Shown here piece by piece: positions 1-64,000 of a DNA stretch of 64,000 nucleotides. Below the pieces are notes generated by a model. It did not search any database, had not been told where the DNA came from, and was given only the letters and a program-made list of their open reading frames with translations. Each line of letters begins with the position of its first letter. Positions within the stretch are counted from its first letter, which is position 1. Where the stretch lies: positions 2,790,001 through 2,854,000 of the forward strand of contig NC_020891.1 of assembly GCF_000355695.1 (NCBI RefSeq). The letters are read 5' to 3'. The DNA comes from Clavibacter nebraskensis NCPPB 2581 (GTDB taxonomy: Bacteria; Actinomycetota; Actinomycetes; Actinomycetales; Microbacteriaceae). The position numbers and the translations under genes were made by a program.

Positions 1-1710
1 CTGCTGCCGCACATGGGCGAGCTCGCCGACGGCCTCCTCGCCGACTGGCGCACCGCCCGGCCCGACGTGGTGCACAGCCACTTCTGGATGTCCGGGGTCG
101 CCGCGCTCGACGCCGCCGCGCGCCTCGCGTCCTCCCCCGTGGGCGCCGCCGCGGCCCCGCCGGTGCTGCACACCTTCCACGCGCTCGGATCCGTGAAGCG
201 CCGCCACCTCGGCGCCGAGGACACCAGCCCCGCCGCGCGCGCCGAGCTCGAGCCCGGGGTCGGCCGCCGCGCCGACGCCGTCATCGCCACCTGCTCCGAC
301 GAGGCCGCCGAGCTCGTGCGCGCGGGCGTCGACGCGGCCCGCATCACGGTGATCCCGTGCGGCGTCGACATCGAGCACTTCACGCCGCGCGCGGACGACG
401 ACGATGCCGCCGGCCCGATGCGCGTCATGGTCGTCGGCCGCCTGGTGCCGCGCAAGGGCGTCGACCTCGCGATCGAGGCCGTCGGGATCCTCGCCCGCCG
501 CGGCCACCGCGACGTCGAGCTGGTCGTCGTCGGCGGATCCGGCGACGCCGCGAGCGGAGCCGACGACCCCGAGGCCCGCCGACTCATGGACGCCGCCCGC
601 GCCGCCGGGGTCGCCGACCGCGTGCGCCTGCACGGCCGCGTCTCCCAGGCCGACATGCCCGCCGTGATGCGCACCGCCGACGTCGTGGTGTGCGCGCCCT
701 GGTACGAGCCGTTCGGCATCGTCCCGCTCGAGGCGATGGCCTCCGGCGTGCCCGTCGTCGCGTCCGCGGTCGGCGGCCTCACCGACAGCGTGGTCGACGG
801 CGTGACGGGGATCCTCGTACCGCCGCGCGACCCCGCCGCCATCGCCGACGCCCTCGGGGAGCTCCGCGCGGATCCCGCCCGCCGCCGCCGCCTCGGCCGC
901 GCCGGCCGCGCCCGCATGGAGCACGGCTACGCGTGGTCGACGGTCGCCGCGCGCACCGCCGAGGCGTACCGGGCCGCGATCCAGGCCGCCGCCCCCGACG
1001 ACCTCCCCGCCGACCCGACCGTGGTCGACGCCCACCTCGACGCGCTCGCCCCCGTGCTCGCCGACCTCCGCACGCACGCGCCGCGCCTCACCGCGTGGGG
1101 CCGCGAGATGGCCGACCGCCTCAGCCACGGCGCGCGCCTCATCGCAGCCGGCAACGGCGGATCCGCGGCCGAGGCCCAGCACCTCACGAGCGAGCTGGTG
1201 GGCCGCTTCGATGGCGACCGCCGCCCGTTCTCGGCCATCGCGCTGCACTCGGAGTCGTCCGCGGTCACGGCCATCGGCAACGACTACGGCTTCGACGAGG
1301 TCTTCGCCCGGCAGGTGCACGCGCACGCGAGATCCGGCGACATCGTCGTGCTGCTCTCCACGAGCGGCCGCAGCGAGAACCTCCTCCGGGCCGCGGCCGC
1401 CGCGCGCGCCGCCGGTGCGACGACCTGGGCGATGACGGGCCCCGGCCCGAACCCGCTCGTGGAGGCGTGCGACGAGTCCCTAGCGCTCGACGGGCCGTCG
1501 GCCAACGTGCAGGAGGCGCAGCTCGTCGCCGTGCACGCGATCTGCCGATCGTTCGAGAGCCGGCTGCAGGCGAACGACCGGGCCGCCGCCCGCGCGTCCG
1601 CGACGACGGCCGCCGCGACCCTGTCGGCCTCGGCCGCCGCATCCGCGTCCGTCCCCGTGACCGTCGCGCCCGCGTCCACCACGACCGCGCCCGCGGAGGT
1701 GCCGGCATGA
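1..1710 (+). CDS. GT4 glycosyltransferase fused to GmhA-like SIS isomerase (5' partial)
   Basis: The frame is open from base 1, so the true start lies upstream; 569 residues are visible. The first ~330 are a GT-B retaining glycosyltransferase (GT4): the nucleotide-sugar half opens with VVGRLVPRKG and carries the E-x7-E signature in PFGIVPLEAMASG. From about residue 335 (counting from the ATG at 13) a SIS domain follows, with AGNGGSAAEAQH and LSTSGRSENL, as in sedoheptulose-7-phosphate isomerase (GmhA), which makes D-glycero-manno-heptose 7-phosphate. A low-complexity Ala/Ser/Thr tail ends it. The stop overlaps the HldE start by 4 bases (ATGA), so the two are translationally coupled. The fusion is unusual because GmhA normally stands alone. 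Which sugar the GT transfers cannot be read from sequence. Confidence 0.88.
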   Translation: MLPHMGELADGLLADWRTARPDVVHSHFWMSGVAALDAAARLASSPVGAAAAPPVLHTFHALGSVKRRHLGAEDTSPAARAELEPGVGRRADAVIATCSDEAAELVRAGVDAARITVIPCGVDIEHFTPRADDDDAAGPMRVMVVGRLVPRKGVDLAIEAVGILARRGHRDVELVVVGGSGDAASGADDPEARRLMDAARAAGVADRVRLHGRVSQADMPAVMRTADVVVCAPWYEPFGIVPLEAMASGVPVVASAVGGLTDSVVDGVTGILVPPRDPAAIADALGELRADPARRRRLGRAGRARMEHGYAWSTVAARTAEAYRAAIQAAAPDDLPADPTVVDAHLDALAPVLADLRTHAPRLTAWGREMADRLSHGARLIAAGNGGSAAEAQHLTSELVGRFDGDRRPFSAIALHSESSAVTAIGNDYGFDEVFARQVHAHARSGDIVVLLSTSGRSENLLRAAAAARAAGATTWAMTGPGPNPLVEACDESLALDGPSANVQEAQLVAVHAICRSFESRLQANDRAAARASATTAAATLSASAAASASVPVTVAPASTTTAPAEVPA

Positions 1711-3089
1711 GGATCGTCGTGGTCGGCGACGTGCTGCTCGACGTCGACATGACCGGTGCCGCGCACCGCCTCAGCCCCGACGCGCCCGTGCCGGTGATCG
1801 AGGTCGAGGAGTCGCTGCCCCGCGCGGGCGGCGCCGGCCTCGTCGCGACGATGCTCGCGCGCGACGGGCACGACGTGCGCCTCGTCACCGTGCTGTCCGA
1901 CGACCGCCACTCCGCGACGCTGCGCGCCTGCCTCGACCGGATCGAGGTGGTCGCCGGCCCGTCCGGCGCGCCCACGCCCGTGAAGACCCGCGTCCGCGCC
2001 GACGGCCACGCCATCGCCCGCATCGACGAGGGCTGCGCCCCGCCGCCCATGCCCGCCGCGACCGACGAGATGCTCGACGCGATCGCCACGGCCGACGCCA
2101 TCGTCGTCGCCGACTACGGCCGCGGCGTCACGCGCGACCCCCGTCTCCGCGCGGCCCTCGACGCGCGCGCCGCCCAGGTGCCGCTCGTGTGGGATCCGCA
2201 CCCCGCGGGCGAGCCGCCCGTCCCGAACACCGCGCTCGCCACCCCGAACCTCGCCGAGGCGCGCGCGTTCTCCGGGCTAGCCGGGCGCGACGTGTCCGCG
2301 GCCGCCGACGCCGCCCGTCTGCTCCAGGAGCGGTGGGGCGTCACCACGGTCGCCGTCACCATGAGCGAGCGCGGCGCCCTGCTCGTCTCGGCGCCCGCGT
2401 CGGGCGCGGCCGGCGGATCCATGCCCGTCGTCGTCCCCGCCCCGCTCGTCGCGACCGGCGACCCGTGCGGGGCCGGCGACCGCCTGGCCGCCACGGCCCT
2501 CGCGGCGCTGGCCGCGGGATCCCCCGTCGAGGACGCCGTGCGCGACGCCGTCGCCTCCGCGGCCGAGTACGTGGATGCGGGCGGCGTCGCCACCCTCGTC
2601 GGCCCGCCCGCGGCGCGCCCCATCGGCGGCCACGCGGCGAGCGCCCTCCAGGTGGTCCGCGCGACCCGCGCCGCCGGCGGCACCGTCGTCGCGACGGGCG
2701 GCTGCTTCGACCTCGTGCACGCCGGCCACGCCCGCACGCTCGCCGCTGCCCGCGCGCTCGGCGACTGCCTCGTCGTGCTCCTCAACTCGGACGACTCGGT
2801 GCGCCGCCTCAAGGGACCCGAGCGCCCGATCATGACCGAGGAGGACCGCGTGGACCTCCTCATGTCGCTCGGGGTGGTGGATGCGGTCGTGCTCTTCTCC
2901 GAGGACACCCCCGAGGAGGCGCTGCGCTCCATCAAGCCCGACCTCTGGGTCAAGGGCGGCGACTACCGCGCCGAGGACCTCCCCGAGTCGGCGGTCATCG
3001 CCGAGTGGGGCGGCCAGGCCGTGACCGTGCCCTACCATCCGGGCCGCTCCACCACGAAGCTCGCCGGCGCCCTCGCGCGCGTCGGCTGA
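1707..3089 (+). CDS. hldE: Bifunctional heptose-7-phosphate kinase / heptose-1-phosphate nucleotidyltransferase (HldE-like)
   Basis: 460 residues, the usual HldE size. The N-terminal ~310 residues are a PfkB/ribokinase-fold kinase (VVVGDVLLDVDM at the start, GAGDR anion-hole loop) that would phosphorylate heptose 7-phosphate at C1. From about residue 325 a cytidylyltransferase-like domain follows, with GCFDLVHAGH (HxGH nucleotide site) and LLNSDDSVRRLKG, adding the nucleotide. The start ATG overlaps the stop of the GT-GmhA gene and has a GGAGGT site 6 bases upstream. In the classical pathway a GmhB phosphatase acts between the two HldE steps; none is visible nearby, but the operon continues off the left edge. 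A second HldE lies at 18781. Nucleotide specificity (ADP or GDP) is not readable. Confidence 0.88.
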   Translation: MRIVVVGDVLLDVDMTGAAHRLSPDAPVPVIEVEESLPRAGGAGLVATMLARDGHDVRLVTVLSDDRHSATLRACLDRIEVVAGPSGAPTPVKTRVRADGHAIARIDEGCAPPPMPAATDEMLDAIATADAIVVADYGRGVTRDPRLRAALDARAAQVPLVWDPHPAGEPPVPNTALATPNLAEARAFSGLAGRDVSAAADAARLLQERWGVTTVAVTMSERGALLVSAPASGAAGGSMPVVVPAPLVATGDPCGAGDRLAATALAALAAGSPVEDAVRDAVASAAEYVDAGGVATLVGPPAARPIGGHAASALQVVRATRAAGGTVVATGGCFDLVHAGHARTLAAARALGDCLVVLLNSDDSVRRLKGPERPIMTEEDRVDLLMSLGVVDAVVLFSEDTPEEALRSIKPDLWVKGGDYRAEDLPESAVIAEWGGQAVTVPYHPGRSTTKLAGALARVG

Positions 3090-3162
3090 GCCCCCTGATC
3101 CGCACGACTCCCCCGCACCACCGCGCCCACCCGGCGCGATCCGCTCCACGGAAGGAACACCC

Positions 3163-3867
3163 ATGACCGACTCCCCCCGCCCCAGCACCGGCCGCGTCCT
3201 CATCACCGGAGGCGCGTCCGGGCTCGGCGCCGCGGTCGCGCAGGCGGTCCTCGCTGCCGGCGGCGAGCCCATCGTGCTCGACCTCGACACCTCGAGCGTC
3301 ACCGGCATGGAGGCGCACCGCATCGACGTCTCCGACACCCGCGCCACCGAGGCGCTCGTGACGGAGATCGCGCAGAAGCACGGCGGCCTCGACGCCGTCG
3401 TGACCGCCGCGGGCATCGACCGCTGCGGCCGCCTCGTCGACGTCGCCCCCACCGAGTGGGAGAAGGTCATCGGCGTGAACCTCATGGGCACCGTCGCCGT
3501 CGTCCGCGCGGCGCTGCCGTTCCTCACCGAGTCGCACGGCCGCGTCGTCACCGTCGCGTCGTCGCTCGCCATCAAGGCCGTCTCCGACGCCACCGCCTAC
3601 TGCGCCTCGAAGTTCGGCGTGCTCGGCTTCACGCGAGCCCTCGCCGCCGAGACGAAGGGCGAGGTCGGCGTGACCACGCTGATCCCCTCCGGCATGAAGA
3701 CGCACTTCTTCGACGACCGCAACCCGAAGTACAAGCCCGGCTCCGACGCGAACCTCAACGACCCGGCCGCCGTCGCCGACTCGGTGATGTTCATCCTCGG
3801 CCAGCCGCGCGGCTGCGAGATCCGCGAGCTCGTCATCACGCACGAGCTCGAGGACAGCTGGCCGTGA
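3163..3867 (+). CDS. Short-chain dehydrogenase/reductase
   Basis: 234 residues, a classical SDR. The N-terminal Rossmann motif is TGGASGLGA, the catalytic Tyr/Lys motif is YCASK, and the serine lies in VTVASSLAIK. A GGAAGG ribosome site precedes the ATG. The gene follows HldE by 73 bases on the same strand and ends just before a strong terminator, so it is probably the last gene of the heptose/glycan operon. It might modify a nucleotide sugar, for example by C-6 deoxygenation or epimerisation, but that rests on position alone. The fold is certain; the substrate is unknown. Confidence 0.85.
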   Translation: MTDSPRPSTGRVLITGGASGLGAAVAQAVLAAGGEPIVLDLDTSSVTGMEAHRIDVSDTRATEALVTEIAQKHGGLDAVVTAAGIDRCGRLVDVAPTEWEKVIGVNLMGTVAVVRAALPFLTESHGRVVTVASSLAIKAVSDATAYCASKFGVLGFTRALAAETKGEVGVTTLIPSGMKTHFFDDRNPKYKPGSDANLNDPAAVADSVMFILGQPRGCEIRELVITHELEDSWP

Positions 3868-3900
3868 GTCGCGGCTGATCCGCGCCACGCGCGCACGAGA

Positions 3901-3935
3901 CGAGCCCGGCCCCGCATCGCGCGGGGCCGGGCTCG
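3901..3935. terminator. Bidirectional hairpin terminator
   Basis: A perfect 15-bp inverted repeat (CGAGCCCGGCCCCGC and its complement) with a 5-base loop lies between the convergent SDR gene and the broken membrane gene. No U-tract is obvious, as is common in high-GC actinobacteria. Confidence 0.8.
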
Positions 3936-3952
3936 TGTCATGCGCCCCGGGG

Positions 3953-4260
3953 TCAGCGGGTCGCGATGCCGGTCATGACCTGCACGGCGACGTTGATCAC
4001 CACGATGAGCGCCATCCCCACGATGAGCGCCATCCCCGTGATCGGCGCCCACGCGGCCGGCACGCGCGGGTGCGGCAGACCACGGCGGCGACGGTCGACA
4101 GCACGAGCACCGCGATGGTCCCGACGACCCAGAGTCGTGAAGCCGCCTGATCGAGGGAGAAGTCGCACGCTCCCGAGACCCCGCAGCCGTCCGGCAGCCA
4201 GCTCACGAGCACCATGGCGACCAGCCCCGCGAAGCCGAGCACCCTTTCGACGACGATCAT
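3953..4260 (-). pseudogene. Small three-TM membrane protein, apparent frameshift
   Basis: Reading starts at ATG 4260 (MIVVERVLGF) and gives two hydrophobic segments, GFAGLVAMVLVSWL and LWVVGTIAVLVLSTVAAVV. After about codon 61 this frame becomes arginine-rich and non-membrane. The neighbouring frame takes over at that point with PRVPAAWAPITGMALIVGM and a third hydrophobic stretch ending in VQVMTGIATR. A single-base change near 4075-4090 would rejoin a protein of about 100 residues with three TM segments. It is either a recent frameshift or a sequence error. The third TM also carries an 18-bp in-frame tandem duplication (GMALIV twice). Function is unknown; I know no named family for it. Confidence 0.6.
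4002..4037. repeat. Perfect 18-bp tandem duplication
   Basis: The unit ACGATGAGCGCCATCCCC occurs twice back to back inside the broken membrane gene, duplicating six residues (GMALIV) of its last transmembrane helix. This looks like slippage. Confidence 0.85.
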
Positions 4261-4470
4261 GGTGCCCTCCGTCGGGGTCGGGGCCCGCACGTCCGGGGGT
4301 GTGCGTGACGGTACCGACCCGCGGCCCGGCGCGGAGGGCCGTGCGGCGCAGGCGCCCCGACGCACCCGACCGTCCCCTGACCGTCCGGCCGTGAGCGGAC
4401 ATCGGCCACGGTGCCCGGGGGAGCGTCGGATAGCTTCCAGGGAGCGGACATCCGCAGAAACCTGGATACA

Positions 4471-5478
4471 ATGCAGCACCACCGTCACCCCATCCGCACC
4501 GCGACCACCCTCGTCCTGGGTCTCGCCCTCACCGCCGGGATCCTCACCGCAGCATCCCCCGCCAGCGCCGCCACCACCGGCCCGGCCCCGACCGTCGCGA
4601 GCGGCGCTCCGACCGTCTCCGACGCGCGGCTCCGCTTCGGCGTCGCCACCCCCGGCGGCCCGACCGACACCGGCGAGCTCGACGCCGTAGCCCAGCAGGT
4701 CGGCGAGGACCCGAGCATCGTGCTCGCGTACGCCGACTTCACGCAGGCGCCGCCCATCGCGGCCCTCGACTCGGTCGCGGCGCGCGGTGCCGAGACGCTC
4801 CTCACGTGGGAGCCGTGGACGGCCGGCGCCGGCGTGGATCAGCCCACGTTCACGAACGCGAGCATCGCCGCGGGCGACCACGACGCCTACATCCGCGAGT
4901 GGGGCGCCGCCCTGGCGAAGTGGGGCGGACCCGTCTCCCTCCGCTACGCGCACGAGATGAACGGCGACTGGTACCCGTGGGCCGACGGCGTCAACGGCAA
5001 CGCGCCGGGCTCCTACGCCGCCGCATTCCGGCACGTGCACGACGTCGTCGTGGGCGCCGGCGCGACCAACGTGCGCTGGGTGTGGACGCCGAACGTGCCG
5101 TACACCGGATCCACCGCCCTCGCGGGGCTCTACCCGGGCGCCGGCTACGTCGACGTCGTCGGCCTCGACGGCTACAACTGGGGCTCCGTCGCCGGCCAGA
5201 GCTGGACCGCGCCGAGCGACCTATTCGGCGCCGGTCTCGAGCAGCTGCGCGCCATCGCGCCGGGGAAGCCGATCGTCATCGCGGAGACCGCATCCTCCGA
5301 GGTCGGCGGATCCAAGGCCCAGTGGGACGGCGAGCTCGTCTCCTTCCTGCAGGCCCAGACCGACGTCGTCGCCTTCGTCTGGTTCGACATGGACAAGGAG
5401 GCGGACTGGCGCATCGGCAGCTCCGCGTCGTCCGCCACCGCCATCCACGACGCGCTCGCCGCCCGTCGCCTCCAGTAG
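4471..5478 (+). CDS. Secreted GH26-like glycoside hydrolase (beta-mannanase type)
   Basis: 335 residues with a Sec signal peptide (basic start, hydrophobic VLGLALTAGILTAA, cleavage after ASPASA). The mature protein is a (beta/alpha)8 clan-A hydrolase resembling GH26. The likely acid/base is Glu162 in AHEMNGDWYPW and the likely nucleophile is Glu272 in IVIAETASSE; the motif WVWTPNVPY lies between them. GH26 members cleave beta-mannan or related beta-glucans; the exact polymer is not readable. The ATG at 4471 was chosen because it gives the signal peptide directly, although no good ribosome site precedes it. It is paralogous to the next gene, which has the same catalytic module. Confidence 0.85.
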   Translation: MQHHRHPIRTATTLVLGLALTAGILTAASPASAATTGPAPTVASGAPTVSDARLRFGVATPGGPTDTGELDAVAQQVGEDPSIVLAYADFTQAPPIAALDSVAARGAETLLTWEPWTAGAGVDQPTFTNASIAAGDHDAYIREWGAALAKWGGPVSLRYAHEMNGDWYPWADGVNGNAPGSYAAAFRHVHDVVVGAGATNVRWVWTPNVPYTGSTALAGLYPGAGYVDVVGLDGYNWGSVAGQSWTAPSDLFGAGLEQLRAIAPGKPIVIAETASSEVGGSKAQWDGELVSFLQAQTDVVAFVWFDMDKEADWRIGSSASSATAIHDALAARRLQ

Positions 5479-5491
5479 CCGCTCAGCCCCC

Positions 5492-5569
5492 TCCATCGGA
5501 TCCCGTCGCTCGGCGGACATCCGATGGACGGAGGGCCACGAAGAACATACGATCGCATACATCCATCGG
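5492..5569. promoter_or_regulatory. TCCATCGG repeats between the two GH26-like genes
   Basis: TCCATCGGA (5492-5500) and its complement TCCGATGGA (5520-5528) form a 9-bp inverted repeat with a 19-base spacer. A third copy, TCCATCGG (5562-5569), sits just before the ribosome site of the second gene. The second arm overlaps CGGACATCCG (5514-5523), which also occurs at 4445-4454, 17 bases before the first gene's start. Reading these as regulator sites is inference; the inverted repeat could instead be a weak terminator. Confidence 0.4.
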
Positions 5570-5587
5570 GGGAAGGACCCTACAGCC

Positions 5588-6973
5588 ATGCCCACTCGCC
5601 GCCGTCTCAAATGCGCCGTCGTCACCGCCGTCGCACCGGCAGTCGTGACAGCCACCGTGCTCGTCGCTCCCGCGGCCGGCGCCCGCGCCGCCTCGGCGCA
5701 GGCCGCACCCACGGCCCCCGCCGCGACCGTCCTCTCCGTCGCCTCCGGCCCGGTCGGCACGCCCGTCACCGTCACCGGCACGGGCTTCCCCGCGAAGAAG
5801 GCCGCGGTCGTCGCCGTCGGTTCGACCACGAAGCGCATCACGACCACCGCCACGGGCCGCTTCACGACCGCGATCACCATCCCCCGCACCTCGCTCTCCA
5901 CCATCCGGATCACCGCGACGGCCGGCACCCGCTCGGCCGGGGCCCCCTTCACCGTCACCACGGCCAAGTCGAACGGATCCGCCCGCCTGGGCGCGTCCGC
6001 CCCGGCCCCCACCACGACCCCGGCGCCCGCTCCTACGGGCGCGCCCACCTCCACCGCCGCTCCCGCCCCGGCGACCTCCTCGCCCGCGCCCGCCGCATCC
6101 GCCGCCCCCGCCATCAGCTCCGCCCGCCTGCGCCTCGGCCTCTCGACCCCCGGCGGGCCGACGGCGAACGGCGAGCTCGACGCGGCGTCGACGACGCTCG
6201 GCGAGAGCCCCTCCATCGTGATGAGCCACGTCGACTTCACCCACCCGGCGCCCATCGCCGGGCTCCGGAGCGTGGCCGCGCGCGGCGCCGACAGCCTCAT
6301 CACGTGGGAGCCGTGGCAGGGCGGCGCGGGCGTCGACCAGCCCGCCTACGCGAACGCGCGCATCGTCGCCGGCGACTACGACTCGTACATCCGCTCGTGG
6401 GGCGCCGACCTCGCGAAGTACGGCCAGCCCGTCTACCTGCGCTTCGGCCACGAGATGAACGGCAACTGGTACCCGTGGTCCGACGGCGTCAACGGCAACG
6501 CGTCCGGCTCCTACGTGCAGGCGTGGAAGCACGTGCACGACCTCGTCGCCGCGCAGGGGGCCACGAACGTGAAGTGGGTGTGGAGCCCGAACGTGCCGTA
6601 CCCGGGATCCACCGACCTCGCCTCCCTCTACCCCGGCGCCGACCAGGTCGACGTCGTCGCGCTCGACGGCTACAACTGGGGCGCCGTGCCCGGCCAGCGC
6701 TGGACCGCGCCCGCCGACCTCTTCGGCCCCGGAATGGCGCAGCTGCGCGCCGTCGCACCCGGGAAGCCGCTCATCATCGGCGAGGTGGCGTCGGGCGAGA
6801 CCGGCGGATCCAAGGCCGACTGGGACCGCGACCTCGTCGCGTACCTCCAGTCGCAGCCCGACGTGCTCGGCTTCGTGTGGTTCGACTTCAAGAAGGAGGA
6901 GGACTGGCGGATCGACAGCTCGGCCGCCTCCGCCACCGCCCTCCGCGACGCGCTCGCCCTGCGGCGCGGCTGA
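5588..6973 (+). CDS. Secreted GH26-like hydrolase with N-terminal IPT/TIG-like domain
   Basis: 461 residues. A signal peptide (~1-38) leads into a ~85-residue beta-sandwich-like region (VLSVASGPVGTPVTVTGTGF) that resembles an IPT/TIG or cell-wall accessory domain. A Pro/Ala/Thr linker (~135-175) then joins the catalytic module (~178-461). Likely catalytic residues are Glu289 in GHEMNGNWYPW and Glu399 in IIGEVASGE. The catalytic half is closely similar to the upstream gene, indicating tandem duplication with gain or loss of the accessory domain. A GGGGGAAGGA ribosome site precedes the ATG. It probably degrades a plant cell-wall beta-mannan or glucan outside the cell. Confidence 0.86.
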   Translation: MPTRRRLKCAVVTAVAPAVVTATVLVAPAAGARAASAQAAPTAPAATVLSVASGPVGTPVTVTGTGFPAKKAAVVAVGSTTKRITTTATGRFTTAITIPRTSLSTIRITATAGTRSAGAPFTVTTAKSNGSARLGASAPAPTTTPAPAPTGAPTSTAAPAPATSSPAPAASAAPAISSARLRLGLSTPGGPTANGELDAASTTLGESPSIVMSHVDFTHPAPIAGLRSVAARGADSLITWEPWQGGAGVDQPAYANARIVAGDYDSYIRSWGADLAKYGQPVYLRFGHEMNGNWYPWSDGVNGNASGSYVQAWKHVHDLVAAQGATNVKWVWSPNVPYPGSTDLASLYPGADQVDVVALDGYNWGAVPGQRWTAPADLFGPGMAQLRAVAPGKPLIIGEVASGETGGSKADWDRDLVAYLQSQPDVLGFVWFDFKKEEDWRIDSSAASATALRDALALRRG

Positions 6974-7100
6974 TCCCGCGCGTCGGGGTCGCGCACAGTC
7001 GCCGTGTAGCTCGCGCAGGGGCGCCACGTGGAATGCACGACCTACGATCTGAGATGCGCCCTGGAGACCCGACGGCGGCGCGCACGATGAGGAGGCGCTG

Positions 7101-8411
7101 GTGACCCGAGCCCACCGGCGGCGCGAGACCGCGATCGCCCTCGCCGCCGTGCTCGTCGGCCTCGTGATCCTGCCTGCCCCGCCCGGATCCGGCGTCGAGG
7201 GGGGCTTCGCGCAGATCGACCGCTACGCCGCCCTCACCTCGTCGCAGGCCCAGCGGATGATCCAGGCGCACCCGGCCCTCGAGCTGCAGGTGATGGACGC
7301 GTCGCCCGAGCGCGTCGTGTCCTGGTGGGCCGCGAAGGACCGGAAGCACCAGCGCGCGCTGATCCGGAATTCGCCGGCGCTCGTCGGCAACCTCGACGGC
7401 GTCGACTACGCCTCGCGCGACGCCGCCAACCGGCGCCAGCTGCGCGCCGAGCTGCGGACGGAGCGGGAGGCCGTCGCCGCCCACCCGGACGACGCCGACG
7501 CGCGGGACCGCCTCACCGCGCTCACCGCGATCCGCGACGCGCTCAAGCCGGCGGCCCGCGCGGGCGGGCACGCCGAGCCGCGGCGCTGGCTCGTGTCGCT
7601 CAGCCACCGGGATCCGCCGCTCGCCGCCATCACGGTCGGCGACCTCGACACCGCCCGCCAGGTCACCTTCACGGTGCCGGGCATGGGCACCTACACCGAC
7701 GACATGCAGCTCTGGACCGAGACCGCGCAGAACGTGTTCGACGCGCAGGCCGCGGTCGGCGCCCCGGCCGCGCACGCCGTCGTCGCCTGGATCGGCTACC
7801 GCACGCCGCCGCCCGGCGTCGACGCGACGCTCGGCGACTACGCGGAGCGCGGCGCCCCGCTGCTGGCGAGCGAGATCCAGGGTCTGCAGGCGGCCCGGCA
7901 CGGCGGCGACCTCGCGAGCGTGAACGTCATCGCGCACTCGTACGGATCCACCATGGCCGCCGACGCCCTCGCCGCCCGCGACCTCGGCGTCGACTCCTTC
8001 GTCATGCTCGGCTCGGCGGGCGTCGAGGACGGCATCGCGAACGCCCGCCAGCTGCACGCCCGCCACGTCTACGCGGGCGAGGCGGCGGACGACGGCGAGG
8101 CGGTGTGGGGCCGTCTCTCCCGGCAGGATCCGCGCGCCCCCGGCTTCGGCGCCACGGTCATCTCCGTCGACGGGGATCCGGCGCGCGGCCTCCTGCCCGT
8201 CACCACGCACGCGCCCGTCCTGCACTCGAGGTGGAACGACGACCCGGACTCCCGCGCGTGGACCGCCATCCGCGATCCGGCCCAGCGCGCCGCCGAGTTC
8301 GCCGCGCACGAGAAGACGTACGGCTACCTCGACGCGGGCACGGAGTCGCTCCGGAACGCGGCCATCGCGACGACGCCGCACGCGACGGCGCGGCTCGACG
8401 CGGCGGGCTGA
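7101..8411 (+). CDS. Secreted or anchored alpha/beta hydrolase (DUF1023-like)
   Basis: 436 residues starting at GTG 7101 after a GAGGAGG ribosome site. The N-terminus has basic residues then a hydrophobic stretch (AIALAAVLVGLVILPAPPG), a signal peptide or anchor. The C-terminal half is an alpha/beta hydrolase of the actinobacterial DUF1023 type: nucleophile elbow AHSYGS with Ser280, preceded by NVIAH. The middle (FTVPGMGTYTDDM) is typical of this family. Members are secreted serine hydrolases of unknown natural substrate. It follows the GH26 pair on the same strand after ~130 bases, probably with its own promoter. Confidence 0.8.
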   Translation: MTRAHRRRETAIALAAVLVGLVILPAPPGSGVEGGFAQIDRYAALTSSQAQRMIQAHPALELQVMDASPERVVSWWAAKDRKHQRALIRNSPALVGNLDGVDYASRDAANRRQLRAELRTEREAVAAHPDDADARDRLTALTAIRDALKPAARAGGHAEPRRWLVSLSHRDPPLAAITVGDLDTARQVTFTVPGMGTYTDDMQLWTETAQNVFDAQAAVGAPAAHAVVAWIGYRTPPPGVDATLGDYAERGAPLLASEIQGLQAARHGGDLASVNVIAHSYGSTMAADALAARDLGVDSFVMLGSAGVEDGIANARQLHARHVYAGEAADDGEAVWGRLSRQDPRAPGFGATVISVDGDPARGLLPVTTHAPVLHSRWNDDPDSRAWTAIRDPAQRAAEFAAHEKTYGYLDAGTESLRNAAIATTPHATARLDAAG

Positions 8412-8431
8412 CGCGCCGCCGGTACGCGGGC

Positions 8432-9568
8432 CTACTCCGGCACGCGCTCCGCGAGCGACGCCCGCCGCAGCTGGTCCACGTCCACGTGCACGTCGTCGAC
8501 GCGCACCTCGGCGACGTGCGACGGGTCGTGCGCGCAGCGCTCGGCGGTCCAGCCGACCTGGGTCACGTCGACTCCGCAGACGGGGCAGCGCGTGGTCCAG
8601 CCGATGTGGATCCGGTGCCGCGTGCGTCCGAACGCCGCCGCGTTCACCACGTTGCCGAACCAGAACACCCCGACCGTGCGCGCGCCGACGGCCTGCGCGA
8701 GGTGGCGCGGGCCGCTGTCGTTGCCGAGCACGACGTCGGCGTGGGTGAAGAGGCCGGCGAGCTCGCCGAGGGTGAGGGAGTCGGCGAGCGAGGCGATCCG
8801 CTCGGCCTGCTCCGCGGGCAGCCCGTCGCGGCCGAGCGCGACGATGCGGTCGGCGTCGACGGCGTCCGTCGCGTCGCCCACGACGACCACCTGCGCGTCG
8901 TCCGCGGCGGCCCGCCGCGCCACCTCCGCGAACGACTCCACGGGCCAGCGCCGGCGCGGGTCGGTGGCGCCCGGGTGGATCACGACCAGCCCGCCCGGCG
9001 CGCCCGTCACGCGCTCCGCCGCCGCGGCCCGCTCGGCGTCGGTCACCTCGATGACCGGCTCCAGGTCGGCGACGGGCGCGCCCGCGAGCCCCGCGACCTC
9101 GAGTCCGCGCAGCACCTCGTGCTGGTAGTAGACGTACGGGATCACGCGCTCGAGCCGCTCGGCGTCGTCCGTCGCGGTGCCCACGGTGTGCCGGGCGCCG
9201 AGCCGCAGCAGGAACGGGTTGGAGTTGCGGCCGCCGCCGTGCACCTGCACCGCGAGGTCGAAGCGGCGCGCGCGCATGCGGGCCGCGAACGCCTCGATCT
9301 CCTCGGGGTCGGGATCCGCGCCCGGCACGTCCCGCACGCCGTGGGCGACCGGCAGCACCTCGATCTCGTCGGGCCCGCCGGGCCGACCGCCGAGGAGCGC
9401 GCGGTGCAGCGGCGTGCCGAGCAGCGTGATCCGCGCTCCCGGGTACGCGGCCCGCAGCGCCGCCATGGCGGGCAGCGCGAAGATCAGGTCGCCGAGCCCG
9501 CCGCCGCGCAGCACGGCGATGGAGCGGACGTCGGAGAAGATCTCGTGGAGCGGGGCGACGACGGGCAC
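8432..9568 (-). CDS. GT9 family glycosyltransferase (heptosyltransferase-like)
   Basis: 378 residues from GTG 9568, chosen because TGGAGG lies 8 bases upstream and the GT9 fold begins at once (SIAVLRGGGLGDLIFALPAM). GT9 landmarks include the glycine-rich N-terminal loop, VVIHPGATDPRRRWP, and the acceptor/nucleotide motif LGNDSGPRHLAQAVGA. The family transfers L-glycero-D-manno-heptose from ADP-heptose to LPS in Gram-negatives. Here, with GmhA and two HldE homologues in the same window, it probably transfers a heptose to an extracellular glycan or glycoprotein. The gene is divergent from the pectate-lyase-like gene at 9803. An upstream extension of the frame is possible but looks non-coding. 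Confidence 0.85.
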   Translation of the reverse strand: MPVVAPLHEIFSDVRSIAVLRGGGLGDLIFALPAMAALRAAYPGARITLLGTPLHRALLGGRPGGPDEIEVLPVAHGVRDVPGADPDPEEIEAFAARMRARRFDLAVQVHGGGRNSNPFLLRLGARHTVGTATDDAERLERVIPYVYYQHEVLRGLEVAGLAGAPVADLEPVIEVTDAERAAAAERVTGAPGGLVVIHPGATDPRRRWPVESFAEVARRAAADDAQVVVVGDATDAVDADRIVALGRDGLPAEQAERIASLADSLTLGELAGLFTHADVVLGNDSGPRHLAQAVGARTVGVFWFGNVVNAAAFGRTRHRIHIGWTTRCPVCGVDVTQVGWTAERCAHDPSHVAEVRVDDVHVDVDQLRRASLAERVPE

Positions 9569-9700
9569 GGGGCGGCCTCCAGTTCGGGCGGGCGGGTCCC
9601 CCGTCCCGTTCCCCGCGACGGCCGCATCGAAACGCGGGCGGCGTGCGGCCCTGTGCGGAGGCAGCCCGACGCTCCCACACCCGCCGCTACGGTGACCCGG

Positions 9701-9714
9701 CAGACGATCGTCTG
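9701..9714. promoter_or_regulatory. Perfect 14-bp palindrome, probable operator
   Basis: CAGACGATCGTCTG is fully self-complementary and lies in the divergent intergenic space between GT9 (start 9568) and the pectate-lyase-like gene (start 9803). It has the symmetry expected for a dimeric repressor; the regulator is not identified. Confidence 0.5.
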
Positions 9715-9802
9715 ACACAGAGGTGGCTCGTCCCACGGGCGCCCGCCTCACGATCTCGCGTCGGCCTCCTCGGACGCCGACGCCCCTTCATGAGAGGCGC
9801 CC

Positions 9803-10885
9803 ATGCGCATCCGCCTCCTCCCCGCCGCGCTCGCCGGCGCGCTCCTGCTCGTCGCGCTGACGGGCACCGGCCCGACCGCTCCCGCCAGCGCCGCGACCGC
9901 GAGCGGCACCTCCGCCACCGCGAGCGCGTCCGCCGACTCCGGCTCCGGCTCCGCGGCCACGGGCGCCGGCCCCACCGCCCGCGTCGCCAGCGTCGCCGCC
10001 CTGCGCGACGCCATCGCGCAGCACGTGCACCACATCGTCATCACCACCTCGCTCTACGGCGGCACCTCGCCCGTCTACGTCGACGTGCTCGACTCGGCAT
10101 CGAGCGGCACCGTCATCGAGGGCGCCACCCCGACGGTGGAACTCGTGAACATCCAGCTGCGGATCTTCGACCTCACCTACGCGGGCGCCATCCACGACGT
10201 GACGGTGCGCGACCTCACCATGCACGGCCGCATCCAGGACCTCGTCGCGCTCACGGGAGCGGCGACGAAGCCCTACGGCGTCGGCGTCAACTACGAGGCC
10301 ATCAGCGTGCGCGGGGCCGCGCACGTGACGATCGACCACATCGTCGCCTACGACACCACCGACGACCTTATGTCGGTGACGCGCGGGGCCGACGACGTCA
10401 CCATCTCCAACAGCACGTTCTCGTACTCGCGCGCGTACGCGGACATCGACCCGAGCATCACGTGGGACTGGGGCTTCGGCCTGCAGCCGCTCGCGTCCGA
10501 GCGCCTCGGGATCCTCGTGGGCGCCAACGCGAAGGACAGCTACGCCGTCACCGGCCACCTCCACGTGAACCTCGTCGACGACCACATCGGCCCGCTCGTC
10601 CGGGGACGGCCGCTGCTGCGCGGCGACGTGGACGTGAAGGGCGTGACGTTCGACAACACGCAGGCAGGATCCGAGCAGTACGCGGCCATCGAGGTCGGCA
10701 GCGGCGGCCGGGTCGTCGTCGAGGGCTGCGAGTTCGACCACTCGAACAACCCCATCGCGATCCACCTCGACTCACCCTCGGACACCTACGCGCTGTTCGA
10801 GGGCGGCAACACCTTCATCGCGACGACGGGCACCATCGCCAAGGGCCAGCCGCTCCCGCCACGGGCAGGGGCCGCGCGGAGCTGA
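9803..10885 (+). CDS. Secreted right-handed beta-helix protein, pectate-lyase-like
   Basis: 360 residues with a clear signal peptide (LPAALAGALLLVALTG, cleavage near APASA) and a Ser/Ala/Gly-rich linker. The rest has the repeating short-strand pattern of a parallel beta-helix: HIVITTSLYG, DVTVRDLTMHG, HVTIDHIVAYDTTDDLMSV and DVTISNSTFSYSR, spaced about 20-25 residues. The layout resembles PL1 pectate lyases (VxIDHxxxxxxxDD...ISNSxF), where aspartates bind calcium. Classical Trp/His landmarks are weak, so polygalacturonate lyase activity is likely but unproven. It would act extracellularly on pectin. The ATG at 9803 gives the signal peptide immediately. Confidence 0.72.
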   Translation: MRIRLLPAALAGALLLVALTGTGPTAPASAATASGTSATASASADSGSGSAATGAGPTARVASVAALRDAIAQHVHHIVITTSLYGGTSPVYVDVLDSASSGTVIEGATPTVELVNIQLRIFDLTYAGAIHDVTVRDLTMHGRIQDLVALTGAATKPYGVGVNYEAISVRGAAHVTIDHIVAYDTTDDLMSVTRGADDVTISNSTFSYSRAYADIDPSITWDWGFGLQPLASERLGILVGANAKDSYAVTGHLHVNLVDDHIGPLVRGRPLLRGDVDVKGVTFDNTQAGSEQYAAIEVGSGGRVVVEGCEFDHSNNPIAIHLDSPSDTYALFEGGNTFIATTGTIAKGQPLPPRAGAARS

Positions 10886-10895
10886 TCCGGGCGCC

Positions 10896-11945
10896 TCACG
10901 CCCGCGGCGCCGCCGCGCTCTCGCGCACCACGAGGCTCGTCGGCACGATGCGGTCGCCGGACGGCTCGCGGCCGTCGAGCATCTCGAGCAGCACCTGCAT
11001 CGAGCGGCGGCCGATCTCGGTGAAGTCCTGGTGCACGGTGGTGAGCGGCGGCCAGAACGAGCTCGACTCCTCGGTGTCGTCGAAGCCGACCACGCTGATG
11101 TCGCCCGGCACGTCGCGGCCGAGCTCGTGCAGCGCGTGCATGATCCCGAGGGCCATCTGGTCGTTCGCCGCGACGATGCCCGTGATGTCGGCGCGCTGCC
11201 CGAGCTCCTTGCCGATGCGGTAGCCGGACGCCGTGGTCCAGTCGCCCTGCGCGGGATCCTCGGGATCCAGCCCCGCGTCGAGCATGGTCGCGCGCCACTC
11301 GGCCGCGCGCCGGGCCGCCGAGTAGGAGGTGGACGGGCCGGCGACGTGCACGATCGCGGTGTGCCCGAGATCCAGCAGGTGCTGCGTGACGAGCCGCGTG
11401 CCCTGCTCCTGGTCGGTGTCGACGACCACGAACGGGTCGCCCGCGTCGGAGTCGATGATCACGACGGGCAGCCCCACGGGGATGATCACGTCGGCCCGGT
11501 CGAGCATGTGCGCCTCGATGATGATGACGACCCCGTCGACCGCCTCCTCCTGCAGCCGGCTGAACGCCCCGGCAACCTCGCCCTCGGTGGGGTGCGGCAC
11601 CGGCATGAGCGTGATCGTGTACCCGGCGCCGGACGCGGCCGTGACGATCGCGTCGAGCGTGCGCATGTTCCCGAGGGTCGAGAGCGTGAACATGATGATG
11701 CCGATGCTGCGGAAGCGCCCCGTCTTCAGGGCCCGCGCGGCGCTGTTCGGCCGGTAGCCCAGCTCGGCCATCGCGTCCATCACCCGCTGCCGCGTCGAGG
11801 CCTCCACGTTCTGCGCCCCGTTGGACACGCGGGACACCGTCTGGGCGGACACGCCGGCGTGCGCCGCGACGTCCGCCATCGACACGGTGCGGCCGCCGGG
11901 CGTGCGCCGGCCACCCGACTTGACGGCCGACGGTGGAGATGTCAT
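10896..11945 (-). CDS. LacI-family transcriptional regulator
   Basis: 349 residues. The N-terminal helix-turn-helix with hinge is VSMADVAAHAGVSAQTVSRVSNG; a periplasmic-binding-protein-like effector domain follows (FRSIGIIMFTLS, VVGFDDTEESSSFWPPLTTV, QDFTEIGRRSM). ATG 11945 is used; an in-frame ATG at 11957 would add four residues and neither has a good ribosome site. The gene is divergent from an ABC sugar importer, with a perfect palindrome between them. It therefore probably represses the importer and itself until an oligosaccharide binds. A beta-galactoside is likely, given the downstream GH35 gene. Confidence 0.9.
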   Translation of the reverse strand: MTSPPSAVKSGGRRTPGGRTVSMADVAAHAGVSAQTVSRVSNGAQNVEASTRQRVMDAMAELGYRPNSAARALKTGRFRSIGIIMFTLSTLGNMRTLDAIVTAASGAGYTITLMPVPHPTEGEVAGAFSRLQEEAVDGVVIIIEAHMLDRADVIIPVGLPVVIIDSDAGDPFVVVDTDQEQGTRLVTQHLLDLGHTAIVHVAGPSTSYSAARRAAEWRATMLDAGLDPEDPAQGDWTTASGYRIGKELGQRADITGIVAANDQMALGIMHALHELGRDVPGDISVVGFDDTEESSSFWPPLTTVHQDFTEIGRRSMQVLLEMLDGREPSGDRIVPTSLVVRESAAAPRA

Positions 11946-11963
11946 GGTTGCGAGCATCACAGA

Positions 11964-11977
11964 TGTTTGCGCAAACA
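11964..11977. promoter_or_regulatory. LacI-type operator palindrome
   Basis: TGTTTGCGCAAACA is a perfect 14-bp palindrome with the central CpG typical of LacI/GalR-family operators. It lies 7 bp from the alternative regulator start and 80 bp before the first permease gene, placed to control both directions. Confidence 0.75.
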
Positions 11978-12056
11978 CCCAATCCTGCCGAAGGGGGTGA
12001 TGGCCCTCCCCCGGGGGGCCTGACTGCGCCGCGATCCCCCGACGAAGTGGAAGCAC

Positions 12057-12998
12057 ATGACGACGATGTCGACCTCGGCCGCCCGGCCGACGGCGCCCGA
12101 CGCGGCCCGCCCCAGCGGTCCCCCGATGCGACGCGACCGGCGACGCTGGACCGGGCTGGGCTTCGTCGCCCCGTTCCTCGTGGTCTTCCTCGTCGTCCTC
12201 ATCGCCCCCGTCGGCTACTCGATCTACCTCAGCCTGTTCCAGGAGCGGATGGTCGGCGGCAACTCGTTCGTCGGCATCGCCAACTACACGCGGGCCTTCC
12301 AGGACGCGCAGTTCTGGGAGGCACTCGGCCGCGTCGCCCTGTTCCTCGTCGTGCAGGTGCCGATCATGCTGTTCATCGCCCTGTTCGCGGCCCTCGCGCT
12401 CGACTCGGCCCGCCTGCACCTCACGGCGTTCTTCCGCATCTCGATCTTCCTGCCCTACGCCGTCCCCGCGGTCGTCGCGGCGCTCATGTGGGGCTTCATC
12501 TACGGCAACCGCTTCGGCCTCGTCGGCAACATCGAGAAGGCCACCGGCTGGGACCTCCCCGACCTGCTCTCGCAGAGCTGGATCCTCGCGTCGATCGGCA
12601 ACGTCGTCACGTGGGAGTTCGTCGGCTACAACATGCTGCTGTTCTACGCGGCCCTCCGCGTCATCTCGCCCGACCTCTACGAGGCCGCCGAGCTCGACGG
12701 CGCCGGTCCCTTCCGCATCATCACCGGCATCAAGCTCCCCGCCATCCGCGGCGCGCTCGTCATCGGCGTGATCTTCTCCATCATCGGCAGCTTCCAGCTC
12801 TTCAACGAGCCGAACATCCTGCAGACGCTGGCGCCGAACGGGATCAGCTCGTACTTCACCCCGAACATGTACGCCTACAACCTGTCCTTCGCGGGACAGC
12901 AGTTCAACTACTCCGCCGCCATCGCGATCATCATGGGCGTCCTGACGATGGTGGTCGCCTACGTGGTGCAGCTCGTCGGCACCCGGAAGGACAGCTGA
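12057..12998 (+). CDS. ABC sugar transporter permease (MalF type)
   Basis: 313 residues with six predicted TM helices, the first at ~33-55 (FVAPFLVVFLVVLIAPVGYS). The cytoplasmic EAA loop, which docks the ATPase, reads EAAELDGAGPFRIITGIKLP. It pairs with the MalG-type permease 2 bases downstream and the lipoprotein at 14011. No ATPase is encoded in the operon, so a shared MsiK-like ATPase elsewhere is presumed, as usual for actinobacterial CUT1 systems. The LacI operator upstream suggests sugar induction. An in-frame ATG at 12066 is an alternative start. Confidence 0.92.
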   Translation: MTTMSTSAARPTAPDAARPSGPPMRRDRRRWTGLGFVAPFLVVFLVVLIAPVGYSIYLSLFQERMVGGNSFVGIANYTRAFQDAQFWEALGRVALFLVVQVPIMLFIALFAALALDSARLHLTAFFRISIFLPYAVPAVVAALMWGFIYGNRFGLVGNIEKATGWDLPDLLSQSWILASIGNVVTWEFVGYNMLLFYAALRVISPDLYEAAELDGAGPFRIITGIKLPAIRGALVIGVIFSIIGSFQLFNEPNILQTLAPNGISSYFTPNMYAYNLSFAGQQFNYSAAIAIIMGVLTMVVAYVVQLVGTRKDS

Positions 12999-13000
12999 CC

Positions 13001-13951
13001 GTGTCGACCCTCACCGGAACCCCCCTCGCCGCGCCCGACGCCGGCACGCCCACTCGCGACGCTCCCGCCGAGCGCACGCCCCAGCGCCGCCGGTCCGCCG
13101 GCGCCCCGCGCGAGCGCCGCAGCATCGTGCTCACGCTCGTCATGGCGCTGCTGCTCATCTACTCCGTGCTCCCCCTCTTCTGGCTGCTGGTCAACTCGAC
13201 CAAGACGCAGGACGCGCTCTTCAGCTCGTTCGGCCTCTGGTTCTCGGGTGACTTCGCCCTGTGGGACAACATCCAGGGCGTGCTGACCTACGGCAACGGC
13301 GAGTTCGTCCGCTGGCTCGGCAACACGCTGATCTACGTGGTCGTCGGAGCGGGCGGCGCCACGCTGCTCGCGACCCTCGCGGGCTACGGCCTGGCGAAGT
13401 TCGACTTCCCCGGCAAGAAGATCGTGTTCGCGGTGGTGCTCGGCGCCGTCGCGATCCCCGGCACGGCCCTCGCGGTGCCGACCTTCCTGCTGTTCAGCCA
13501 GATGGGCCTCACGAACACCCCGTGGGCGATCATCCTGCCGTCGCTCATCAGCCCCTTCGGGCTGTACCTCATCTGGACCTACGCGGTCGACTCGGTGCCC
13601 GAGGAGATCCTCGAGGCGGCCCGGATCGACGGCTCGAGCGAGATCCGCACCTTCTTCACGATCAGCCTGCGGCTCCTGTCGCCGGGCCTCATCACGGTGC
13701 TGCTGTTCTCGATCGTCGCCACCTGGAACAACTACTTCCTGCCCCTGATCATGCTGAGCGACTCCCGCTGGTACCCCCTCACGGTGGGCCTCAACCAGTG
13801 GAACGCGCAGTCCACCACCGTGGGCGGCCAGCCGATCTACAACCTCGTCATCACGGGCTCGTTCCTCGCGATCATCCCGATCGTGATCGCGTTCCTCTTC
13901 CTCCAGCGCTACTGGCAGTCCGGCCTCTCGGCCGGCGGCGTCAAGGCGTAG
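13001..13951 (+). CDS. ABC sugar transporter permease (MalG type)
   Basis: 316 residues from GTG 13001, 2 bases after the previous stop and preceded by GGAAGGA. A ~45-residue Pro/Arg-rich cytoplasmic N-terminus leads into six TM helices (VLTLVMALLLIYSVLPLFWL first). The EAA motif is EAARIDGSSEIRTFFTISL. It forms the channel heterodimer with the upstream permease. Its stop is ~60 bases before the substrate-binding lipoprotein of the same operon. Confidence 0.92.
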   Translation: MSTLTGTPLAAPDAGTPTRDAPAERTPQRRRSAGAPRERRSIVLTLVMALLLIYSVLPLFWLLVNSTKTQDALFSSFGLWFSGDFALWDNIQGVLTYGNGEFVRWLGNTLIYVVVGAGGATLLATLAGYGLAKFDFPGKKIVFAVVLGAVAIPGTALAVPTFLLFSQMGLTNTPWAIILPSLISPFGLYLIWTYAVDSVPEEILEAARIDGSSEIRTFFTISLRLLSPGLITVLLFSIVATWNNYFLPLIMLSDSRWYPLTVGLNQWNAQSTTVGGQPIYNLVITGSFLAIIPIVIAFLFLQRYWQSGLSAGGVKA

Positions 13952-14010
13952 TCCCCACGACCCACCTCCGCACCACCCCTCACCACCACGAAGAAGTGAA
14001 AGGCACCACC

Positions 14011-15363
14011 ATGTCCATCTCGTTCCCCCGCAGGGCGAAGCGCGCCATCGCGCTCGGCCTCGGCATCGTCCTCGCGGGCTCCCTCGCGGCGTGCTCGTCC
14101 GGATCGGGCGGCGCCAGCGCCGACACCGCCTCCGCCGACGACCTCGCGAAGGCGCTCGACACGCAGTCCTCCATCACCGTCTGGGGCTGGGCCCCCGCGA
14201 TCAAGCCGATCGCCGAGGCGTTCGAGAAGGAGCACCCGAAGATCACGGTCGACGTGCAGAACGTCGGCACCGGCGCCGACCAGTACACGAAGCTCCAGAA
14301 CGCCATCAAGGCGGGCAAGGGCGCCCCCGACGTGGCGCAGATCGAGTACTTCGCGATCCCGCAGTTCGCGCTCGGCAAGTCCCTCGCCGACCTCTCGGGC
14401 TACGGCTACACGGACCTCAAGGACCAGTTCACGGCGTCCACCTGGAACGCGGTCACCGAGGGCGACGCCCTCTACGCGCTGCCGCAGGACTCGGGCCCCA
14501 TGGCGATGTTCTACCGCCAGGACGTCTTCGACAAGTACGGCATCGCCGTCCCCACCACCTGGGACGAGTACGTGGCCGCCGCGGAGAAGATGCACGCCGC
14601 CGACCCGAACCAGTACATCACCAGCGACTCCGGCGACGCCGGCTTCACCACGAGCATGATCTGGCAGGCCGGCGGCCACCCCTACAAGGTCGACGGCGAC
14701 AAGGTCACCATCGACATGCAGGACGCAGGCGCCAAGAAGTACACGGCCATGTGGAACCAGCTCGTCGCCAACGGCTCGCTCGCCCAGACCCCCGGCTGGA
14801 CGGACGAGTGGTTCCGCGGCCTCGGCGACGGATCCATCGCCACGCTGCTCACCGGCGCCTGGATGCCCGGCAACCTCGAGGCGCAGGCCACCGAGGGCTC
14901 CGGCCAGTGGCGCGTCGCCCCCATGCCGCAGTACACCGCAGGTGACACCGCGACCGCGGAGAGCGGCGGATCCTCCATCGCCGTCATGCAGCAGTCCGAG
15001 AACAAGCTCGTCGCGGCGGAGTTCGCGAAGTTCACCACCGCGAACGAGGAGGGTCGCAAGATCTCCTTCGACGCCGGCGGATTCCCGTCCACCACGGCGG
15101 ACCTCGACAGCGACGAGTTCCTCAACGAGACGCCGGCGTACTTCGGCGGCCAGAAGATCAACGAGGTGCTCAGCGCGGCCTCGAAGGAGGTCCTCCCGGA
15201 CTGGCAGTACCTGCCCTTCCAGGTCTACACGAACAGCATCTTCAGCGACTCGGCCTCGGCCGCGTACACCGACGGCACGTCGCTCGACCCCGTCCTCGAG
15301 GCGTGGGGCAAGGCGGCCGCCGAGTACGGCCAGCAGCAGGGCTTCACCGTCGACGTGAAGTAG
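14011..15363 (+). CDS. Sugar-binding lipoprotein of the ABC importer
   Basis: 450 residues. A lipoprotein signal ends in the lipobox LAAC with Cys28 as the lipidated residue, followed by a Ser/Gly-rich tether. The mature part is a CUT1 extracellular solute-binding protein (family 1): ITVWGWAPAIKPIAEAFEKE at the start, then APDVAQIEYF, and ALPQDSGPMAMFYRQDVFDK in the hinge region. It would capture oligosaccharides outside the membrane and deliver them to the two permeases just upstream. The gene ends at a strong terminator 17 bases downstream, closing the transport operon. Confidence 0.92.
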   Translation: MSISFPRRAKRAIALGLGIVLAGSLAACSSGSGGASADTASADDLAKALDTQSSITVWGWAPAIKPIAEAFEKEHPKITVDVQNVGTGADQYTKLQNAIKAGKGAPDVAQIEYFAIPQFALGKSLADLSGYGYTDLKDQFTASTWNAVTEGDALYALPQDSGPMAMFYRQDVFDKYGIAVPTTWDEYVAAAEKMHAADPNQYITSDSGDAGFTTSMIWQAGGHPYKVDGDKVTIDMQDAGAKKYTAMWNQLVANGSLAQTPGWTDEWFRGLGDGSIATLLTGAWMPGNLEAQATEGSGQWRVAPMPQYTAGDTATAESGGSSIAVMQQSENKLVAAEFAKFTTANEEGRKISFDAGGFPSTTADLDSDEFLNETPAYFGGQKINEVLSAASKEVLPDWQYLPFQVYTNSIFSDSASAAYTDGTSLDPVLEAWGKAAAEYGQQQGFTVDVK

Positions 15364-15380
15364 CACCACCGGATCGACCC

Positions 15381-15414
15381 GAGGGGAGGTGCGACGCGAG
15401 TCGCGCCTCCCCTC
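15381..15414 (+). terminator. Hairpin terminator after the binding-protein gene
   Basis: A 15-bp stem (GAGGGGAGGTGCGAC pairing with GTCGCGCCTCCCCTC, one G-U pair) has a 4-base loop and is followed by CCCCC. It separates the importer from the GH35 gene, possibly as an attenuating terminator. Confidence 0.75.
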
Positions 15415-15448
15415 CCCCATGCCACCCCGTACCCCTGAGGACACGACC

Positions 15449-17239
15449 ATGCCCGGCCTTCCCGCCACCAGCACCCGCTTCCGCATCGGCGCCGACGACT
15501 TCGAGCTCGACGGCCAGCCGCACCGCGTCATCGCGGGAGCCCTCCACTACTTCCGCGTGCACCCCGACCAGTGGGCCGACCGGATCCGCAAGGCCCGCCT
15601 CATGGGGCTCGACACCATCGAGACGTACGTCGCCTGGAACGCCCACTCGCCCGAGCGCGGCGCCTTCGACACGAGCGCCGGCCTCGACCTCGGCCGCTTC
15701 CTCGACCTGGTTCACGCGGAGGGCATGCACGCGATCGTGCGCCCGGGCCCCTACATCTGCGCGGAGTGGGACGGCGGGGGGCTGCCGGGCTGGCTGTTCG
15801 AGGATCCCGCCGTGGGCGTGCGCCGCAGCGAGCCGCTGTACCTCGCCGCGGTCGACGAGTTCCTCCGCCGCGTGTACGAGATCGTCGCGCCGCGGCAGAT
15901 CGACCACGGCGGGCCCGTGATCCTCGTGCAGATCGAGAACGAGTACGGCGCGTACGGCGACGACGCCGACTACCTCCGTCACCTCGTCGACCTCACGCGC
16001 GAGAGCGGCATCATCGTGCCGCTGACGACCGTCGACCAGCCCACCGACGAGATGCTCTCGCGCGGCAGCCTCGACGAGCTGCACCGCACGGGATCCTTCG
16101 GCTCGCGCGCCACCGAGCGCCTCGCCACCCTGCGCCGCCACCAGCCCACCGGCCCGCTCATGTGCAGCGAGTTCTGGGACGGCTGGTTCGACCACTGGGG
16201 CGAGCACCACCACACGACCTCGGCCGCCGACGCCGCCGCAGAGCTCGACGCGCTGCTCGCCGCGGGGGCATCCGTGAACATCTACATGTTCCACGGCGGC
16301 ACGAACTTCGGCTTCACGAACGGCGCCAACCACAAGGGCACGTACCAGTCGCATGTCACCTCGTACGACTACGACGCCCCGCTGGACGAGACCGGATCCC
16401 CCACGCCTAAGTTCTTCGCCTTCCGCGACGTGATCGCCCGCTACCGGTCGGTGCCCGACGAGATGCCCGCCGGCCGCGGGGACGCGCCCGCGTTCGAGGT
16501 CGCCTTCGACGCGGTCGCACCGCTCGCGGACCTCGTGACGGACCCCGCCGGGTGGCGCGCGACCTCGGCCGTGCCGTCGATGGACGCGCTCGGCGTCTTC
16601 CGCGGGTTCGCGCTGCACCGCGTGCAGCTGCCCGCGTCCGACCAGACGCGCGTGCTCGCGTTCGGCGAGGTGCGCGACCGGGCCGTCGTGTCGGTCGACG
16701 GCGTGCGGATCGGCGTGATCCAGCGCGACCAGCACGAGACCGCGATCGCCGTGCCGCCCGGCCGGACCCTCGAGGTGCTCGTGGAGGACCAGGGGCGCGT
16801 CAACTACGGCGTGCGGATCGGCGAGGCGAAGGGGCTCATCGGGCCGGCGACGCTCGACGGCGCCGAGCTCGCCGGCTGGGAGAGCCTGCCGCTCGACCTC
16901 GGCGCGATGGCGGCGTCGGTCGCCTCGGCGGCCGCGTTCGCCGCAGAGACCTCGCCGGTCGCGTTCCTCGACGGGCCGGTGCTCGCGCACGCGTCCTTCG
17001 AGATGGACGCGCCCGCCGACCTCTTCCTCGACACGCGCTCGTGGGGCAAGGGCGTCGCCTTCGTCAACGGCTTCGCGCTCGGCCGCTACTGGACCCGCGG
17101 GCCGCAGCACACGCTCTACGTGCCGGGCGCGCAGCTCCGCGCGGGCCGGAACGACCTCGTCGTGTTCGAGACCGGCGCGGCGGCGGATCCGGTCGTGGCG
17201 TTCCTGGCGCAGCCGGAGCTGGGGCACCTGGAGTCGTGA
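15449..17239 (+). CDS. GH35 beta-galactosidase
   Basis: 596 residues with no signal peptide, so cytoplasmic. It opens with the GH35 signature HRVIAGALHYFRVHPDQW and continues with PGPYICAEWDGGGLPGWL. The acid/base is Glu165 in QIENEYGAYG and the nucleophile Glu241 in CSEFWDGWFDHWG. C-terminal beta-sandwich domains (~350-596) end in WGKGVAFVNGFALGRYW, standard for the family. The enzyme removes terminal beta-galactose from imported oligosaccharides. Its position directly after the LacI-controlled importer supports intracellular use of a galactoside such as a galactan or galactomannan fragment. The start at 15449 has TGAGGA upstream. Confidence 0.92.
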   Translation: MPGLPATSTRFRIGADDFELDGQPHRVIAGALHYFRVHPDQWADRIRKARLMGLDTIETYVAWNAHSPERGAFDTSAGLDLGRFLDLVHAEGMHAIVRPGPYICAEWDGGGLPGWLFEDPAVGVRRSEPLYLAAVDEFLRRVYEIVAPRQIDHGGPVILVQIENEYGAYGDDADYLRHLVDLTRESGIIVPLTTVDQPTDEMLSRGSLDELHRTGSFGSRATERLATLRRHQPTGPLMCSEFWDGWFDHWGEHHHTTSAADAAAELDALLAAGASVNIYMFHGGTNFGFTNGANHKGTYQSHVTSYDYDAPLDETGSPTPKFFAFRDVIARYRSVPDEMPAGRGDAPAFEVAFDAVAPLADLVTDPAGWRATSAVPSMDALGVFRGFALHRVQLPASDQTRVLAFGEVRDRAVVSVDGVRIGVIQRDQHETAIAVPPGRTLEVLVEDQGRVNYGVRIGEAKGLIGPATLDGAELAGWESLPLDLGAMAASVASAAAFAAETSPVAFLDGPVLAHASFEMDAPADLFLDTRSWGKGVAFVNGFALGRYWTRGPQHTLYVPGAQLRAGRNDLVVFETGAAADPVVAFLAQPELGHLES

Positions 17240-17344
17240 TCCGCGCCTCCGTGTGAGCAGCGGGAGAAGTGGGTACGGGCCGGGTGGCGCGCGAGCGCCC
17301 CCGCCCGCGCACCCCCGCGGGCCGCCGACCCCGCGAGGAGACCC

Positions 17345-18784
17345 GTGACCACCGACACCGCACTCGACATCGACGGCCTGATCGACCCCGATGGCACCGA
17401 GGCAGGACCCGGGACGCTGCGGATCACGGATCCGCGCAACGGCTCGCTCGTGGGCGACATCGACGCGTCGACGCCCGACGAGGTCGACGCCGCCGTGCGC
17501 CGGTCGGTCGAGGCGTCCGCCGCGTGGGCCGCGATGCCGCCCGCCCAGCGCGGCCAGGCCGTGCGCCGCGCCGCCCACGCCCTCGCCGAGCGCGCGGAGG
17601 AGCTCGCCGAGCTCAACGAGCGCGAGACCGGCAAGCCGCGCGGCGACGCGCTCGGCGGCGTCGGCGCGGGCGTCGACACGCTGCTGCAGTACTCCGAGCT
17701 CGGGCCGGTCCACCGCGGCACGTCGCTGCTCGGCACGCTCCCCAACGTCGACTTCTCGGTGCCCCGGCCCCGCGGTGTCACGGTCGCGCTCACGCCGTGG
17801 AACGACCCGGTGGCCGTCGCCGCGGGGATCATCGGCGCGGCGCTCGTGATGGGCAACACCGTGATCCACAAGCCGAGCGAGCGCTGCCCGCACACCGGCG
17901 AGCTGCTCGGCCGGATCCTCGCCGAGGCCCTCCCCGACTTCGTGCTCGTCTCCGTGGTCGGCGGCGGCGACGTCGGCGACCAGCTCGTCGCGCACGAGGA
18001 GACGCGCGTGGTCGCGCACGTCGGATCCACCGCCGCCGGCGAGGCCATCGCCCGCCGCGCCGCCGGCACGCCCACCCACGTGATCCGCGAGAACGGCGGC
18101 AACGACCCGCTCCTCGTCGACGCCGGCGTCGATCCCGCGTGGGCCGCCGCGCAGGCCGCCCTCGGGTCCTTCGCCAACGCCGGCCAGATCTGCACCTCGG
18201 TCGAGCGGATCTACGTGCACCGCGACATCGCCGACCGGTTCACCGCCGCCCTCGTCGCGGAGGCCGAGCGCTGGAACTCCTCCGGCGACCTCGGCCCGCT
18301 GGTCGACGAGCGCATGCGCGACGCCGTGCACGAGCAGGTGTCCGAGGCGCTCACCGAGGGCGCCCGCGCGCTCGTCGGCGGCCACGTGCCCGACGGACCC
18401 GGATCCCGCTACCCCGCCACGGTGCTCGTCGACTGCACCGGCGACATGACCGTGATGACCGCCGAGACCTTCGGGCCGGTCGCGGCCGTGCAGGTCGTCG
18501 CGGACTTCGACGAGGCGCTCGCCCGCGCCGCCGACGACCGCTACGGGCTCGCCGCGAGCGTGCTCACGGCGTCGATGCAGCACGCGCAGCGCGCGGCCGC
18601 CGAGCTGCCCGTCGGCACGATCAAGGTCAACGGCGTCTTCGGCGGCGCGCCCGGCGGCGCCGCGCAGCCCCGCGGCCGCAGCGGATCCGGCTTCGGCTAC
18701 GGCCCCGAGCTCCTCGACGAGATGAGCACGACGACGGTCGTGCACCTCGGGCTGCCGGTGCTCGATGCGGGCGACGCGCGATGA
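17345..18784 (+). CDS. NAD(P)-dependent aldehyde dehydrogenase
   Basis: 479 residues from GTG 17345 after GAGGAG. ALDH superfamily landmarks are the cofactor-binding region TVALTPWNDPVA, GSTAAGEAIARRAA, and the catalytic cysteine Cys283 in NAGQICTSVERIY. The general-base region reads RENGGNDP in place of the usual ELGGKxP, so Glu is present but the context is shifted. The gene overlaps the second HldE by four bases (ATGA), implying translational coupling and a shared pathway, which is unexpected. The substrate is unknown; a sugar-derived or heptose-related aldehyde is conceivable. Confidence 0.88.
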   Translation: MTTDTALDIDGLIDPDGTEAGPGTLRITDPRNGSLVGDIDASTPDEVDAAVRRSVEASAAWAAMPPAQRGQAVRRAAHALAERAEELAELNERETGKPRGDALGGVGAGVDTLLQYSELGPVHRGTSLLGTLPNVDFSVPRPRGVTVALTPWNDPVAVAAGIIGAALVMGNTVIHKPSERCPHTGELLGRILAEALPDFVLVSVVGGGDVGDQLVAHEETRVVAHVGSTAAGEAIARRAAGTPTHVIRENGGNDPLLVDAGVDPAWAAAQAALGSFANAGQICTSVERIYVHRDIADRFTAALVAEAERWNSSGDLGPLVDERMRDAVHEQVSEALTEGARALVGGHVPDGPGSRYPATVLVDCTGDMTVMTAETFGPVAAVQVVADFDEALARAADDRYGLAASVLTASMQHAQRAAAELPVGTIKVNGVFGGAPGGAAQPRGRSGSGFGYGPELLDEMSTTTVVHLGLPVLDAGDAR

Positions 18785-20337
18785 CCAGCGAGCTGCGCGG
18801 GATCATCGGCCTCCTCGCGGAGCGCCGGCCCACGGTCACGGTCATCGGCGACGTCATCCTCGACGAGTGGTGGCGCGGCCACAGCGACCGGATGACCCGC
18901 GAGGCGCCGGCGCCCGTGGTGGACGTGACCGAGCGGATCCAGTCGCTCGGCGGCGCCGCCAACACCGCCGTGAACCTCGCGAGCCTCGGTGGCACCGTGC
19001 GCATGGTCGGCCTCGTCGGCCAGGACGCCGCGGGCGACCGCGTGCGCGACCTGCTCCTCGCGGCCGGCGTCAACGTCTCCGGGCTCGTGCACTCGCCGCG
19101 CCTGCGCACCACCACCAAGACGCGCATCGTGGGCGACGACCAGGTGATCGTGCGGGTCGACGACGTGCACCGCGGATCCGTCCACCGGGACGACGCGCGC
19201 GCCCTCGCCCGCGCCGCCCTCGAGGCGACCGCGGGCGTGGACGCCGAGATCGTCTCCGACTACGGCACCGGCACGCTGCACGGCGTGGTGCTCGAGTCGC
19301 TCGCCGCACGCGCGAGCCGCCCCGGCCTCACGGTCGTGGACGCGCACGATCCCGCCATCTGGGCTCCGCTCCGCCCCGACCTCATCACCCCGAACGCGGG
19401 CGAGGCCGGCCGCCTCGTCGACCGGCCGCTCGCGCGCGACGAGGACCGCGCGGCCGTGGTCGCGGGGCTCGCCGACGCCGTGCTCGCCGCCGCCGGATCC
19501 GCGACCGCCGTCGTCACGCTCGACCGCGACGGCACCGTCGTGCTCGGCGCGGGCGAGCCGTACCGGACGCGGGCGCATCCGGTGCCCGAGAAGCAGGCGT
19601 CCGGCGCCGGGGACACGTTCGTGGCCGCGCTCACGCTCGCGCGCGCCGTCGGCCTCCCGCTCGCGGTCGCCGCCGACTTCGCGCAGGCCGCCGCCGACGT
19701 GGTCGTGCGCCTCCCCGGCACGTCCGTGTGCTCGGCCGCGACCCTCGCGGACCACCTCGGCGAGACGCGCTCGCGCACCGTCTCGCAGGCCGAGCTCGTG
19801 GACCTCGTCGCGGGCGAGCGCGCCGCCGGCCGCCGGATCGTCTTCACCAACGGCTGCTTCGACGTGCTGCACCGCGGCCACACCACCTACCTCCGCCAGG
19901 CCAAGCGGCTCGGCGACGTACTCGTGGTGGCGCTCAACAGCGACGACTCGGTGCGGCGGCTGAAGGGATCCGACCGGCCGGTGAACACCGCCGAGGACCG
20001 CGCGGGCGTGCTCGCCGAGCTCTCCTGCGTCGACGTGATCACCGTGTTCGACACCGACACCCCCATCCCGCTGCTCGAGGCGGTGCAGCCCGACGTCTAC
20101 GCGAAGGGCGGCGACTACACGCCCGAGATGCTCGACGAGACCGAGGTGGTGCGCGCGTACGGCGGCGAGGTGTCGATCCTCGGGTACGTGCCGTCGCAGT
20201 CGACGAGCTCGATGGTCGACCGGATCCGCGCCTCGGCGCCCGACCCCGGCTTCACCCGGCCGGCGGGGACGGCCACGTCGACGCCCGCGCAGCCCGCGGC
20301 CCCGGCGGCGACCGCGGATCCTGACGGCTCCCCGTAG
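18781..20337 (+). CDS. hldE: Second HldE-like bifunctional heptose kinase/nucleotidyltransferase
   Basis: 518 residues, about 58 longer than the copy at 1707. The PfkB kinase half has VIGDVILDEWWRG, GGAANTAVNLASLGG and the anion hole ASGAGDTFVA; the nucleotidyltransferase half (from ~residue 345) has FTNGCFDVLHRGH, LNSDDSVRRLKG and KGGDYTPEML. A Pro/Ala/Thr tail of about 25 residues ends it. This copy matches canonical HldE motifs better than the first one. It is translationally coupled to an aldehyde dehydrogenase. Two HldE genes may serve different glycans, or one copy may prefer another sugar phosphate. Confidence 0.9.
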   Translation: MTSELRGIIGLLAERRPTVTVIGDVILDEWWRGHSDRMTREAPAPVVDVTERIQSLGGAANTAVNLASLGGTVRMVGLVGQDAAGDRVRDLLLAAGVNVSGLVHSPRLRTTTKTRIVGDDQVIVRVDDVHRGSVHRDDARALARAALEATAGVDAEIVSDYGTGTLHGVVLESLAARASRPGLTVVDAHDPAIWAPLRPDLITPNAGEAGRLVDRPLARDEDRAAVVAGLADAVLAAAGSATAVVTLDRDGTVVLGAGEPYRTRAHPVPEKQASGAGDTFVAALTLARAVGLPLAVAADFAQAAADVVVRLPGTSVCSAATLADHLGETRSRTVSQAELVDLVAGERAAGRRIVFTNGCFDVLHRGHTTYLRQAKRLGDVLVVALNSDDSVRRLKGSDRPVNTAEDRAGVLAELSCVDVITVFDTDTPIPLLEAVQPDVYAKGGDYTPEMLDETEVVRAYGGEVSILGYVPSQSTSSMVDRIRASAPDPGFTRPAGTATSTPAQPAAPAATADPDGSP

Positions 20338-20352
20338 ATCGCCGTCCTCCCC

Positions 20353-20544
20353 ATGGCCATCAACCCCATCGAGCTCCAGAAGCACCTCAGCGGCCTCGAC
20401 TACCCGGCGACCAAGGACGCGATCGTGAAGAAGGCGGAGGACGCCGGCGCCGACTCCGACACCCTCGACGCGCTCCGCGGCATCGCCGACAAGGAGTACG
20501 ACGCGCCCACCGCGATCAACTCCGCGGTCTCCGACGCGAGCTGA
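20353..20544 (+). CDS. DUF2795 family small protein
   Basis: 63 residues, soluble and acidic, with the DUF2795 pattern: IELQKHLSGLDYPATKDAIVKKAED and a later TLDALRGIADKEYDAP. The family consists of short actinobacterial proteins of unknown function. It lies 15 bases after hldE on the same strand and is closed by a long hairpin, so it may be co-transcribed. No clear ribosome site precedes the ATG. Confidence 0.75.
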   Translation: MAINPIELQKHLSGLDYPATKDAIVKKAEDAGADSDTLDALRGIADKEYDAPTAINSAVSDAS

Positions 20545-20560
20545 TCCGGCTCCCACCAAG

Positions 20561-20600
20561 CGAACGGCCCCGGCCCTCCTCGGAGGGCCGGGGCCGTTCG
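20561..20600. terminator. Bidirectional hairpin terminator
   Basis: A perfect 19-bp inverted repeat (CGAACGGCCCCGGCCCTCC and its complement) with a minimal loop lies between convergent genes at 20353 and 20615. It is the strongest terminator-like structure in the window. Confidence 0.85.
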
Positions 20601-20614
20601 GCTGTCTGCGGCCG

Positions 20615-20779
20615 CTACTTCTCGGTCCTGATGCCCTTGAAGCTCCCGCCGGTCTTCTTGGCCTCCAGGAACCTGCCGGTGGAGGTGTCGCGCTTGATCC
20701 AGGTCCCGGTCGCGCCCTTGACCTGGGAACGTCCCGTCACGGCTCCCTGGCGGGATCCCCGTCCGGTGTTCTTCGCCAT
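20615..20779 (-). CDS. Conserved small basic protein
   Basis: 54 residues beginning MAKNTGRGSRQGAVTGRSQ and ending FKGIRTEK, rich in Lys, Arg, Gly and Thr. The start at 20779 is set by AAGGAG five bases upstream; an ATG three bases earlier is too close to it. Similar short basic proteins occur widely in actinobacteria and proteobacteria, as I recall, with no known role; nucleic-acid binding is plausible from charge. A good ribosome site, consistent codon use and a terminator just downstream support a real gene. Confidence 0.75.
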   Translation of the reverse strand: MAKNTGRGSRQGAVTGRSQVKGATGTWIKRDTSTGRFLEAKKTGGSFKGIRTEK

Positions 20780-20809
20780 CATGACTCCTTCGACATCGGT
20801 GCGTTCATC

Positions 20810-22153
20810 CTACGCACGCGGCAGCAGCCCGAGGTAGAGACCCACGGCGACTCCCAGTTGGGAAAGGAGCGCCAGGAACAGCAGCCCAGAGGACACGAAC
20901 CTCAGCCGCGAACCCAGCGTCGAGGGCTCGCGTGCCAGGAGCACGGAGGCTGCCAAGGCTGACGGACCGACGATCAGCGCGAGGTCCTTGAGCTGCGTCG
21001 GCGCCTCGTGGATGAGAGCGAGGGTCAGAAGTGCGAGCAGGACGAAAGCGAGGTACGGAATGACCTGCAACCTCCGGAGGAACGCGAGACGGAACGTCAG
21101 TCGGATCCTGTAGTCCCGGTCAGGGTCATGCGCGTACACCGCTCGGCTCTGCCCGTCCTCGCGGGATTGGAATGCCCCGTATGCGTACGCGTTCGACGCG
21201 ACCTGTCGTGCCGCGAAGTGGGAGATCCTCACGTTCGGGTCCGTGACCTTGAAGGTGAAGTGGTTCGTCTGGGCGTCCGCGATGACCAACTTCTGCGAAC
21301 CCGATCCCCGCAGGAGGGAGAGGCGGAGATCGCGGCGCTCGGAGTACTTGATCAGGAAGGGCTCGTCGAGCGGGACGCGCATGCCGACGATCAAGTCGAA
21401 GTCATTCCCATAGTCGGCGAGGCTCACCAGGAGGTCGACTGCTTCGTCGGGCGTTTCGTCATCAGCGCGCTCCTCGGCATGCTCCAGCATCGCCCGGTAC
21501 TCGCCGAGCACGGCCGTCGCGCCCGCCTCCGTGCTCACGACGCCATTCGCGAACAGCTCCGGGAGGACGATCGCCGGATTCTCCGGGGCCGAGTACCTGT
21601 CGAAGGCATCCAGGCGGGGGCGGAGGATCTCACGACAGGCGTCGCCGATGGCGCGCCACTGCGCGACGGACTCGCGCGAAGGACGGTTGTCCAGACCCAC
21701 GTCGAGGTACTCCTCGAGGTCGGCGACCCGTCCCTCCGCGAACCATTCCCCGGTGAAGCCCAAGATGGCGGTGATCAATTCCAGGAGTCCGTCGGAGACC
21801 TCGTGGCCGCATGCCTGCGAGAGCGTCGCGATGTAGAGAGCCTGCCGGCGGCCGATCTCCACGCGCGGCAGCAGCCACGCCTCTCCGAGAGGCCCTTCGA
21901 TGTCGAAGTCCACGAGGGGGCCGCGAGGGACAGGCGCGACGTTGATCGCCACGAGCGCGTGCGTGTCTCCCCCGTCGACGAATCCACCCAGCAGCGACCG
22001 TAGAGGCGCCACCTGCAGCGACCTGCGCCGCAGACAGGAGGTCGCCGAATCGACGACGATCTCCTCGACGACCCTCGTACGCCATTCCAACGGCCGCGAG
22101 AGGAGCACGACCGTGGCCTCCGGAACGTCGATGAGGTTTCGATCGACTGTCAT
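20810..22153 (-). CDS. Hypothetical protein with C-terminal membrane segments
   Basis: 447 residues from ATG 22153 with a GGAG ribosome site. The first ~360 residues are soluble, mixed alpha/beta, with no motif I recognise. The last ~85 hold three hydrophobic segments (VIPYLAFVLLALLTLALI, LALIVGPSALAASVLLA, LLFLALLSQLGVAVGLYLG), so the protein is probably anchored with a large cytoplasmic N-terminal domain. GC content is visibly lower than in its neighbours, suggesting later acquisition. Function is unknown; the large sensor-like domain plus a TM bundle is compatible with a membrane effector, but nothing specific supports that. Confidence 0.7.
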   Translation of the reverse strand: MTVDRNLIDVPEATVVLLSRPLEWRTRVVEEIVVDSATSCLRRRSLQVAPLRSLLGGFVDGGDTHALVAINVAPVPRGPLVDFDIEGPLGEAWLLPRVEIGRRQALYIATLSQACGHEVSDGLLELITAILGFTGEWFAEGRVADLEEYLDVGLDNRPSRESVAQWRAIGDACREILRPRLDAFDRYSAPENPAIVLPELFANGVVSTEAGATAVLGEYRAMLEHAEERADDETPDEAVDLLVSLADYGNDFDLIVGMRVPLDEPFLIKYSERRDLRLSLLRGSGSQKLVIADAQTNHFTFKVTDPNVRISHFAARQVASNAYAYGAFQSREDGQSRAVYAHDPDRDYRIRLTFRLAFLRRLQVIPYLAFVLLALLTLALIHEAPTQLKDLALIVGPSALAASVLLAREPSTLGSRLRFVSSGLLFLALLSQLGVAVGLYLGLLPRA

Positions 22154-22224
22154 CAGAGGCTCCACGTCGTCTCGTCGCGATGAATGTCCGTGAGGCTGGC
22201 CCGGATCTGCATGAGGTCGAGAAG

Positions 22225-22461
22225 TCACGCGATGAGCACGCGCTCCCGCGGCAGCTCGGCCGCGACCGCGTCGTCGAGGCTGCCGAACCAGTCGCAGAGG
22301 CCCGGCACCGGCCGCATCCGCATGAGCTCGACCCGGCCGCCCCTCCGCTGCGCGTACGCGATGATCCGGGTGGCGTCGGAGGCGGCGATGCGCGCGTCGC
22401 ACACCCGCCACTCGGTCGGGCTGAGCGCGACCACCTCGAGCCGTGCGTCGATTCCTGCCAT
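22225..22461 (-). CDS. Hypothetical small protein
   Basis: 78 residues starting MAGIDARLEVVALSPTEWRV. Alternating polar and hydrophobic segments suggest a small alpha/beta fold (GRVELMRMRPVPGLCDWFGS). It lies 71 bases before the 447-residue hypothetical on the same strand. No family recognised. Codon use (GC-rich third positions) supports coding. Confidence 0.6.
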   Translation of the reverse strand: MAGIDARLEVVALSPTEWRVCDARIAASDATRIIAYAQRRGGRVELMRMRPVPGLCDWFGSLDDAVAAELPRERVLIA

Positions 22462-22603
22462 GGATCCCCCGTCCTCGCGGGGAGACCTCCCCCGCCCACA
22501 CGACGCTAGGGGCGACCTCCGACAGGGCCGCGCGCCGGGGCGGCGACCGTGCAGAGTCCGACGGCAGCGCATCTCGGGAGGAGGGGCGTGGCCCGCGGCG
22601 GCG

Positions 22604-22744
22604 TCAGGGCCGGTACTGCTGCGGCTTCTCGAATCCCATCGGGTCGCCGTTCGCGGGGTTCTGCCCGTCGCCGACCATGCGGACCTTGCCGAGCACGTAG
22701 ATGACCCGCATGAGGACGCGGCCGAGGAAGCGGAGGACCGTCAT
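22604..22744 (-). CDS. Hypothetical micro-protein
   Basis: 46 residues, MTVLRFLGRVLMRVIYVLGK followed by a hydrophilic tail ending GFEKPQQYRP. The N-terminal half is an amphipathic or membrane-associating helix with regularly spaced Arg. GGGAG directly precedes the ATG. It is divergent from the DUF2087 remnant. It looks like a small membrane-surface protein; function unknown. Confidence 0.55.
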   Translation of the reverse strand: MTVLRFLGRVLMRVIYVLGKVRMVGDGQNPANGDPMGFEKPQQYRP

Positions 22745-22801
22745 CTCCCGACCGTACCGGCGCCGGTCGGCGAGGCGGAGGGCGCCGGGCAGGATGGGGG
22801 C

Positions 22802-23314
22802 ATGGGCCACATCGACCCGCGCCGCCTCGCCGCCGTGCTCGCCGACGCGGAGATGCGGGCCGCATACGCCCGCGTCGTGCTCGGATCCGGCCTCGACGAC
22901 GCCCTCGCCCACCTCTCCCCGGCCCGCCGGACGTAGGCGCGCACGTCGCTCGTCGGGTCGGGCCTCGTCGCGGTGGAGGCCGACGGCACCGCGTCCGCGA
23001 CCGACGACGTCTTCCGCGCGATCCTCGCCCAGCAGCCCGCGACGCCGCGCGCCCAGGGCGTCGAGCGCTTCCTCCGCGACGGCCGCATCGCGCAGTGGCC
23101 GGCCGGCCCCGCCGACCTCGACGTGCTGCTGCGGCACGTCGTCACTCAGGTGCTGGAGCCCGACGAGGTGCTCGACGAGAAGGCCCTCACCGAGCGCCTC
23201 CTCCGGCTCACCGACGACCACGCGCTCCTCCGCCGCCACCTCGTGGATGCGGGCCTCGTGCTGCGGACGCGCTCGGGATCCGAGTACGCGCGGGCGGCGA
23301 CCGAGCCGGCCTAG
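22802..23314 (+). pseudogene. DUF2087-domain protein interrupted by an in-frame TAG
   Basis: The reading frame starts at ATG 22802 (MGHIDPRRLAAVLADAEMRA) and runs 44 codons to TAG at 22934-22936. It then continues in the same frame for 126 more codons with clear coding character (ARTSLVGSGLVAVEADG ... FLRDGRIAQWPAGPADLDVLL). The downstream part matches the DUF2087 pattern often found in small winged-helix regulators: F-L-x-DGR-I-x-x-x-P, then later DH-A-LLRR-LVDAGLV. One substitution (for example AAG to TAG) explains the break. Its last stop shares the bases CTAG with the convergent zeta-toxin stop. The downstream half could in principle restart at GTG 22973. Confidence 0.75.
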
Positions 23315-24336
23315 CGCCCGCGGTCGACGCGCGCTGGTCCGACTCGCCCTGGCGTCGTCCGCCCCGCCCGCGTGACCCCCGGCAGCGCCCGCGCCTGCGG
23401 CACCTCGGCCGCCGACCCCGACCGCGTCGGCACCAGCGGCCCACCCCGCGTCGCCCGCGACATGTCCGTCTCCAGGACCGCCGGCGCACGAGGATCCGCC
23501 TGCTCCTGCTCCGCCGTCTTCCGATACACCCGATACCGCGACACCGCCGGCGACTCCTCCGCCACCATCCGCGCATTCACCTCCGACCGTGAACCGCCGT
23601 CGGGCTCCCCGTACACCCACGCCCCGAACTCGCTCGGCACCCACCGGCCGCCCAGGCCCTCGCCCTTCTCGGCGCGCGCATTGCCCTCGCGCCACCGCTT
23701 CTGGATCCGCTCCTCCGACACCTCCCGCGGCACCTCCACATCCACCACCTGCACGTCGTACCCGGTCCGCTCCAGCTCGCCCATGATCTGCCGCGCCTTC
23801 GTGTCCGAGCTCAAGACCGTGTCGATCACGATGTTCTTCCTCGCTGCGATCGCATCCTGCCGCAGCGCGTCCGCGAGATCCGAGGACTCCGCGTGGACCA
23901 AGGACGACAGCTCCATCGGATGGAAGCGCTCGCCCGCCGCCTCGCGCTCCCGCACGGCGGCGGGTTTTATCCACGACTCGTAGCTGCCATCCGTGATCGC
24001 CTCCCTCAGCAACCGCGCCTTGAACTCGTCCGCGTCGACGACCAGGAAGTCCTTGGAGACATCCCCCAGCGCACGCTCCCGCGTCGACGTCTTCCCCGCA
24101 CCCGGAGGCCCCGCCAGCACGACCGCACGACGCTCAGCGCCCAGCTCCGGTACCTCCTGGACCGCATCGCTCAGCAGACGGTCGTGGAGGAGCTTGCGCG
24201 CTTCGGTGCGCTCGCCATCCACGTACCAGGCGGGGTTGCTCTTCGTGGCGGTCTCGGCGTCCAACCCCAGAGGCCCTCCGGCGACCGAAAGCCGACGGAG
24301 ACTCTCGAGGTGTTCGGACGACGCTCTCTCAGACAC
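23311..24336 (-). CDS. Zeta-toxin family kinase
   Basis: 341 residues. A P-loop AGPPGAGKTS (residues 75-84) is followed by FLVVDADEFKARLLRE, the zeta-toxin region with catalytic Asp, and by IVIDTVLSSDTKA and the RVYRKT segment. Zeta toxins phosphorylate UDP-N-acetylglucosamine and so block peptidoglycan synthesis. The C-terminal ~60 residues are Pro/Arg/Gly-rich and probably disordered. The gene starts inside the last codons of the upstream 155-residue gene (8-base overlap), the arrangement of an antitoxin-toxin pair. It lies next to conjugation-type genes, as zeta modules often do. Confidence 0.85.
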   Translation of the reverse strand: MSERASSEHLESLRRLSVAGGPLGLDAETATKSNPAWYVDGERTEARKLLHDRLLSDAVQEVPELGAERRAVVLAGPPGAGKTSTRERALGDVSKDFLVVDADEFKARLLREAITDGSYESWIKPAAVREREAAGERFHPMELSSLVHAESSDLADALRQDAIAARKNIVIDTVLSSDTKARQIMGELERTGYDVQVVDVEVPREVSEERIQKRWREGNARAEKGEGLGGRWVPSEFGAWVYGEPDGGSRSEVNARMVAEESPAVSRYRVYRKTAEQEQADPRAPAVLETDMSRATRGGPLVPTRSGSAAEVPQARALPGVTRAGRTTPGRVGPARVDRGR

Positions 24337-24796
24337 GAGACTCGGGTTGCCCGTGACGCCGGTCGAACACCTCGCGATAGACGTCCATGTCGATGAGCTC
24401 GTTCCGACTCGCGCGCTCGACCTCCATCCACGTCCCCGGCGGATTCACCACGAGGTTGTCGTAGCCATCGGGCTCGTCCATGGGTACGTACGGGAACCGC
24501 ACCAGCTCATCCACCAGCCGATCCCGATCCAGCATCCCCACCGAATACCGCTCGCAGATCTCGTAGGGCGTCACCCCGGAGAAGCCCTCTACCGGGACCG
24601 GCACCTCCCGGGCCGCGGCGATGCGATCCAGATCAGCAGGCTGGAACACCGCCAGATCCTGGGTCAACTTCGTCTCGTCGTACCCGGAATCCAGGAGCCG
24701 ACGCACCTCCCGCAGGTAATCCAGCTCCACCAACCGCAGCACGCGCAACGCGCGCTCCGCGGAGCGCACCTCCGCCGGCACATCGAACAGACCCAT
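24329..24796 (-). CDS. Probable partner (antitoxin) of the zeta toxin
   Basis: 155 residues, start ATG 24796 with a near-perfect AAGGAGG five bases upstream. The protein is acidic and helical: VRSAERALRVLRLVELDYLR, then LDSGYDETKLTQDLAVFQPA and ICERYSVGMLDRDRLVDELV. It does not resemble the ~90-residue epsilon antitoxin in length or sequence that I can see. The 8-base overlap with the toxin start and tight translational coupling argue that it neutralises or modulates the kinase. Antitoxin identity is inference from position. Confidence 0.6.
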   Translation of the reverse strand: MGLFDVPAEVRSAERALRVLRLVELDYLREVRRLLDSGYDETKLTQDLAVFQPADLDRIAAAREVPVPVEGFSGVTPYEICERYSVGMLDRDRLVDELVRFPYVPMDEPDGYDNLVVNPPGTWMEVERASRNELIDMDVYREVFDRRHGQPESRV

Positions 24797-25046
24797 CACG
24801 ACCTCCTTGACCACATCACCGAAAAACCGTCATCACTGCCTGACCCGCCTCGCGAATCCGCTCGGCACCCGGAGGCGAAGCACGTGCGTGCGTACGACCG
24901 CGTCGTCGTCCGCCAGTCATCCATGGAGCCCGAACGGCGAAGGCTCCCGCAGCACGGGCGAGCGGCCGTCGGGCGGACCCGGATGCGGGAAGCAGCCAGG
25001 CTAGGGCAGGCGGCGACCCCTCGGCCGTTCCCGCGCACCCCGCGCG

Positions 25047-25304
25047 TCAGCTCGCGGCGCGGGCGCCCTTCGGCACGAAGTCCGCGCGCTGGTTGCTCGT
25101 CTCCTCGAGGAGCCGTCGGACGGCCGCCTTCTCGATCAGCCAGCGGCCGCCGGGGCGCATGGCCGGGATCACGCCGTCGCGCAGCCAGCCGAGGACCGCG
25201 GGCCGGCTCTTCTGGAACAGCTCCATGAGGTCGCGGTGCGTGAGGTCCGCGGGCCTGCCGCTCGGCCTGGTGCTGCCGCGGCACCTGGCGATCCCGCACG
25301 ACAT
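25047..25304 (-). CDS. Excisionase/MerR-like helix-turn-helix protein
   Basis: 85 residues with a compact winged-helix DNA-binding domain of the HTH_17 (excisionase) type: LTHRDLMELFQKSRPAVLGW for the helix-turn-helix and GGRWLIEKAAVRRLLEE for the wing and last helix. Such proteins act as recombination directionality factors or regulators on mobile elements. It is divergent from the VirB4-like gene. The start at 25304 is uncertain because no strong ribosome site is present. Confidence 0.6.
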   Translation of the reverse strand: MSCGIARCRGSTRPSGRPADLTHRDLMELFQKSRPAVLGWLRDGVIPAMRPGGRWLIEKAAVRRLLEETSNQRADFVPKGARAAS

Positions 25305-25374
25305 CCGGGACCAGCTGTGATCCGCCGCGCCGATGCCCGCCCGGCCACCGCCGCCCGCCACGAGAGGAGCGCCC

Positions 25375-27063
25375 GTGCCCGCGCTTGACCAGGGATCCCG
25401 CAAGGTCGCCACCCGCCGCACCCGGAAGCTGGCCGCCGAGGCGGCCCGCGCGGCATCCGAGGCCGAGGCACGTCCCGAGGCGCCGCGGCCCACCCGCGAG
25501 GAGCGCCGCGCCCTCCGCACCGCCGCCCGCTCCCACCGCCGCCCCTCCCCGCGCGGCTGGCTCGGCCGGGCCCGCGGCGAGACCGTGCTCGTGCAGCCCG
25601 CCCCGGAGTGGCGCGGCACCACCGTGCAGGTGTGCGGGCTGTGGCCCTACGCCGTGGGATCCAGCAGCCCCATCAGCGGCGTGCCGCTCGGCTTGCACCT
25701 CGACACGGGCGCCACCGTGTGCGCCGACCCGATCTCGTGGTTCCAGTCCGGGATCATCTCGAACCCGTCGATCTTCGCCCTCGGCCTCCCCGGCCTCGGC
25801 AAGTCGACGCTCATCCGCCGCATGTGCGTGGGCGGCGACGGCATGGGCTACCTGCCGCTCGTGCTCGGCGACCTCAAGCCCGACTACGTCGACATGGTGC
25901 ACGCGCTCGACGGCCAGGTGATCACGCTCGGGCGCGGCCGCGGGCACCTCAACGTGCTGGATCCCGGCGGCGCGATCGAGGCCGCCGAGCAGCTGCGCGC
26001 CGCGGGCTTCGAGCAGGAGCGGCAGCGCCTCATCGCCGACGCGCACGGGCGCCGCAACACGATGGTCTCGTCGCTGCTCACGATCCTCCGCAAGCAGGCC
26101 CCCGACGACGTGGAGGAGTCGATCATCGACGCGGCCCTGCGCGTGCTCGACGACGAGTTCCCGGGCGTGCCCGTGCTCGCGGACCTGCTGCGCGTGATCC
26201 AGGACGCCCACCCCGCCGTGCGCGACGTGGCGGTCGACCGCGGCGACCTCGGGCGCTACCAGGAGATCACCCGCGGGCTCGAGGCCAGCCTCATCAGCCT
26301 CACGCGCGGCGGCCGGCTCGGCGAGATCTTCGCGCAGCAGACCGACGTGGCGATGCGGCACGACCGGCCGGTGGTCTACGACGTGTCGTCCATCGACGAG
26401 TCGGACACCGACCTCCAGGCCGCCGTGCTCCTCGCCTGCTGGTCGCAGGGCTTCGGCACGGTGAACGTCGCGACCGCCCTCGCCGACGCGGGCCTCCAGC
26501 CGCGTCGGCACTACCTGATCGTGATGGACGAGCTGTGGCGCGCGCTCCGCGTGGGCAAGGGCATCGTCGACCGCATCGACTCGCTCACGCGCCTCAACCG
26601 GCAGCGGGGCGTGGGGCTCGCGATGATCACGCACACCATGTCCGACCTGCTCGCGCTCGCCGACGAGCAGGACCGGATGAAGGCGCGCGGCTTCGTCGAG
26701 CGCGCCGGCATGGTCGTCGCGGGCGGCCTGCCGCGGGCGGAGATGTCGATGCTCACGCAGGCCGTCGCCCTGTCGTGCTCGGAGCAGGACCTCGTGATGT
26801 CGTGGCAGAACCCGCCCGGCTGGTCGCCCGACCAGGAGCCGCCGGGCCGCGGGCGGTTCCTCATCAAGGTCGGCGGGCACCCCGGGATCCCCGTGCACGT
26901 CGAGCTCACGGAGGAGGAGCGGCACATCAACGACACGAACAAGGCCTGGCACGCGACCGAGTCGTTCCCGGAGCCGGACGAGACGACGGGGCGGCCGCCG
27001 GAGCTGCCGCTGTCGGCCCTCGACGCCGCGGAGTCCGAGACCGTCGAGGTCGGCGCCGCATGA
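25375..27063 (+). CDS. Conjugation-type ATPase (VirB4/TraC-like)
   Basis: 562 residues from GTG 25375 with a GAGAGGAG ribosome site. A ~75-residue basic N-terminus precedes a RecA-like motor domain: Walker A GLPGLGKSTL (~139-148) and Walker B YLIVMDELWRAL (~380). The later motif LNRQRGVGLAMITHTMSDLL is typical of the VirB4 C-terminal domain. VirB4 ATPases power type IV secretion and conjugation. The usual long N-terminal domain is short here, as in actinobacterial conjugative elements. It overlaps the coupling-protein gene (ATGA). Confidence 0.82.
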   Translation: MPALDQGSRKVATRRTRKLAAEAARAASEAEARPEAPRPTREERRALRTAARSHRRPSPRGWLGRARGETVLVQPAPEWRGTTVQVCGLWPYAVGSSSPISGVPLGLHLDTGATVCADPISWFQSGIISNPSIFALGLPGLGKSTLIRRMCVGGDGMGYLPLVLGDLKPDYVDMVHALDGQVITLGRGRGHLNVLDPGGAIEAAEQLRAAGFEQERQRLIADAHGRRNTMVSSLLTILRKQAPDDVEESIIDAALRVLDDEFPGVPVLADLLRVIQDAHPAVRDVAVDRGDLGRYQEITRGLEASLISLTRGGRLGEIFAQQTDVAMRHDRPVVYDVSSIDESDTDLQAAVLLACWSQGFGTVNVATALADAGLQPRRHYLIVMDELWRALRVGKGIVDRIDSLTRLNRQRGVGLAMITHTMSDLLALADEQDRMKARGFVERAGMVVAGGLPRAEMSMLTQAVALSCSEQDLVMSWQNPPGWSPDQEPPGRGRFLIKVGGHPGIPVHVELTEEERHINDTNKAWHATESFPEPDETTGRPPELPLSALDAAESETVEVGAA

Positions 27064-28761
27064 GCTCGACCCGGCCGCCGCGCCGAGCCGGGGCGCGCGA
27101 ACCCGGGCACGATCATCGCGACGTGGGCGATCGGCATCGCCGCCGGCCTGCTCGCGTCCGCGTGGGCGGGGCTCGCCGCGGCGCACGCGCTCACGGGTGC
27201 GGGGGCGGCGCTGCCCGCGGATCCGCTCGCCGTCGCCATCGCGCTGAAGAAGGGCGAGGTCGCGTGGAAACCGCTCGCCGTCGTGCTCGCCGTCGCCGTC
27301 GCCGCCCTGCTCACGGCGCTCGTGGTCGCCGTCGCGCGCGCCCTCCGTCGGCTCGGCCGCGGCCGCACGCGCGTCGACCGCAGCGCGCGCTACCTCGCCT
27401 CGGTGTCCGACCTCGACGAGCTGCGCGAGCGCACGTCGCTCGCGAAGGCCGCGCGCCTCGGCGTGCCCGGACGGCCCGGGCTGCCGCTCGGCCGCGACCT
27501 CCGCTCCGGCGGCATGCTCTACGCCTCATGGGAGGACGTGGTCGTCGGCATCGCCGGGCCGCGCGTCGGCAAGACCACCTCGCTCGTGGTGCCCGCGATC
27601 CTCGCGGCGCCCGGCGCGCTCGTCACGACGTCGAACAAGCCCGACGTCGTGCGCGCCACGCGCGACCTGCGCGCCGGCGTCGGCACCGCGTGGGTGTTCG
27701 ACCCGCAGCAGGTCGTCGATGAGGAGCCGACGTGGTGGTGGGATCCGCTCTCCTCCGTCACCGACGACACCTCCGCCGCCAAGCTCGCCGGGCACTTCGC
27801 CGCCGGATCCCGGGAGGCCGACGACCGCGGCGACGCCTTCTTCGACGCGGCCGGCAAGGACCTGCTCACCGGCCTCCTCCTCGCGGCGGCGCTCGACCGC
27901 CGGCCCATCACGGACGTGCTCGGCTGGCTCACGGATCCGGACGAGCGCGAGATGGTGGCGATCCTCCGCCGCGGCGGCTACCCGCTCATCGCGGACGACG
28001 TCGAGAGCGCGTCGCGCACCTCTCCCCGCCAGCGCGACGGCGTGTACGCGACGGCCCGCAAGATGGCGGCGTGCGTGCGCAGCAGCCGCATCAACCGGTG
28101 GATCACGCCGGCCGGCGGCGACGCGGCCGCGGATCCCCGCCCCCGGCTCGACCCCGACGCCTTCGTGCGCTCCACCGACACCCTCTATTCGCTGTCGGTG
28201 GAGGGCGAGGGCACGGCCGCCCCGCTCGTCACCGCGCTCACGGTCGCGATCGTCGAGGCCGCGAACGTGTGCCGGTGGAAGGAGCTGCCCGACCTGTACT
28301 CGCACCTGGGGTCGCGCGGGATCCCCGTCCTGTCGATCTTCCAGTCCTACGCGCAGGGCGTCGACGTGTTCGGCCACGAGGGCATGCGCAAGCTCTTCAG
28401 CGCCGCCAACGAGGTCGTGTACCTCGGCGGCGTGAAGGAGGCGGAGTGGCTGCGGGAGCTGTCCGAGCTCATCGGCGACTACGACCACGAGACGGTCTCC
28501 AGCTCGACGACGCGCGGCGTGCGGTCCGCGAGCGTGCAGAACGACCGGCGCCGGATCCTCGACACCTCCGAGCTCGCCGAGCTGCCCCGCGGCCGCGCCG
28601 TGCTGCTCGCGTCGGGCGTGCGCGCCTCGATGATCGCGACCGTGCCGTGGATGGACGGACCCGAGGCCGCCGTGATCCGCGCCTCGCTCGCGGCCGCCGA
28701 CGCCCGGGCGGTCTCCGGCCCGGCGACGGCAACCGCACCGGCATCGGGGGCCGCATCGTGA
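27060..28761 (+). CDS. TraG/VirD4-type coupling ATPase, apparent N-terminal frameshift
   Basis: The coupled start ATG 27060 overlaps the VirB4 stop (ATGA) but its frame gives Arg-rich non-membrane sequence after ~15 codons. One base over, the next frame reads IIATWAIGIAAGLLASAWAG, a typical first TM helix of TraG proteins, and continues open to 28761. No ATG or GTG exists in that frame before GTG 27283. Either a one-base insertion near 27095-27105 broke the gene, or translation starts at 27283 without TM1. The remainder has a second TM, Walker A GIAGPRVGKTTSLV and the TraG signature VPVLSIFQSYAQ-type region. It would link DNA substrates to the secretion channel. Confidence 0.75.
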
Positions 28762-29150
28762 CGGACGCGTTCGGCTGGGGTGACGCGCCCGCCGCATCCG
28801 CCGCCGCGCAGGTCTTCCCCGACGTCGACGCGTTCGTGCGCGGGTTCCTCGCACCCGCTTACCGCCGCGAGGTGAGCCCACGCGGCGAGAGCCGGTGGGA
28901 TCCCGAGTGGTGGCACCACCCCGAGGCCGTCGCGCGGCTCGAGGCGCTGCACCTCGCCTGGGAGGCGCTGCGCCTCGAGGGCGCGACCGGCATGAGCGTC
29001 TGGTGGCGGGATCACGCCGACTACCACCTGGCCGTCCTCATGGGCCCGACCGGCCCCTTCGCGCGCACCTCCGCCACCACCGAGTCCGGGGAGCCGCTGC
29101 CGTGCGCGCCGCGGCCGGCGACGACGACGACGACCGGAGCGGCCTCGTGA
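28758..29150 (+). CDS. DUF4913-like protein
   Basis: 130 residues from GTG 28758, overlapping the coupling-protein stop (GTGA). The core VDAFVRGFLAPAYRR ... DPEWWHHPEAVARLEALHLA ... GMSVWWRDHADYHLAVLM matches the Trp/His-rich DUF4913 pattern, found on actinobacterial integrative and conjugative elements next to TraG. A Thr-rich tail ends it. Function unknown; co-occurrence suggests an accessory role in transfer. Confidence 0.7.
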   Translation: MTDAFGWGDAPAASAAAQVFPDVDAFVRGFLAPAYRREVSPRGESRWDPEWWHHPEAVARLEALHLAWEALRLEGATGMSVWWRDHADYHLAVLMGPTGPFARTSATTESGEPLPCAPRPATTTTTGAAS

Positions 29151-29992
29151 GGCGCGAGGTTCCCGGCTGGTTCCGCCTGCTGCTCTGCTGGCCGGCGCTG
29201 CTCGTGCTCGGGATGGGCCTGCTCGGGCTCCTCACCGCGATCGCGGACCCGTCGGTGCTCACGCGACCCGCGACGCTCATCCCCGGGATCGTGCTCCTCC
29301 TCCTGTGCGTCGCGGCGGTGCGGACCCTGATCCGCGGCGCGCGCGTGCTCACGGGCATGATCCGCGGCGCCCGGCACGAGCTCGCCCGACCGGCCCGCGA
29401 GGCGGCCGCCGCGCAGGACCTGGCGGCCCGGAGCGCCGCGGGCTGGGCGGAGGCGTGCCGTCTCCGCGCGTCGCTGCTGCGCGGGGAGCGCCCGCCCGGC
29501 TTCCCCGTCTGGGACGTCGTCGCCGAGCCCGGCGAGGTGTTCCTCTACGACGTGCAGGCGGACTACGAGCGGTACTACGGGCAGGACGTCACGTACACGC
29601 GATCCAGCGGGTTCCTCGTCGGGAGCCCCGCGTTCGTGCTCGGCGGGATGGCGGTCGCCGCCCTCGGCAACGCCTCCCGGCGGAACGCGGCCGAGGCGCA
29701 GGCCGCCGAGCAGTGGCGCGAGCTGCAGCCCGTCCGGCTCGTGATCTCCGACCGCCGCCTCCTCTGCCAGGTCGGCGGCCGGTGGCTCGCGTTCTGGTAC
29801 GCGGGCATGACGGCGGTCTACCCCGAGGTGGCCGAGTGGGCGCTCGTCTGCCAGTTCCCGGACGTCGAGCCGCTGCGCCTCCGCGGCGTCGACGCGCCCA
29901 TCGCCGCCGTGCTCACCGTGCTCGGCACCCAGGGCCTCGACGCGCTGCGCGACCACCCGAGCCTGCAGGCGCTGGGGGCGGCGGGATCCTGA
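29147..29992 (+). CDS. Hypothetical membrane protein of the transfer-like cluster
   Basis: 281 residues from GTG 29147, again overlapping the previous stop (GTGA), so the fourth coupled gene in a row. Two TM helices near the start (LLLCWPALLVLGMGLLGLL and LIPGIVLLLLCVAAV) are followed by an Ala/Arg-rich helical region and a globular C-terminus (LVISDRRLLCQVGGRWLAFWY). This part looks like a PH-like or bPH fold that some membrane proteins carry; that is a guess. An upstream GTG at 29102 is an alternative start. No named family recognised. Confidence 0.65.
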   Translation: MRREVPGWFRLLLCWPALLVLGMGLLGLLTAIADPSVLTRPATLIPGIVLLLLCVAAVRTLIRGARVLTGMIRGARHELARPAREAAAAQDLAARSAAGWAEACRLRASLLRGERPPGFPVWDVVAEPGEVFLYDVQADYERYYGQDVTYTRSSGFLVGSPAFVLGGMAVAALGNASRRNAAEAQAAEQWRELQPVRLVISDRRLLCQVGGRWLAFWYAGMTAVYPEVAEWALVCQFPDVEPLRLRGVDAPIAAVLTVLGTQGLDALRDHPSLQALGAAGS

Positions 29993-30011
29993 CGGCCGGG
30001 CCGCGGTCTGG

Positions 30012-31265
30012 TCAGGACGCGGCGCCGCCCGCGTAGCGGACGCACACCGCCGACACGTCGTCGCCGACCGTGCCGCGCGCGGCAGCCGCGGCCGCCGCGT
30101 CCGCGATGCGGCCGACCGTCTCGGCGGCGTCCGTCGCGGTGCGCACCAGGTCGACGAGCGGCGCGACCGAGTCGAGGGATCCGTCGAAGAGGTCGAGCGC
30201 GCCGTCGGTGAAGGCGAGGAGCCGGTCGCCGGGCCGCAGCGCGGCGGATCCCGCCGACCACTCGGCACCCGGCACGACGCCCAGCGGCAGGCCGAGCGCC
30301 GGCAGCATCTCGTGGGAGCCGTCCGCGCGGATCAGCACCGTGAGGCCGTGGCCGCCGTCGGCGTAGGAGAGGCGGCCGGTGGATCCGTCGACGCGGCAGT
30401 GCAGGAACGTCGCGAACGTCTCGGTCGCGTCGAGGTCGGCCTGGAGCTGCGCCTGCACCGCGGTCACGGTGCGCGCGGCGTCCGGCCCCCGGTGCGCCTG
30501 GAAGCCCGAGCGCACGGCCGACGCGAGGATCGCCGCGCCCGCGCCCTTGCCCATCACGTCGGCGATGGTCACGTGCAGCCCGTCGGGGTCCTCGCCCCAG
30601 GAGTAGAAGTCGCCGCCCACGCCGCGGGCCGGGCGGCTGATGCCGGCGAGGTCGAAGTCGGGCCAGAGCGGCCGGTCGACGGGCAGCAGCCGGCGCTGGA
30701 CGTCGCCCGCGATCTCCTCGTCCCGGCTGTCGCGGAGCTCGCGCTCGACCCACGCGCCCATCTCGTCGAGCAGCTTCTCCTGCGCGGGCGCGAGGTCGCG
30801 CGGCTCGGTGTCGACGAGGCAGAGCGTGCCGACGGTCTGGCCGCCGGAGAGGAGCGGGCGGCCGGCGTAGAAGCGGATGTGGCGGGGTCCGGTGACCGTG
30901 GTGCGCTCGGCGAAGCGCGCGTCCGCGGTCGCGTCCGGCACCACGAGGATCTCCGTGCTCTGGATGGCGACGTCGCAGAACGACTGCGTGCGGTCCGACA
31001 GCAGCGAGACGCCCGCGGGCTGCGGCGACTTCGTGAACTGCTCGGCGTCGCCCACCAGGTTGATCTCGGCCACGGGCACGCCGAAGACCTCGCGCGCGAC
31101 GCGGGTCACGCGGTCGAAGCGCTCCTCCGCGGTGGATCCGACGAGCCGCAGGTCCTGCACGGCCCGGAGGCGCGCCTCCTCGTCGGCGCCGTGCACGGAG
31201 GAGGCGTCGCGGCTGGCGCGACCCGCGGGATCCGAGCCGCCCGAGCGCGCGACGGTGTGCGGCAT
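30012..31265 (-). CDS. GAF-domain PP2C/SpoIIE-type phosphatase
   Basis: 417 residues from ATG 31265, nine bases after GGGGGAG (ATG 31271 is the alternative). Residues ~35-185 form a GAF domain (FDRVTRVAREVFGVPVAEIN, RFYAGRPLLSGGQTVGTLCL). Residues ~205-415 form a SpoIIE/RsbU phosphatase with metal-binding motifs GVGGDFYSW, TIADVMGKGAGA, DGGHGL and DDVSAVCV. Such enzymes dephosphorylate anti-anti-sigma STAS proteins. It lies downstream of and in line with the STAS/kinase/phosphatase operon, 160 bases away. The GAF domain could sense a small molecule or redox state, allowing a second input into the switch. Confidence 0.88.
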   Translation of the reverse strand: MPHTVARSGGSDPAGRASRDASSVHGADEEARLRAVQDLRLVGSTAEERFDRVTRVAREVFGVPVAEINLVGDAEQFTKSPQPAGVSLLSDRTQSFCDVAIQSTEILVVPDATADARFAERTTVTGPRHIRFYAGRPLLSGGQTVGTLCLVDTEPRDLAPAQEKLLDEMGAWVERELRDSRDEEIAGDVQRRLLPVDRPLWPDFDLAGISRPARGVGGDFYSWGEDPDGLHVTIADVMGKGAGAAILASAVRSGFQAHRGPDAARTVTAVQAQLQADLDATETFATFLHCRVDGSTGRLSYADGGHGLTVLIRADGSHEMLPALGLPLGVVPGAEWSAGSAALRPGDRLLAFTDGALDLFDGSLDSVAPLVDLVRTATDAAETVGRIADAAAAAAARGTVGDDVSAVCVRYAGGAAS

Positions 31266-31426
31266 GGACATGAGCTCCCCCTGGTGGATCGGGCGCCGAT
31301 CGCGCCGGACGGAGATCCGCCCGCCGCACGATCCCCCCGGATCGCGGCGCCTTCGTCGAGTGTATGCCGGGTTCTTCGGAGCCCTCCCCGATCAGGAGGG
31401 GGTCATTTCCCCGCCCGAGGCGACCG

Positions 31427-32755
31427 TCATGCCTCGCGGCGCAGCACCACCACGGTCACGTCGTCCGGGTTCGCCTGCCCGGCGGCGAGCGCCGTGATCC
31501 GCCGCACCAGCTCGTCCGCCGACGCGGACGCGCGCGCGAGCTCGGCCACCTGGTCGACCGCGCGGAGGGTGCCGTCGTAGAGGTCGAGCACGCCGTCGCT
31601 GAACGTGACGATGAGGTCGCCGGGGCCGAGCGCGACCTCGTGCGACCGCCAGCCGGCCGCCCCCGGCACGCCGACGGGCAGGTCCGTGGACTCCAGCCGC
31701 ACGTGCGTGCCGTCCGCGCGCACGAGCGCGGACAGGCCGTGGCCCGCGTCGGCGTAGAGGACGGTGTTGTCCTCGGCGCGCACCCGGGCGTGGAACACGG
31801 TGGCGAAGGAGGCCGCCGCGCTCATCTCCGCGGTGAAGCAGTCGGCGGTGCGCTCGATGGCGGCGACGGGATCCGGCACGTTCTTGGCGCTGCGCACGAC
31901 GGCGCGCGCGGTGGCCGCGATGATCCCCGCGCCCACGCCCTTGCCCATCACGTCGCCGAGCGTGAACGCGAGGCCCTCCTTCACCGGGTACCAGTCGAAG
32001 AAGTCGCCGCCCACGGCCTTGGACGGCAGGCACGCGCCCGCGACCTGGTAGCCGGCGAGCGGCGCGCTCGTCTTCGGCAGGAGCGCCCGCTGCACGATCG
32101 ACGCCCGGGTCAGCTCCTCCTCGCTCAGCCGCTCCCGGGCGCGCGACTCCTCGAGGCTGACCCGCGTGCGGCGCGACAGCTCGTTGACCACGAGCGCCGC
32201 GACGGCGAAGGCGAGGGCGCTGAAGAACCCGCGCCACAGCTCGTTCGCGTTCTGCCCGCCGAGCCGGAGGAGGAGCGGCAGGCCGAGCGACACGTAGGTG
32301 CCGACGAACGCGACGAGCACGTTCCAGCGGCTCGGGTTCAGGCTGAACCAGACGACCGGGAGGATCACCAGGGATCCGAACACGGACGCGCTCTCGCCCG
32401 TCCCGATCCGCAGCAGGCCGACGGCGAGGAAGTCGAGGGCGGGCACGACGACGGCGAAGCGCGCGAGGTCGTAGCGCAGGGTGACGACGACGGCGAGCAG
32501 GGTGCCGACCACGAGGATCGCGCAGGACACGAGGAGCGCGCGCGGCGCCGTGATCCCGAGCGTGGGCACGGCCAGGCTGGTGAGCACCGCGAGCGCGAAG
32601 AGCACCAGCATCGGCAGCTGCTTGAGCGCGGGGGTGGGGCCGGACGTGCCGGCGGATCCCGACCGGGCGGCGGACTCGGGGATCCAGGCCGCGCGGCCGA
32701 CCCACGCGGGCAGCGAGAGCGCGGCGAGCCGGGGGGCGCGCGCGGGCGAGACCAT
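31427..32755 (-). CDS. Membrane-bound SpoIIE/RsbU-type phosphatase
   Basis: 442 residues. About seven N-terminal hydrophobic segments (~48-205, for example LPMLVLFALAVLTSLAVPTL) form a MASE-like membrane sensor. A short coiled linker (SRRTRVSLEESRARERLSEE) leads to the PP2C-type catalytic domain with AVGGDFFDWY, LGDVMGKGVGA, DAGHGL and DDVTVVVLR. It would dephosphorylate the RsbV-like STAS protein when the membrane sensor is triggered. Its start overlaps the RsbW-like stop (ATGA), so it is translationally coupled in the partner-switching operon. Confidence 0.88.
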   Translation of the reverse strand: MVSPARAPRLAALSLPAWVGRAAWIPESAARSGSAGTSGPTPALKQLPMLVLFALAVLTSLAVPTLGITAPRALLVSCAILVVGTLLAVVVTLRYDLARFAVVVPALDFLAVGLLRIGTGESASVFGSLVILPVVWFSLNPSRWNVLVAFVGTYVSLGLPLLLRLGGQNANELWRGFFSALAFAVAALVVNELSRRTRVSLEESRARERLSEEELTRASIVQRALLPKTSAPLAGYQVAGACLPSKAVGGDFFDWYPVKEGLAFTLGDVMGKGVGAGIIAATARAVVRSAKNVPDPVAAIERTADCFTAEMSAAASFATVFHARVRAEDNTVLYADAGHGLSALVRADGTHVRLESTDLPVGVPGAAGWRSHEVALGPGDLIVTFSDGVLDLYDGTLRAVDQVAELARASASADELVRRITALAAGQANPDDVTVVVLRREA

Positions 32756-33177
32756 CAGGACGCCTCGGGCTCGATCCGGATCCGGCGCACGCTCCACACG
32801 TTCTCGCCGCCGACCCGCTCGTAGGTCAGCTCGTCGCAGAGCATCTGCACCATCGCGAGGCCGCGGCCCGACTCGGCGTCGGCGCCCGGCATCTCGCGCC
32901 TGGTGAGGCGGAAGTCCCCCGGCTCGGATCCGTCGCGCAGCCGCGCGCTCATCACGCCGTCGTCGACCGTGACGCTCACCACGCACGTGACGCCGTGGCC
33001 GTCGTCGGCGTGCTCGATCACGTTGGAGGCCAGCTCGATGAGCGCGGTCTCGAAGGCCATGCGGTCGAGCGCGCCCACGTCGGGGCGGTCGTCCCAGAGG
33101 CCGGCGACGAACTCGTGGACGGCGTCGACGTCGTCGGGCGGGGACTGGAGGGTGAGGCTGCGGGTGGTCTCAGTCAC
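32755..33177 (-). CDS. RsbW-like anti-sigma serine kinase
   Basis: 140 residues from GTG 33177. A GHKL (HATPase_c) fold with N-box ETALIELASNVIEHA, G1 box LRDGSEPGDF and G2 box ESGRGLAMVQML. These kinases bind and inhibit a sigma factor and inactivate the STAS antagonist by phosphorylation. It lies between the STAS gene (8-base overlap) and the phosphatase gene (4-base overlap). The cognate sigma factor is not in the operon. Confidence 0.88.
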   Translation of the reverse strand: MTETTRSLTLQSPPDDVDAVHEFVAGLWDDRPDVGALDRMAFETALIELASNVIEHADDGHGVTCVVSVTVDDGVMSARLRDGSEPGDFRLTRREMPGADAESGRGLAMVQMLCDELTYERVGGENVWSVRRIRIEPEAS

Positions 33178-33508
33178 GGTAGGCCGCCTCGGCCGTCGGG
33201 GTGGAGATCAGCACCCGGTCGAGGTTGGAGAGCTGCAGCACCATCGCGACCTGCGGGCCCGGCGCCGAGATGCGGAGGTCGCCGCCGGCGTCGCGCGCGG
33301 CGCGGAGGCCCGCGATGAGGGCGCCGAGGCCGGAGGAGTCGATGAAGTCGACGCCCGCCAGGTCGACGACGATGCGCGCGGGCGAGGGATCCAACGCGTC
33401 GTGGATCGCCTGCCGGAGCTCGGGGGCCGCGGCCATGTTGAGCATCCCTGCTGCGGTGACGACGGTGACGTCGTCCTCGCGTCGTGCGGTGGCGGTCGTG
33501 AGCGCCAT
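33170..33508 (-). CDS. STAS-domain anti-anti-sigma factor (RsbV-like)
   Basis: 112 residues from ATG 33508, preceded by GGGGGAG. The STAS fold carries the phosphorylatable serine in IDSSGLGALI. Unphosphorylated, it sequesters the RsbW-like kinase and frees a sigma factor. First gene of a tightly overlapping STAS-kinase-phosphatase operon; the promoter probably lies within 33509-33777. Confidence 0.9.
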   Translation of the reverse strand: MALTTATARREDDVTVVTAAGMLNMAAAPELRQAIHDALDPSPARIVVDLAGVDFIDSSGLGALIAGLRAARDAGGDLRISAPGPQVAMVLQLSNLDRVLISTPTAEAAYRD

Positions 33509-33777
33509 GTCTCCCCCTCGGATGGTGCGGTGCATCTGTGCCGTCATCCCCCGATGCGGCCGACGGGCGGTGCCGGTCCCGCGCGGTCCCCCGCCCGGAT
33601 CCCCTGCCTCCGCCGCGATCATCCTCTCATCCATCGCGCGAGGAAATATGATGGGCCATCCGGCGTCCCGTCGCATGTCCGCGCGGCGCATCCGACTGGC
33701 GAGGTCGTCTGCTCCCCGTTACGGTGCGGCTGACCCCCCGCACGAGCACGGCCGCACCGGCCGCACGAGGAGAGACC

Positions 33778-34146
33778 GTGTCGACCGCACCCGAGCACCT
33801 CCCCGCCGAGCGCCGCATCACGCGGCTGGCGATCGAGACCTCCATCGGCCTGGCCTGGAACGCCGAGGGCGCCATCCGCGGTCTGCCGCCGCTGGCCTGG
33901 CAGCTCGGGAGCCCGTGGGAGGGCGTGCACTTCTCGGGTGACGCCGACGCGTACGCGCCCGAGGTGCGGCGCGAGGTCATCGAGTCGTGGATCGCGGGGC
34001 TCGGCCTCGCCGACGCCATCGACCTCACCGACGGCCCGCTCGCGCGCCGCGGCGACGACATGGTCTGGACGGGCGTGATCGACGAGGTCGTGTTCGAGCT
34101 CCGCTACCCGGCGGAGAGCGCGGATCCCGCGGGCGACGAGGGCTAG
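33778..34146 (+). CDS. Hypothetical protein
   Basis: 122 residues from GTG 33778 with GAGGAGAG upstream. Soluble and acidic; it contains RITRLAIETSIGLAWNAEGA and a C-terminal beta-rich part (WTGVIDEVVFELRYP). No family recognised. It is convergent with the phosphatase gene at 34143, overlapping at their stops by four bases. Confidence 0.65.
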   Translation: MSTAPEHLPAERRITRLAIETSIGLAWNAEGAIRGLPPLAWQLGSPWEGVHFSGDADAYAPEVRREVIESWIAGLGLADAIDLTDGPLARRGDDMVWTGVIDEVVFELRYPAESADPAGDEG

Positions 34147-34772
34147 CCGGCCGCTCCCGCACCGCGCTCGCGCCACCCGGATCCGTCGCGCTCCAGCTCG
34201 ATGAGCTGCCCGTTGGCCCACACCAGCGACCGCGTGAGCGCGGGCGACCGGCCGAGCGCCGAGAGGTAGAGCACGCGCAGCAGGTAGCCGTGCGCGACCA
34301 CGAGGGTGGTGCGCGGATCCGCCGCCACGTCGTCGAGGACCGCCCGCGCCCGCACCGCCGCCGCCGCCCAGGTCTCGCCGCCGCCGGGCGCCGCGGGCTC
34401 GCCGTCGTCGCCCGTGAGCCAGGCCGCGAACGCCGCGCCGTGCACGGTCCCGCGCAGCTCGTCGCGCGTGATCCCCTCGAAGCCGCCGAAGCCGAGCTCC
34501 ACCAGCTCCGCGCGCGGCTCGGGCACGACGCCCGGCGCGACGCCCTGCTCCTGCAGGATGCGCGCGGTGCTACGGGCGCGCGCGAGCGTGCTCACGAGGA
34601 TCCGCTCCACGCCCTCCCCGCGCAGCCGCGCCGCGAGGGGCGCGAGCTGCTCGGCGGCGTCGTCGCCGACGTCCACGTCGGTGCGCGAGTTGTAGCGGTA
34701 CTCCCGGTTCCAGGGCGTCTGCGCGTGCCGGGTGAGGAGCAGGCGCGCGGGTGCCGCCGGGGGTGTCTGCAT
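34143..34772 (-). CDS. Histidine phosphatase (phosphoglycerate-mutase-like)
   Basis: 209 residues. The phosphohistidine motif is [12 protein letters not shown] near the N-terminus; the second catalytic His is in [11 protein letters not shown], and Glu lies in [12 protein letters not shown]. The spacing fits the histidine phosphatase superfamily, which includes broad-specificity sugar phosphatases and cobalamin/acid phosphatases. Substrate is not readable from the sequence. Confidence 0.88.
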
Positions 34773-34861
34773 GGGTCCATCCAACCCGGATCCCGTCGGC
34801 GGCGACGCGCTCCCGCCGCGGCCCGACCGACCCGTGCGTCGCCGGACTAGCGTCGAAGGGG

Positions 34862-35236
34862 ATGACCGAGAGCCGGACCCGCGCCGCGACACCCGTGGTC
34901 CGCGCCGCCTTCGCCGCGGCGAGCGCCGCCTACCTCGTGAACTGCGCCATCGGGATCGCCGCGGCCACGCGGATCCTGCCGCCGCGCCCCGAGCTCCGCC
35001 TCCACCACCGCGCGTACGTGCTGACGAGCGCGCTCACCGCGGTCGCGCTCGCGTCGCCGCTCTGGTCGGGAGGCGCCGCCCGCCCCGCCGCGCTCCGCGC
35101 CGCCCGCGCGCTCGCGCCCGCCGTGATCCCGCTCGCCGCGCTCCCCCGCGTCGGCACCCGCACCCGCCGGCACCCCGCCGTCGCCCTGACCGCCGCCCCC
35201 TGGTTCGCCCGGGGCATCCTCGCCACCTGGAGTTGA
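34862..35236 (+). CDS. Hypothetical membrane protein
   Basis: 124 residues with about three hydrophobic segments ([49 protein letters not shown]). AAGGGG lies close before the ATG. It ends 2 bases before the nitroreductase start, so the two are probably one operon. No family recognised. Confidence 0.6.
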
Positions 35237-35238
35237 CC

Positions 35239-36042
35239 GTGGAGTTCCTCGACGTCCTGCGCGCCCGGAGGACCACCAACGGCGCCTTCCTGCCGGATCC
35301 CGTGACGGAGGAGCACCAGCGCCTCCTCATGGAGGTGGCCGGCCGCGCGCCCTCGCAGCTCAACAGCCAGCCGTGGCGGTTCGTGCTCGTGGAGGAGCGG
35401 GACACCATCGAGCGGATCGCCGACATCAGCGGCGAGAGCATGACCGAGACGATGTCGAACGGCACCTTCTTCGAGCGCTACAAGCACCACTTCCGCTTCA
35501 CGCAGGAGGAGATGGACCGGCGCGGCGACGGCATGCTGTTCGACAAGCTGCCCGCGCCGCTGCGCCCCTTCACGAAGCAGGCGTTCACGAAGCGGGGCCA
35601 GCGGCTCATGAACTCGCTGCGGGTCCCGCAGACGCTCGGCCGCGAGAACCGCAAGCTCGTCGCGGGCAGCCCGCTGCTCATCGGCGTGATGCTCGACCGC
35701 GCCGAGGAGCGCCCCGAGTCGCTCGCGTCCTTCTACTCCACGTTCTCCATGGGCGCCGCGATGGAGAACGTGTGGCTGACCACGGGCGCCATCGGCATGG
35801 GGATCCAGTTCATCTCGTTCCCGATGGAGATCCGGGAGCAGTGGACCCGGGTCGAGGAGCTGCTGCGCGTGCCGCCGGAGCTCGAGCTCATGGCCGTGTA
35901 CCGCCTCGGCTACCTGCCGCCGGAGGCGCGCCGCCCCGCGATCGACTGGTCGAGCCGCGAGCGCAAGCGCCCGTCGCAGTACGTGTTCCGCGGGACGTGC
36001 GACACCCCGCAGGAGGGGTGGGACGAGCCCGCGACGAGCTGA
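35239..36042 (+). CDS. Nitroreductase-family protein
   Basis: 267 residues from GTG 35239, GGAG seven bases upstream. It starts with the FMN-binding nitroreductase pattern [15 protein letters not shown] and [18 protein letters not shown]. The C-terminal signature [20 protein letters not shown] and YRLGYLPPE completes the fold. A ~70-residue insertion in the middle ([20 protein letters not shown]) is longer than in simple NfsB-type enzymes. It probably reduces quinones, nitro compounds or enones with NAD(P)H, physiological substrate unknown. Confidence 0.87.
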
Positions 36043-36127
36043 TCGCGCGGCCTGCGCGCCGCGTTCTGGGGGCGCTGGCGCGCGCGATCGGGCCGGCGAC
36101 GCGGATCCGCGCCCGTAGGGTCGGAGC

Positions 36128-37096
36128 ATGGCCAGCGGCGCGTGGGTGCGCATCCCGTCCCCGAGCATGCGGCAGCGATGGCTCCTCACCGCGGCCTCGC
36201 TCGCGTTCGCCGGGGTCCTGCTCTGGTCGCCCGTCGGCGCCGTGAGCCGACTCGTCGACATCGCGATCGGACCGTCGCCGCTCATCCGGGTCGGCCTGCC
36301 GATCCTGCTGATCGTCGCCGTCGTCGGCATCGCGTACCTCGTCGTCGCCAAGCGCACCACGCCGCCGGCGATCGACGTCGCGCGTCAGCTCCTCCGCATC
36401 GGCCGGAAGGAGTGGGGCTTCTCCGAGATCACCGGCGCGCGCATCGAGCTGGCGGGCGGCCCGGGCGACGACACCCTGATCCTCCGCCTCACGACGACCG
36501 GCGACGGCAGCTGCACCGTCGTCGTCTCCACGCGCGCGGGCGTGCGCGTCGACGACGCGCAGCGCGACGCGCTCCTGGCCCTCGTCGCCGGATCCCGCAT
36601 CGCGCCGCCCCGCTCGAAGGACGACCCGCACGGCAGGTTCGCGCACGTCGAGTTCCCCGGGCACCTCACGCTCGAGGACACCACGGCGCTCGTCGACGGC
36701 AGCGGGGTCGCGGAGCCGACGGCCGCGCGCGGGCAGCGCGGGCAGGGATCGGGCGGGCGGAACGTCCGCCCCGCGGGCACACCCAGCCGGAACCCCGTCT
36801 CGATGCGGACCCAGTACGTCATCGCTGGCATCGTCACGGCCATGGGCGCCTTCTTCGCGGTGGTCGCGGTGCGGAACCCGGCGGCGGTGTTCGGGCGCAC
36901 GGAGATCCCGGTGATCGCGCTCGCCGTCTTCTTCCTCGCCGGCGGCATCGGCGTGATCCTCGTCACGCGCCGCGACTCGCGCCGCGCGGCCGAGCAGCGC
37001 GCCGCCGTCGACGCGGCCCGGGCAGAGGCCGAGCGCGACGCATCCGCCGAGGACGCCGAGCCGCGCGAGCCCGCCCGCCCCACCGACGGGCACTGA
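36128..37096 (+). CDS. Hypothetical four-TM membrane protein
   Basis: 322 residues. TM pairs near ~19-70 (LLTAASLAFAGVLLWSPVGA, VGLPILLIVAVVGIAYLVV) and ~228-280 (VIAGIVTAMGAFFAVVAV, VIALAVFFLAGGIGVILV). Between them is a cytoplasmic ~140-residue domain and after them a charged Ala/Glu/Arg coiled tail. The N-terminal WVRIPSPSMRQRW and DPHGRFAHVEFPG motifs recur in the next gene, so the two are paralogous in part. Function unknown. Confidence 0.7.
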   Translation: MASGAWVRIPSPSMRQRWLLTAASLAFAGVLLWSPVGAVSRLVDIAIGPSPLIRVGLPILLIVAVVGIAYLVVAKRTTPPAIDVARQLLRIGRKEWGFSEITGARIELAGGPGDDTLILRLTTTGDGSCTVVVSTRAGVRVDDAQRDALLALVAGSRIAPPRSKDDPHGRFAHVEFPGHLTLEDTTALVDGSGVAEPTAARGQRGQGSGGRNVRPAGTPSRNPVSMRTQYVIAGIVTAMGAFFAVVAVRNPAAVFGRTEIPVIALAVFFLAGGIGVILVTRRDSRRAAEQRAAVDAARAEAERDASAEDAEPREPARPTDGH

Positions 37097-37099
37097 CGC

Positions 37100-37543
37100 G
37101 TGGCCGACGACGGCTGGGTGCGGATCCCGCCGCCCACGTACCGGCAGCGGCTGCTGATCGGCGGCGTCCTCCGCCTGCGCGGGAGGGAGCGCCCCTTCAC
37201 CGACCTGGTGGGAGCGCTCGTCGAGCTGGCGGTCGAGACGCCTCCGTCGCGCTACGACAAGCCCCGTAGGCGCCCCCTCCACTACCCCGTGACCCTCCAC
37301 CTCGACCTCGCGGGCGGCGGGCGCTTCCGCGTCGTGCTCGCGATCGGCCCCACCACGACCATCACACCCGAACGCGCCGAGGCCCTCGTCGCGGCCGTCC
37401 GCGGCTCGCGCATCGAGGCCCCCACCGCCTCCTACGACCCCGACGGCCGCTTCACGCACCTCAACTTCCCGGGGTGCCTCGACATCCCGGACACGATCCG
37501 CCTCATCGAGCACCCGCAGCGCGCTCGCACGCAGCTCCGCTGA
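37100..37543 (+). CDS. Hypothetical protein, paralogous to the upstream membrane protein
   Basis: 147 residues from GTG 37100, three bases after the previous stop. It shares WVRIP-P-x-x-RQR at the start and the pattern VxGSRIxAP...DPxGRFxHxxFPG with the cytoplasmic domain of the upstream protein, but has no TM segments. This looks like partial duplication and domain separation. Function unknown. Confidence 0.7.
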   Translation: MADDGWVRIPPPTYRQRLLIGGVLRLRGRERPFTDLVGALVELAVETPPSRYDKPRRRPLHYPVTLHLDLAGGGRFRVVLAIGPTTTITPERAEALVAAVRGSRIEAPTASYDPDGRFTHLNFPGCLDIPDTIRLIEHPQRARTQLR

Positions 37544-37559
37544 CCCGGGCGACGCCCCC

Positions 37560-37979
37560 TTACACCCGCAGCGAGAACGCAGCGAGCCCCTGCTCCGCGT
37601 GCGGGGCGAAGCCGAGCGCGCGGTAGAAGGGGTGCGAGCGGTCGCCGTCCTCGGTGCCGCCCGCGTCGGTGGTGAGCACGAGGAGGACGCCCGGCGCCTG
37701 GCTCGCGCGCACGTGCTCGAGGAGGGCGCGGCCGACGCCCCCGCGCTGCCGGTCGGGCCGGACGAGGAGGTCCTGGACGTAGCAGATCGTCGCCCCGTCG
37801 CCCACGGTGCGGACGAGGCCGAGGAGCCGGCCGTCGGCGTCGCGCGCGATGGCCACGAGGTCGGATCCGGCGAGCGCCCGCTCGAGCCGCTCGGGGTCGC
37901 GCGTGTAGACGGTCCAGCCGACGGATCCGTAGAGGTCGAGCAGCTCGTCGCGGGCGGGGACCTCGTCGACGATGGTCAT
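37560..37979 (-). CDS. GNAT-family N-acetyltransferase
   Basis: 139 residues. The acetyl-CoA site is VRPDRQRGGVGRALLEHV (the Q/R-x-x-G-x-G/A motif), preceded by the beta-strand GATICYVQDLLV and followed by FYRALGFAP. It resembles small GNATs that acetylate amino groups of metabolites or proteins. It is convergent with the upstream gene at 37543. ATG 37979 was chosen because the domain starts directly. Confidence 0.88.
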   Translation of the reverse strand: MTIVDEVPARDELLDLYGSVGWTVYTRDPERLERALAGSDLVAIARDADGRLLGLVRTVGDGATICYVQDLLVRPDRQRGGVGRALLEHVRASQAPGVLLVLTTDAGGTEDGDRSHPFYRALGFAPHAEQGLAAFSLRV

Positions 37980-38081
37980 CACCCCGACACCGTACCGGCC
38001 TGTGGAATCAGCGCACGGCGGATCGCCGTCTCTCGATACGGTTGCGGTTCCGCCCGCCAACCCTTCCGACGAGAGCCGTCC

Positions 38082-39194
38082 ATGCACCAGTCGCGCCATG
38101 CCGGCACGTCTTCCTCCCGTCGGAGCCGATCCGGATCCCTCGCCGTCGCTTCCCTGGCCGTCGCCGCCATCGCCGCGGGCGGCCTCGGCGCCGCCCTCCT
38201 CGCCCCGGCCAGCGCGTTCGCCGCCACGGCCACCGTCGGCCTCGGCACGGCCGCGTCCTACTCGGTGCTCGCCGGCCAGGGCGTCACCAACACCGGCCCC
38301 AGCACGCTGGCGGCGGATCTCGGCACCAGCCCGAACGCGGCTATCTCGGGCTTCCCGCCGGGCGTCGTCGGCGGCGCCACGCACGCGGCCGACGCCGCGG
38401 CGGGCCAGGCGCAGTCCGACCTCACCACCGCGTACGACGACGCTGCCGGTCGCCCCACCACGGCCGCCGTGCCCGCCGACCTCGTCGGATCCACCCTCAC
38501 GCCCGGCGTCTACACGGCGGGCGGCCCGCTCGCCAACACCGGCACCGTCACGCTCGACGCGCAGGGCGACCCGTCTGCCGTCTTCGTCATCCAGGCCCCG
38601 TCGACGCTCACCACGGGCTCGAGCAGCCGGGTGTCGCTCGTCAACGGCGCCCAGGCCTGCAACGTCTTCTGGCAGGTGTCGAGCTCCGCCACCCTCGGCA
38701 CGAACTCGGGCTTCGCCGGCACGATCCTCGCGCTCACCTCCATCTCCGTCGGCACGGGCGCCACGGTCGACGGCCGCGCGCTCGCCCGCAACGGCGCCGT
38801 CACCCTCGACGACGACGCGTTCGTCGCCTCCACCTGCGGCACCACCACCTCGCCCATCGGCTCAGGCAGCACGCCCGTGGTCACCCCGACGCCGGCGCCC
38901 TCGCCCACGCCGGCTCCGTCGCCCACCCCGGGCGGCGGATCCGCCGGCGGCGGCACGGGGGGCGGCACGGGCGGCTCGACCGGCGGATCCACCCCCACGC
39001 CGTCGCCCACGCCCACCCCCGGCGTGCCGACGTCCACCACCCCGCCCGGCGACGTGCCGCCCCCGTCCGGCCACCTCCCCCGCACCGGTGGCGACGGGGC
39101 GCGCCTCGCCCTCGAGCTCGGGCTCGGCGCCGCGGCCCTCACGGCCGGCGTCGTCGCGGTGATCGCGGTCCGCGCGCGCCGCCGCCGGCACTAG
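38082..39194 (+). CDS. Surface-anchored ice-binding-like (DUF3494) protein
   Basis: 370 residues. The signal peptide (~1-48) is long and ends at ASAFAA. Residues ~50-255 match the DUF3494 ice-binding fold: YSVLAGQGVTNTGPSTLAAD, GVYTAGGPLANTGTVTLDAQ and VFWQVSSSATLGTNSGFAGT. A Pro/Thr/Gly-rich wall-spanning region follows, then LPRTGGDG, a hydrophobic helix and RARRRRH, a sortase-type LPxTG sorting signal. It should be covalently attached to the cell wall. DUF3494 proteins bind ice or act as adhesins; in this organism an adhesive or frost-related role is equally possible. Confidence 0.85.
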   Translation: MHQSRHAGTSSSRRSRSGSLAVASLAVAAIAAGGLGAALLAPASAFAATATVGLGTAASYSVLAGQGVTNTGPSTLAADLGTSPNAAISGFPPGVVGGATHAADAAAGQAQSDLTTAYDDAAGRPTTAAVPADLVGSTLTPGVYTAGGPLANTGTVTLDAQGDPSAVFVIQAPSTLTTGSSSRVSLVNGAQACNVFWQVSSSATLGTNSGFAGTILALTSISVGTGATVDGRALARNGAVTLDDDAFVASTCGTTTSPIGSGSTPVVTPTPAPSPTPAPSPTPGGGSAGGGTGGGTGGSTGGSTPTPSPTPTPGVPTSTTPPGDVPPPSGHLPRTGGDGARLALELGLGAAALTAGVVAVIAVRARRRRH

Positions 39195-39215
39195 CCGCCG
39201 CACCACCGCACCACC

Positions 39216-39250
39216 GGACGCCCGTCCCCGCCTCGCGGGGGCGGGCGTCC
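39216..39250 (+). terminator. Hairpin terminator after the DUF3494 gene
   Basis: A 16-bp stem (GGACGCCCGTCCCCGC with its partner, one G-U pair) and a 3-base loop begins 22 bases after the stop codon. Confidence 0.8.
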
Positions 39251-39343
39251 GTCATGCGCACGGCCCGGACGCGGAGGAGGAGCCGGGCTAGGGTCGGCAG
39301 CAGGAGCGACGACGCTCCGATCCACCAGTCGACGAGGACCCCC

Positions 39344-40303
39344 ATGACGACGACGAGCCGCCCCGCGCGACGAGCCCCCGCCGACCGGCCGCCCCGTCCC
39401 CGCCGCTCCCGCATGGCCCGCCGCGAGGCCGTCGTCGGCTACCTCTTCATCAGCCCGTGGATCATCGGCTTCCTCGTCTTCACTCTCGGCGCGATGGTCT
39501 ACAGCCTCGTGGTGTCGTTCAGCGACTACAACCTCGCCACCGACATCGCGACCCCGGTCGGCACGGCGAACTACGAGCGCCTGTTCTCCGATCCGCGCGT
39601 CGCCCTGAGCCTCGGCAACACGCTCTTCTTCTGCGTCCTCGCGGTGCCGTTCGAGGTCTGCCTGGCGCTCCTGCTCGCGATCCTCCTCGCGCGCCTCGGC
39701 CGCGGCGCCGGCATCTTCCGCACCCTCTACTACCTGCCCAAGATGACCCCGACGGTCGCCACCGCGAGCGTCTTCCTGCTGCTGCTCAACGGCAACACGG
39801 GCGCGGTCAACAAGGGGCTCGAGGCGATCGGCATCGACGGACCGCAGTGGCTCATCGACCCCGCCTGGGTGAAGCCGTCGATCGTCCTCATGACGCTGTG
39901 GGGCGTGAGCGGCACCATGGTGATTTTCCTCGCCGCCCTCAAGGACGTGCCGCGCGAGCTCTACGAGGTCTCCGCCCTCGACGGCGCCGGTCCCGTGCGG
40001 CAGTTCTTCGCCATCACCGTGCCCATGATCTCCGGCGCCATCTTCTTCAACGTCGTCGTGCTCACCATCGCCGCGCTGCAGGTCTTCGATCAGGCCTACC
40101 TGCTGTTCTGGCGGGACCAGACGAACGCTTCCCCCGACTCGTCGCTGTTCTACGGCGTCTACCTGTTCCAGCAGGCGTTCCGCTCGTTCGACTTCGGCTT
40201 CGCGGCCGCGATGGCCTGGCTGCTGTTCGTGATCGTGCTGGTCATCACGCTGATCCAGGTGAAGCTGAGCAACCGGTTCGTCTACTACGAGGGGGACCGC
40301 TGA
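39344..40303 (+). CDS. ABC sugar transporter permease (MalF type)
   Basis: 319 residues from ATG 39344 with GAGGA upstream. A basic N-terminus leads to six TM helices (VVGYLFISPWIIGFLVFTLG first). The EAA loop is YEVSALDGAGPVRQFFAITV; the conserved Ala is replaced by Val-Ser, but the loop is recognisable. It overlaps the next permease start by one base (TGATG). It belongs to a second CUT1 importer, distinct in sequence from the one at 12057. Confidence 0.9.
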   Translation: MTTTSRPARRAPADRPPRPRRSRMARREAVVGYLFISPWIIGFLVFTLGAMVYSLVVSFSDYNLATDIATPVGTANYERLFSDPRVALSLGNTLFFCVLAVPFEVCLALLLAILLARLGRGAGIFRTLYYLPKMTPTVATASVFLLLLNGNTGAVNKGLEAIGIDGPQWLIDPAWVKPSIVLMTLWGVSGTMVIFLAALKDVPRELYEVSALDGAGPVRQFFAITVPMISGAIFFNVVVLTIAALQVFDQAYLLFWRDQTNASPDSSLFYGVYLFQQAFRSFDFGFAAAMAWLLFVIVLVITLIQVKLSNRFVYYEGDR

Positions 40304-41286
40304 TGGCCGTCACCGACCGCACGCCCGATGCGGCGGCGACGCCCGCCGCCGCCACCGGCGACCCGCGCCTCGCCGCAGCCCTCACGCCGCTGCCGTCGCG
40401 GGATACGCTCCCCCGCCGCGCCGACCCCGACCGCGGCCGCCGCGTTCGCTCCCGCATCGGCCGCGCCCTCATCACGACGCTGCTCGTGGCCTTCGCGCTC
40501 CTGTTCCTCTACCCGTTCGCGTGGCTGCTCGCCGCGAGCCTCAAGCCGCGCGGCGAGGTCTTCGACAACTCGCTCTGGCCGCGCACGTTCACGCCCGAGA
40601 ACTACGTCGAGGTGTGGCAGCAGCTGCCGCTCCTCGGCTGGATGGGCAACAGCCTCGCCATCGCGCTGCTCTCCGCGGCGCTCGTGTCGATCTCGAGCGC
40701 GCTCGTGGCGTTCGGCTTCGCGTACTTCCGGTTCCCGGGGCGGAGGATCCTCTTCGGCCTGGTGCTCGCGACGATGATGCTGCCCGGCGCCGTCACGATG
40801 GTGCCGCAGTTCCTCATCTGGAAGAACCTCGGGCTCATCGGCACGTGGATCCCGCTGTTCGGCATGAACCTGTTCGGCTCGGCCTTCTACATCTTCCTGC
40901 AGCGCCAGTTCTTCCTCGGCCTGCCGCGGGAGCTGTTCGAGGCGGCGCGGCTCGACGGCGCCAGCTACTTCGGGATGTTCCGGCGGATCGCGCTGCCGCT
41001 GTCGATCCCGTCGTTCGTCATCATCTTCATCTTCGAGTTCCAGGCCAGCTGGAACAACCTGCAGGCGTCGCTCATCTACCTCAACGCCGGCAGCGTCGAG
41101 GGCTTCACGGTGCCGCTCGGCCTCTCCTACGCGATGACCGCGTTCAGCCCCACGAACGGCGGCCAGGGCGACTACCAGCTCGTCATGGTCGCGGCGCTCC
41201 TCGTCACCCTGCCGATGCTCCTGCTGTTCGCGTTCGGGCAGCGCTACTTCGTGGAGGGCATCGCGACGCAGGGGCGGAAGGGCTGA
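40303..41286 (+). CDS. ABC sugar transporter permease (MalG type)
   Basis: 327 residues. A ~50-residue charged N-terminus, then six TM helices (ALITTLLVAFALLFLYPFAW first) and the EAA motif EAARLDGASYFGMFRRIAL. It forms the heterodimer with the upstream permease. The likely binding protein is on the opposite strand at 41757-43115. No ATPase nearby; a shared MsiK-type ATPase elsewhere would be needed. Confidence 0.9.
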   Translation: MAVTDRTPDAAATPAAATGDPRLAAALTPLPSRDTLPRRADPDRGRRVRSRIGRALITTLLVAFALLFLYPFAWLLAASLKPRGEVFDNSLWPRTFTPENYVEVWQQLPLLGWMGNSLAIALLSAALVSISSALVAFGFAYFRFPGRRILFGLVLATMMLPGAVTMVPQFLIWKNLGLIGTWIPLFGMNLFGSAFYIFLQRQFFLGLPRELFEAARLDGASYFGMFRRIALPLSIPSFVIIFIFEFQASWNNLQASLIYLNAGSVEGFTVPLGLSYAMTAFSPTNGGQGDYQLVMVAALLVTLPMLLLFAFGQRYFVEGIATQGRKG

Positions 41287-41307
41287 TCCGCCGGGCCGTG
41301 CCGCGGG

Positions 41308-41631
41308 TCAGCTCCCGGTGTCGACGAGCTTGAGGCCGACGACGCAGCCGACGAGGCCGAGCAGCAGGAGGACCTTCACGATGCTCGCGGGCTCGGATCC
41401 CGTGACGATGGCGTAGGCGACGGTGAGCGAGGCGCCGATGCCGACCCACACGGCGTACGCGGTGCCCGTGCTGATCTCGCGCATCGCGTAGGCGAGCCCG
41501 ACCATGCTCAGCACCACGGCGACGCCGAAGACGATCGACGGTCCGAGCTTCGTGAACCCGGCGGACTTCCCGAGGGCGGTGGCCCAGACGGCCTCGAGCA
41601 CCCCGGAGACGATGAGGACGATCCACGACAT
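41308..41631 (-). CDS. SMR-family exporter (SugE/Gdx type)
   Basis: 107 residues with four TM helices, the small multidrug resistance size. The first helix carries the essential membrane Glu in SGVLEAVWATALGKSAGFT, where the WA-x-x-LGKS-x-GF pattern is closer to SugE/Gdx guanidinium exporters than to EmrE. It probably works as an antiparallel dimer exporting guanidinium or quaternary amines by proton exchange. GGAGGAG precedes the ATG. It lies downstream of the binding-protein gene, after a terminator, and convergent to the permease operon. Confidence 0.87.
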   Translation of the reverse strand: MSWIVLIVSGVLEAVWATALGKSAGFTKLGPSIVFGVAVVLSMVGLAYAMREISTGTAYAVWVGIGASLTVAYAIVTGSEPASIVKVLLLLGLVGCVVGLKLVDTGS

Positions 41632-41693
41632 GGCACTCCTCCTGGCCAGTCCTGTCGCGTTCCGGGTACTGATCCCTCGTCCGGGAGCGCGGA

Positions 41694-41727
41694 AGGGCGC
41701 CCGGTCCTCACGGTACCCGGGCGCCCT
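41694..41727 (-). terminator. Hairpin terminator after the binding-protein gene
   Basis: An 11-bp perfect stem (AGGGCGCCCGG and its complement) with a 12-base loop lies 30 bases downstream of the lipoprotein stop and upstream of the SMR gene. Confidence 0.65.
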
Positions 41728-41756
41728 GGTCACGGCATGTGCAGGTCAGCGGCGGA

Positions 41757-43115
41757 TCAGCGCGCCGCCTGCTCGTAGGCCCGCATGGCCGCGGTCTGCG
41801 CGTCGGCGAGCGCCTGCTCCGGCGTCTTGTCGCCGAGGAGCGTCGAGGCGACGGCGTTCTGCAGCTCGCCCTGGATCTGCTGCCCCGCCGGCGACCCGCC
41901 GATCGACCGGCCCTCCGCCACCACGTCGTAGAACGTCGCGATGGCCTGGTCGATCCCGTCGTCGCCGCTCGGCACCACGTGGGCGTCGCGGATGGCCTGG
42001 TCGGCGGCCGGGGATCCCGTGAAGAGGCCGGTGTTGATGCCGCCCTTCTCGGTCACGGTCGCGGCGCGCACGTCGCCCGCGGCCTCCCACGACTCCTGGC
42101 TGGTGAGGTCGAGCATCCACGCGCACGCGGCGTCCTTGTTCTCCGCCCCCGCGGGGATCACGAACGCGGATCCGCCGGCCACCGCGAACGGCTCGCCGTC
42201 GCTGTCGCGGAAGGGCACGGCCGAGATGTCGATGGCGTCCCGGTACGGCGCGACCACGTTGAGGTACCACTGGGCGTCGATCTGCGCGCCCACCTGGTCC
42301 TTCACGAACTGGTTGCCGTCGCCGAAGGTGTCGAACGCGTCGCTGAAGCTCTTCCCCTCGGCGTACCCGCCCTGCGCGTCGGACAGCCGCTTGAGGAACT
42401 CGAGGCCGGGGAGGTTCGCGTCGTCGTCGAGCGTGGGCTTCCCCTCGGCGTCGACGAGCTGGCCGCCGAAGCCGAGCATCCAGAGCGCGGCCTGGCTGGT
42501 GGGCACGGCGTCGAGGCCGAGCACGGCCGGATCCCCGCCGGACTCCCGGTAGACCTTGCCGACCGCGTCGAGCAGCTGGTCGGGCTTCGAGGTGTCGAAC
42601 TGCTCGGCCGTGACGCCGGCCGCGGAGAGCACGCGCTCGTTGAGCAGGATCGCCGGCGGCTGGAAGAACTGCGGCACGGCCCAGATCTTGTCGTCGTAGC
42701 GGATGTCGTTCGTGACGGACTCGTAGAAGCGCTCCGCGGGATCCACGTCGTTCGCGGAGTAGCACTCGTCGAGCGGGAGGATGAGGTCCTGCGCCGCGTA
42801 GGTCGCCACGAACTGGCGGTCCATCTGCACGACGTCGGGGGTCTGACCGCTCGCGACGCGGGTCGTGAACTTCTGGGCGTCGAACGCGGTGGAGTCGAGG
42901 TCGATCGTCACGTCGGAGAGCGCGTCGGCCGCGTGCTGCAGGCGGGCCTTCCCCACGTCGTCCGCGCCGTCGAAGGCCCAGGCCTTGAGCGTCCCCGTGG
43001 CGTCCGTCGTGAAGGTGGCGTCGGCCGCGCCGGAGCCGCCGGATCCGCATCCCGCCAGCAGCGTGGCCGTGGCGGCCGCCGCGACGACCGCGAGCGTCCT
43101 GTGTGTCCTGGTCAT
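41757..43115 (-). CDS. Sugar-binding lipoprotein (ABC importer)
   Basis: 452 residues. The signal peptide ends in lipobox LLAGC (Cys23) with a Gly/Ser tether. The mature domain is an extracellular solute-binding protein family 1: LKAWAFDGADDVGKARLQHA, TPDVVQMDRQFVATY, and KIWAVPQFFQPPAILLNERV in the hinge. GGAGGG lies before the ATG. It is the most likely partner of the permeases at 39344-41286, although it is on the opposite strand. Substrate unknown. Confidence 0.9.
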   Translation of the reverse strand: MTRTHRTLAVVAAAATATLLAGCGSGGSGAADATFTTDATGTLKAWAFDGADDVGKARLQHAADALSDVTIDLDSTAFDAQKFTTRVASGQTPDVVQMDRQFVATYAAQDLILPLDECYSANDVDPAERFYESVTNDIRYDDKIWAVPQFFQPPAILLNERVLSAAGVTAEQFDTSKPDQLLDAVGKVYRESGGDPAVLGLDAVPTSQAALWMLGFGGQLVDAEGKPTLDDDANLPGLEFLKRLSDAQGGYAEGKSFSDAFDTFGDGNQFVKDQVGAQIDAQWYLNVVAPYRDAIDISAVPFRDSDGEPFAVAGGSAFVIPAGAENKDAACAWMLDLTSQESWEAAGDVRAATVTEKGGINTGLFTGSPAADQAIRDAHVVPSGDDGIDQAIATFYDVVAEGRSIGGSPAGQQIQGELQNAVASTLLGDKTPEQALADAQTAAMRAYEQAAR

Positions 43116-43232
43116 GTGGATCCCTCCGAGAGCACCGGGCCTCGTCGCCCGCTCCTCGAACGTACGCCGCTTCTCCCGCGGCGATCCGGGCGGCCGGGGG
43201 CGGCGGCGGGCGGCCGCGGGCGGCCGCGCGCG

Positions 43233-44144
43233 TCAGGCGAGCAGCAGGTCGACCATCGCGTCACGCGCGCGGGCGCCCTCGGGGATGGGCATGAGCGCGT
43301 ACACGTGCAGGAGGTTCGGCTCCACGTGGATCCGCACGGGGTGCCCCGCCGCGGCCGCCTTCCGCTCGAGGGCGCGCGCATCGGCGAAGAGGATGTCGTG
43401 CGTGCCCGTGAACACCGTGATGCGGCCGAGGCCGGCGAGCGATCCGCGCAGCGGGCTCACCCGCGGATCCTCCACCGGCAGGTCGCCGCGCCACGACTCC
43501 ACGGCGGCGCGCATGCCGTCGACCGCGAGCCACGGGTCGGTCGGCTGGATGCGGGCGATGAGCGCATCCGTGAACGACAGGTCGAGCGCGGGCGAGAGGA
43601 GCACGACGTCGCGCGGCGCCGGCACGCCGCGGTCGCGGAGCGCCATGGCCGTCGACAGCGCGATCTGGCCGCCCGCCGAGTCGCCCATCAGCGTCACGTT
43701 CGCGGCGCCGACCTCCGTGACGAGCGCGGCCGCGAGGTCCGCCGTGCGCGCGACGACGTCGGCCGCCGTGCCGCTCGGGACCAGCGGGTAGATGGGCACC
43801 GTGAACCGCGTGCCGGTGCGGCGCGCGAGGCCGGCGACCAGCCACCAGTGGAACGGCGAGATCTCGTGGGTCCACCCGCCGCCGTGCGCGTACAGGGCGC
43901 GGCGGCGGGTGGCGGGGCCCGACGGCGCGACCTCGTAGACGTGCCAGCCGCCCTCCACCCGGGCGGTGACCCGCACCCCGCGGAGCAGCGGCGGCGGCGC
44001 GAATGCGCCCGGCCGGACCACGCGCCGGTGGGCGGCGCCCATGGTGCGCGCGGGCGACGCGAACTCGCCCTGCCCGCCGACGACCGCGATCACGGGCGGG
44101 GCGAGGCGGGACAGCAGGCTGCGGCGGGTGCGGGTGCGGGTCAT
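43233..44144 (-). CDS. HSL-family alpha/beta hydrolase (esterase/lipase)
   Basis: 303 residues. Oxyanion-hole motif YAHGGGWTH and nucleophile elbow GDSAGGQ (Ser) define the hormone-sensitive-lipase group. The remaining triad Asp and His fall in GTHDILFADA and EPNLLHVYAL. It lies 22 bases downstream of glpX and may be co-transcribed. It probably cleaves short-chain acyl esters; no signal peptide is evident. Confidence 0.87.
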   Translation of the reverse strand: MTRTRTRRSLLSRLAPPVIAVVGGQGEFASPARTMGAAHRRVVRPGAFAPPPLLRGVRVTARVEGGWHVYEVAPSGPATRRRALYAHGGGWTHEISPFHWWLVAGLARRTGTRFTVPIYPLVPSGTAADVVARTADLAAALVTEVGAANVTLMGDSAGGQIALSTAMALRDRGVPAPRDVVLLSPALDLSFTDALIARIQPTDPWLAVDGMRAAVESWRGDLPVEDPRVSPLRGSLAGLGRITVFTGTHDILFADARALERKAAAAGHPVRIHVEPNLLHVYALMPIPEGARARDAMVDLLLA

Positions 44145-44166
44145 GTCGGGGTCGGCACGGGTCGGC

Positions 44167-45153
44167 TCAGCTGGCGTCGCTGTACCACTTGGAGACCAGG
44201 TGGTCGGCCTCCACGCGGCGGATGGTGCCCGAATGGGAGCGGAGCACGATGCTCGAGGTGCGGATCATGCCGCGGTGCCGGGTGACGCCCGCGACGAGCG
44301 CGCCGTCGGTGACGCCCGTGGCGACGAAGTACGCATTGTCGCCCGTGACGAGGTCGTCCTGGTCGAGGATCCGGTTGAGGTCGTGGCCCGCGTCGACCGC
44401 GCGCTGCCGCTCGGCGTCGTCCTTGGGCGCGAGGCGCGAGAGGAGCACGCCGCCGAGCGCCTTGATCGCGCACGCCGTGATGATGCCCTCGGGGGTGCCG
44501 CCGATGCCGACGCACATGTCGATGCGCGAGTCGGGGCGTGCCGCGTTGATGCCGCCGGCGACGTCGCCGTCGAGCAGGAGTCGGGTGGAGGCGCCGGCCG
44601 CGCGGATCTGCGCGATGAGGTCCGCGTGCCGGGGCCGGTCGAGCACGGCGACCTGCATGTCCTCGACCGCGAGGCCCTTCGCATCGGCCAGCGCGCGGAT
44701 GTTGTCGCCGATGGGGCGGTCGAGGTCGACGACGCCGCGACCCTCGGGGCCGGTGACGAGCTTGTCCATGTAGAAGACGGCCGACGGGTCGAACATGCTG
44801 CCGCGGTCGCTCACCGCGATGACGGAGAGGGCGTTCATGCGGCCGGCGGCGGTGAGGCTCGTGCCGTCGATGGGATCCACCGCGATGTCGCACGCGGGGC
44901 CGAAGCCGTTGCCGACGTGCTCGCCGTTGAAGAGCATCGGCGCCTCGTCCTTCTCGCCCTCGCCGATGACGACGAGGCCGTCGAAGGCGACGGTGCCGAG
45001 GAACTTGCGCATCGCGTCGACCGCGGCGCCGTCGGCGGCGTTCTTGTCGCCCTTGCCGATGAAGGGAGCGGAGCGGATGGCGGCGGCCTCGGTGGCTCGG
45101 ACGAGCTCCATCCCGAGGTTGCGATCCGGATTCGAGTAGTTCTCCTCGGTCAT
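44167..45153 (-). CDS. glpX: Fructose-1,6-bisphosphatase class II
   Basis: 328 residues, the normal GlpX size. Metal and substrate motifs are IGEGEKDEAPML, DIAVDPIDGTSLT and GIGGTPEGIITACAIKALGG. It hydrolyses fructose 1,6-bisphosphate in gluconeogenesis and is usually the only FBPase in actinobacteria. GGAGG precedes the ATG. It is transcribed leftward with the esterase following. Confidence 0.95.
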   Translation of the reverse strand: MTEENYSNPDRNLGMELVRATEAAAIRSAPFIGKGDKNAADGAAVDAMRKFLGTVAFDGLVVIGEGEKDEAPMLFNGEHVGNGFGPACDIAVDPIDGTSLTAAGRMNALSVIAVSDRGSMFDPSAVFYMDKLVTGPEGRGVVDLDRPIGDNIRALADAKGLAVEDMQVAVLDRPRHADLIAQIRAAGASTRLLLDGDVAGGINAARPDSRIDMCVGIGGTPEGIITACAIKALGGVLLSRLAPKDDAERQRAVDAGHDLNRILDQDDLVTGDNAYFVATGVTDGALVAGVTRHRGMIRTSSIVLRSHSGTIRRVEADHLVSKWYSDAS

Positions 45154-45211
45154 GTGAGTTCCTCCCGTAGAGACGTGCGCGGGCGGCTCCGTCGACTCCG
45201 CAGGTGCGTCC

Positions 45212-46357
45212 CTACGATCCTACGGCGGGGGTGCGGTCCTTCCCGCTGCCGCCCGCGATGTACCGGACCATCACGTTGAGCGTCGCGACGAACGGCACCG
45301 CGAAGAGGGCGCCCGCGACGCCGCCGACGTAGGATCCCGCGGCCACGGCCAGCACGACGGCGAGCGGGTGCACGTGCACGGCCCCGCCCATCACGAGCGG
45401 CTGGAGCACGTGCGACTCGAGCAGGTGCACGCCGATGACGGCGGCCAGCATGATCACGGCCTGGAGCGGGCCCACGAACACGAGCGCGATGACCACCGCG
45501 AACGCGCCCGACACGATGGCGCCCACGACCGGGATGAACGAGGCGAGGAACACGAGCACCGCGATGGGGATCGCGAGCGGGAGGCCGAGCAGCCACGCGG
45601 CGATGCCGATGCCGACCGCGTTGCCGGCCGCCACGAAGATCTGCACGCGCGTGAACGCGGAGAGCGTGCCCCAGCCCGCGCGGCCCGCGCCGTCGATGGC
45701 GGAGCGGGCGCGACGGGGGAAGACGGAGACGACGAAGCGCCAGATCCCGCGGCCGTCGATGAGCACGATGACGATGGTGAAGAACGCGAGGAGCGCGCCC
45801 GTGACGAGGTGGCCGACGCCCAGCCCCGCGTCGAGCGCGCCGGTGAGGAGGGCCTCGCGGCTGTTCTCGAGGGCCTTGCCCGCGGACGCGAGCAGCGCGT
45901 CGTAGTCGGACGGCACCACGTTGAAGGGCGGCTGCGCGAGGAGGTCGCGGACGGACTCGAACCGGTCCATCGCCTCGCGCTGCAGGGTGGGGATGCCCGT
46001 GCGGATCTGCGTGACGAGCAGGAGCACGAGCCCGGAGATGACGACCGCGGTGCCGAGCAGCGTCGACGTGATGGCGAGCCAGGCGGGCCAGCGGCGCTTC
46101 CTCAGCGCGCCCACGAGCGGCTCCAGCAGCGCGCAGATGAGGAGGCCGACGAGGAACGGGATCACCACCTCCTTGACCGCGACGAGGATCCACACGGCGG
46201 CCGCCACCGCGATGCCGATGACGAGCAGGCGCCACGACCACTCGGCCGCGAGCAGGACGCCCGGGGTGACGCCGCGCTCGGCGGCGCGGCCGGCGTGCGG
46301 GGCGGCGGGCGCGGCGGGGTCGGGCGCGCCCGGCGAGGGCTCGACGTCGTGGGACAT
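45212..46357 (-). CDS. AI-2E family transporter
   Basis: 381 residues with about eight TM helices. The N-terminal pair is LLVIGIAVAAAVWILVAVKE and VVIPFLVGLLICALLEPLVG; the C-terminal block contains FLASFIPVVGAIVSGAFAVV and HLLESHVLQPLVMG, the typical family signature. Members export autoinducer-2-like or other small molecules, or act as Na+/H+ antiporters; specificity cannot be predicted. GGAG lies nine bases before the ATG. Confidence 0.87.
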   Translation of the reverse strand: MSHDVEPSPGAPDPAAPAAPHAGRAAERGVTPGVLLAAEWSWRLLVIGIAVAAAVWILVAVKEVVIPFLVGLLICALLEPLVGALRKRRWPAWLAITSTLLGTAVVISGLVLLLVTQIRTGIPTLQREAMDRFESVRDLLAQPPFNVVPSDYDALLASAGKALENSREALLTGALDAGLGVGHLVTGALLAFFTIVIVLIDGRGIWRFVVSVFPRRARSAIDGAGRAGWGTLSAFTRVQIFVAAGNAVGIGIAAWLLGLPLAIPIAVLVFLASFIPVVGAIVSGAFAVVIALVFVGPLQAVIMLAAVIGVHLLESHVLQPLVMGGAVHVHPLAVVLAVAAGSYVGGVAGALFAVPFVATLNVMVRYIAGGSGKDRTPAVGS

Positions 46358-46558
46358 GGCGGTGCTCCGATCTCGATGCGCAGGAGGCGGGCCCTCGCTC
46401 GGAGGAGTGCCCGGCGCCCATCATGGCGGGGCGCGCGGGTCGGCGACCCGCGATGTCCCGCATGCGTGCGCATGAGGATCCTCCGCGCCGCTGTGCGGGA
46501 TCCGAGCGTGGCGCCGGGAGCCGCCGTGCCGGTCAGCGCGCCCCGGCCGCCGCGCGGG

Positions 46559-47284
46559 TCAGCGCGTCGCCGCGACCCGCCCCGCCGGCGGCGCGCCGGC
46601 GGCATCATCGACACCCGCGATCCGCCCGTCCACCACCGTGACGAGCCGGTCGAGCGCCCCGCGGTGCACGAGGTCGTGGGTCACGAGCAGGGTCGCGGTG
46701 CCCTGGCCGTGGGTCAGCTGCGCGATGAGGTCCATGATCTCGGCGCCGCGCTCCTGGTCGAGCGCGCTCGTGGGCTCGTCGACGAGGAGCACGGACGGGT
46801 CGTTCACGAGCGCGCGGGCGATGGCGACGCGCTGCCGCTGCCCGCCGGAGAGCTGCGCGGGGCGCTTGCCGGCGTGCGCCATCAGGCCCACCGCGTCGAG
46901 CAGGGCGTCGGCGCGGCGGCGGACGGCGGCGCGCCGACCGCGCCCGCCGCCGCCGAGCTCCGCCATCACGAGCAGCTGCTCGCGCGCCGTGAGCGACGGC
47001 ACGAGGTTCGACTGCTGGAACACGATCCCGATGCCTTCCCGGCGCAGCGCCGTCGCCTCCTTCCTGCTGAGGGTCGCGGCGTCGACGTCGCCGATCAGCA
47101 CGCGGCCGGAGTCGGGCCGGATCAGGGTGGCGGCGACCGCGAGGATCGAGGACTTGCCGGATCCGGACGGCCCGGTGATCCCGGTGACGACGCCCGCGGG
47201 CGCCGTGAGCGAGACGTGGTCGACCGCGGTGATGCGGGAGTCCCCGTCGGGGAAGGTGAGGGTGACGTCGTCGAGGTGGATCAT
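46559..47284 (-). CDS. ABC exporter ATPase (MacB/LolD type)
   Basis: 241 residues with Walker A GPSGSGKSS, Q-loop FQQSNLVPSL, signature LSGGQRQR, Walker B VLLVDEPTS and the H-loop TH. The LolD/MacB-like pattern fits the FtsX-type permease whose stop overlaps this start (ATGA). The pair probably exports a peptide, lipid or toxic compound rather than importing sugar. A divergent two-component system lies just upstream. Confidence 0.92.
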   Translation of the reverse strand: MIHLDDVTLTFPDGDSRITAVDHVSLTAPAGVVTGITGPSGSGKSSILAVAATLIRPDSGRVLIGDVDAATLSRKEATALRREGIGIVFQQSNLVPSLTAREQLLVMAELGGGGRGRRAAVRRRADALLDAVGLMAHAGKRPAQLSGGQRQRVAIARALVNDPSVLLVDEPTSALDQERGAEIMDLIAQLTHGQGTATLLVTHDLVHRGALDRLVTVVDGRIAGVDDAAGAPPAGRVAATR

Positions 47285-48366
47285 CGGTTGCTCCCGAGTG
47301 CGGTGAGGGGGTCGGCGTGGGTGACGGTGCGGAGCGCGACGGCGGCGCCGGCGAGCCCGAGGACGGCCATGGCGGCCGCCGGGAGGAGGGTGGTGAGCGG
47401 GCTCAGCAGGAACGGGAGGGCGCCGCCGGCGAGCGATCCGAGGCCGACGACCGCGGCCATCCCGACGCCGATGCCCAGCACCAGGACGACGAGCGCCTGT
47501 CCGAGCGCGTCGCGTATCAGCGACGCGTCGGACGCGCCGAGCGCCTTCAGCACGGCGACGTCGCCCGCCCGCTGCATGGTCCACACGGTGAAGAACGCGC
47601 CGACGACGAGGGCGGAGACGCCGAACAGCATCGCGATCATGAGGGCGAGGGATCCGATCTCCGACTTGAAGGTCTCGAGCGCGCCGAGGCTCGCGAGGGC
47701 CGGCGAGGCGGAGGTGCGGGTGGCGCTCGCGGCGGCGGCCCAGTCCGGGGATCCGGAGACGGCGAGCACGGTCGCGTCGCCGTCGCCGCCGAGCCGCCGG
47801 TCGGCGTCTGCCCAGGCGGCCGGCGTCAGCGCGACGACGGGGGTGTGGCTGTAGGAGGCGTCGCCGCCGACCGACGCGACGTCGTAGGCGGCGCCCGCGA
47901 TCGTGATCCGGTCGCCGACCGCCGCGTGCAGCGCGTGCGCCGCCTCCGACGACAGGCCGACCTCGTCGTCCGCGGTGGGAGCCAGGGCCGTGACCGTGGA
48001 GGCGGGCGCGCCGTGCGGGACCCCGAACAGGGCGACGGCGACCGCATCCGCATCCGCTCCCGACACGGTCGCCCGACCCTGCGCGATGCCGACGGGCGTG
48101 ACGGCCGTGACGCCCGCGGTGCCGCGCCACGCGGCGACCGTGGCGTCGTCGAGCGAGGACTGCGCGAACGACGGCTGGCCGGAATCCGGCTGCGCGAGCA
48201 CGAGGCGGTCGCCGGGGAGAGCGAGCACGGCCGACACGTCCTGCGCGGCGAGCCCGCCGGTGAGGCCCGCGAGGAACCCCACGAGCAGGGTGATGAGGGC
48301 GACGACCGCGCCGATGAGCACGAACCTGCCCCGGGCGAATCGGAGATCACGCCAGGCGACGAACAC
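47281..48366 (-). CDS. ABC exporter permease (FtsX/MacB type)
   Basis: 361 residues from GTG 48366, preceded by GGAAGGA. An N-terminal TM (FVLIGAVVALITLLVGFLAG), a ~190-residue extracytoplasmic domain, then three C-terminal TMs (LALMIAMLFGVSALVVGAFF, ALVVLVLGIGVGMAAVVG, LLPAAAMAVLGLAGAAVAL) give the four-TM MacB topology. It is first in a two-gene operon with its ATPase, divergent from the histidine kinase with ~150 bases between. Confidence 0.9.
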   Translation of the reverse strand: MFVAWRDLRFARGRFVLIGAVVALITLLVGFLAGLTGGLAAQDVSAVLALPGDRLVLAQPDSGQPSFAQSSLDDATVAAWRGTAGVTAVTPVGIAQGRATVSGADADAVAVALFGVPHGAPASTVTALAPTADDEVGLSSEAAHALHAAVGDRITIAGAAYDVASVGGDASYSHTPVVALTPAAWADADRRLGGDGDATVLAVSGSPDWAAAASATRTSASPALASLGALETFKSEIGSLALMIAMLFGVSALVVGAFFTVWTMQRAGDVAVLKALGASDASLIRDALGQALVVLVLGIGVGMAAVVGLGSLAGGALPFLLSPLTTLLPAAAMAVLGLAGAAVALRTVTHADPLTALGSNR

Positions 48367-48515
48367 GATGGATCCTTCCGGCGCCGGGGTCCCTCCCCGC
48401 CGCCGTCATCAGCCTCACCGTCGGGCTCCGCGCATCCATCGGGGAGAGGTCTGCTCCCTCCTTCCCACTTTCGATTGATCCGCTCCCGCGCTCGCCGCCG
48501 TACGCTCCAGGGGAC

Positions 48516-49694
48516 ATGGCCCACAGCACCCTCTCCCCCGTGTTCGTGGGGCTCCGCACCGGACTGCACGTGCTCGTCGCGGCGCTCGTCGCGCTCGTGG
48601 TGGTGCGCGTGCTCGTCGCGGATTCGCCGCGCACCGGGCCCGCGCTCGCGCTGACGTCCGCGTTCGCCGTGCTCTACCTGCTCGGCGCGCGGGTGCGGCT
48701 CGTGCGCGCGTCGCGCCGGGCGGCCGTCGGCGCCGTGTGGATCACCGCGCTCACCGTGGCGTGGATCGCGCTCCTCGTGCTCGTGCCGGACGCGGCCTAC
48801 CTCGTCTTCCCGCTCTTCTTCCTCTACCTGCACACGCTGCCGCGCGCCGCCGGGCCGATCGCCGTGGTCGTCGCGACGCTCGTCGCGGTCGTGGCGCTCG
48901 GGCTGCACGGCGGCTTCACCATCGGCGGCGTGATCGGCCCGCTCGTCGGCGCGGGCGTCGCGCTGCTCATCGGCCTCGGCTACCGGGCGCTCGCGCGGGA
49001 GTCGGCCGAGCGGGAGGCGCTCCTCGCGGAGCTCATCGCCACGCGCGACCTGCTCGCCGCGACGGAGCGGGAGCAGGGGGTGCTGACGGAGCGCGCGCGG
49101 CTCGCACGGGAGATCCACGACACCGTCGCGCAGGGCCTCAGCAGCATCCAGATGCTGCTGCACGCGGCCGAGGCGGCCGACGGCGACCGGCCGGGCCTCG
49201 ACCACATCCGCCTGGCCCGCGCGACCGCGGCCGACGGGCTCGCCGACACGCGCCGCTTCATCCGGGAGCTCGCACCGCCTTCGCTCGACGCGGGGCTCGG
49301 CGCGGCGCTCGTCCGGCTGAGCGCGCAGTGGCGCCGGGAGGGGCTCCGCATCGACGTCGCCGTCCCGCCGCTCGAGCAGCCGCTGCCGATGGACGTGCAG
49401 ACGGCCCTGCTGCGGATCGCCCAGGGCGCCGTGGCCAACGTCGCGCAGCACGCCGACGCGAGCGTCGTGGAGATCGGCCTCGCGGTCACGGCGACGCACG
49501 CGACCCTCACGGTGCGCGACGACGGCGCGGGCTTCGACCCGGCCCGGGCGGCCGCGGACGCCGGCGCCTCCGACTCGTTCGGCCTCCGCGCGATGGCGCA
49601 GCGCGTGGAGCAGCTCGGCGGCGCGCTCGACGTCGACAGCGCTCCCGGCCGGGGCACCACCATCACCGCGATCCTGGAGGTCGGGCAGTCGTGA
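48516..49694 (+). CDS. Sensor histidine kinase (HisKA_3 family)
   Basis: 392 residues. About six N-terminal hydrophobic segments (~13-165) form an intramembrane-type sensor with almost no external loop. The phosphoacceptor His is in RLAREIHDTVAQGLSSIQ, and the GHKL ATPase domain holds VANVAQHADAS and DDGAGFDP. This is the NarX/LiaS/DesK type. Its stop overlaps the response-regulator start (GTGA). Divergence from an ABC exporter suggests that it senses membrane or drug stress and induces that exporter. Confidence 0.92.
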   Translation: MAHSTLSPVFVGLRTGLHVLVAALVALVVVRVLVADSPRTGPALALTSAFAVLYLLGARVRLVRASRRAAVGAVWITALTVAWIALLVLVPDAAYLVFPLFFLYLHTLPRAAGPIAVVVATLVAVVALGLHGGFTIGGVIGPLVGAGVALLIGLGYRALARESAEREALLAELIATRDLLAATEREQGVLTERARLAREIHDTVAQGLSSIQMLLHAAEAADGDRPGLDHIRLARATAADGLADTRRFIRELAPPSLDAGLGAALVRLSAQWRREGLRIDVAVPPLEQPLPMDVQTALLRIAQGAVANVAQHADASVVEIGLAVTATHATLTVRDDGAGFDPARAAADAGASDSFGLRAMAQRVEQLGGALDVDSAPGRGTTITAILEVGQS

Positions 49695-50311
49695 TCCGCA
49701 TCGTCATCGCCGACGACCACCCCGTCGTCCGCGCCGGGCTCCACGCCGTGCTCGACGCCGCGGCCGACATCGACGTCATCGGGGAGGCGGCGACGCCCGA
49801 GGAGGCCGTCGCGCTCGCCGCGTCCGAGGATCCGGACCTCGTGCTGATGGACCTCCAGTTCGGCCAGGAGCGCACGGGCGCCGACGCGACCCGGCAGATC
49901 CGGGCGGCCGAGGCGGCGCCGTACGTGCTGATCCTCACCAACTACGACAGCGACGGCGACATCCTCAGCGCGGTCGAGGCGGGCGCCAGCGGCTACCTCC
50001 TCAAGGACGCGCCGCCCGCGGAGCTGCTCGCGGCGGTGCGCGCGGCCGCCGCCGGCGAGAGCGCGCTGGCGCCCGCGGTCGCGAGCCGCCTCCTCGCCCG
50101 GATGCGCGCCCCGCGCGTGAGCCTGTCGTCGCGCGAGATCGAGGTGCTCCGGCTCGTCGCCGACGGCGCGTCGAACACCGACGTGGCCGCGCGCCTCCAC
50201 ATCACCGACGCGACCGTGAAGTCGCACCTCGTGCACGTCTTCTCGAAGCTCGGCGTGAGCTCGCGCACTGCTGCGGTCGCGGCGGCGCGGGAGCTGGGGG
50301 TGCTGCGCTGA
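49691..50311 (+). CDS. NarL/LuxR-family response regulator
   Basis: 206 residues from GTG 49691. The receiver domain has acidic pocket IADDHPVVRAG, phospho-acceptor Asp in LVLMDLQFG, and Lys in GYLLKDAPP. The LuxR-type helix-turn-helix is LSSREIEVLRLVADGASNTD with DATVKSHLVHVFSKLG. Cognate to the upstream kinase; probable target is the divergent ABC exporter promoter at 48367-48515. Confidence 0.93.
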   Translation: MIRIVIADDHPVVRAGLHAVLDAAADIDVIGEAATPEEAVALAASEDPDLVLMDLQFGQERTGADATRQIRAAEAAPYVLILTNYDSDGDILSAVEAGASGYLLKDAPPAELLAAVRAAAAGESALAPAVASRLLARMRAPRVSLSSREIEVLRLVADGASNTDVAARLHITDATVKSHLVHVFSKLGVSSRTAAVAAARELGVLR

Positions 50312-50496
50312 CGCGCAATTTCGGCCGATCTACCGTACGCCGGTCAAGGAGAGGTGCACTCACGTACAAGCACCGAGTGGATTCGCCACCCCAGAGCAGG
50401 GCCGTTTACTTCGTCAGCCGTTTCGGCCCCATCGAAGCGCACTGGCACAAGGGAGCACATCGAGGCAGTGAGAGCGGTTGCCGGAGCCAGATGGCA

Positions 50497-51219
50497 TCAC
50501 CAGCACCATCTGCGCTTCTTCTCTTTCGTCCCAGCTGGAATCGCCTGCGGAAGGGCCTTCAGCCAAGTCGCCGCTCTCGCGCGCATCCGATCTTCGCCGG
50601 TTGCACGTTCGTTCTGCCGACGCCAGAACGTGATCAGGATGGCCGCTGAGGCGGCCACGCCGACCAGAGCGATGACCGCCCGCAAGTCCGCCCAGATGTT
50701 GTCGCCCATCGCGGAGTAGTAATCCTTGCCTGCCGCAGAAGCAGACTCATAGAGCTCCCTCAGCTGCTGTTCTGAGACCGCGAACTTCGGATTCGCCTGT
50801 CGTTCCAATTGCGCCGTCCTCGCAAATTCCGTCAGCTGCCGATCCGTGGCATCCATTTCGCGTTCTAGCTGGAGGATCCTCGCCGAGCTCACGCCGGGAT
50901 CAATGAGCATCTCGAGCGCCGGCGGTACCAAAAGTGCAGAAATCGCGACGAGGACCGATATCAACGTGATCAACGTAGATCGAAACGCCGCCACCTGCTT
51001 GCTTTCATGCACTTCCGCGATCTCCTGAAGAGTGAACAAGAGAAGCGTTCGATGGGCCGGGGGCGCTGCTTCATACTTGCCGATCTCGACAAGTACCTCG
51101 TCGGCCGAGAAGGCCTTCGAACACAGCCGCTTTGCCTCCGCGCTACCTGTCCCAGCCGCTGAGAGTGGAACAGCAGTCGTGAGACTCGGGCTACTTTTCA
51201 TCTTCTTTGGTCGCGCCAT
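50497..51219 (-). CDS. Hypothetical membrane protein, low GC
   Basis: 240 residues. A basic N-terminus, an amphipathic region, a hydrophobic segment (LITLISVLVAISALLVPPAL), a predicted coiled coil (RILQLEREMDATDRQLTEFA), and a second hydrophobic segment (LRAVIALVGVAASAAILITF) before a basic tail. GC is clearly below the surroundings and codon choice differs, indicating transfer. It lies just beyond the 3' end of tRNA-Ser. No family recognised. Confidence 0.65.
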   Translation of the reverse strand: MARPKKMKSSPSLTTAVPLSAAGTGSAEAKRLCSKAFSADEVLVEIGKYEAAPPAHRTLLLFTLQEIAEVHESKQVAAFRSTLITLISVLVAISALLVPPALEMLIDPGVSSARILQLEREMDATDRQLTEFARTAQLERQANPKFAVSEQQLRELYESASAAGKDYYSAMGDNIWADLRAVIALVGVAASAAILITFWRRQNERATGEDRMRARAATWLKALPQAIPAGTKEKKRRWCW

Positions 51220-51400
51220 TTGCCCGGATCTCCCAGTCCTTCATCACGCTCGCACGCATAGTGCGAGTCGACGAATGGTAAACGCGACAGCGACCACAGA
51301 CAAGGGTCGCGAGAACCCCCCAAAAGGGAATTGCTGTTTGACAGACGAGAAGCGTGGCGCGCGTCGGGCATGAGACCAGTCCAGACCGGTCAGCGCACGA

Positions 51401-51428
51401 CGAAGGGCCCCGGTCTCCCGGGGCCCTT
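51401..51428 (-). terminator. Hairpin downstream of tRNA-Ser
   Basis: A perfect 12-bp stem (GAAGGGCCCCGG and its complement) with a TCTC loop lies 45 bases beyond the tRNA 3' end on the transcribed side. Confidence 0.7.
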
Positions 51429-51473
51429 CACGCGGATGCCGGGCTGCGCGCGAGGCGCGGTGCCGGATCCATC

Positions 51474-51563
51474 TGGCGGTGGCGGTGGGATTTGAACCCA
51501 CGGTGGAGTCTCCCCCACACACGCTTTCGAGGCGTGCTCCTTAGGCCGCTCGGACACGCCACC
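51474..51563 (-). tRNA. tRNA-Ser (anticodon CGA)
   Basis: On the minus strand the gene begins GGTGGCGTGTCCGAGCGGCC and folds as a class II tRNA with a long variable arm. The anticodon loop is CTCGAAA within GCACGCCTCGAAAGCGTG, reading UCG. The T arm is GTGGGTTCAAATCCCAC and the acceptor stem GGTGGCG pairs with CGCCACC, followed by discriminator G and an encoded CCA (51474-51476). Confidence 0.95.
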
Positions 51564-51619
51564 GGGATCGAGTGTAGTACAGGGCGGCGCCGCGGCCGCA
51601 CGGGGCGGGCGGCGACGGA

Positions 51620-52201
51620 TCAGCGCGCGGGCGCCAAGGCGCGCACGCGGACGGGCGCCTCGACGCGCACCGGGACGGACGCGATGCGGGCCGCGCGCGG
51701 GAGCGTCACCGGCGTCGCCGCGTCGACCACGCGGATCCCCCGCACCTCGACCGCGGCCGGCACGGGCACCGCGATGAGGTCGCCGGCCGCGAGGTCGGCG
51801 GGGAGCCGCACGGCCTGGCCGCCGACCTCCGCGGGGCGGGCCGCGGCGGTGGACGCGCGGCCGATGAGCCGCGCCTCGGCCCACGCGCAGGCGAGGCCGG
51901 CGACGTCCGCGTCGACGAGGAGGGCGCGCGGGGAGACATCGGTCGCGGGGGCGACGGCGAGGACCCGCAGCACGACCGCCGAGGCCGATGCCGTCCGCGA
52001 CGCACGCGCGCCGCTGCCCCGCTCGACGGCGGCGGCCGTGGTCGTGCACGGCGTGCCGCGCTCCGCGACGAGCGCGACGAGGGACACGTCGCCGACGCGC
52101 AGGTCGGTCGTGGTGGCGACGGTGCCCGACGGCCAGAGGGCGGCGGCGAGCGGATCCGGGATGCTGCGGCGGAGCGACGGGAGGATCGCGGTGAGGGTCA
52201 T
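51620..52201 (-). CDS. Hypothetical protein
   Basis: 193 residues, MTLTAILPSLRRSIPDPLAA at the start, Ala/Val-rich and beta-strand-like throughout (VLRVLAVAPATDVSPRALLV, VGGQAVRLPADLAAGDLIAV). The C-terminal half resembles a small beta-barrel. The N-terminal motif (LPSLRRSIPDPL...WP) is reminiscent of conserved actinobacterial hypothetical proteins, but I cannot name the family. Transcribed in the same direction as tRNA-Ser, upstream of it. Confidence 0.65.
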   Translation of the reverse strand: MTLTAILPSLRRSIPDPLAAALWPSGTVATTTDLRVGDVSLVALVAERGTPCTTTAAAVERGSGARASRTASASAVVLRVLAVAPATDVSPRALLVDADVAGLACAWAEARLIGRASTAAARPAEVGGQAVRLPADLAAGDLIAVPVPAAVEVRGIRVVDAATPVTLPRAARIASVPVRVEAPVRVRALAPAR

Positions 52202-52369
52202 GGCAGCAGGTCTACCGCCGCGGACCTCGACGGGAGCCGACCCTGACGGAAGCCATGCGCCGGGCACGGCGACCCTCACGGGATCCGCACGGCCGGGGAC
52301 GACGCGGGCGCCCCGCCGCCGGAGCGGGCATGCTCGAGGGATCCCATCCGCTCGCCCCGAAGGAGACCC

Positions 52370-53011
52370 GTGCCCGAGAACCGCGACCCCTCTCTGCCCT
52401 GGCTCCTCTTCGACATCGGCGGGGTCCTCATCACGCGGCCCGACGACATTGGGGCGATCAGCCGCGCGCTCGATCCCGATGCCCCCGGTGGCGAGGACGC
52501 CGAGTCCCGCGTCCGCGACGCGTTCGACGCGCACCGCGAGCCGTACGACCGCGGCGGCAGCGCGCGGGAGTTCTGGGAGGCCGTCGCCCGCGACCTCGAC
52601 CTGCCCGCGCCCGGCGAGGACGACCTGGCGGAGCTCGTCGCGATCGAGCAGCGCCGCTGGGGAGCGCCGGACGACGAGACGCTCGCCGCCCTGGATCGCG
52701 CCGTCGCCGCGGGGTACCCGCTCGCCATCCTCTCCAACGCGCCGCACGAGCTCGCCGACGTGCTCGAGGATCCCGCGGGCTGGGGCGCCCGGTTCGAGGT
52801 CGTGCTGGTCAGCGCGCGCATCGGCATGGCCAAGCCCGACGCCGACGTCTGGCCGCACGCCGTGGAGCGCCTCGGCAGCCCGGCCGAGCGGATCGTGTTC
52901 GTGGACGACAAGCCGGCGAACGTCGACGCCGCCCGCGCGGCCGGCATCCACGCCCACGTCTGGGAGGGGCTCGGCACGCTCGACCGGATCCTCGACGGCA
53001 CGCTCGCCTGA
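52370..53011 (+). CDS. HAD-superfamily hydrolase
   Basis: 213 residues from GTG 52370 with AAGGAG upstream. The four HAD motifs are visible: LLFDIGGVLI (the second Asp is Gly, as in epoxide-hydrolase-like and some YihX-type HADs), AILSNAP, KPDADVW and VFVDDKPANVDAA. The cap between motifs I and II is helical, subfamily IA. The pattern suggests a sugar-phosphate or nucleotide phosphatase, although the missing second Asp in DxD weakens a phosphatase call. Confidence 0.82.
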   Translation: MPENRDPSLPWLLFDIGGVLITRPDDIGAISRALDPDAPGGEDAESRVRDAFDAHREPYDRGGSAREFWEAVARDLDLPAPGEDDLAELVAIEQRRWGAPDDETLAALDRAVAAGYPLAILSNAPHELADVLEDPAGWGARFEVVLVSARIGMAKPDADVWPHAVERLGSPAERIVFVDDKPANVDAARAAGIHAHVWEGLGTLDRILDGTLA

Positions 53012-53015
53012 CGCC

Positions 53016-53057
53016 CGCGCGCCGCGCGCCGCGCGCCGGGCGCCGGGCGCCGGGCGG
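53016..53057. repeat. Six tandem 7-bp GC-only units
   Basis: Three CGCGCGC units are followed by CGGGCGC, CGGGCGC and CGGGCGG. They fill the gap between the convergent HAD and ANTAR genes, immediately after both stops. This may be a slippage-prone or Z-DNA-prone tract. Confidence 0.8.
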
Positions 53058-53061
53058 AACG

Positions 53062-53787
53062 CTAGCGCGCGCTCGCCCGGAGCGTCACGCGCCCCTCCAC
53101 GATCTCCGCCGCGACCGCCGGCATCGCGGTGCTCGTGCTGCGGGCCTCGCGGCGGATCAGCCGGAACGCCTCGTCCATGTCGACGCCGAGGGTGTGCGAG
53201 ATGACGCCCTTGGCCTGCTCGATGAGCACCCGGCTGTCGAGCGCGTGGCGGAGCTGGTCGTGCACGACGCTGCTGTCGCGGATCGTCCGCTCCTGGAGCA
53301 CGCTGATGGTCGCGACGTCGGCGAGCGCCTGCGCGGCCGTCGCGTCGGCTTCGTTGAGCGCGCCCTCGTGCTCCCGGAAGAGGTTGAGCGAGCCGATGAT
53401 CTGCCCGCGCAGCCGCAGCGGGATCGCGTGCACCGACACGTACCCGGCGCCCTGGGCCTCCGCCGCGAAGGCCGGCCAGCGGTCGGCGATCTCGCGCACG
53501 TCGGATACGGACACGACACGGCCCGTGCTCACGGCCTCGACGCACGGGCCCTCGCCGGCCTCGAGCTGCATCAGCCCGACGAGCCGGCTCTTCTCGCTCG
53601 TGGACGCGACGACCTCGAGGTGCTGGGCGTCGGGCCCGATGATGATGCCGGACGCGCTCGCGTCGAACAGCAGCGTCGCCTGGTCGACGAGCGTCTGCAG
53701 CAGGTCGAGCACGTCGTATCCGCTCACGAGCGAGTCGGCGAGGGTCACGAAGGTGTGGACGAGCAGCGCTTCCCGGGTCTCCGGCAT
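53062..53787 (-). CDS. GAF-ANTAR transcription antitermination regulator
   Basis: 241 residues. GAF domain (~30-165): FDASASGIIIGPDAQHLEVV, LEAGEGPCVEAVSTGRVVSV and IPLRLRGQIIGSLNLF. ANTAR domain (~178-235): LRHALDSRVLIEQAKGVISHTLGVDMDEAF. ANTAR proteins bind paired hairpins in nascent RNA to prevent termination, under control of the GAF sensor. A similar protein is encoded just upstream, 45 bases away. Confidence 0.9.
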   Translation of the reverse strand: MPETREALLVHTFVTLADSLVSGYDVLDLLQTLVDQATLLFDASASGIIIGPDAQHLEVVASTSEKSRLVGLMQLEAGEGPCVEAVSTGRVVSVSDVREIADRWPAFAAEAQGAGYVSVHAIPLRLRGQIIGSLNLFREHEGALNEADATAAQALADVATISVLQERTIRDSSVVHDQLRHALDSRVLIEQAKGVISHTLGVDMDEAFRLIRREARSTSTAMPAVAAEIVEGRVTLRASAR

Positions 53788-53832
53788 CGTCGTGGTTCCT
53801 CTGGGTCGATCGGGCGGTGGTGGTGGTGCGGG

Positions 53833-54534
53833 TCAGCGGTCGGGGCTGAAGTCGAGCGTGCGGCCCACGACGTCCTCGGCGACGTCGCGCAGGGGGCGGC
53901 CGGTGGCGAAGGCGTGCCCGCGGAGGACGAGGAGCGCGTCGGTCGGCGGGATCCCCATCTGCGCGACCACCATCCCGGTGGCCTGGTGCACCTCGCGGCG
54001 CGAGTACCGGCCTCCCCAGGCTCCAGTGTCCTCCTGCGGGCCCTCGGCGGCCAGGAGGGCGCGGCGGAGGACCTGGCGCGCGACGATCCGGCTCAGGGTC
54101 GTGGCGTCGGCCATCTCCCGGTCGGAGATGTCGCGCGCGGTGCGGGAGTAGAGGTCCACCGCGCCGAGGTCGAGCCCCGCGACGACGAGCGGGAAGGCGA
54201 AGACGGCGCCGAGGCCCGTCGCGTGCATGGCCTGGCGGGCGAGCGGCCAGGTCGTGTCGGCGGATCCCTGCACGTCGGGCTCGAGCACGGGACGGCGCGT
54301 GGCGATCGCCTCCCAGCACGGGCCCTCGCCGAGGTCGAGCTGGATCTCGTCGAGCCGGGCCGCCCGCTCGTCCGACGCGCAGACGGTCTCGCTGCCGAGC
54401 GGTTCCCCGAGGGTGGAGACCGCGGCGCCGTCCACGCCGAGCGCCGCGACGAGGGGGCCGCACAGGTCGGATCCGGTCGCCGTCGCGTGCTCGAGGGCGA
54501 GGACGGCGCCGGAGTAGCGGGCGCGGTCAGGCAC
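53833..54534 (-). CDS. GAF-ANTAR regulator, second copy
   Basis: 233 residues if GTG 54534 is the start; the frame is open further upstream (GTG 54636, ATG 54630) but that part looks non-coding. GAF landmarks are LDLGEGPCWEAIATRRPVLE and FAFPLVVAGLDLGAVDLYS; ANTAR is REVHQATGMVVAQMGIPPTDAL. It shares the GEGPC-x-EA motif with its neighbour, so the pair probably arose by duplication. The ANTAR helix departs from consensus around the aromatic residue. It probably senses a different signal from its neighbour. Confidence 0.82.
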   Translation of the reverse strand: MPDRARYSGAVLALEHATATGSDLCGPLVAALGVDGAAVSTLGEPLGSETVCASDERAARLDEIQLDLGEGPCWEAIATRRPVLEPDVQGSADTTWPLARQAMHATGLGAVFAFPLVVAGLDLGAVDLYSRTARDISDREMADATTLSRIVARQVLRRALLAAEGPQEDTGAWGGRYSRREVHQATGMVVAQMGIPPTDALLVLRGHAFATGRPLRDVAEDVVGRTLDFSPDR

Positions 54535-54722
54535 GGGGATCAGCGCCGAGCGGGATCGTGCGCATGTCGCTCCCTCGGACCGACGGGCCGCATCGGGGTG
54601 CGAGCCGCGTGTCGACGGGCGTCGACGCATGGCCACCCTAGCGTCGCCCCGCGCCCGTCGACCGGGCCCGGGCGTGCGACGCCGCGTCCGGCATCGCCCC
54701 GTTCGGCGAGGATGATGGAGGC

Positions 54723-55442
54723 ATGACGCAGTCCCCCGACGCCCCCGCCCGCCGCGACGCCGCCGAGGGGGCGCCGGCCACCGTCGGGATCCTCGGCGCC
54801 GGCAAGGTCGGCACCGTGCTCGCCCGCCGCGCGATCGCCGCCGGGCACCCGGTGCTCATCTCGGGATCCGGGGATCCGTCGCGCATCGCCCTCATCGTCG
54901 ACGTGCTCGCGCCGGGCGCCGTCGCCACCACCTCGGCGGATGCGGCGGCCCGCGCCGACGTCGTGATCCTCGCGCTCCCCCTCGGCAAGCTGCCCTCCGT
55001 GCCCGTGGCGGAGCTCGCCGGGAAGCTCGTGGTCGACTCCATGAACTACTGGTGGGAGGTGGACGGCCACCGCGACGACCTCGCGAACCCCGCCTCCTCC
55101 ACGAGCGAGCTCGTGCAGGACTTCCTCCCGGACTCGACGGTCGTCAAGGCCTTCAACCACATGGGGTACCACGACCTCGACGAGGGACCCCGCCCCGCGG
55201 GCGAGCCCGGACGCAAGGGCATCGCGGTCGCGGGCGACGACGACGCCGCCCGCGCTACGGTCGCGGCGCTCGTGGACGCGTTCGGCTTCGACCCCGTCGA
55301 CATCGGCCCGCTCGCGGCCGGCCGCGTGCTCAAGCCGGGCCGCTCGCTCTTCGGCGTGAACGTCGACGCGGACGAGATCCGCCGCCTGGTGGCGCTCGAG
55401 TCGGCGGACGCGTCGCGCTCCGCCTCCCGCTCCACCGAGTAG
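54723..55442 (+). CDS. NADPH:F420 reductase-like dinucleotide-binding protein
   Basis: 239 residues. The nucleotide-binding site is [22 protein letters not shown], followed by [15 protein letters not shown] and [13 protein letters not shown]. The layout is that of the F420-dependent NADP reductase / NADP-oxidoreductase coenzyme F420 family, with the C-terminal [20 protein letters not shown] family call, not proof of F420 use. It lies just before the TSUP gene. Confidence 0.82.
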
Positions 55443-55449
55443 CGCGCGC

Positions 55450-56250
55450 ATGGACATCGGCGGCTCCCTCGGCGAGATCACCGTCACGGTCGCGCTGCTC
55501 ATGATCCTGGCGGCGCTCGCGGCCGGCTGGATCGACGCGGTCGTGGGCGGCGGAGGCCTCCTGCAGCTGCCGGCGCTGCTGCTCGTGCCGGGGATCACGC
55601 CGGTGGAGGCGCTCGCGACCAACAAGCTCGCGTCGCTGTTCGGCACGTCGACGAGCGCGGTCACCTGGTACCGGCGCACGCACCCGGACCTCCGCACAGC
55701 GCTGCCCATGGCCGCCGTCGCGCTCGCCGGGAGCTACGGCGGGGCGAGCCTCGCGGCGCTGCTGCCGGCGGCGGTGTTCAAGCCGCTCGTGGTGGTCGCG
55801 CTGATCATCGTGGCCGTCGTCACGATCGCCCGGCCGCAGCTCGGCGACGTCGCCGCCCTCCGCCACACCGGCCGGAAGCACCACGGGATCGCGGCGCTGC
55901 TCGGCGTGGTGATCGGCTTCTACGACGGGCTCATCGGGCCCGGCACGGGCACGTTCCTGATCATCGCGCTCATCACCGCCCTCGGCTACGACTTCGTGCT
56001 CGCGAGCGCCAAGGCGAAGATCGTCAACGTCGCGACGAACCTCGGCGCGCTCGCCTTCTTCATCCCGCAGGGCCACGTGCTCTGGGCGCTCGCGCTCGGC
56101 ATGGGCGTCGCGAACATGGTCGGCGGCTACGCGGGATCCCGCATGGCCGTCGCCCGCGGCAGCCGCTTCATCCGCGTCGCGTTCATCGTGGTGGTCGCGG
56201 TGCTCATCGTGAAGGTGGGGTCGGACGTGGTGACGGAGTGGGGCGCGTGA
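55450..56250 (+). CDS. TSUP-family (TauE/SafE) membrane transporter
   Basis: 266 residues with about eight TM helices. Signature motifs are GWIDAVVGGGGLLQLPALLL in the first repeat and GFYDGLIGPGTGTFLIIALI in the second, which mark the two-repeat TSUP fold. Members export or import sulfite, taurine-derived sulfonates or other organic anions; the substrate is unknown. The stop codon lies inside the first hip operator. Confidence 0.9.
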   Translation: MDIGGSLGEITVTVALLMILAALAAGWIDAVVGGGGLLQLPALLLVPGITPVEALATNKLASLFGTSTSAVTWYRRTHPDLRTALPMAAVALAGSYGGASLAALLPAAVFKPLVVVALIIVAVVTIARPQLGDVAALRHTGRKHHGIAALLGVVIGFYDGLIGPGTGTFLIIALITALGYDFVLASAKAKIVNVATNLGALAFFIPQGHVLWALALGMGVANMVGGYAGSRMAVARGSRFIRVAFIVVVAVLIVKVGSDVVTEWGA

Positions 56251-56313
56251 TCGATCGATCACCCTTGACTCGGTGATCGATCGATCACATACTCGAAGGT
56301 GATCGATCGATCA
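56248..56313. promoter_or_regulatory. Three perfect 14-bp hip operators
   Basis: TGATCGATCGATCA occurs at 56248-56261, 56274-56287 and 56300-56313, each fully palindromic and exactly 26 bp apart. This equals about 2.5 helical turns, so alternate sites face opposite sides. They flank and overlap the hipB promoter, and are the obvious binding sites for HipB. Confidence 0.9.
56265..56293 (+). promoter_or_regulatory. hipBA sigma-A-type promoter
   Basis: A -35 box TTGACT (56265-56270) and a -10 box CATACT (56288-56293) are separated by exactly 17 bases. The second operator fills the spacer, and the first and third flank it, so occupancy by HipB would block RNA polymerase. The ribosome site GAGGAGG is at 56317-56323. 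Confidence 0.7.
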
Positions 56314-56327
56314 CCCGAGGAGGCGGC

Positions 56328-56597
56328 ATGGCCAGGACCACGCGGACGCTCGCCGCGGAGCTGCGCCATCGGCGTGAGGAGCTGGGCCTCACCCAGGCGG
56401 GCGTCGCGGAGCTGGCTGGGGTCTCGCGGGAGTACATCGTGCGACTCGAGAGCGGGAAGCCCGGGTCGGAGATCGGATCGATGATGCGCGTCGTCCGCGC
56501 GCTGAGCTGCGAGCTGAGCCTCACGATCGACCCGCGAGCCGCGGATCCCGACATGCCCTCGCCGTTCGACCAGCCATGGGAGGACGACGATGAGTGA
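56328..56597 (+). CDS. hipB: HipB-like antitoxin, Xre-type DNA-binding protein
   Basis: 89 residues. A Cro/C1-type helix-turn-helix: LRHRREELGLTQAGVAELAG, then VSREYIVRLESGKPGSE. An acidic tail (FDQPWEDDDE) probably contacts HipA. It binds the three operators upstream to repress its own promoter. The last 8 bases overlap the hipA start. Confidence 0.92.
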   Translation: MARTTRTLAAELRHRREELGLTQAGVAELAGVSREYIVRLESGKPGSEIGSMMRVVRALSCELSLTIDPRAADPDMPSPFDQPWEDDDE

Positions 56598-57912
56598 GGC
56601 CCTGAGCGTCTACCTCGACGGCCGGTTCGCCGGACGATACGAACGGACGACCTCCGGTCGCGTCGGCTTCACCTACGACGCCGCCTACGCCGAGAGGCAC
56701 GGAGCGACGCCGCTGTCCATGTCCCTCCCCTTCGGCGCGCGCCTGCCGGCGCGGGCGGTGGATGCCTACTTCTCGGGGCTCATCCCCGAGGGCGCCGATG
56801 CGCTGGAGCAGATCCGACGGACGCACGGGCTGCGGACGACCGCCGACGCGTTCTCCGTCCTCCGCCACATCGGGCGCGACGCCCCGGGGGCCGTGCAGAT
56901 CCTGCCCGAGTCGGAGGAGGCCGACGACGATGCCCGCGCGCAGGGCGACGTGACGGAGCTCTCGCCCGATGAGCTCCGCGGCCTCATGTCCGATCTCGCA
57001 TCCGGCACCGGCACCACGCCCGCGACCCTGCAGGGGAGGTGGTCGCTGCCGGGCGCGCAGCGGAAGGTGGCGCTGCACCGGCTCGCCTCCGGCGCCTGGG
57101 GGATCCCGCGCGACTCCACGCCCACGACGCACATCCTGAAGCCGGCCATCCCCGGCTTCGCGCACCACGACGTGAACGAGTTCCTGACGATGCGGGCGGC
57201 CGCAGGGCTGGGGCTCGACACGGCGCGGACCGACGTGCTCGATCTGGGCGACGGGCTCTCCGTGCTCGTGTCGCACCGCTACGACCGGATCGAGGTCGAC
57301 GGCCGATGGCGCCGGCTCCACCAGGAGGACCTCTGCCAGGCGCTCTCCGTGATGCCCGGTCGCAAGTACCAGGACCAGGGCGGTCCGGGGATCGCGCAGG
57401 CCGCCGACCTCTTCAGCGAGTTCGAGTACCCGGCCGAGGCCGCATCCGCTCGAGCGCGCTTCTTCGACGCCGTCGTCTTCAACGTGGCGGCATGGGCGAC
57501 GGACGCGCACGCCAAGAACTTCTCCGTCATGCTGCGCGGGAACGGCCAGCAGCTCGCGCCGCTCTACGACCTCGCCTCCTACGCGCCCTACGACGGAGGG
57601 CCCCAGGCGGAGCGCTCCGCGATGAAGGTCGGGGACGAGTACCGGCTGGCGGCCATCGGGCGGCATCATCTGCAGAAGGCGGCGCGGCGGCTGCAGGTCG
57701 ACGCGGATCTCGCGGATGCCCGGATCGACGCCATCCGCGACGGCATCACGGACGCGTACGCGGAGGCGGTCTCCGCGCTCGCGGACCACCCGACGCTCCT
57801 CGCACCGGCGCGCGCGATCGTGGACGCGGTGCACACCAAGGCGGTCGAGCGGGGGTGGGCGTCCGCGAGGACGTCGATCGACCTCGGCGAGGCGGGCGAC
57901 GGGCCGACCTGA
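56590..57912 (+). CDS. hipA: HipA-like serine/threonine kinase toxin
   Basis: 440 residues, the E. coli HipA length. The N-terminal subdomain has SMSLPFGARLPARAVDAYFSGLIPEG. The kinase part has the autophosphorylation-loop region WSLPGAQRKVALH, the catalytic Asp in TDAHAKNFSVML and the metal-binding Asp in LYDLASYAPYD. In E. coli HipA phosphorylates glutamyl-tRNA synthetase and causes dormancy. It is translated with hipB through an 8-base overlap. All key residues seem intact, so the toxin is probably active. Confidence 0.92.
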   Translation: MSEALSVYLDGRFAGRYERTTSGRVGFTYDAAYAERHGATPLSMSLPFGARLPARAVDAYFSGLIPEGADALEQIRRTHGLRTTADAFSVLRHIGRDAPGAVQILPESEEADDDARAQGDVTELSPDELRGLMSDLASGTGTTPATLQGRWSLPGAQRKVALHRLASGAWGIPRDSTPTTHILKPAIPGFAHHDVNEFLTMRAAAGLGLDTARTDVLDLGDGLSVLVSHRYDRIEVDGRWRRLHQEDLCQALSVMPGRKYQDQGGPGIAQAADLFSEFEYPAEAASARARFFDAVVFNVAAWATDAHAKNFSVMLRGNGQQLAPLYDLASYAPYDGGPQAERSAMKVGDEYRLAAIGRHHLQKAARRLQVDADLADARIDAIRDGITDAYAEAVSALADHPTLLAPARAIVDAVHTKAVERGWASARTSIDLGEAGDGPT

Positions 57913-57939
57913 CGCCGGGCCTCAGCGCACGGGCGTCAG
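57909..57939. terminator. Short hairpin at convergent hipA stop
   Basis: CTGACGCC (57909-57916) and GGCGTCAG (57932-57939) form an 8-bp stem that contains the stop codons of both hipA and the convergent small membrane gene. Modest strength. Confidence 0.4.
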
Positions 57940-58160
57940 ATGCCCTCGCGGGCGTGCACCCGGTAGCTGGCGTAGTGGGCGACGGCGAGCACCGCGAAGG
58001 CGACCGCGGCGAGCGCCTCGCAGATGCGGCCGATGACCGGGATGTCGACGAGCACGACCGCGATCACGGCGGCGAGCAGGGCGAGCACGCCCCACACCGC
58101 GGCCAGCCGCGCGCAGCGCTTCGCGGGGCCGGGTTGGAGCCAGGGGGATCGGTTTGTCAT
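57936..58160 (-). CDS. Small membrane protein
   Basis: 74 residues, two TM helices (LAAVWGVLALLAAVIAVVLV and ICEALAAVAFAVLAVAHYAS) with a short loop. ATG 58160 chosen for the hydrophilic start MTNRSPWLQPGPAKR. No family recognised. It marks the edge of normal-GC sequence before the AT-richer island. Confidence 0.55.
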   Translation of the reverse strand: MTNRSPWLQPGPAKRCARLAAVWGVLALLAAVIAVVLVDIPVIGRICEALAAVAFAVLAVAHYASYRVHAREGI

Positions 58161-58295
58161 TTCTCGAACCCAGGGGCGACCGGCGGCAAGGTGGATTTCG
58201 GATGCAGCGCCGCGTAGAGCACGACCCAAACGCGCCTCAGTCGCAGCGCTGAATCCACAGACGGCAATCTTATGTCACCTCTCGTAACGAGCCGG

Positions 58296-59510
58296 CTACG
58301 GCATCTCATCGAGGATGCGTGCCCACATTGCCAGATGGTGATAAATGTCTTCTGCGCGCTTGCGAATCTTTGTTGGTGCGGATAAACGCTCGACACCCTC
58401 ACGAAATGCAATAAAGTCCTCGCGCAGACGCGCTACCGCCGAAGAGGTCGGCATCGTAGACCACTCACCAATTTCCACACCACGCACGCGCACCGAATGA
58501 CGCATTAGCGAGTGGTAGTCGAGAGTCAGCGGCGACGCACCATCGCATTCCTCACATTCGCAGGCCACGAGGGGCCTATTTTGGGTCCATAGCACGTTTG
58601 CGAGTTCTACCGATATATACTTATGCAAGCGCGGCACATAATATCGCGCCTGCGGCGCGCCCGAAGAAGGCAACTCTATGTAGTCACGATGCTCCCCAAA
58701 GCCAATTCCATGCGAGGAACCCACGAGTCCATATCGAGCAAGTAAGACGGAGAAGAATCCACCATATAGCGCGAATACACGTTGCCCGCGCTCCCTTGCG
58801 CTTTTAATAGCTCGCGCATACGCCGCGAGCTCGGATACCGACTCCGGCCGAAACTCCTCCAAATCATTAACCCACGCAACGATGTCAATAGTGTTTACGC
58901 TATTCGCTAACGCACCCCACTTGTCCGCTGTAGTCGCAGCAAGGACCCGACGCAAAGGAATGCCCACCCGGCGCGACGTCGCATATTGCACGGAAGCCTC
59001 CCACAGTCGGTTCGATACCTCGAACCAACCGTCGTCGGCACTCTCCACCATCATATATGGGGGCAGAATAGCATTTGGGCCTTGGCGATTTTCGGGGAAG
59101 ACTGCCTCTTGAAGTCTTGAGGCATACTTGTCGAAGGTCTTCGTGGTTACATTGTCGAAACCAACATTAAAGTCAATCCAGCGCGCTGCAACCTCGTTGA
59201 CCACTTCGTCCGTAAAGTCTTCTGGCGTCGGCTGCCGATCCGTTTGAATTAGACCAGGTTGCCCCAAAACCTCAGCAAGCATCGCGTGAGACTTCTTGGC
59301 GCTCGTAAGACGATTCTGAAACAATGGAAATCGGGAGTCAATGATGTACGGTTTTGCTGATCGCGCCGAGAGACTTAGTACAAAGCCCTTGGTGCCCTCA
59401 GCCTGGAAGGCAGCAATCGTTCCTGGCACAAGGAGACCGTCAAACACTCCTGAGAGATCGCGAACCGTTTGCTGATCGGTAGATCCGTAGCTTAAGTAAT
59501 GCTCAAACAT
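58296..59510 (-). CDS. TGT-fold-like protein with CxCxxC zinc motif
   Basis: 404 residues, soluble. The strand/helix rhythm fits a TIM barrel (FVLSLSARSAKPYIIDSRF, NAILPPYMMVES, VFALYGGFFSVLLARYGL). The C-terminal part has Cys317, Cys319 and Cys322 in ACECEECDG with His333 and His338 after it. TRNA-guanine transglycosylases place a CxCxxC...H zinc site at nearly the same residue numbers (318/320/323) in a protein of similar length. The TGT catalytic Asp/TRSG motif is not evident, so activity is doubtful. DpdA enzymes that insert 7-deazaguanine into DNA are TGT relatives, making nucleic-acid modification or recognition one idea. Its start overlaps the nuclease-like gene by 8 bases. Identity is inference. 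Confidence 0.5.
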   Translation of the reverse strand: MFEHYLSYGSTDQQTVRDLSGVFDGLLVPGTIAAFQAEGTKGFVLSLSARSAKPYIIDSRFPLFQNRLTSAKKSHAMLAEVLGQPGLIQTDRQPTPEDFTDEVVNEVAARWIDFNVGFDNVTTKTFDKYASRLQEAVFPENRQGPNAILPPYMMVESADDGWFEVSNRLWEASVQYATSRRVGIPLRRVLAATTADKWGALANSVNTIDIVAWVNDLEEFRPESVSELAAYARAIKSARERGQRVFALYGGFFSVLLARYGLVGSSHGIGFGEHRDYIELPSSGAPQARYYVPRLHKYISVELANVLWTQNRPLVACECEECDGASPLTLDYHSLMRHSVRVRGVEIGEWSTMPTSSAVARLREDFIAFREGVERLSAPTKIRKRAEDIYHHLAMWARILDEMP

Positions 59511-59955
59511 ACCAAGCCTCGCATTTCTTTAGGTTCGTAACGATACGAAGTCGAGCGGATTTATTTGCGACCGAAGCTTGGGGTCGGCGTACGACTTCGC
59601 CCCCCTGAGGGCCTATAACAATTATGCCGACTCCAAAAGATTCAGCTTCTTCTATATTCCGCTGACGCGGCGTGGCAGGTAAAACCATCCATGACCTGTC
59701 AAATCCCGTACGGTTGTAGGTAGCCTGCTCAAGTGCACGTCCGAATCCGTTGAGTTTCAGTTCAAAGGCCGAGAGGACGCCACTTCGAGTGTGGGTAACT
59801 AGGTCGACACGCCTGCCGTGCACGGGAAGCTCTCGGACTATCGTTGTGTCTGTACGAATCCAGTTAAGGCGTCGGAGGTACTCCACGAGAGGCGGCATCA
59901 TTCTCGCCTCTCCGGTCGTATTGAAAGCGTCGTCCATTTCCGCGTAAGCAATCAT
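59503..59955 (-). CDS. PD-(D/E)xK nuclease-like protein
   Basis: 150 residues from ATG 59955, with AAGGAG eight bases upstream. A small alpha/beta domain contains the candidate catalytic set Asp51 (RVDLVTH) and Glu65-x-Lys67 (SAFELKLNG), with Glu42 before it, the layout of PD-(D/E)xK nucleases and restriction endonuclease-like proteins. Later strand SWMVLPATPRQRN and VGIIVIGPQGG fit the fold. Third gene of the island operon, overlapping both neighbours, so likely made in fixed ratio with them. Substrate is unknown. Confidence 0.65.
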   Translation of the reverse strand: MIAYAEMDDAFNTTGEARMMPPLVEYLRRLNWIRTDTTIVRELPVHGRRVDLVTHTRSGVLSAFELKLNGFGRALEQATYNRTGFDRSWMVLPATPRQRNIEEAESFGVGIIVIGPQGGEVVRRPQASVANKSARLRIVTNLKKCEAWYV

Positions 59956-60539
59956 GAGCTGACTCCTTGCGATGTTGAGCCGGAGTGTTCGTACGACTGC
60001 TGTAAGCGTGATTGGAAAAAGATGTATATAGCAAACACTACGACACCGAAAGCAAGCAGGACTGCCACACAATAAAGCGCCCCGTGCCACAAAGTTGTCA
60101 TGCTAAAGGTAAAAGTGTAGAGCAATATTGCTACGAGCACCCCTACGGCAAATGCAACGGATGCCCACTTTGCGACAGAACACGTTATCAAGAACGCTTG
60201 GAATTGACGCCGAATGCGCATACGCTCGCGCAATACCCGGACAGCGCGCTTGGCGATGCGTCCTACTGGAGCGGGATCCTCGACTACCGACCCAGGGTCA
60301 AATGGCGCTCCGGGTGGAGGTATGACCGCGTCAATGGCTGCACGCAATTCTTGGAACAAGTCCGTGGCCTTGCCATGCAGGCCCGCGTATGCAAAATTGA
60401 CTTTCAATACCCAATCATCGTGCGCTTTTTGCCGTAAGTGCACAGTTTGCCACACCATGCCTATTGCGGCGATGAGCACCACCACGCCCACGCCAGTGAT
60501 CCAGTCAATATTTGGGGCACTGGCCGGGACCGCCGACAT
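59952..60539 (-). CDS. Hypothetical membrane protein of the island operon
   Basis: 195 residues from ATG 60539 (GTG 60542 alternative). One N-terminal TM (WITGVGVVVLIAAIGMVW), a ~75-residue charged cytoplasmic or outer region, and two C-terminal TMs (WASVAFAVGVLVAILLYTFT, ALYCVAVLLAFGVVVFAIYI). The middle has an Arg-rich stretch (RAVRVLRERMRIRRQ) that could touch nucleic acid or lipid. The stop overlaps the nuclease gene start (ATGA). It could be a membrane effector or anchor. Confidence 0.65.
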   Translation of the reverse strand: MSAVPASAPNIDWITGVGVVVLIAAIGMVWQTVHLRQKAHDDWVLKVNFAYAGLHGKATDLFQELRAAIDAVIPPPGAPFDPGSVVEDPAPVGRIAKRAVRVLRERMRIRRQFQAFLITCSVAKWASVAFAVGVLVAILLYTFTFSMTTLWHGALYCVAVLLAFGVVVFAIYIFFQSRLQQSYEHSGSTSQGVSS

Positions 60540-61081
60540 CACGCGTCGGGCCCGAGTATGTCCTCACGAATTACAGACTTCGTCGTAAAGGAGTCGTACC
60601 TCTGATATACGTATCGAACGAGTTGCCTAAGCGGAATCGAGGCGAATCTCGACTTAAATTCTTCAAGCTCTCGGATGGCGTTCTGAGGCAACTCTTTTGA
60701 CAGAGCATCGAAGTACTTCCATCCGCGCTCTGTTAATTTAAAGTCACGTGAGACGTAGGAATTGGTGGCAACGTCGTCAATGCCGTGTCGCTTTTCCCAT
60801 GAATCGGATTCGTCTTGAGACAGAAGCGCCGAATCTGTCACCAAGCCCGCGGCGCTCAGCGTGTCAACTGCTTGGTAAACTCTTTGTGAGAACGGCCCGA
60901 AGTTATAGGGTTCAAATTTGGCATCCTCGTCGAGCCAGTCTTTGCTATTTGTCTCTCGCTCTATCAAAAAAATCAACTTCTCGAGGCGAGTCACCCCTTG
61001 AATTTCTCCAGGTTGACTGTTTGCCGCTTTGACGCCTAGCAGCAGCACCACTAGGTCGTCAATCTCAACCGGGTTGCTCAT
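60539..61081 (-). CDS. YwgA/Panacea-like protein of the island operon
   Basis: 180 residues, first gene of the operon. The pattern RLEKLIFLIERETN ... FEPYNFGPFSQRVYQAVDTL ... FKLTERGWKYFDAL resembles the Bacillus YwgA family and the Panacea/DUF4065 antitoxin-like domain, which share a helical core followed by a winged-helix-like region. Panacea proteins act as universal antitoxins in TA pairs. GAGGA lies before the ATG. It may sense, inhibit or scaffold the other three products. Family link is by pattern only. Confidence 0.55.
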   Translation of the reverse strand: MSNPVEIDDLVVLLLGVKAANSQPGEIQGVTRLEKLIFLIERETNSKDWLDEDAKFEPYNFGPFSQRVYQAVDTLSAAGLVTDSALLSQDESDSWEKRHGIDDVATNSYVSRDFKLTERGWKYFDALSKELPQNAIRELEEFKSRFASIPLRQLVRYVYQRYDSFTTKSVIREDILGPDA

Positions 61082-61418
61082 AATTTTTCCTCACATGCAC
61101 TGCCCCTTGGGGCCTGACGGCACAAAGCGCCGTGCAGCTAGGGGCTCAGAGGTACTTGGTTCGCCGACTTGGGGTGTCTAACAGCGTACGAGGTTGCAAG
61201 CATGCACCCCACCCCCACGTTAGGGCGCATGACCCTCGCTCACCTGTCCGAGTCCATGCCCCCTTGCGTAGGAGTGTCGTGAGGTTCCCCCCGCCCCCGT
61301 GAGGGAACCGTATGGATGCGTGAGGACGCCCGCGGGCGAGGTGTCTACTCGTCCTCCGTGCCCCCGACGGGCACCCGCGTCCGACCGGCCGCGGCATCCC
61401 TCAACGGAGGATCCCCCA
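61082..61418. promoter_or_regulatory. Intergenic region: island promoter and kdp leader
   Basis: 337 bases without a gene I can support. It must hold the leftward island-operon promoter and the rightward kdp promoter. The inverted repeat GGTTCCC (61283-61289) and GGGAACC (61303-61309) could be a kdp leader hairpin or operator. I see no c-di-AMP riboswitch consensus. Composition changes from island-like to chromosomal around 61140-61200. Confidence 0.45.
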
Positions 61419-61502
61419 GTGCTCGACCTCGTGTACATCGCAGGCGCCATCGTCCTGTTCGCCCTCGTCGCCGTCGTCGGCCGAGGAGTGGAGAAGCTGT
61501 GA
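61419..61502 (+). CDS. Small hydrophobic protein upstream of kdpF
   Basis: 27 residues from GTG 61419 (GGAGG upstream), a single TM helix ending in RGVEKL. It overlaps the next GTG start (GTGA). Comparable short ORFs precede kdpF in other actinobacterial kdp operons, as I recall. It probably belongs to or stabilises the Kdp complex. Confidence 0.65.
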
Positions 61503-61603
61503 TCACCTCGTTCGCCGACGCCGCCGGCCTCGCCGCCGCCGCGCTCGGCATCGCCTCCGTGGTGTACCTCGTGTACGCCCTCGTCCGGCCCGAGAAGTTC
61601 TGA
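61499..61603 (+). CDS. kdpF: KdpF subunit of K+-transporting ATPase
   Basis: 34 residues from GTG 61499, one TM helix with the KdpF-type ending [12 protein letters not shown]. KdpF stabilises the KdpFABC complex in the membrane. Its stop overlaps kdpA (TGATG). Confidence 0.82.
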
Positions 61604-63279
61604 TGGACACGCTCGCCGGCATCCTCCAGGTCGCGTCCGTCGTCCTGGTCCTCGTCCTCGTCCACCGCCCCCTCGGCGACCTCATGGCGCGCATGTACGA
61701 GTCGCGCCACGACTCCCGCGTGGAGCGCTTCCTCTACCGTCTCATCGGCGTGGATCCCCGCTCCGAGCAGACCTGGCCCGCCTACCTCCGCGCGGTGCTC
61801 GCGTTCTCGCTCGTCGGCGTCCTCGTCGTCTACGGGATGCAGCGCCTCCAGGGCTTCCTCCCGTACGCGCTCGGCCTCCCCGCCGTGCCCGAGGGCCTCT
61901 CCTTCAACACGGCCGTCTCGTTCGTCACCAACACGAACTGGCAGTCGTACTCGCCCGAGGCGACCATGGGCTACACGGTCCAGCTCGCCGGGCTCGCCGT
62001 GCAGAACTTCGTCTCGGCGGCGGTCGGCATGGCGGTCGCCATCGCGCTCGTCCGCGGCTTCGCCCGCACGCGCAGCGGCACCATCGGCAACATGTGGGTC
62101 GACCTGCTGCGCGGATCGCTCCGCCTGCTCCTCCCGCTCTCGCTCGTCACCGCGGTGGTCCTCATCGCGGGCGGCGTGATCCAGAACTTCGCGGGCTTCC
62201 AGGACGTGGCGACGCTCGCGGGCGGCTCGCAGACCATCCCGGGCGGGCCGGTGGCCTCGCAGGAGGCCATCAAGATGCTCGGCACGAACGGCGGCGGGTT
62301 CTTCAACGCGAACTCGGCCCACCCGTTCGAGGACCCGACCGCGTGGACCAGCGCGTTCCAGGTGCTGCTGATGCTCGTGATCCCGTTCTCGCTCCCCCGC
62401 ACCTTCGGGAAGATGGTCGGCGACACCCGCCAGGGCACCGCGATCGCGGCCGTGATGGCGACGATCTTCCTGGTCTCCCTCACCGCCCTCACGCTCTTCG
62501 AGCTGAACGGCGCAGGCTCCGCCCCGATGGCGGCCGGCGGCGCGATGGAGGGCAAGGAGCAGCGCTTCGGCATCATCGGCTCGACGCTGTTCGGCACCGC
62601 ATCCACGCTCACCTCGACGGGCGCGGTCAACTCGATGCACGACTCGTACACGGCGCTCGGCGGCATGATGCCGATGCTCAACATGATGCTCGGCGAGGTC
62701 GCCCCCGGCGGCGTCGGATCCGGCCTCTACGGCATGCTCATCCTCGCCGTGATCTCGGTGTTCGTCGCGGGCCTGCTCGTCGGCCGGACGCCCGAGTACC
62801 TCGGCAAGAAGATCGGGCCGCGCGAGATCAAGCTCGCGAGCCTCTACATCCTCATCACGCCGACGCTCGTGCTCGTCGGCACCGCGCTGAGCTTCGCGAT
62901 CCCCGCCGTCCGGGAGGACGTCGAGGGCACCTCGATCCTCAACAGCGGGCTGCACGGCCTCTCCGAGGTGGTCTACGCGTTCACCTCGGCGGCCAACAAC
63001 AACGGATCCGCGTTCGCCGGCCTCACCGCCTCGACGCCGTGGTTCAACACGGCGCTCGGCGTCGCGATGCTGCTCGGGCGGTTCCTCCCGATCGTGTTCG
63101 TGCTGGCGCTCGCCGGATCCCTCGCGGCGCAGGACCGCATCCCCACCACCTCGGGGACCCTGCCCACCCACCGGCCGCAGTTCGTCGGCCTCCTCATCGG
63201 GGTGACGGTCATCGTGACCGCTCTCACCTACTTCCCCGTTCTCGCGCTGGGTCCCCTGGCGGAAGGGCTCGCATCATGA
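61603..63279 (+). CDS. kdpA: K+-transporting ATPase subunit A
   Basis: 558 residues, normal KdpA size, with about ten TM helices. Selectivity-loop regions include [54 protein letters not shown] and [13 protein letters not shown]. It is the K+ channel-like subunit of the high-affinity P-type KdpFABC pump. The stop overlaps kdpB by 4 bases (ATGA). kdpC, and any kdpDE, lie beyond the window. Confidence 0.97.
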
Positions 63280-64000
63280 CCGCCATGACCACCCCCGAGG
63301 CGCCGGCCGCTCCGGCTCCCGCGTCGCGCGCCCGGGCCATCGACGCCCGGCAGCTCGCCGAGGCGCTCCCCGGCGCGTTCCGGAAGCTGGATCCGCGCCT
63401 CATGTGGCGGAACCCGGTGATGCTGATCGTCGAGGTCGGCGCCGCGTTCACCACCGTCCTCGCCATCGCCGAGCCCTTCACGGGCGGCGCGGGATCCTCC
63501 GGCGGCAGCGCCGTGCCCGCGACCTTCACGGCCGGCATCGCCCTGTGGCTCTGGCTCACGGTCGTCTTCGCGAACCTCGCGGAGTCGGTGGCCGAGGGCC
63601 GCGGCAAGGCGCAGGCCGACAGCCTCCGCAAGACCCGCACGAGCACGATGGCGCACGTCGTCGCCTCCTACGACCAGGCTCGGGATCCCGGCGCCGAGCG
63701 CGCCGAGCTCCGTGAGGTCTCGAGCGCCGACCTCACGCTCGGTGACACGGTCGTCGTGGTCGCCGGGGAGTTGATCCCGGGCGACGGCGACGTCGTGTGG
63801 GGCATCGCCTCCATCGACGAGTCGGCCATCACGGGCGAGTCCGCGCCCGTGGTCCGCGAGTCCGGCGGCGACCGCAGCGCCGTCACCGGCGGCACGCGGG
63901 TGCTGAGCGACCGGATCGTCGTGCGCATCACCTCGAAGCCCGGCGAGACCTTCGTCGACCGCATGATCGGCCTCGTCGAGGGCGCGTCGCGCCAGCGCAC
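63276..64000 (+). CDS. kdpB: K+-transporting ATPase subunit B (3' partial)
   Basis: The first 241 residues are visible; the gene runs off the right edge. An Ala/Pro-rich start leads to the first TM pair ([20 protein letters not shown]), then the actuator domain with [12 protein letters not shown], containing the TGES dephosphorylation loop. The phosphorylation-site DKTGT lies beyond the window. Energises K+ uptake through KdpA. Confidence 0.95.

Follow-up and report, generated by a model that had tools for sequence, protein, structure and literature searches.

HipA is a classic persistence toxin, and the high-persister mutations of Escherichia coli are thought to weaken the pairing of HipA on the promoter. 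On each E. coli operator two HipA molecules reportedly flank HipB, and HipA molecules on adjacent operators are said to pair via the N-terminal subdomain with their active sites blocked, a picture attributed to Schumacher's work of 2009 and 2015. The E. coli hipBA promoter has four operators (O1–O4), all of which match the consensus TATCCN8GGATA at spacings of 28, 39 and 28 bp; an earlier reading of the present locus, made from the DNA letters alone (hereafter the sequence-only reading), had these four differing in sequence, which is incorrect. In Caulobacter crescentus, the hipBA1 and hipBA2 promoters have been noted to carry identical inverted repeats spaced much as in E. coli; the remark concerns this single species, and no family-wide pitch, recognition code or spacing test was found in the text (PMC7029023). 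The Legionella HipBST system has three evenly spaced, HipB-bound operators (O1–O3), but its inter-operator gaps are 53 bp long and HipA occurs there as two separate proteins, HipS and HipT (PMC10653801). The closest solved HipB fold is that of Shewanella oneidensis HipBA, a HipA–HipB–operator complex (4pu3, 4pu4, 4pu7). A multi-operator hip promoter is already known, and the even 26-bp triple described here is a variant of that kind; in the open-access papers searched we found no description of a family-wide pitch rule or of a HipB recognition code, and nothing that links operator spacing to HipA dimers.

The hipBA Locus of Clavibacter nebraskensis

The DNA analyzed (the window) is a stretch of 64,000 nucleotides from the chromosome of Clavibacter nebraskensis NCPPB 2581 (G000:C1:2790001-2854000). 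On its forward strand a gene for an 89-aa Xre/Cro-type HTH antitoxin (hipB, 56328..56597; Pfam HTH_31/HTH_3) overlaps by 8 bp the reading frame of a 440-aa HipA-family Ser/Thr kinase toxin (hipA, 56590..57912), in which the N-terminal Couple_hipA domain (PF13657, E = 2e-18), the HipA_C kinase domain (PF07804, E = 6.7e-47) and TIGR03071 all score above cut-off. E. coli HipA aligns with the Clavibacter protein at E = 7e-37 with the kinase motifs in register (SLPGAQRK, ATDAHAKNFSV and PLYDLASY against E. coli SVAGAQEK, ATDGHAKNFSV and PFYDIISA), and the ejectable-loop Ser, the catalytic Asp-His-Ala-Lys-Asn and the Mg-binding Asp are intact. The AlphaFold model of HipB (pLDDT 89) has helices at residues 23–30 and 34–41, the latter being the recognition helix, and its six best PDB fold matches, which come from Shewanella, Legionella and E. 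coli, are without exception HipB or HipBA structures. Fold matches include the E. coli entries 5k98 (HipA–HipB–O2–O3) and 4yg1 (HipB–O1–O2); against the NCBIfam HipB model TIGR03070 the protein scores 59.1 bits, under the curated cut-off of 71.65. The relatives closest by HipA include Clavibacter sp. VKM Ac-2872 (95% identity). By domain content and predicted fold, the gene pair downstream of the array is a hipBA operon, a type II toxin–antitoxin system.

Directly 3′ of hipBA, at 58150–61000, GC content falls from about 0.73 to 0.51–0.56. None of three open reading frames in this stretch, all on the reverse strand (58296–59510, 59503–60090 and 59952–60542), matches an NCBIfam model, and for the first of them Pfam and PADLOC matches are lacking as well; the stretch is likely an acquired island.

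Upstream of hipB lies a TauE/SafE (TSUP) family transporter gene (55450..56250, + strand; Pfam PF01925, E = 1e-47), and between the two genes the sequence TGATCGATCGATCA occurs three times, at 56248–56261, 56274–56287 and 56300–56313, in steps of exactly 26 bp. A G precedes and a C follows every copy, which makes the repeat unit the perfect 16-bp palindrome GTGATCGATCGATCAC rather than the 14-bp palindrome of the sequence-only reading, whose shorter core is nonetheless itself palindromic and present three times. The predicted HipB operators, which have no strand, thus span 56247..56262 (site 1), 56273..56288 (site 2) and 56299..56314 (site 3), and each contains three overlapping GATC tetranucleotides. 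They are interleaved with a sigma70-like promoter on the + strand (−35 element TTGACT, 56265..56270; −10 element CATACT, 56288..56293), the sole such pair found there (shuffled sequence yields 0.0 ± 0.2). The −35 element begins 2 bp past the end of site 1, the last 14 bases of the 17-bp spacer (from the fourth onward) are the core of site 2, and site 3 lies over the predicted transcription start (~56300), ahead of a Shine–Dalgarno-like GAGGAGG (56317..56323, + strand). The transporter stop codon (TGA, 56248–56250) falls within site 1. These positions bear out the earlier reading in its account of three identical, regularly stepped copies, of a −35/−10 pair with a 17-bp spacer between sites 1 and 3, of site 2 inside that spacer and of a site 1 that includes the transporter stop.

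The hip array is the only place in the 3.06-Mb genome where TGATCGATCGATCA occurs, so the motif is not the general one, with copies away from hip, that the sequence-only reading had named as the outcome that would tell against it. Allowing up to three mismatches adds only three matches, each with exactly three, and a reversed-pattern control gives two; simulation of 150 windows with matched dinucleotide content never produced a palindromic 14-mer in three evenly spaced copies.

Compared with E. coli hipBA, the locus holds diverged relatives of both genes and likewise has several 18-bp palindromes of one consensus spread across its promoter, but with three sites at 26/26 bp instead of four at 28/39/28 bp. 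The 28-bp neighbors of E. coli are close to the 26–27-bp pitch found here, and the 26-bp step agrees with the ~28 bp of an O1–O2-type assembly (26–28 bp in the family, with a second class at 37–39 bp). The Clavibacter site GTGATCGATCGATCAC does not match TATCCN8GGATA, a consensus that is lineage-specific and not family-defining.

The Array Belongs to hipBA Within Clavibacter

The transporter gene is present in all 18 Clavibacter genomes searched, and array-bearing hipBA in five. In these five all three sites stand at 26 bp; site 2 is invariant, and site 1 has a single change in two genomes (G008 and G016; CGGTCAC / GACCGAT). Gap bases vary among the five arrays, the −35 and −10 hexamers alone being constant within them (TTGAC of the −35 element is invariant and the −10 element is kept in all five). 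Genomes that lack hipBA have no array and carry other DNA after the transporter stop; in two of them (G006 and G013) the stop directly precedes the gene found 3′ of hipA here, i.e., an empty site. Since the array is absent where hipBA is absent and the transporter gene is in all 18 genomes, the array belongs to hipBA and not to the transporter gene.

Two further genomes without hipBA, G002 and G007, have a single operator-like remnant at the transporter stop (L123, G002:C213:397-412; L128, G007:C1:2169466-2169481), which is probably a scar of hipBA loss or else a pre-insertion site.

Operator Pitch Is Conserved Across HipBA Loci

Relatives of HipA were sampled from Actinomycetota, Pseudomonadota and a number of further phyla with Clavibacter HipA as seed, so that distant HipA families (HipBST, for example) contribute very little to the sample. 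We located hipB upstream in 227 loci, of which 214 remained after dereplication at 90% HipA identity and 213 were fitted with three 18-bp symmetric sites, each spacing being allowed to vary from 19 to 45 bp, with the 99% level of the null as threshold. Triple arrays exceeded this threshold at 152 of the 213 loci, the other 61 having no significant triple array. The most frequent spacing pairs among the 152 are 27+27 (n = 60), 26+26 (n = 30), 39+39 (n = 9), 37+37 (n = 6) and 28+28 (n = 5); both pitches are equal in 114 arrays, where chance would give 1 in 27. The E. coli hip promoter, put to this fit, comes out at 28 and 39 bp. When all spacings are pooled, 76% are 26–28 bp, 17% are 36–40 bp and 4% lie in between, so that the short and long classes stand ~11 bp, or one DNA turn, apart. 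Site number is mostly three, and about a quarter of arrays (36/131) have four sites at the same pitch. Control fits found arrays in 4 of 214 hipA coding sequences and in 9 of 205 stretches of DNA further upstream, with neither 26+26 nor 27+27 among the pairs listed for either, and none of 60 flanks at HigB toxin loci held a comparable array.

Sites are 75% identical to their neighbors within an array and gaps only 35%, which argues that the arrays are not simple tandem duplications. On the HipA tree (a quick FastTree with several long branches) pitch requires 24 changes over all labels against 56 when labels are shuffled, with six changes between 26 and 27 bp and four between the short and long classes. 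Judged from this tree, pitch is inherited with HipA. Spacing is nearly constant across some 150 operons whose site sequences shift with their antitoxins, which suggests that spacing itself matters for toxin control.

HipB Recognition Helix and Operator Sequence Covary

For 120 loci with clear arrays, the consensus half-site was compared with the columns of HipB. By far the strongest pair (z = 32) joins base 2 of the 18-bp operator to HipB residue 34 (window numbering), where the recognition helix of the AlphaFold model begins: Arg34 goes with G (68/70 loci), Gln34 with A (32/32) and Val, Ile, Leu or Thr with T (10/11). The association persists with one locus per 50%-identity cluster (Arg–G 41/41, Fisher p = 4e-22; Gln–A 19/19, p = 3e-14), and these pairings (Arg–G, Gln–A and the like) are classical side-chain/base preferences. 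Glu35 accompanies operator G4 at 15 of 16 loci, and residue 36 covaries with operator bases 7–8. Because the covariation falls on the DNA-reading helix, each array is almost certainly recognized by its own operon's HipB. In Clavibacter the helix residues SREY agree with the half-site GTGATC (Arg34–G2, Glu35–G4), as the Gln at position 34 of E. coli HipB agrees with TATCC, and the two half-sites differ as expected from Arg versus Gln at this position. A C-terminal HipB tryptophan was rejected as a family mark, W being found in the last 12 residues of only 57 of 214 proteins.

Evolutionary evidence (covariation, the greater conservation of sites than of gaps, and the lack of other genomic copies) thus strongly supports HipB binding to the array, and the three palindromes are very probably operators of the HipB encoded directly downstream. 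The one-residue code (Arg–G, Gln–A, aliphatic–T at base 2) matches operators to antitoxins by sequence, offers a route to finding and annotating hipBA promoters and predicts insulation among several hipBA copies in one genome.

The C. nebraskensis genome has two more hipA loci (L263, G000:C1:410500-412763; L264, G000:C1:605597-607900), each with its own array at 27-bp pitch and of other sequence, one pairing Gln34 with GATCC and the other (L263) Arg34 with a weaker, TGTAAC-like array just below the 99% threshold. With distinct operators at three hipA loci, the cell likely holds three insulated copies.

Alternative Explanations for the Array

Several explanations dispense with HipB altogether. 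A role as RNA, with hairpins in the leader or where the transporter mRNA ends, could draw on a possible 5-bp leader hairpin from site 3 and on the long hairpin into which sites 1 and 2 fold in read-through transcripts (z = −5.6); folding of this sort is, however, common to any palindromic operator, the predicted hipBA leader folds like its shuffles (z = 0.27) and no terminator-like U run is present, two results on which we discarded a function as leader RNA or terminator. The hairpin is also absent 3′ of the transporter gene in Clavibacter without hipBA, and the covariation involves the helix with which HipB reads DNA, leaving an RNA role very improbable. A still smaller probability attaches to another genome-wide regulator or a methylase-type GATC signal with hipBA as one of its targets, an idea that draws on the GATC triplet within each site: relatives of the same pitch lack GATC (e.g., TGTCGCCGTACGGCGACA), the motif tracks the presence of hipBA in the genus, and the absence of other genomic copies largely refutes a genome-wide regulator. 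The threefold identity of the copies could also speak for a recent tandem duplication or an assembly artefact, but the gaps between the repeats differ (CCTTGACTCG versus ATACTCGAAG), the same array recurs in five Clavibacter genomes and sequence-unrelated arrays elsewhere have equal pitch; site-versus-gap identity, the array controls and the simulated windows rule out duplication or chance, and we regard this as the least credible of the alternatives.

A stronger contender, although one we consider rather unlikely, accepts HipB as the ligand and has HipB alone set the pitch, through HipB–HipB or DNA-bend cooperativity or through the fit of three dimers around the promoter hexamers, with HipA forming no bridge. 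HipB bends its operator by ~70 degrees and binds the E. coli sites cooperatively (PMC3920265), and promoter geometry would also restrict where sites can lie. Promoter geometry alone, however, leaves the equal pitches on both sides unexplained, and explains neither the four-site arrays at the same pitch nor the class one turn longer; HigB loci have HTH antitoxins without such arrays, and HipA is present in the E. coli two-operator structure (5k98). Bridging by HipA between neighboring sites, argued by analogy with E. coli, is the reading that we moderately favor. A HipA-pairing model predicts just such features as a pitch held to within 1–2 bp, classes separated by one turn and descent of pitch with HipA. 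The 37–39-bp class would need a longer bridge than the 26–28-bp class, which counts against the model. The dimer-interface columns scored in HipA, at the residues reportedly changed in E. coli hipA7-type mutants, are only moderately conserved in the sample and give no clear signal, failing to distinguish loci with arrays from those without.

Proposed Mode of Action

We infer occupancy, repression, cooperativity and HipA bridging as follows. Each 16–18-bp site would be bound by a HipB dimer flanked by HipA on both sides. Site 1 lies just 5′ of the −35 element, site 2 between the two hexamers and site 3 on the predicted transcription start; the three sites would together cover the promoter, such that full occupancy would exclude RNA polymerase and hipBA would repress itself. 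At a pitch of 26 bp, or ~2.5 turns, neighboring HipB2A2 complexes would meet at a fixed distance and rotation, and we propose that pitch is kept because adjacent complexes must meet in this way. The contacts would most likely be HipA–HipA, as in E. coli, making binding cooperative and holding the toxin inactive on DNA. The sequence-only reading had suggested cooperative HipB–HipA bridging or looping; bridging remains plausible in light of the family-wide pitch, its one-turn steps, the HipA phylogeny and the E. coli assemblies (5k98, 4yg1), and looping lacks support because a 26-bp spacing lets direct contact suffice.

More broadly, and with doubt slightly outweighing belief, we advance the possibility that across bacteria HipBA promoter DNA serves as a phase-locked ruler, in which pitch (26–28 bp or one turn more) would be fixed to pair HipA on neighboring sites for mutual inactivation as sequence drifts with the HipB helix, giving each copy its own address. 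If so, the DNA array would be an ancestral, conserved part of toxin neutralization and not an E. coli peculiarity. The conserved pitch makes the generality of HipA promoter assembly testable through spacing, cooperativity and toxin release.

Two observations concern individual lineages. Pitch is 39 bp, one helical turn above the common class, in a group of Actinomycetota hipBA loci (L167, L171, L174, L251, L261 and others) with operators exemplified by TTTATGCGAACGCATAAA, and at one Acidithrix locus (L026) four perfect 27-bp tandem repeats, gaps included, lie 5′ of hipB, a recent array expansion.
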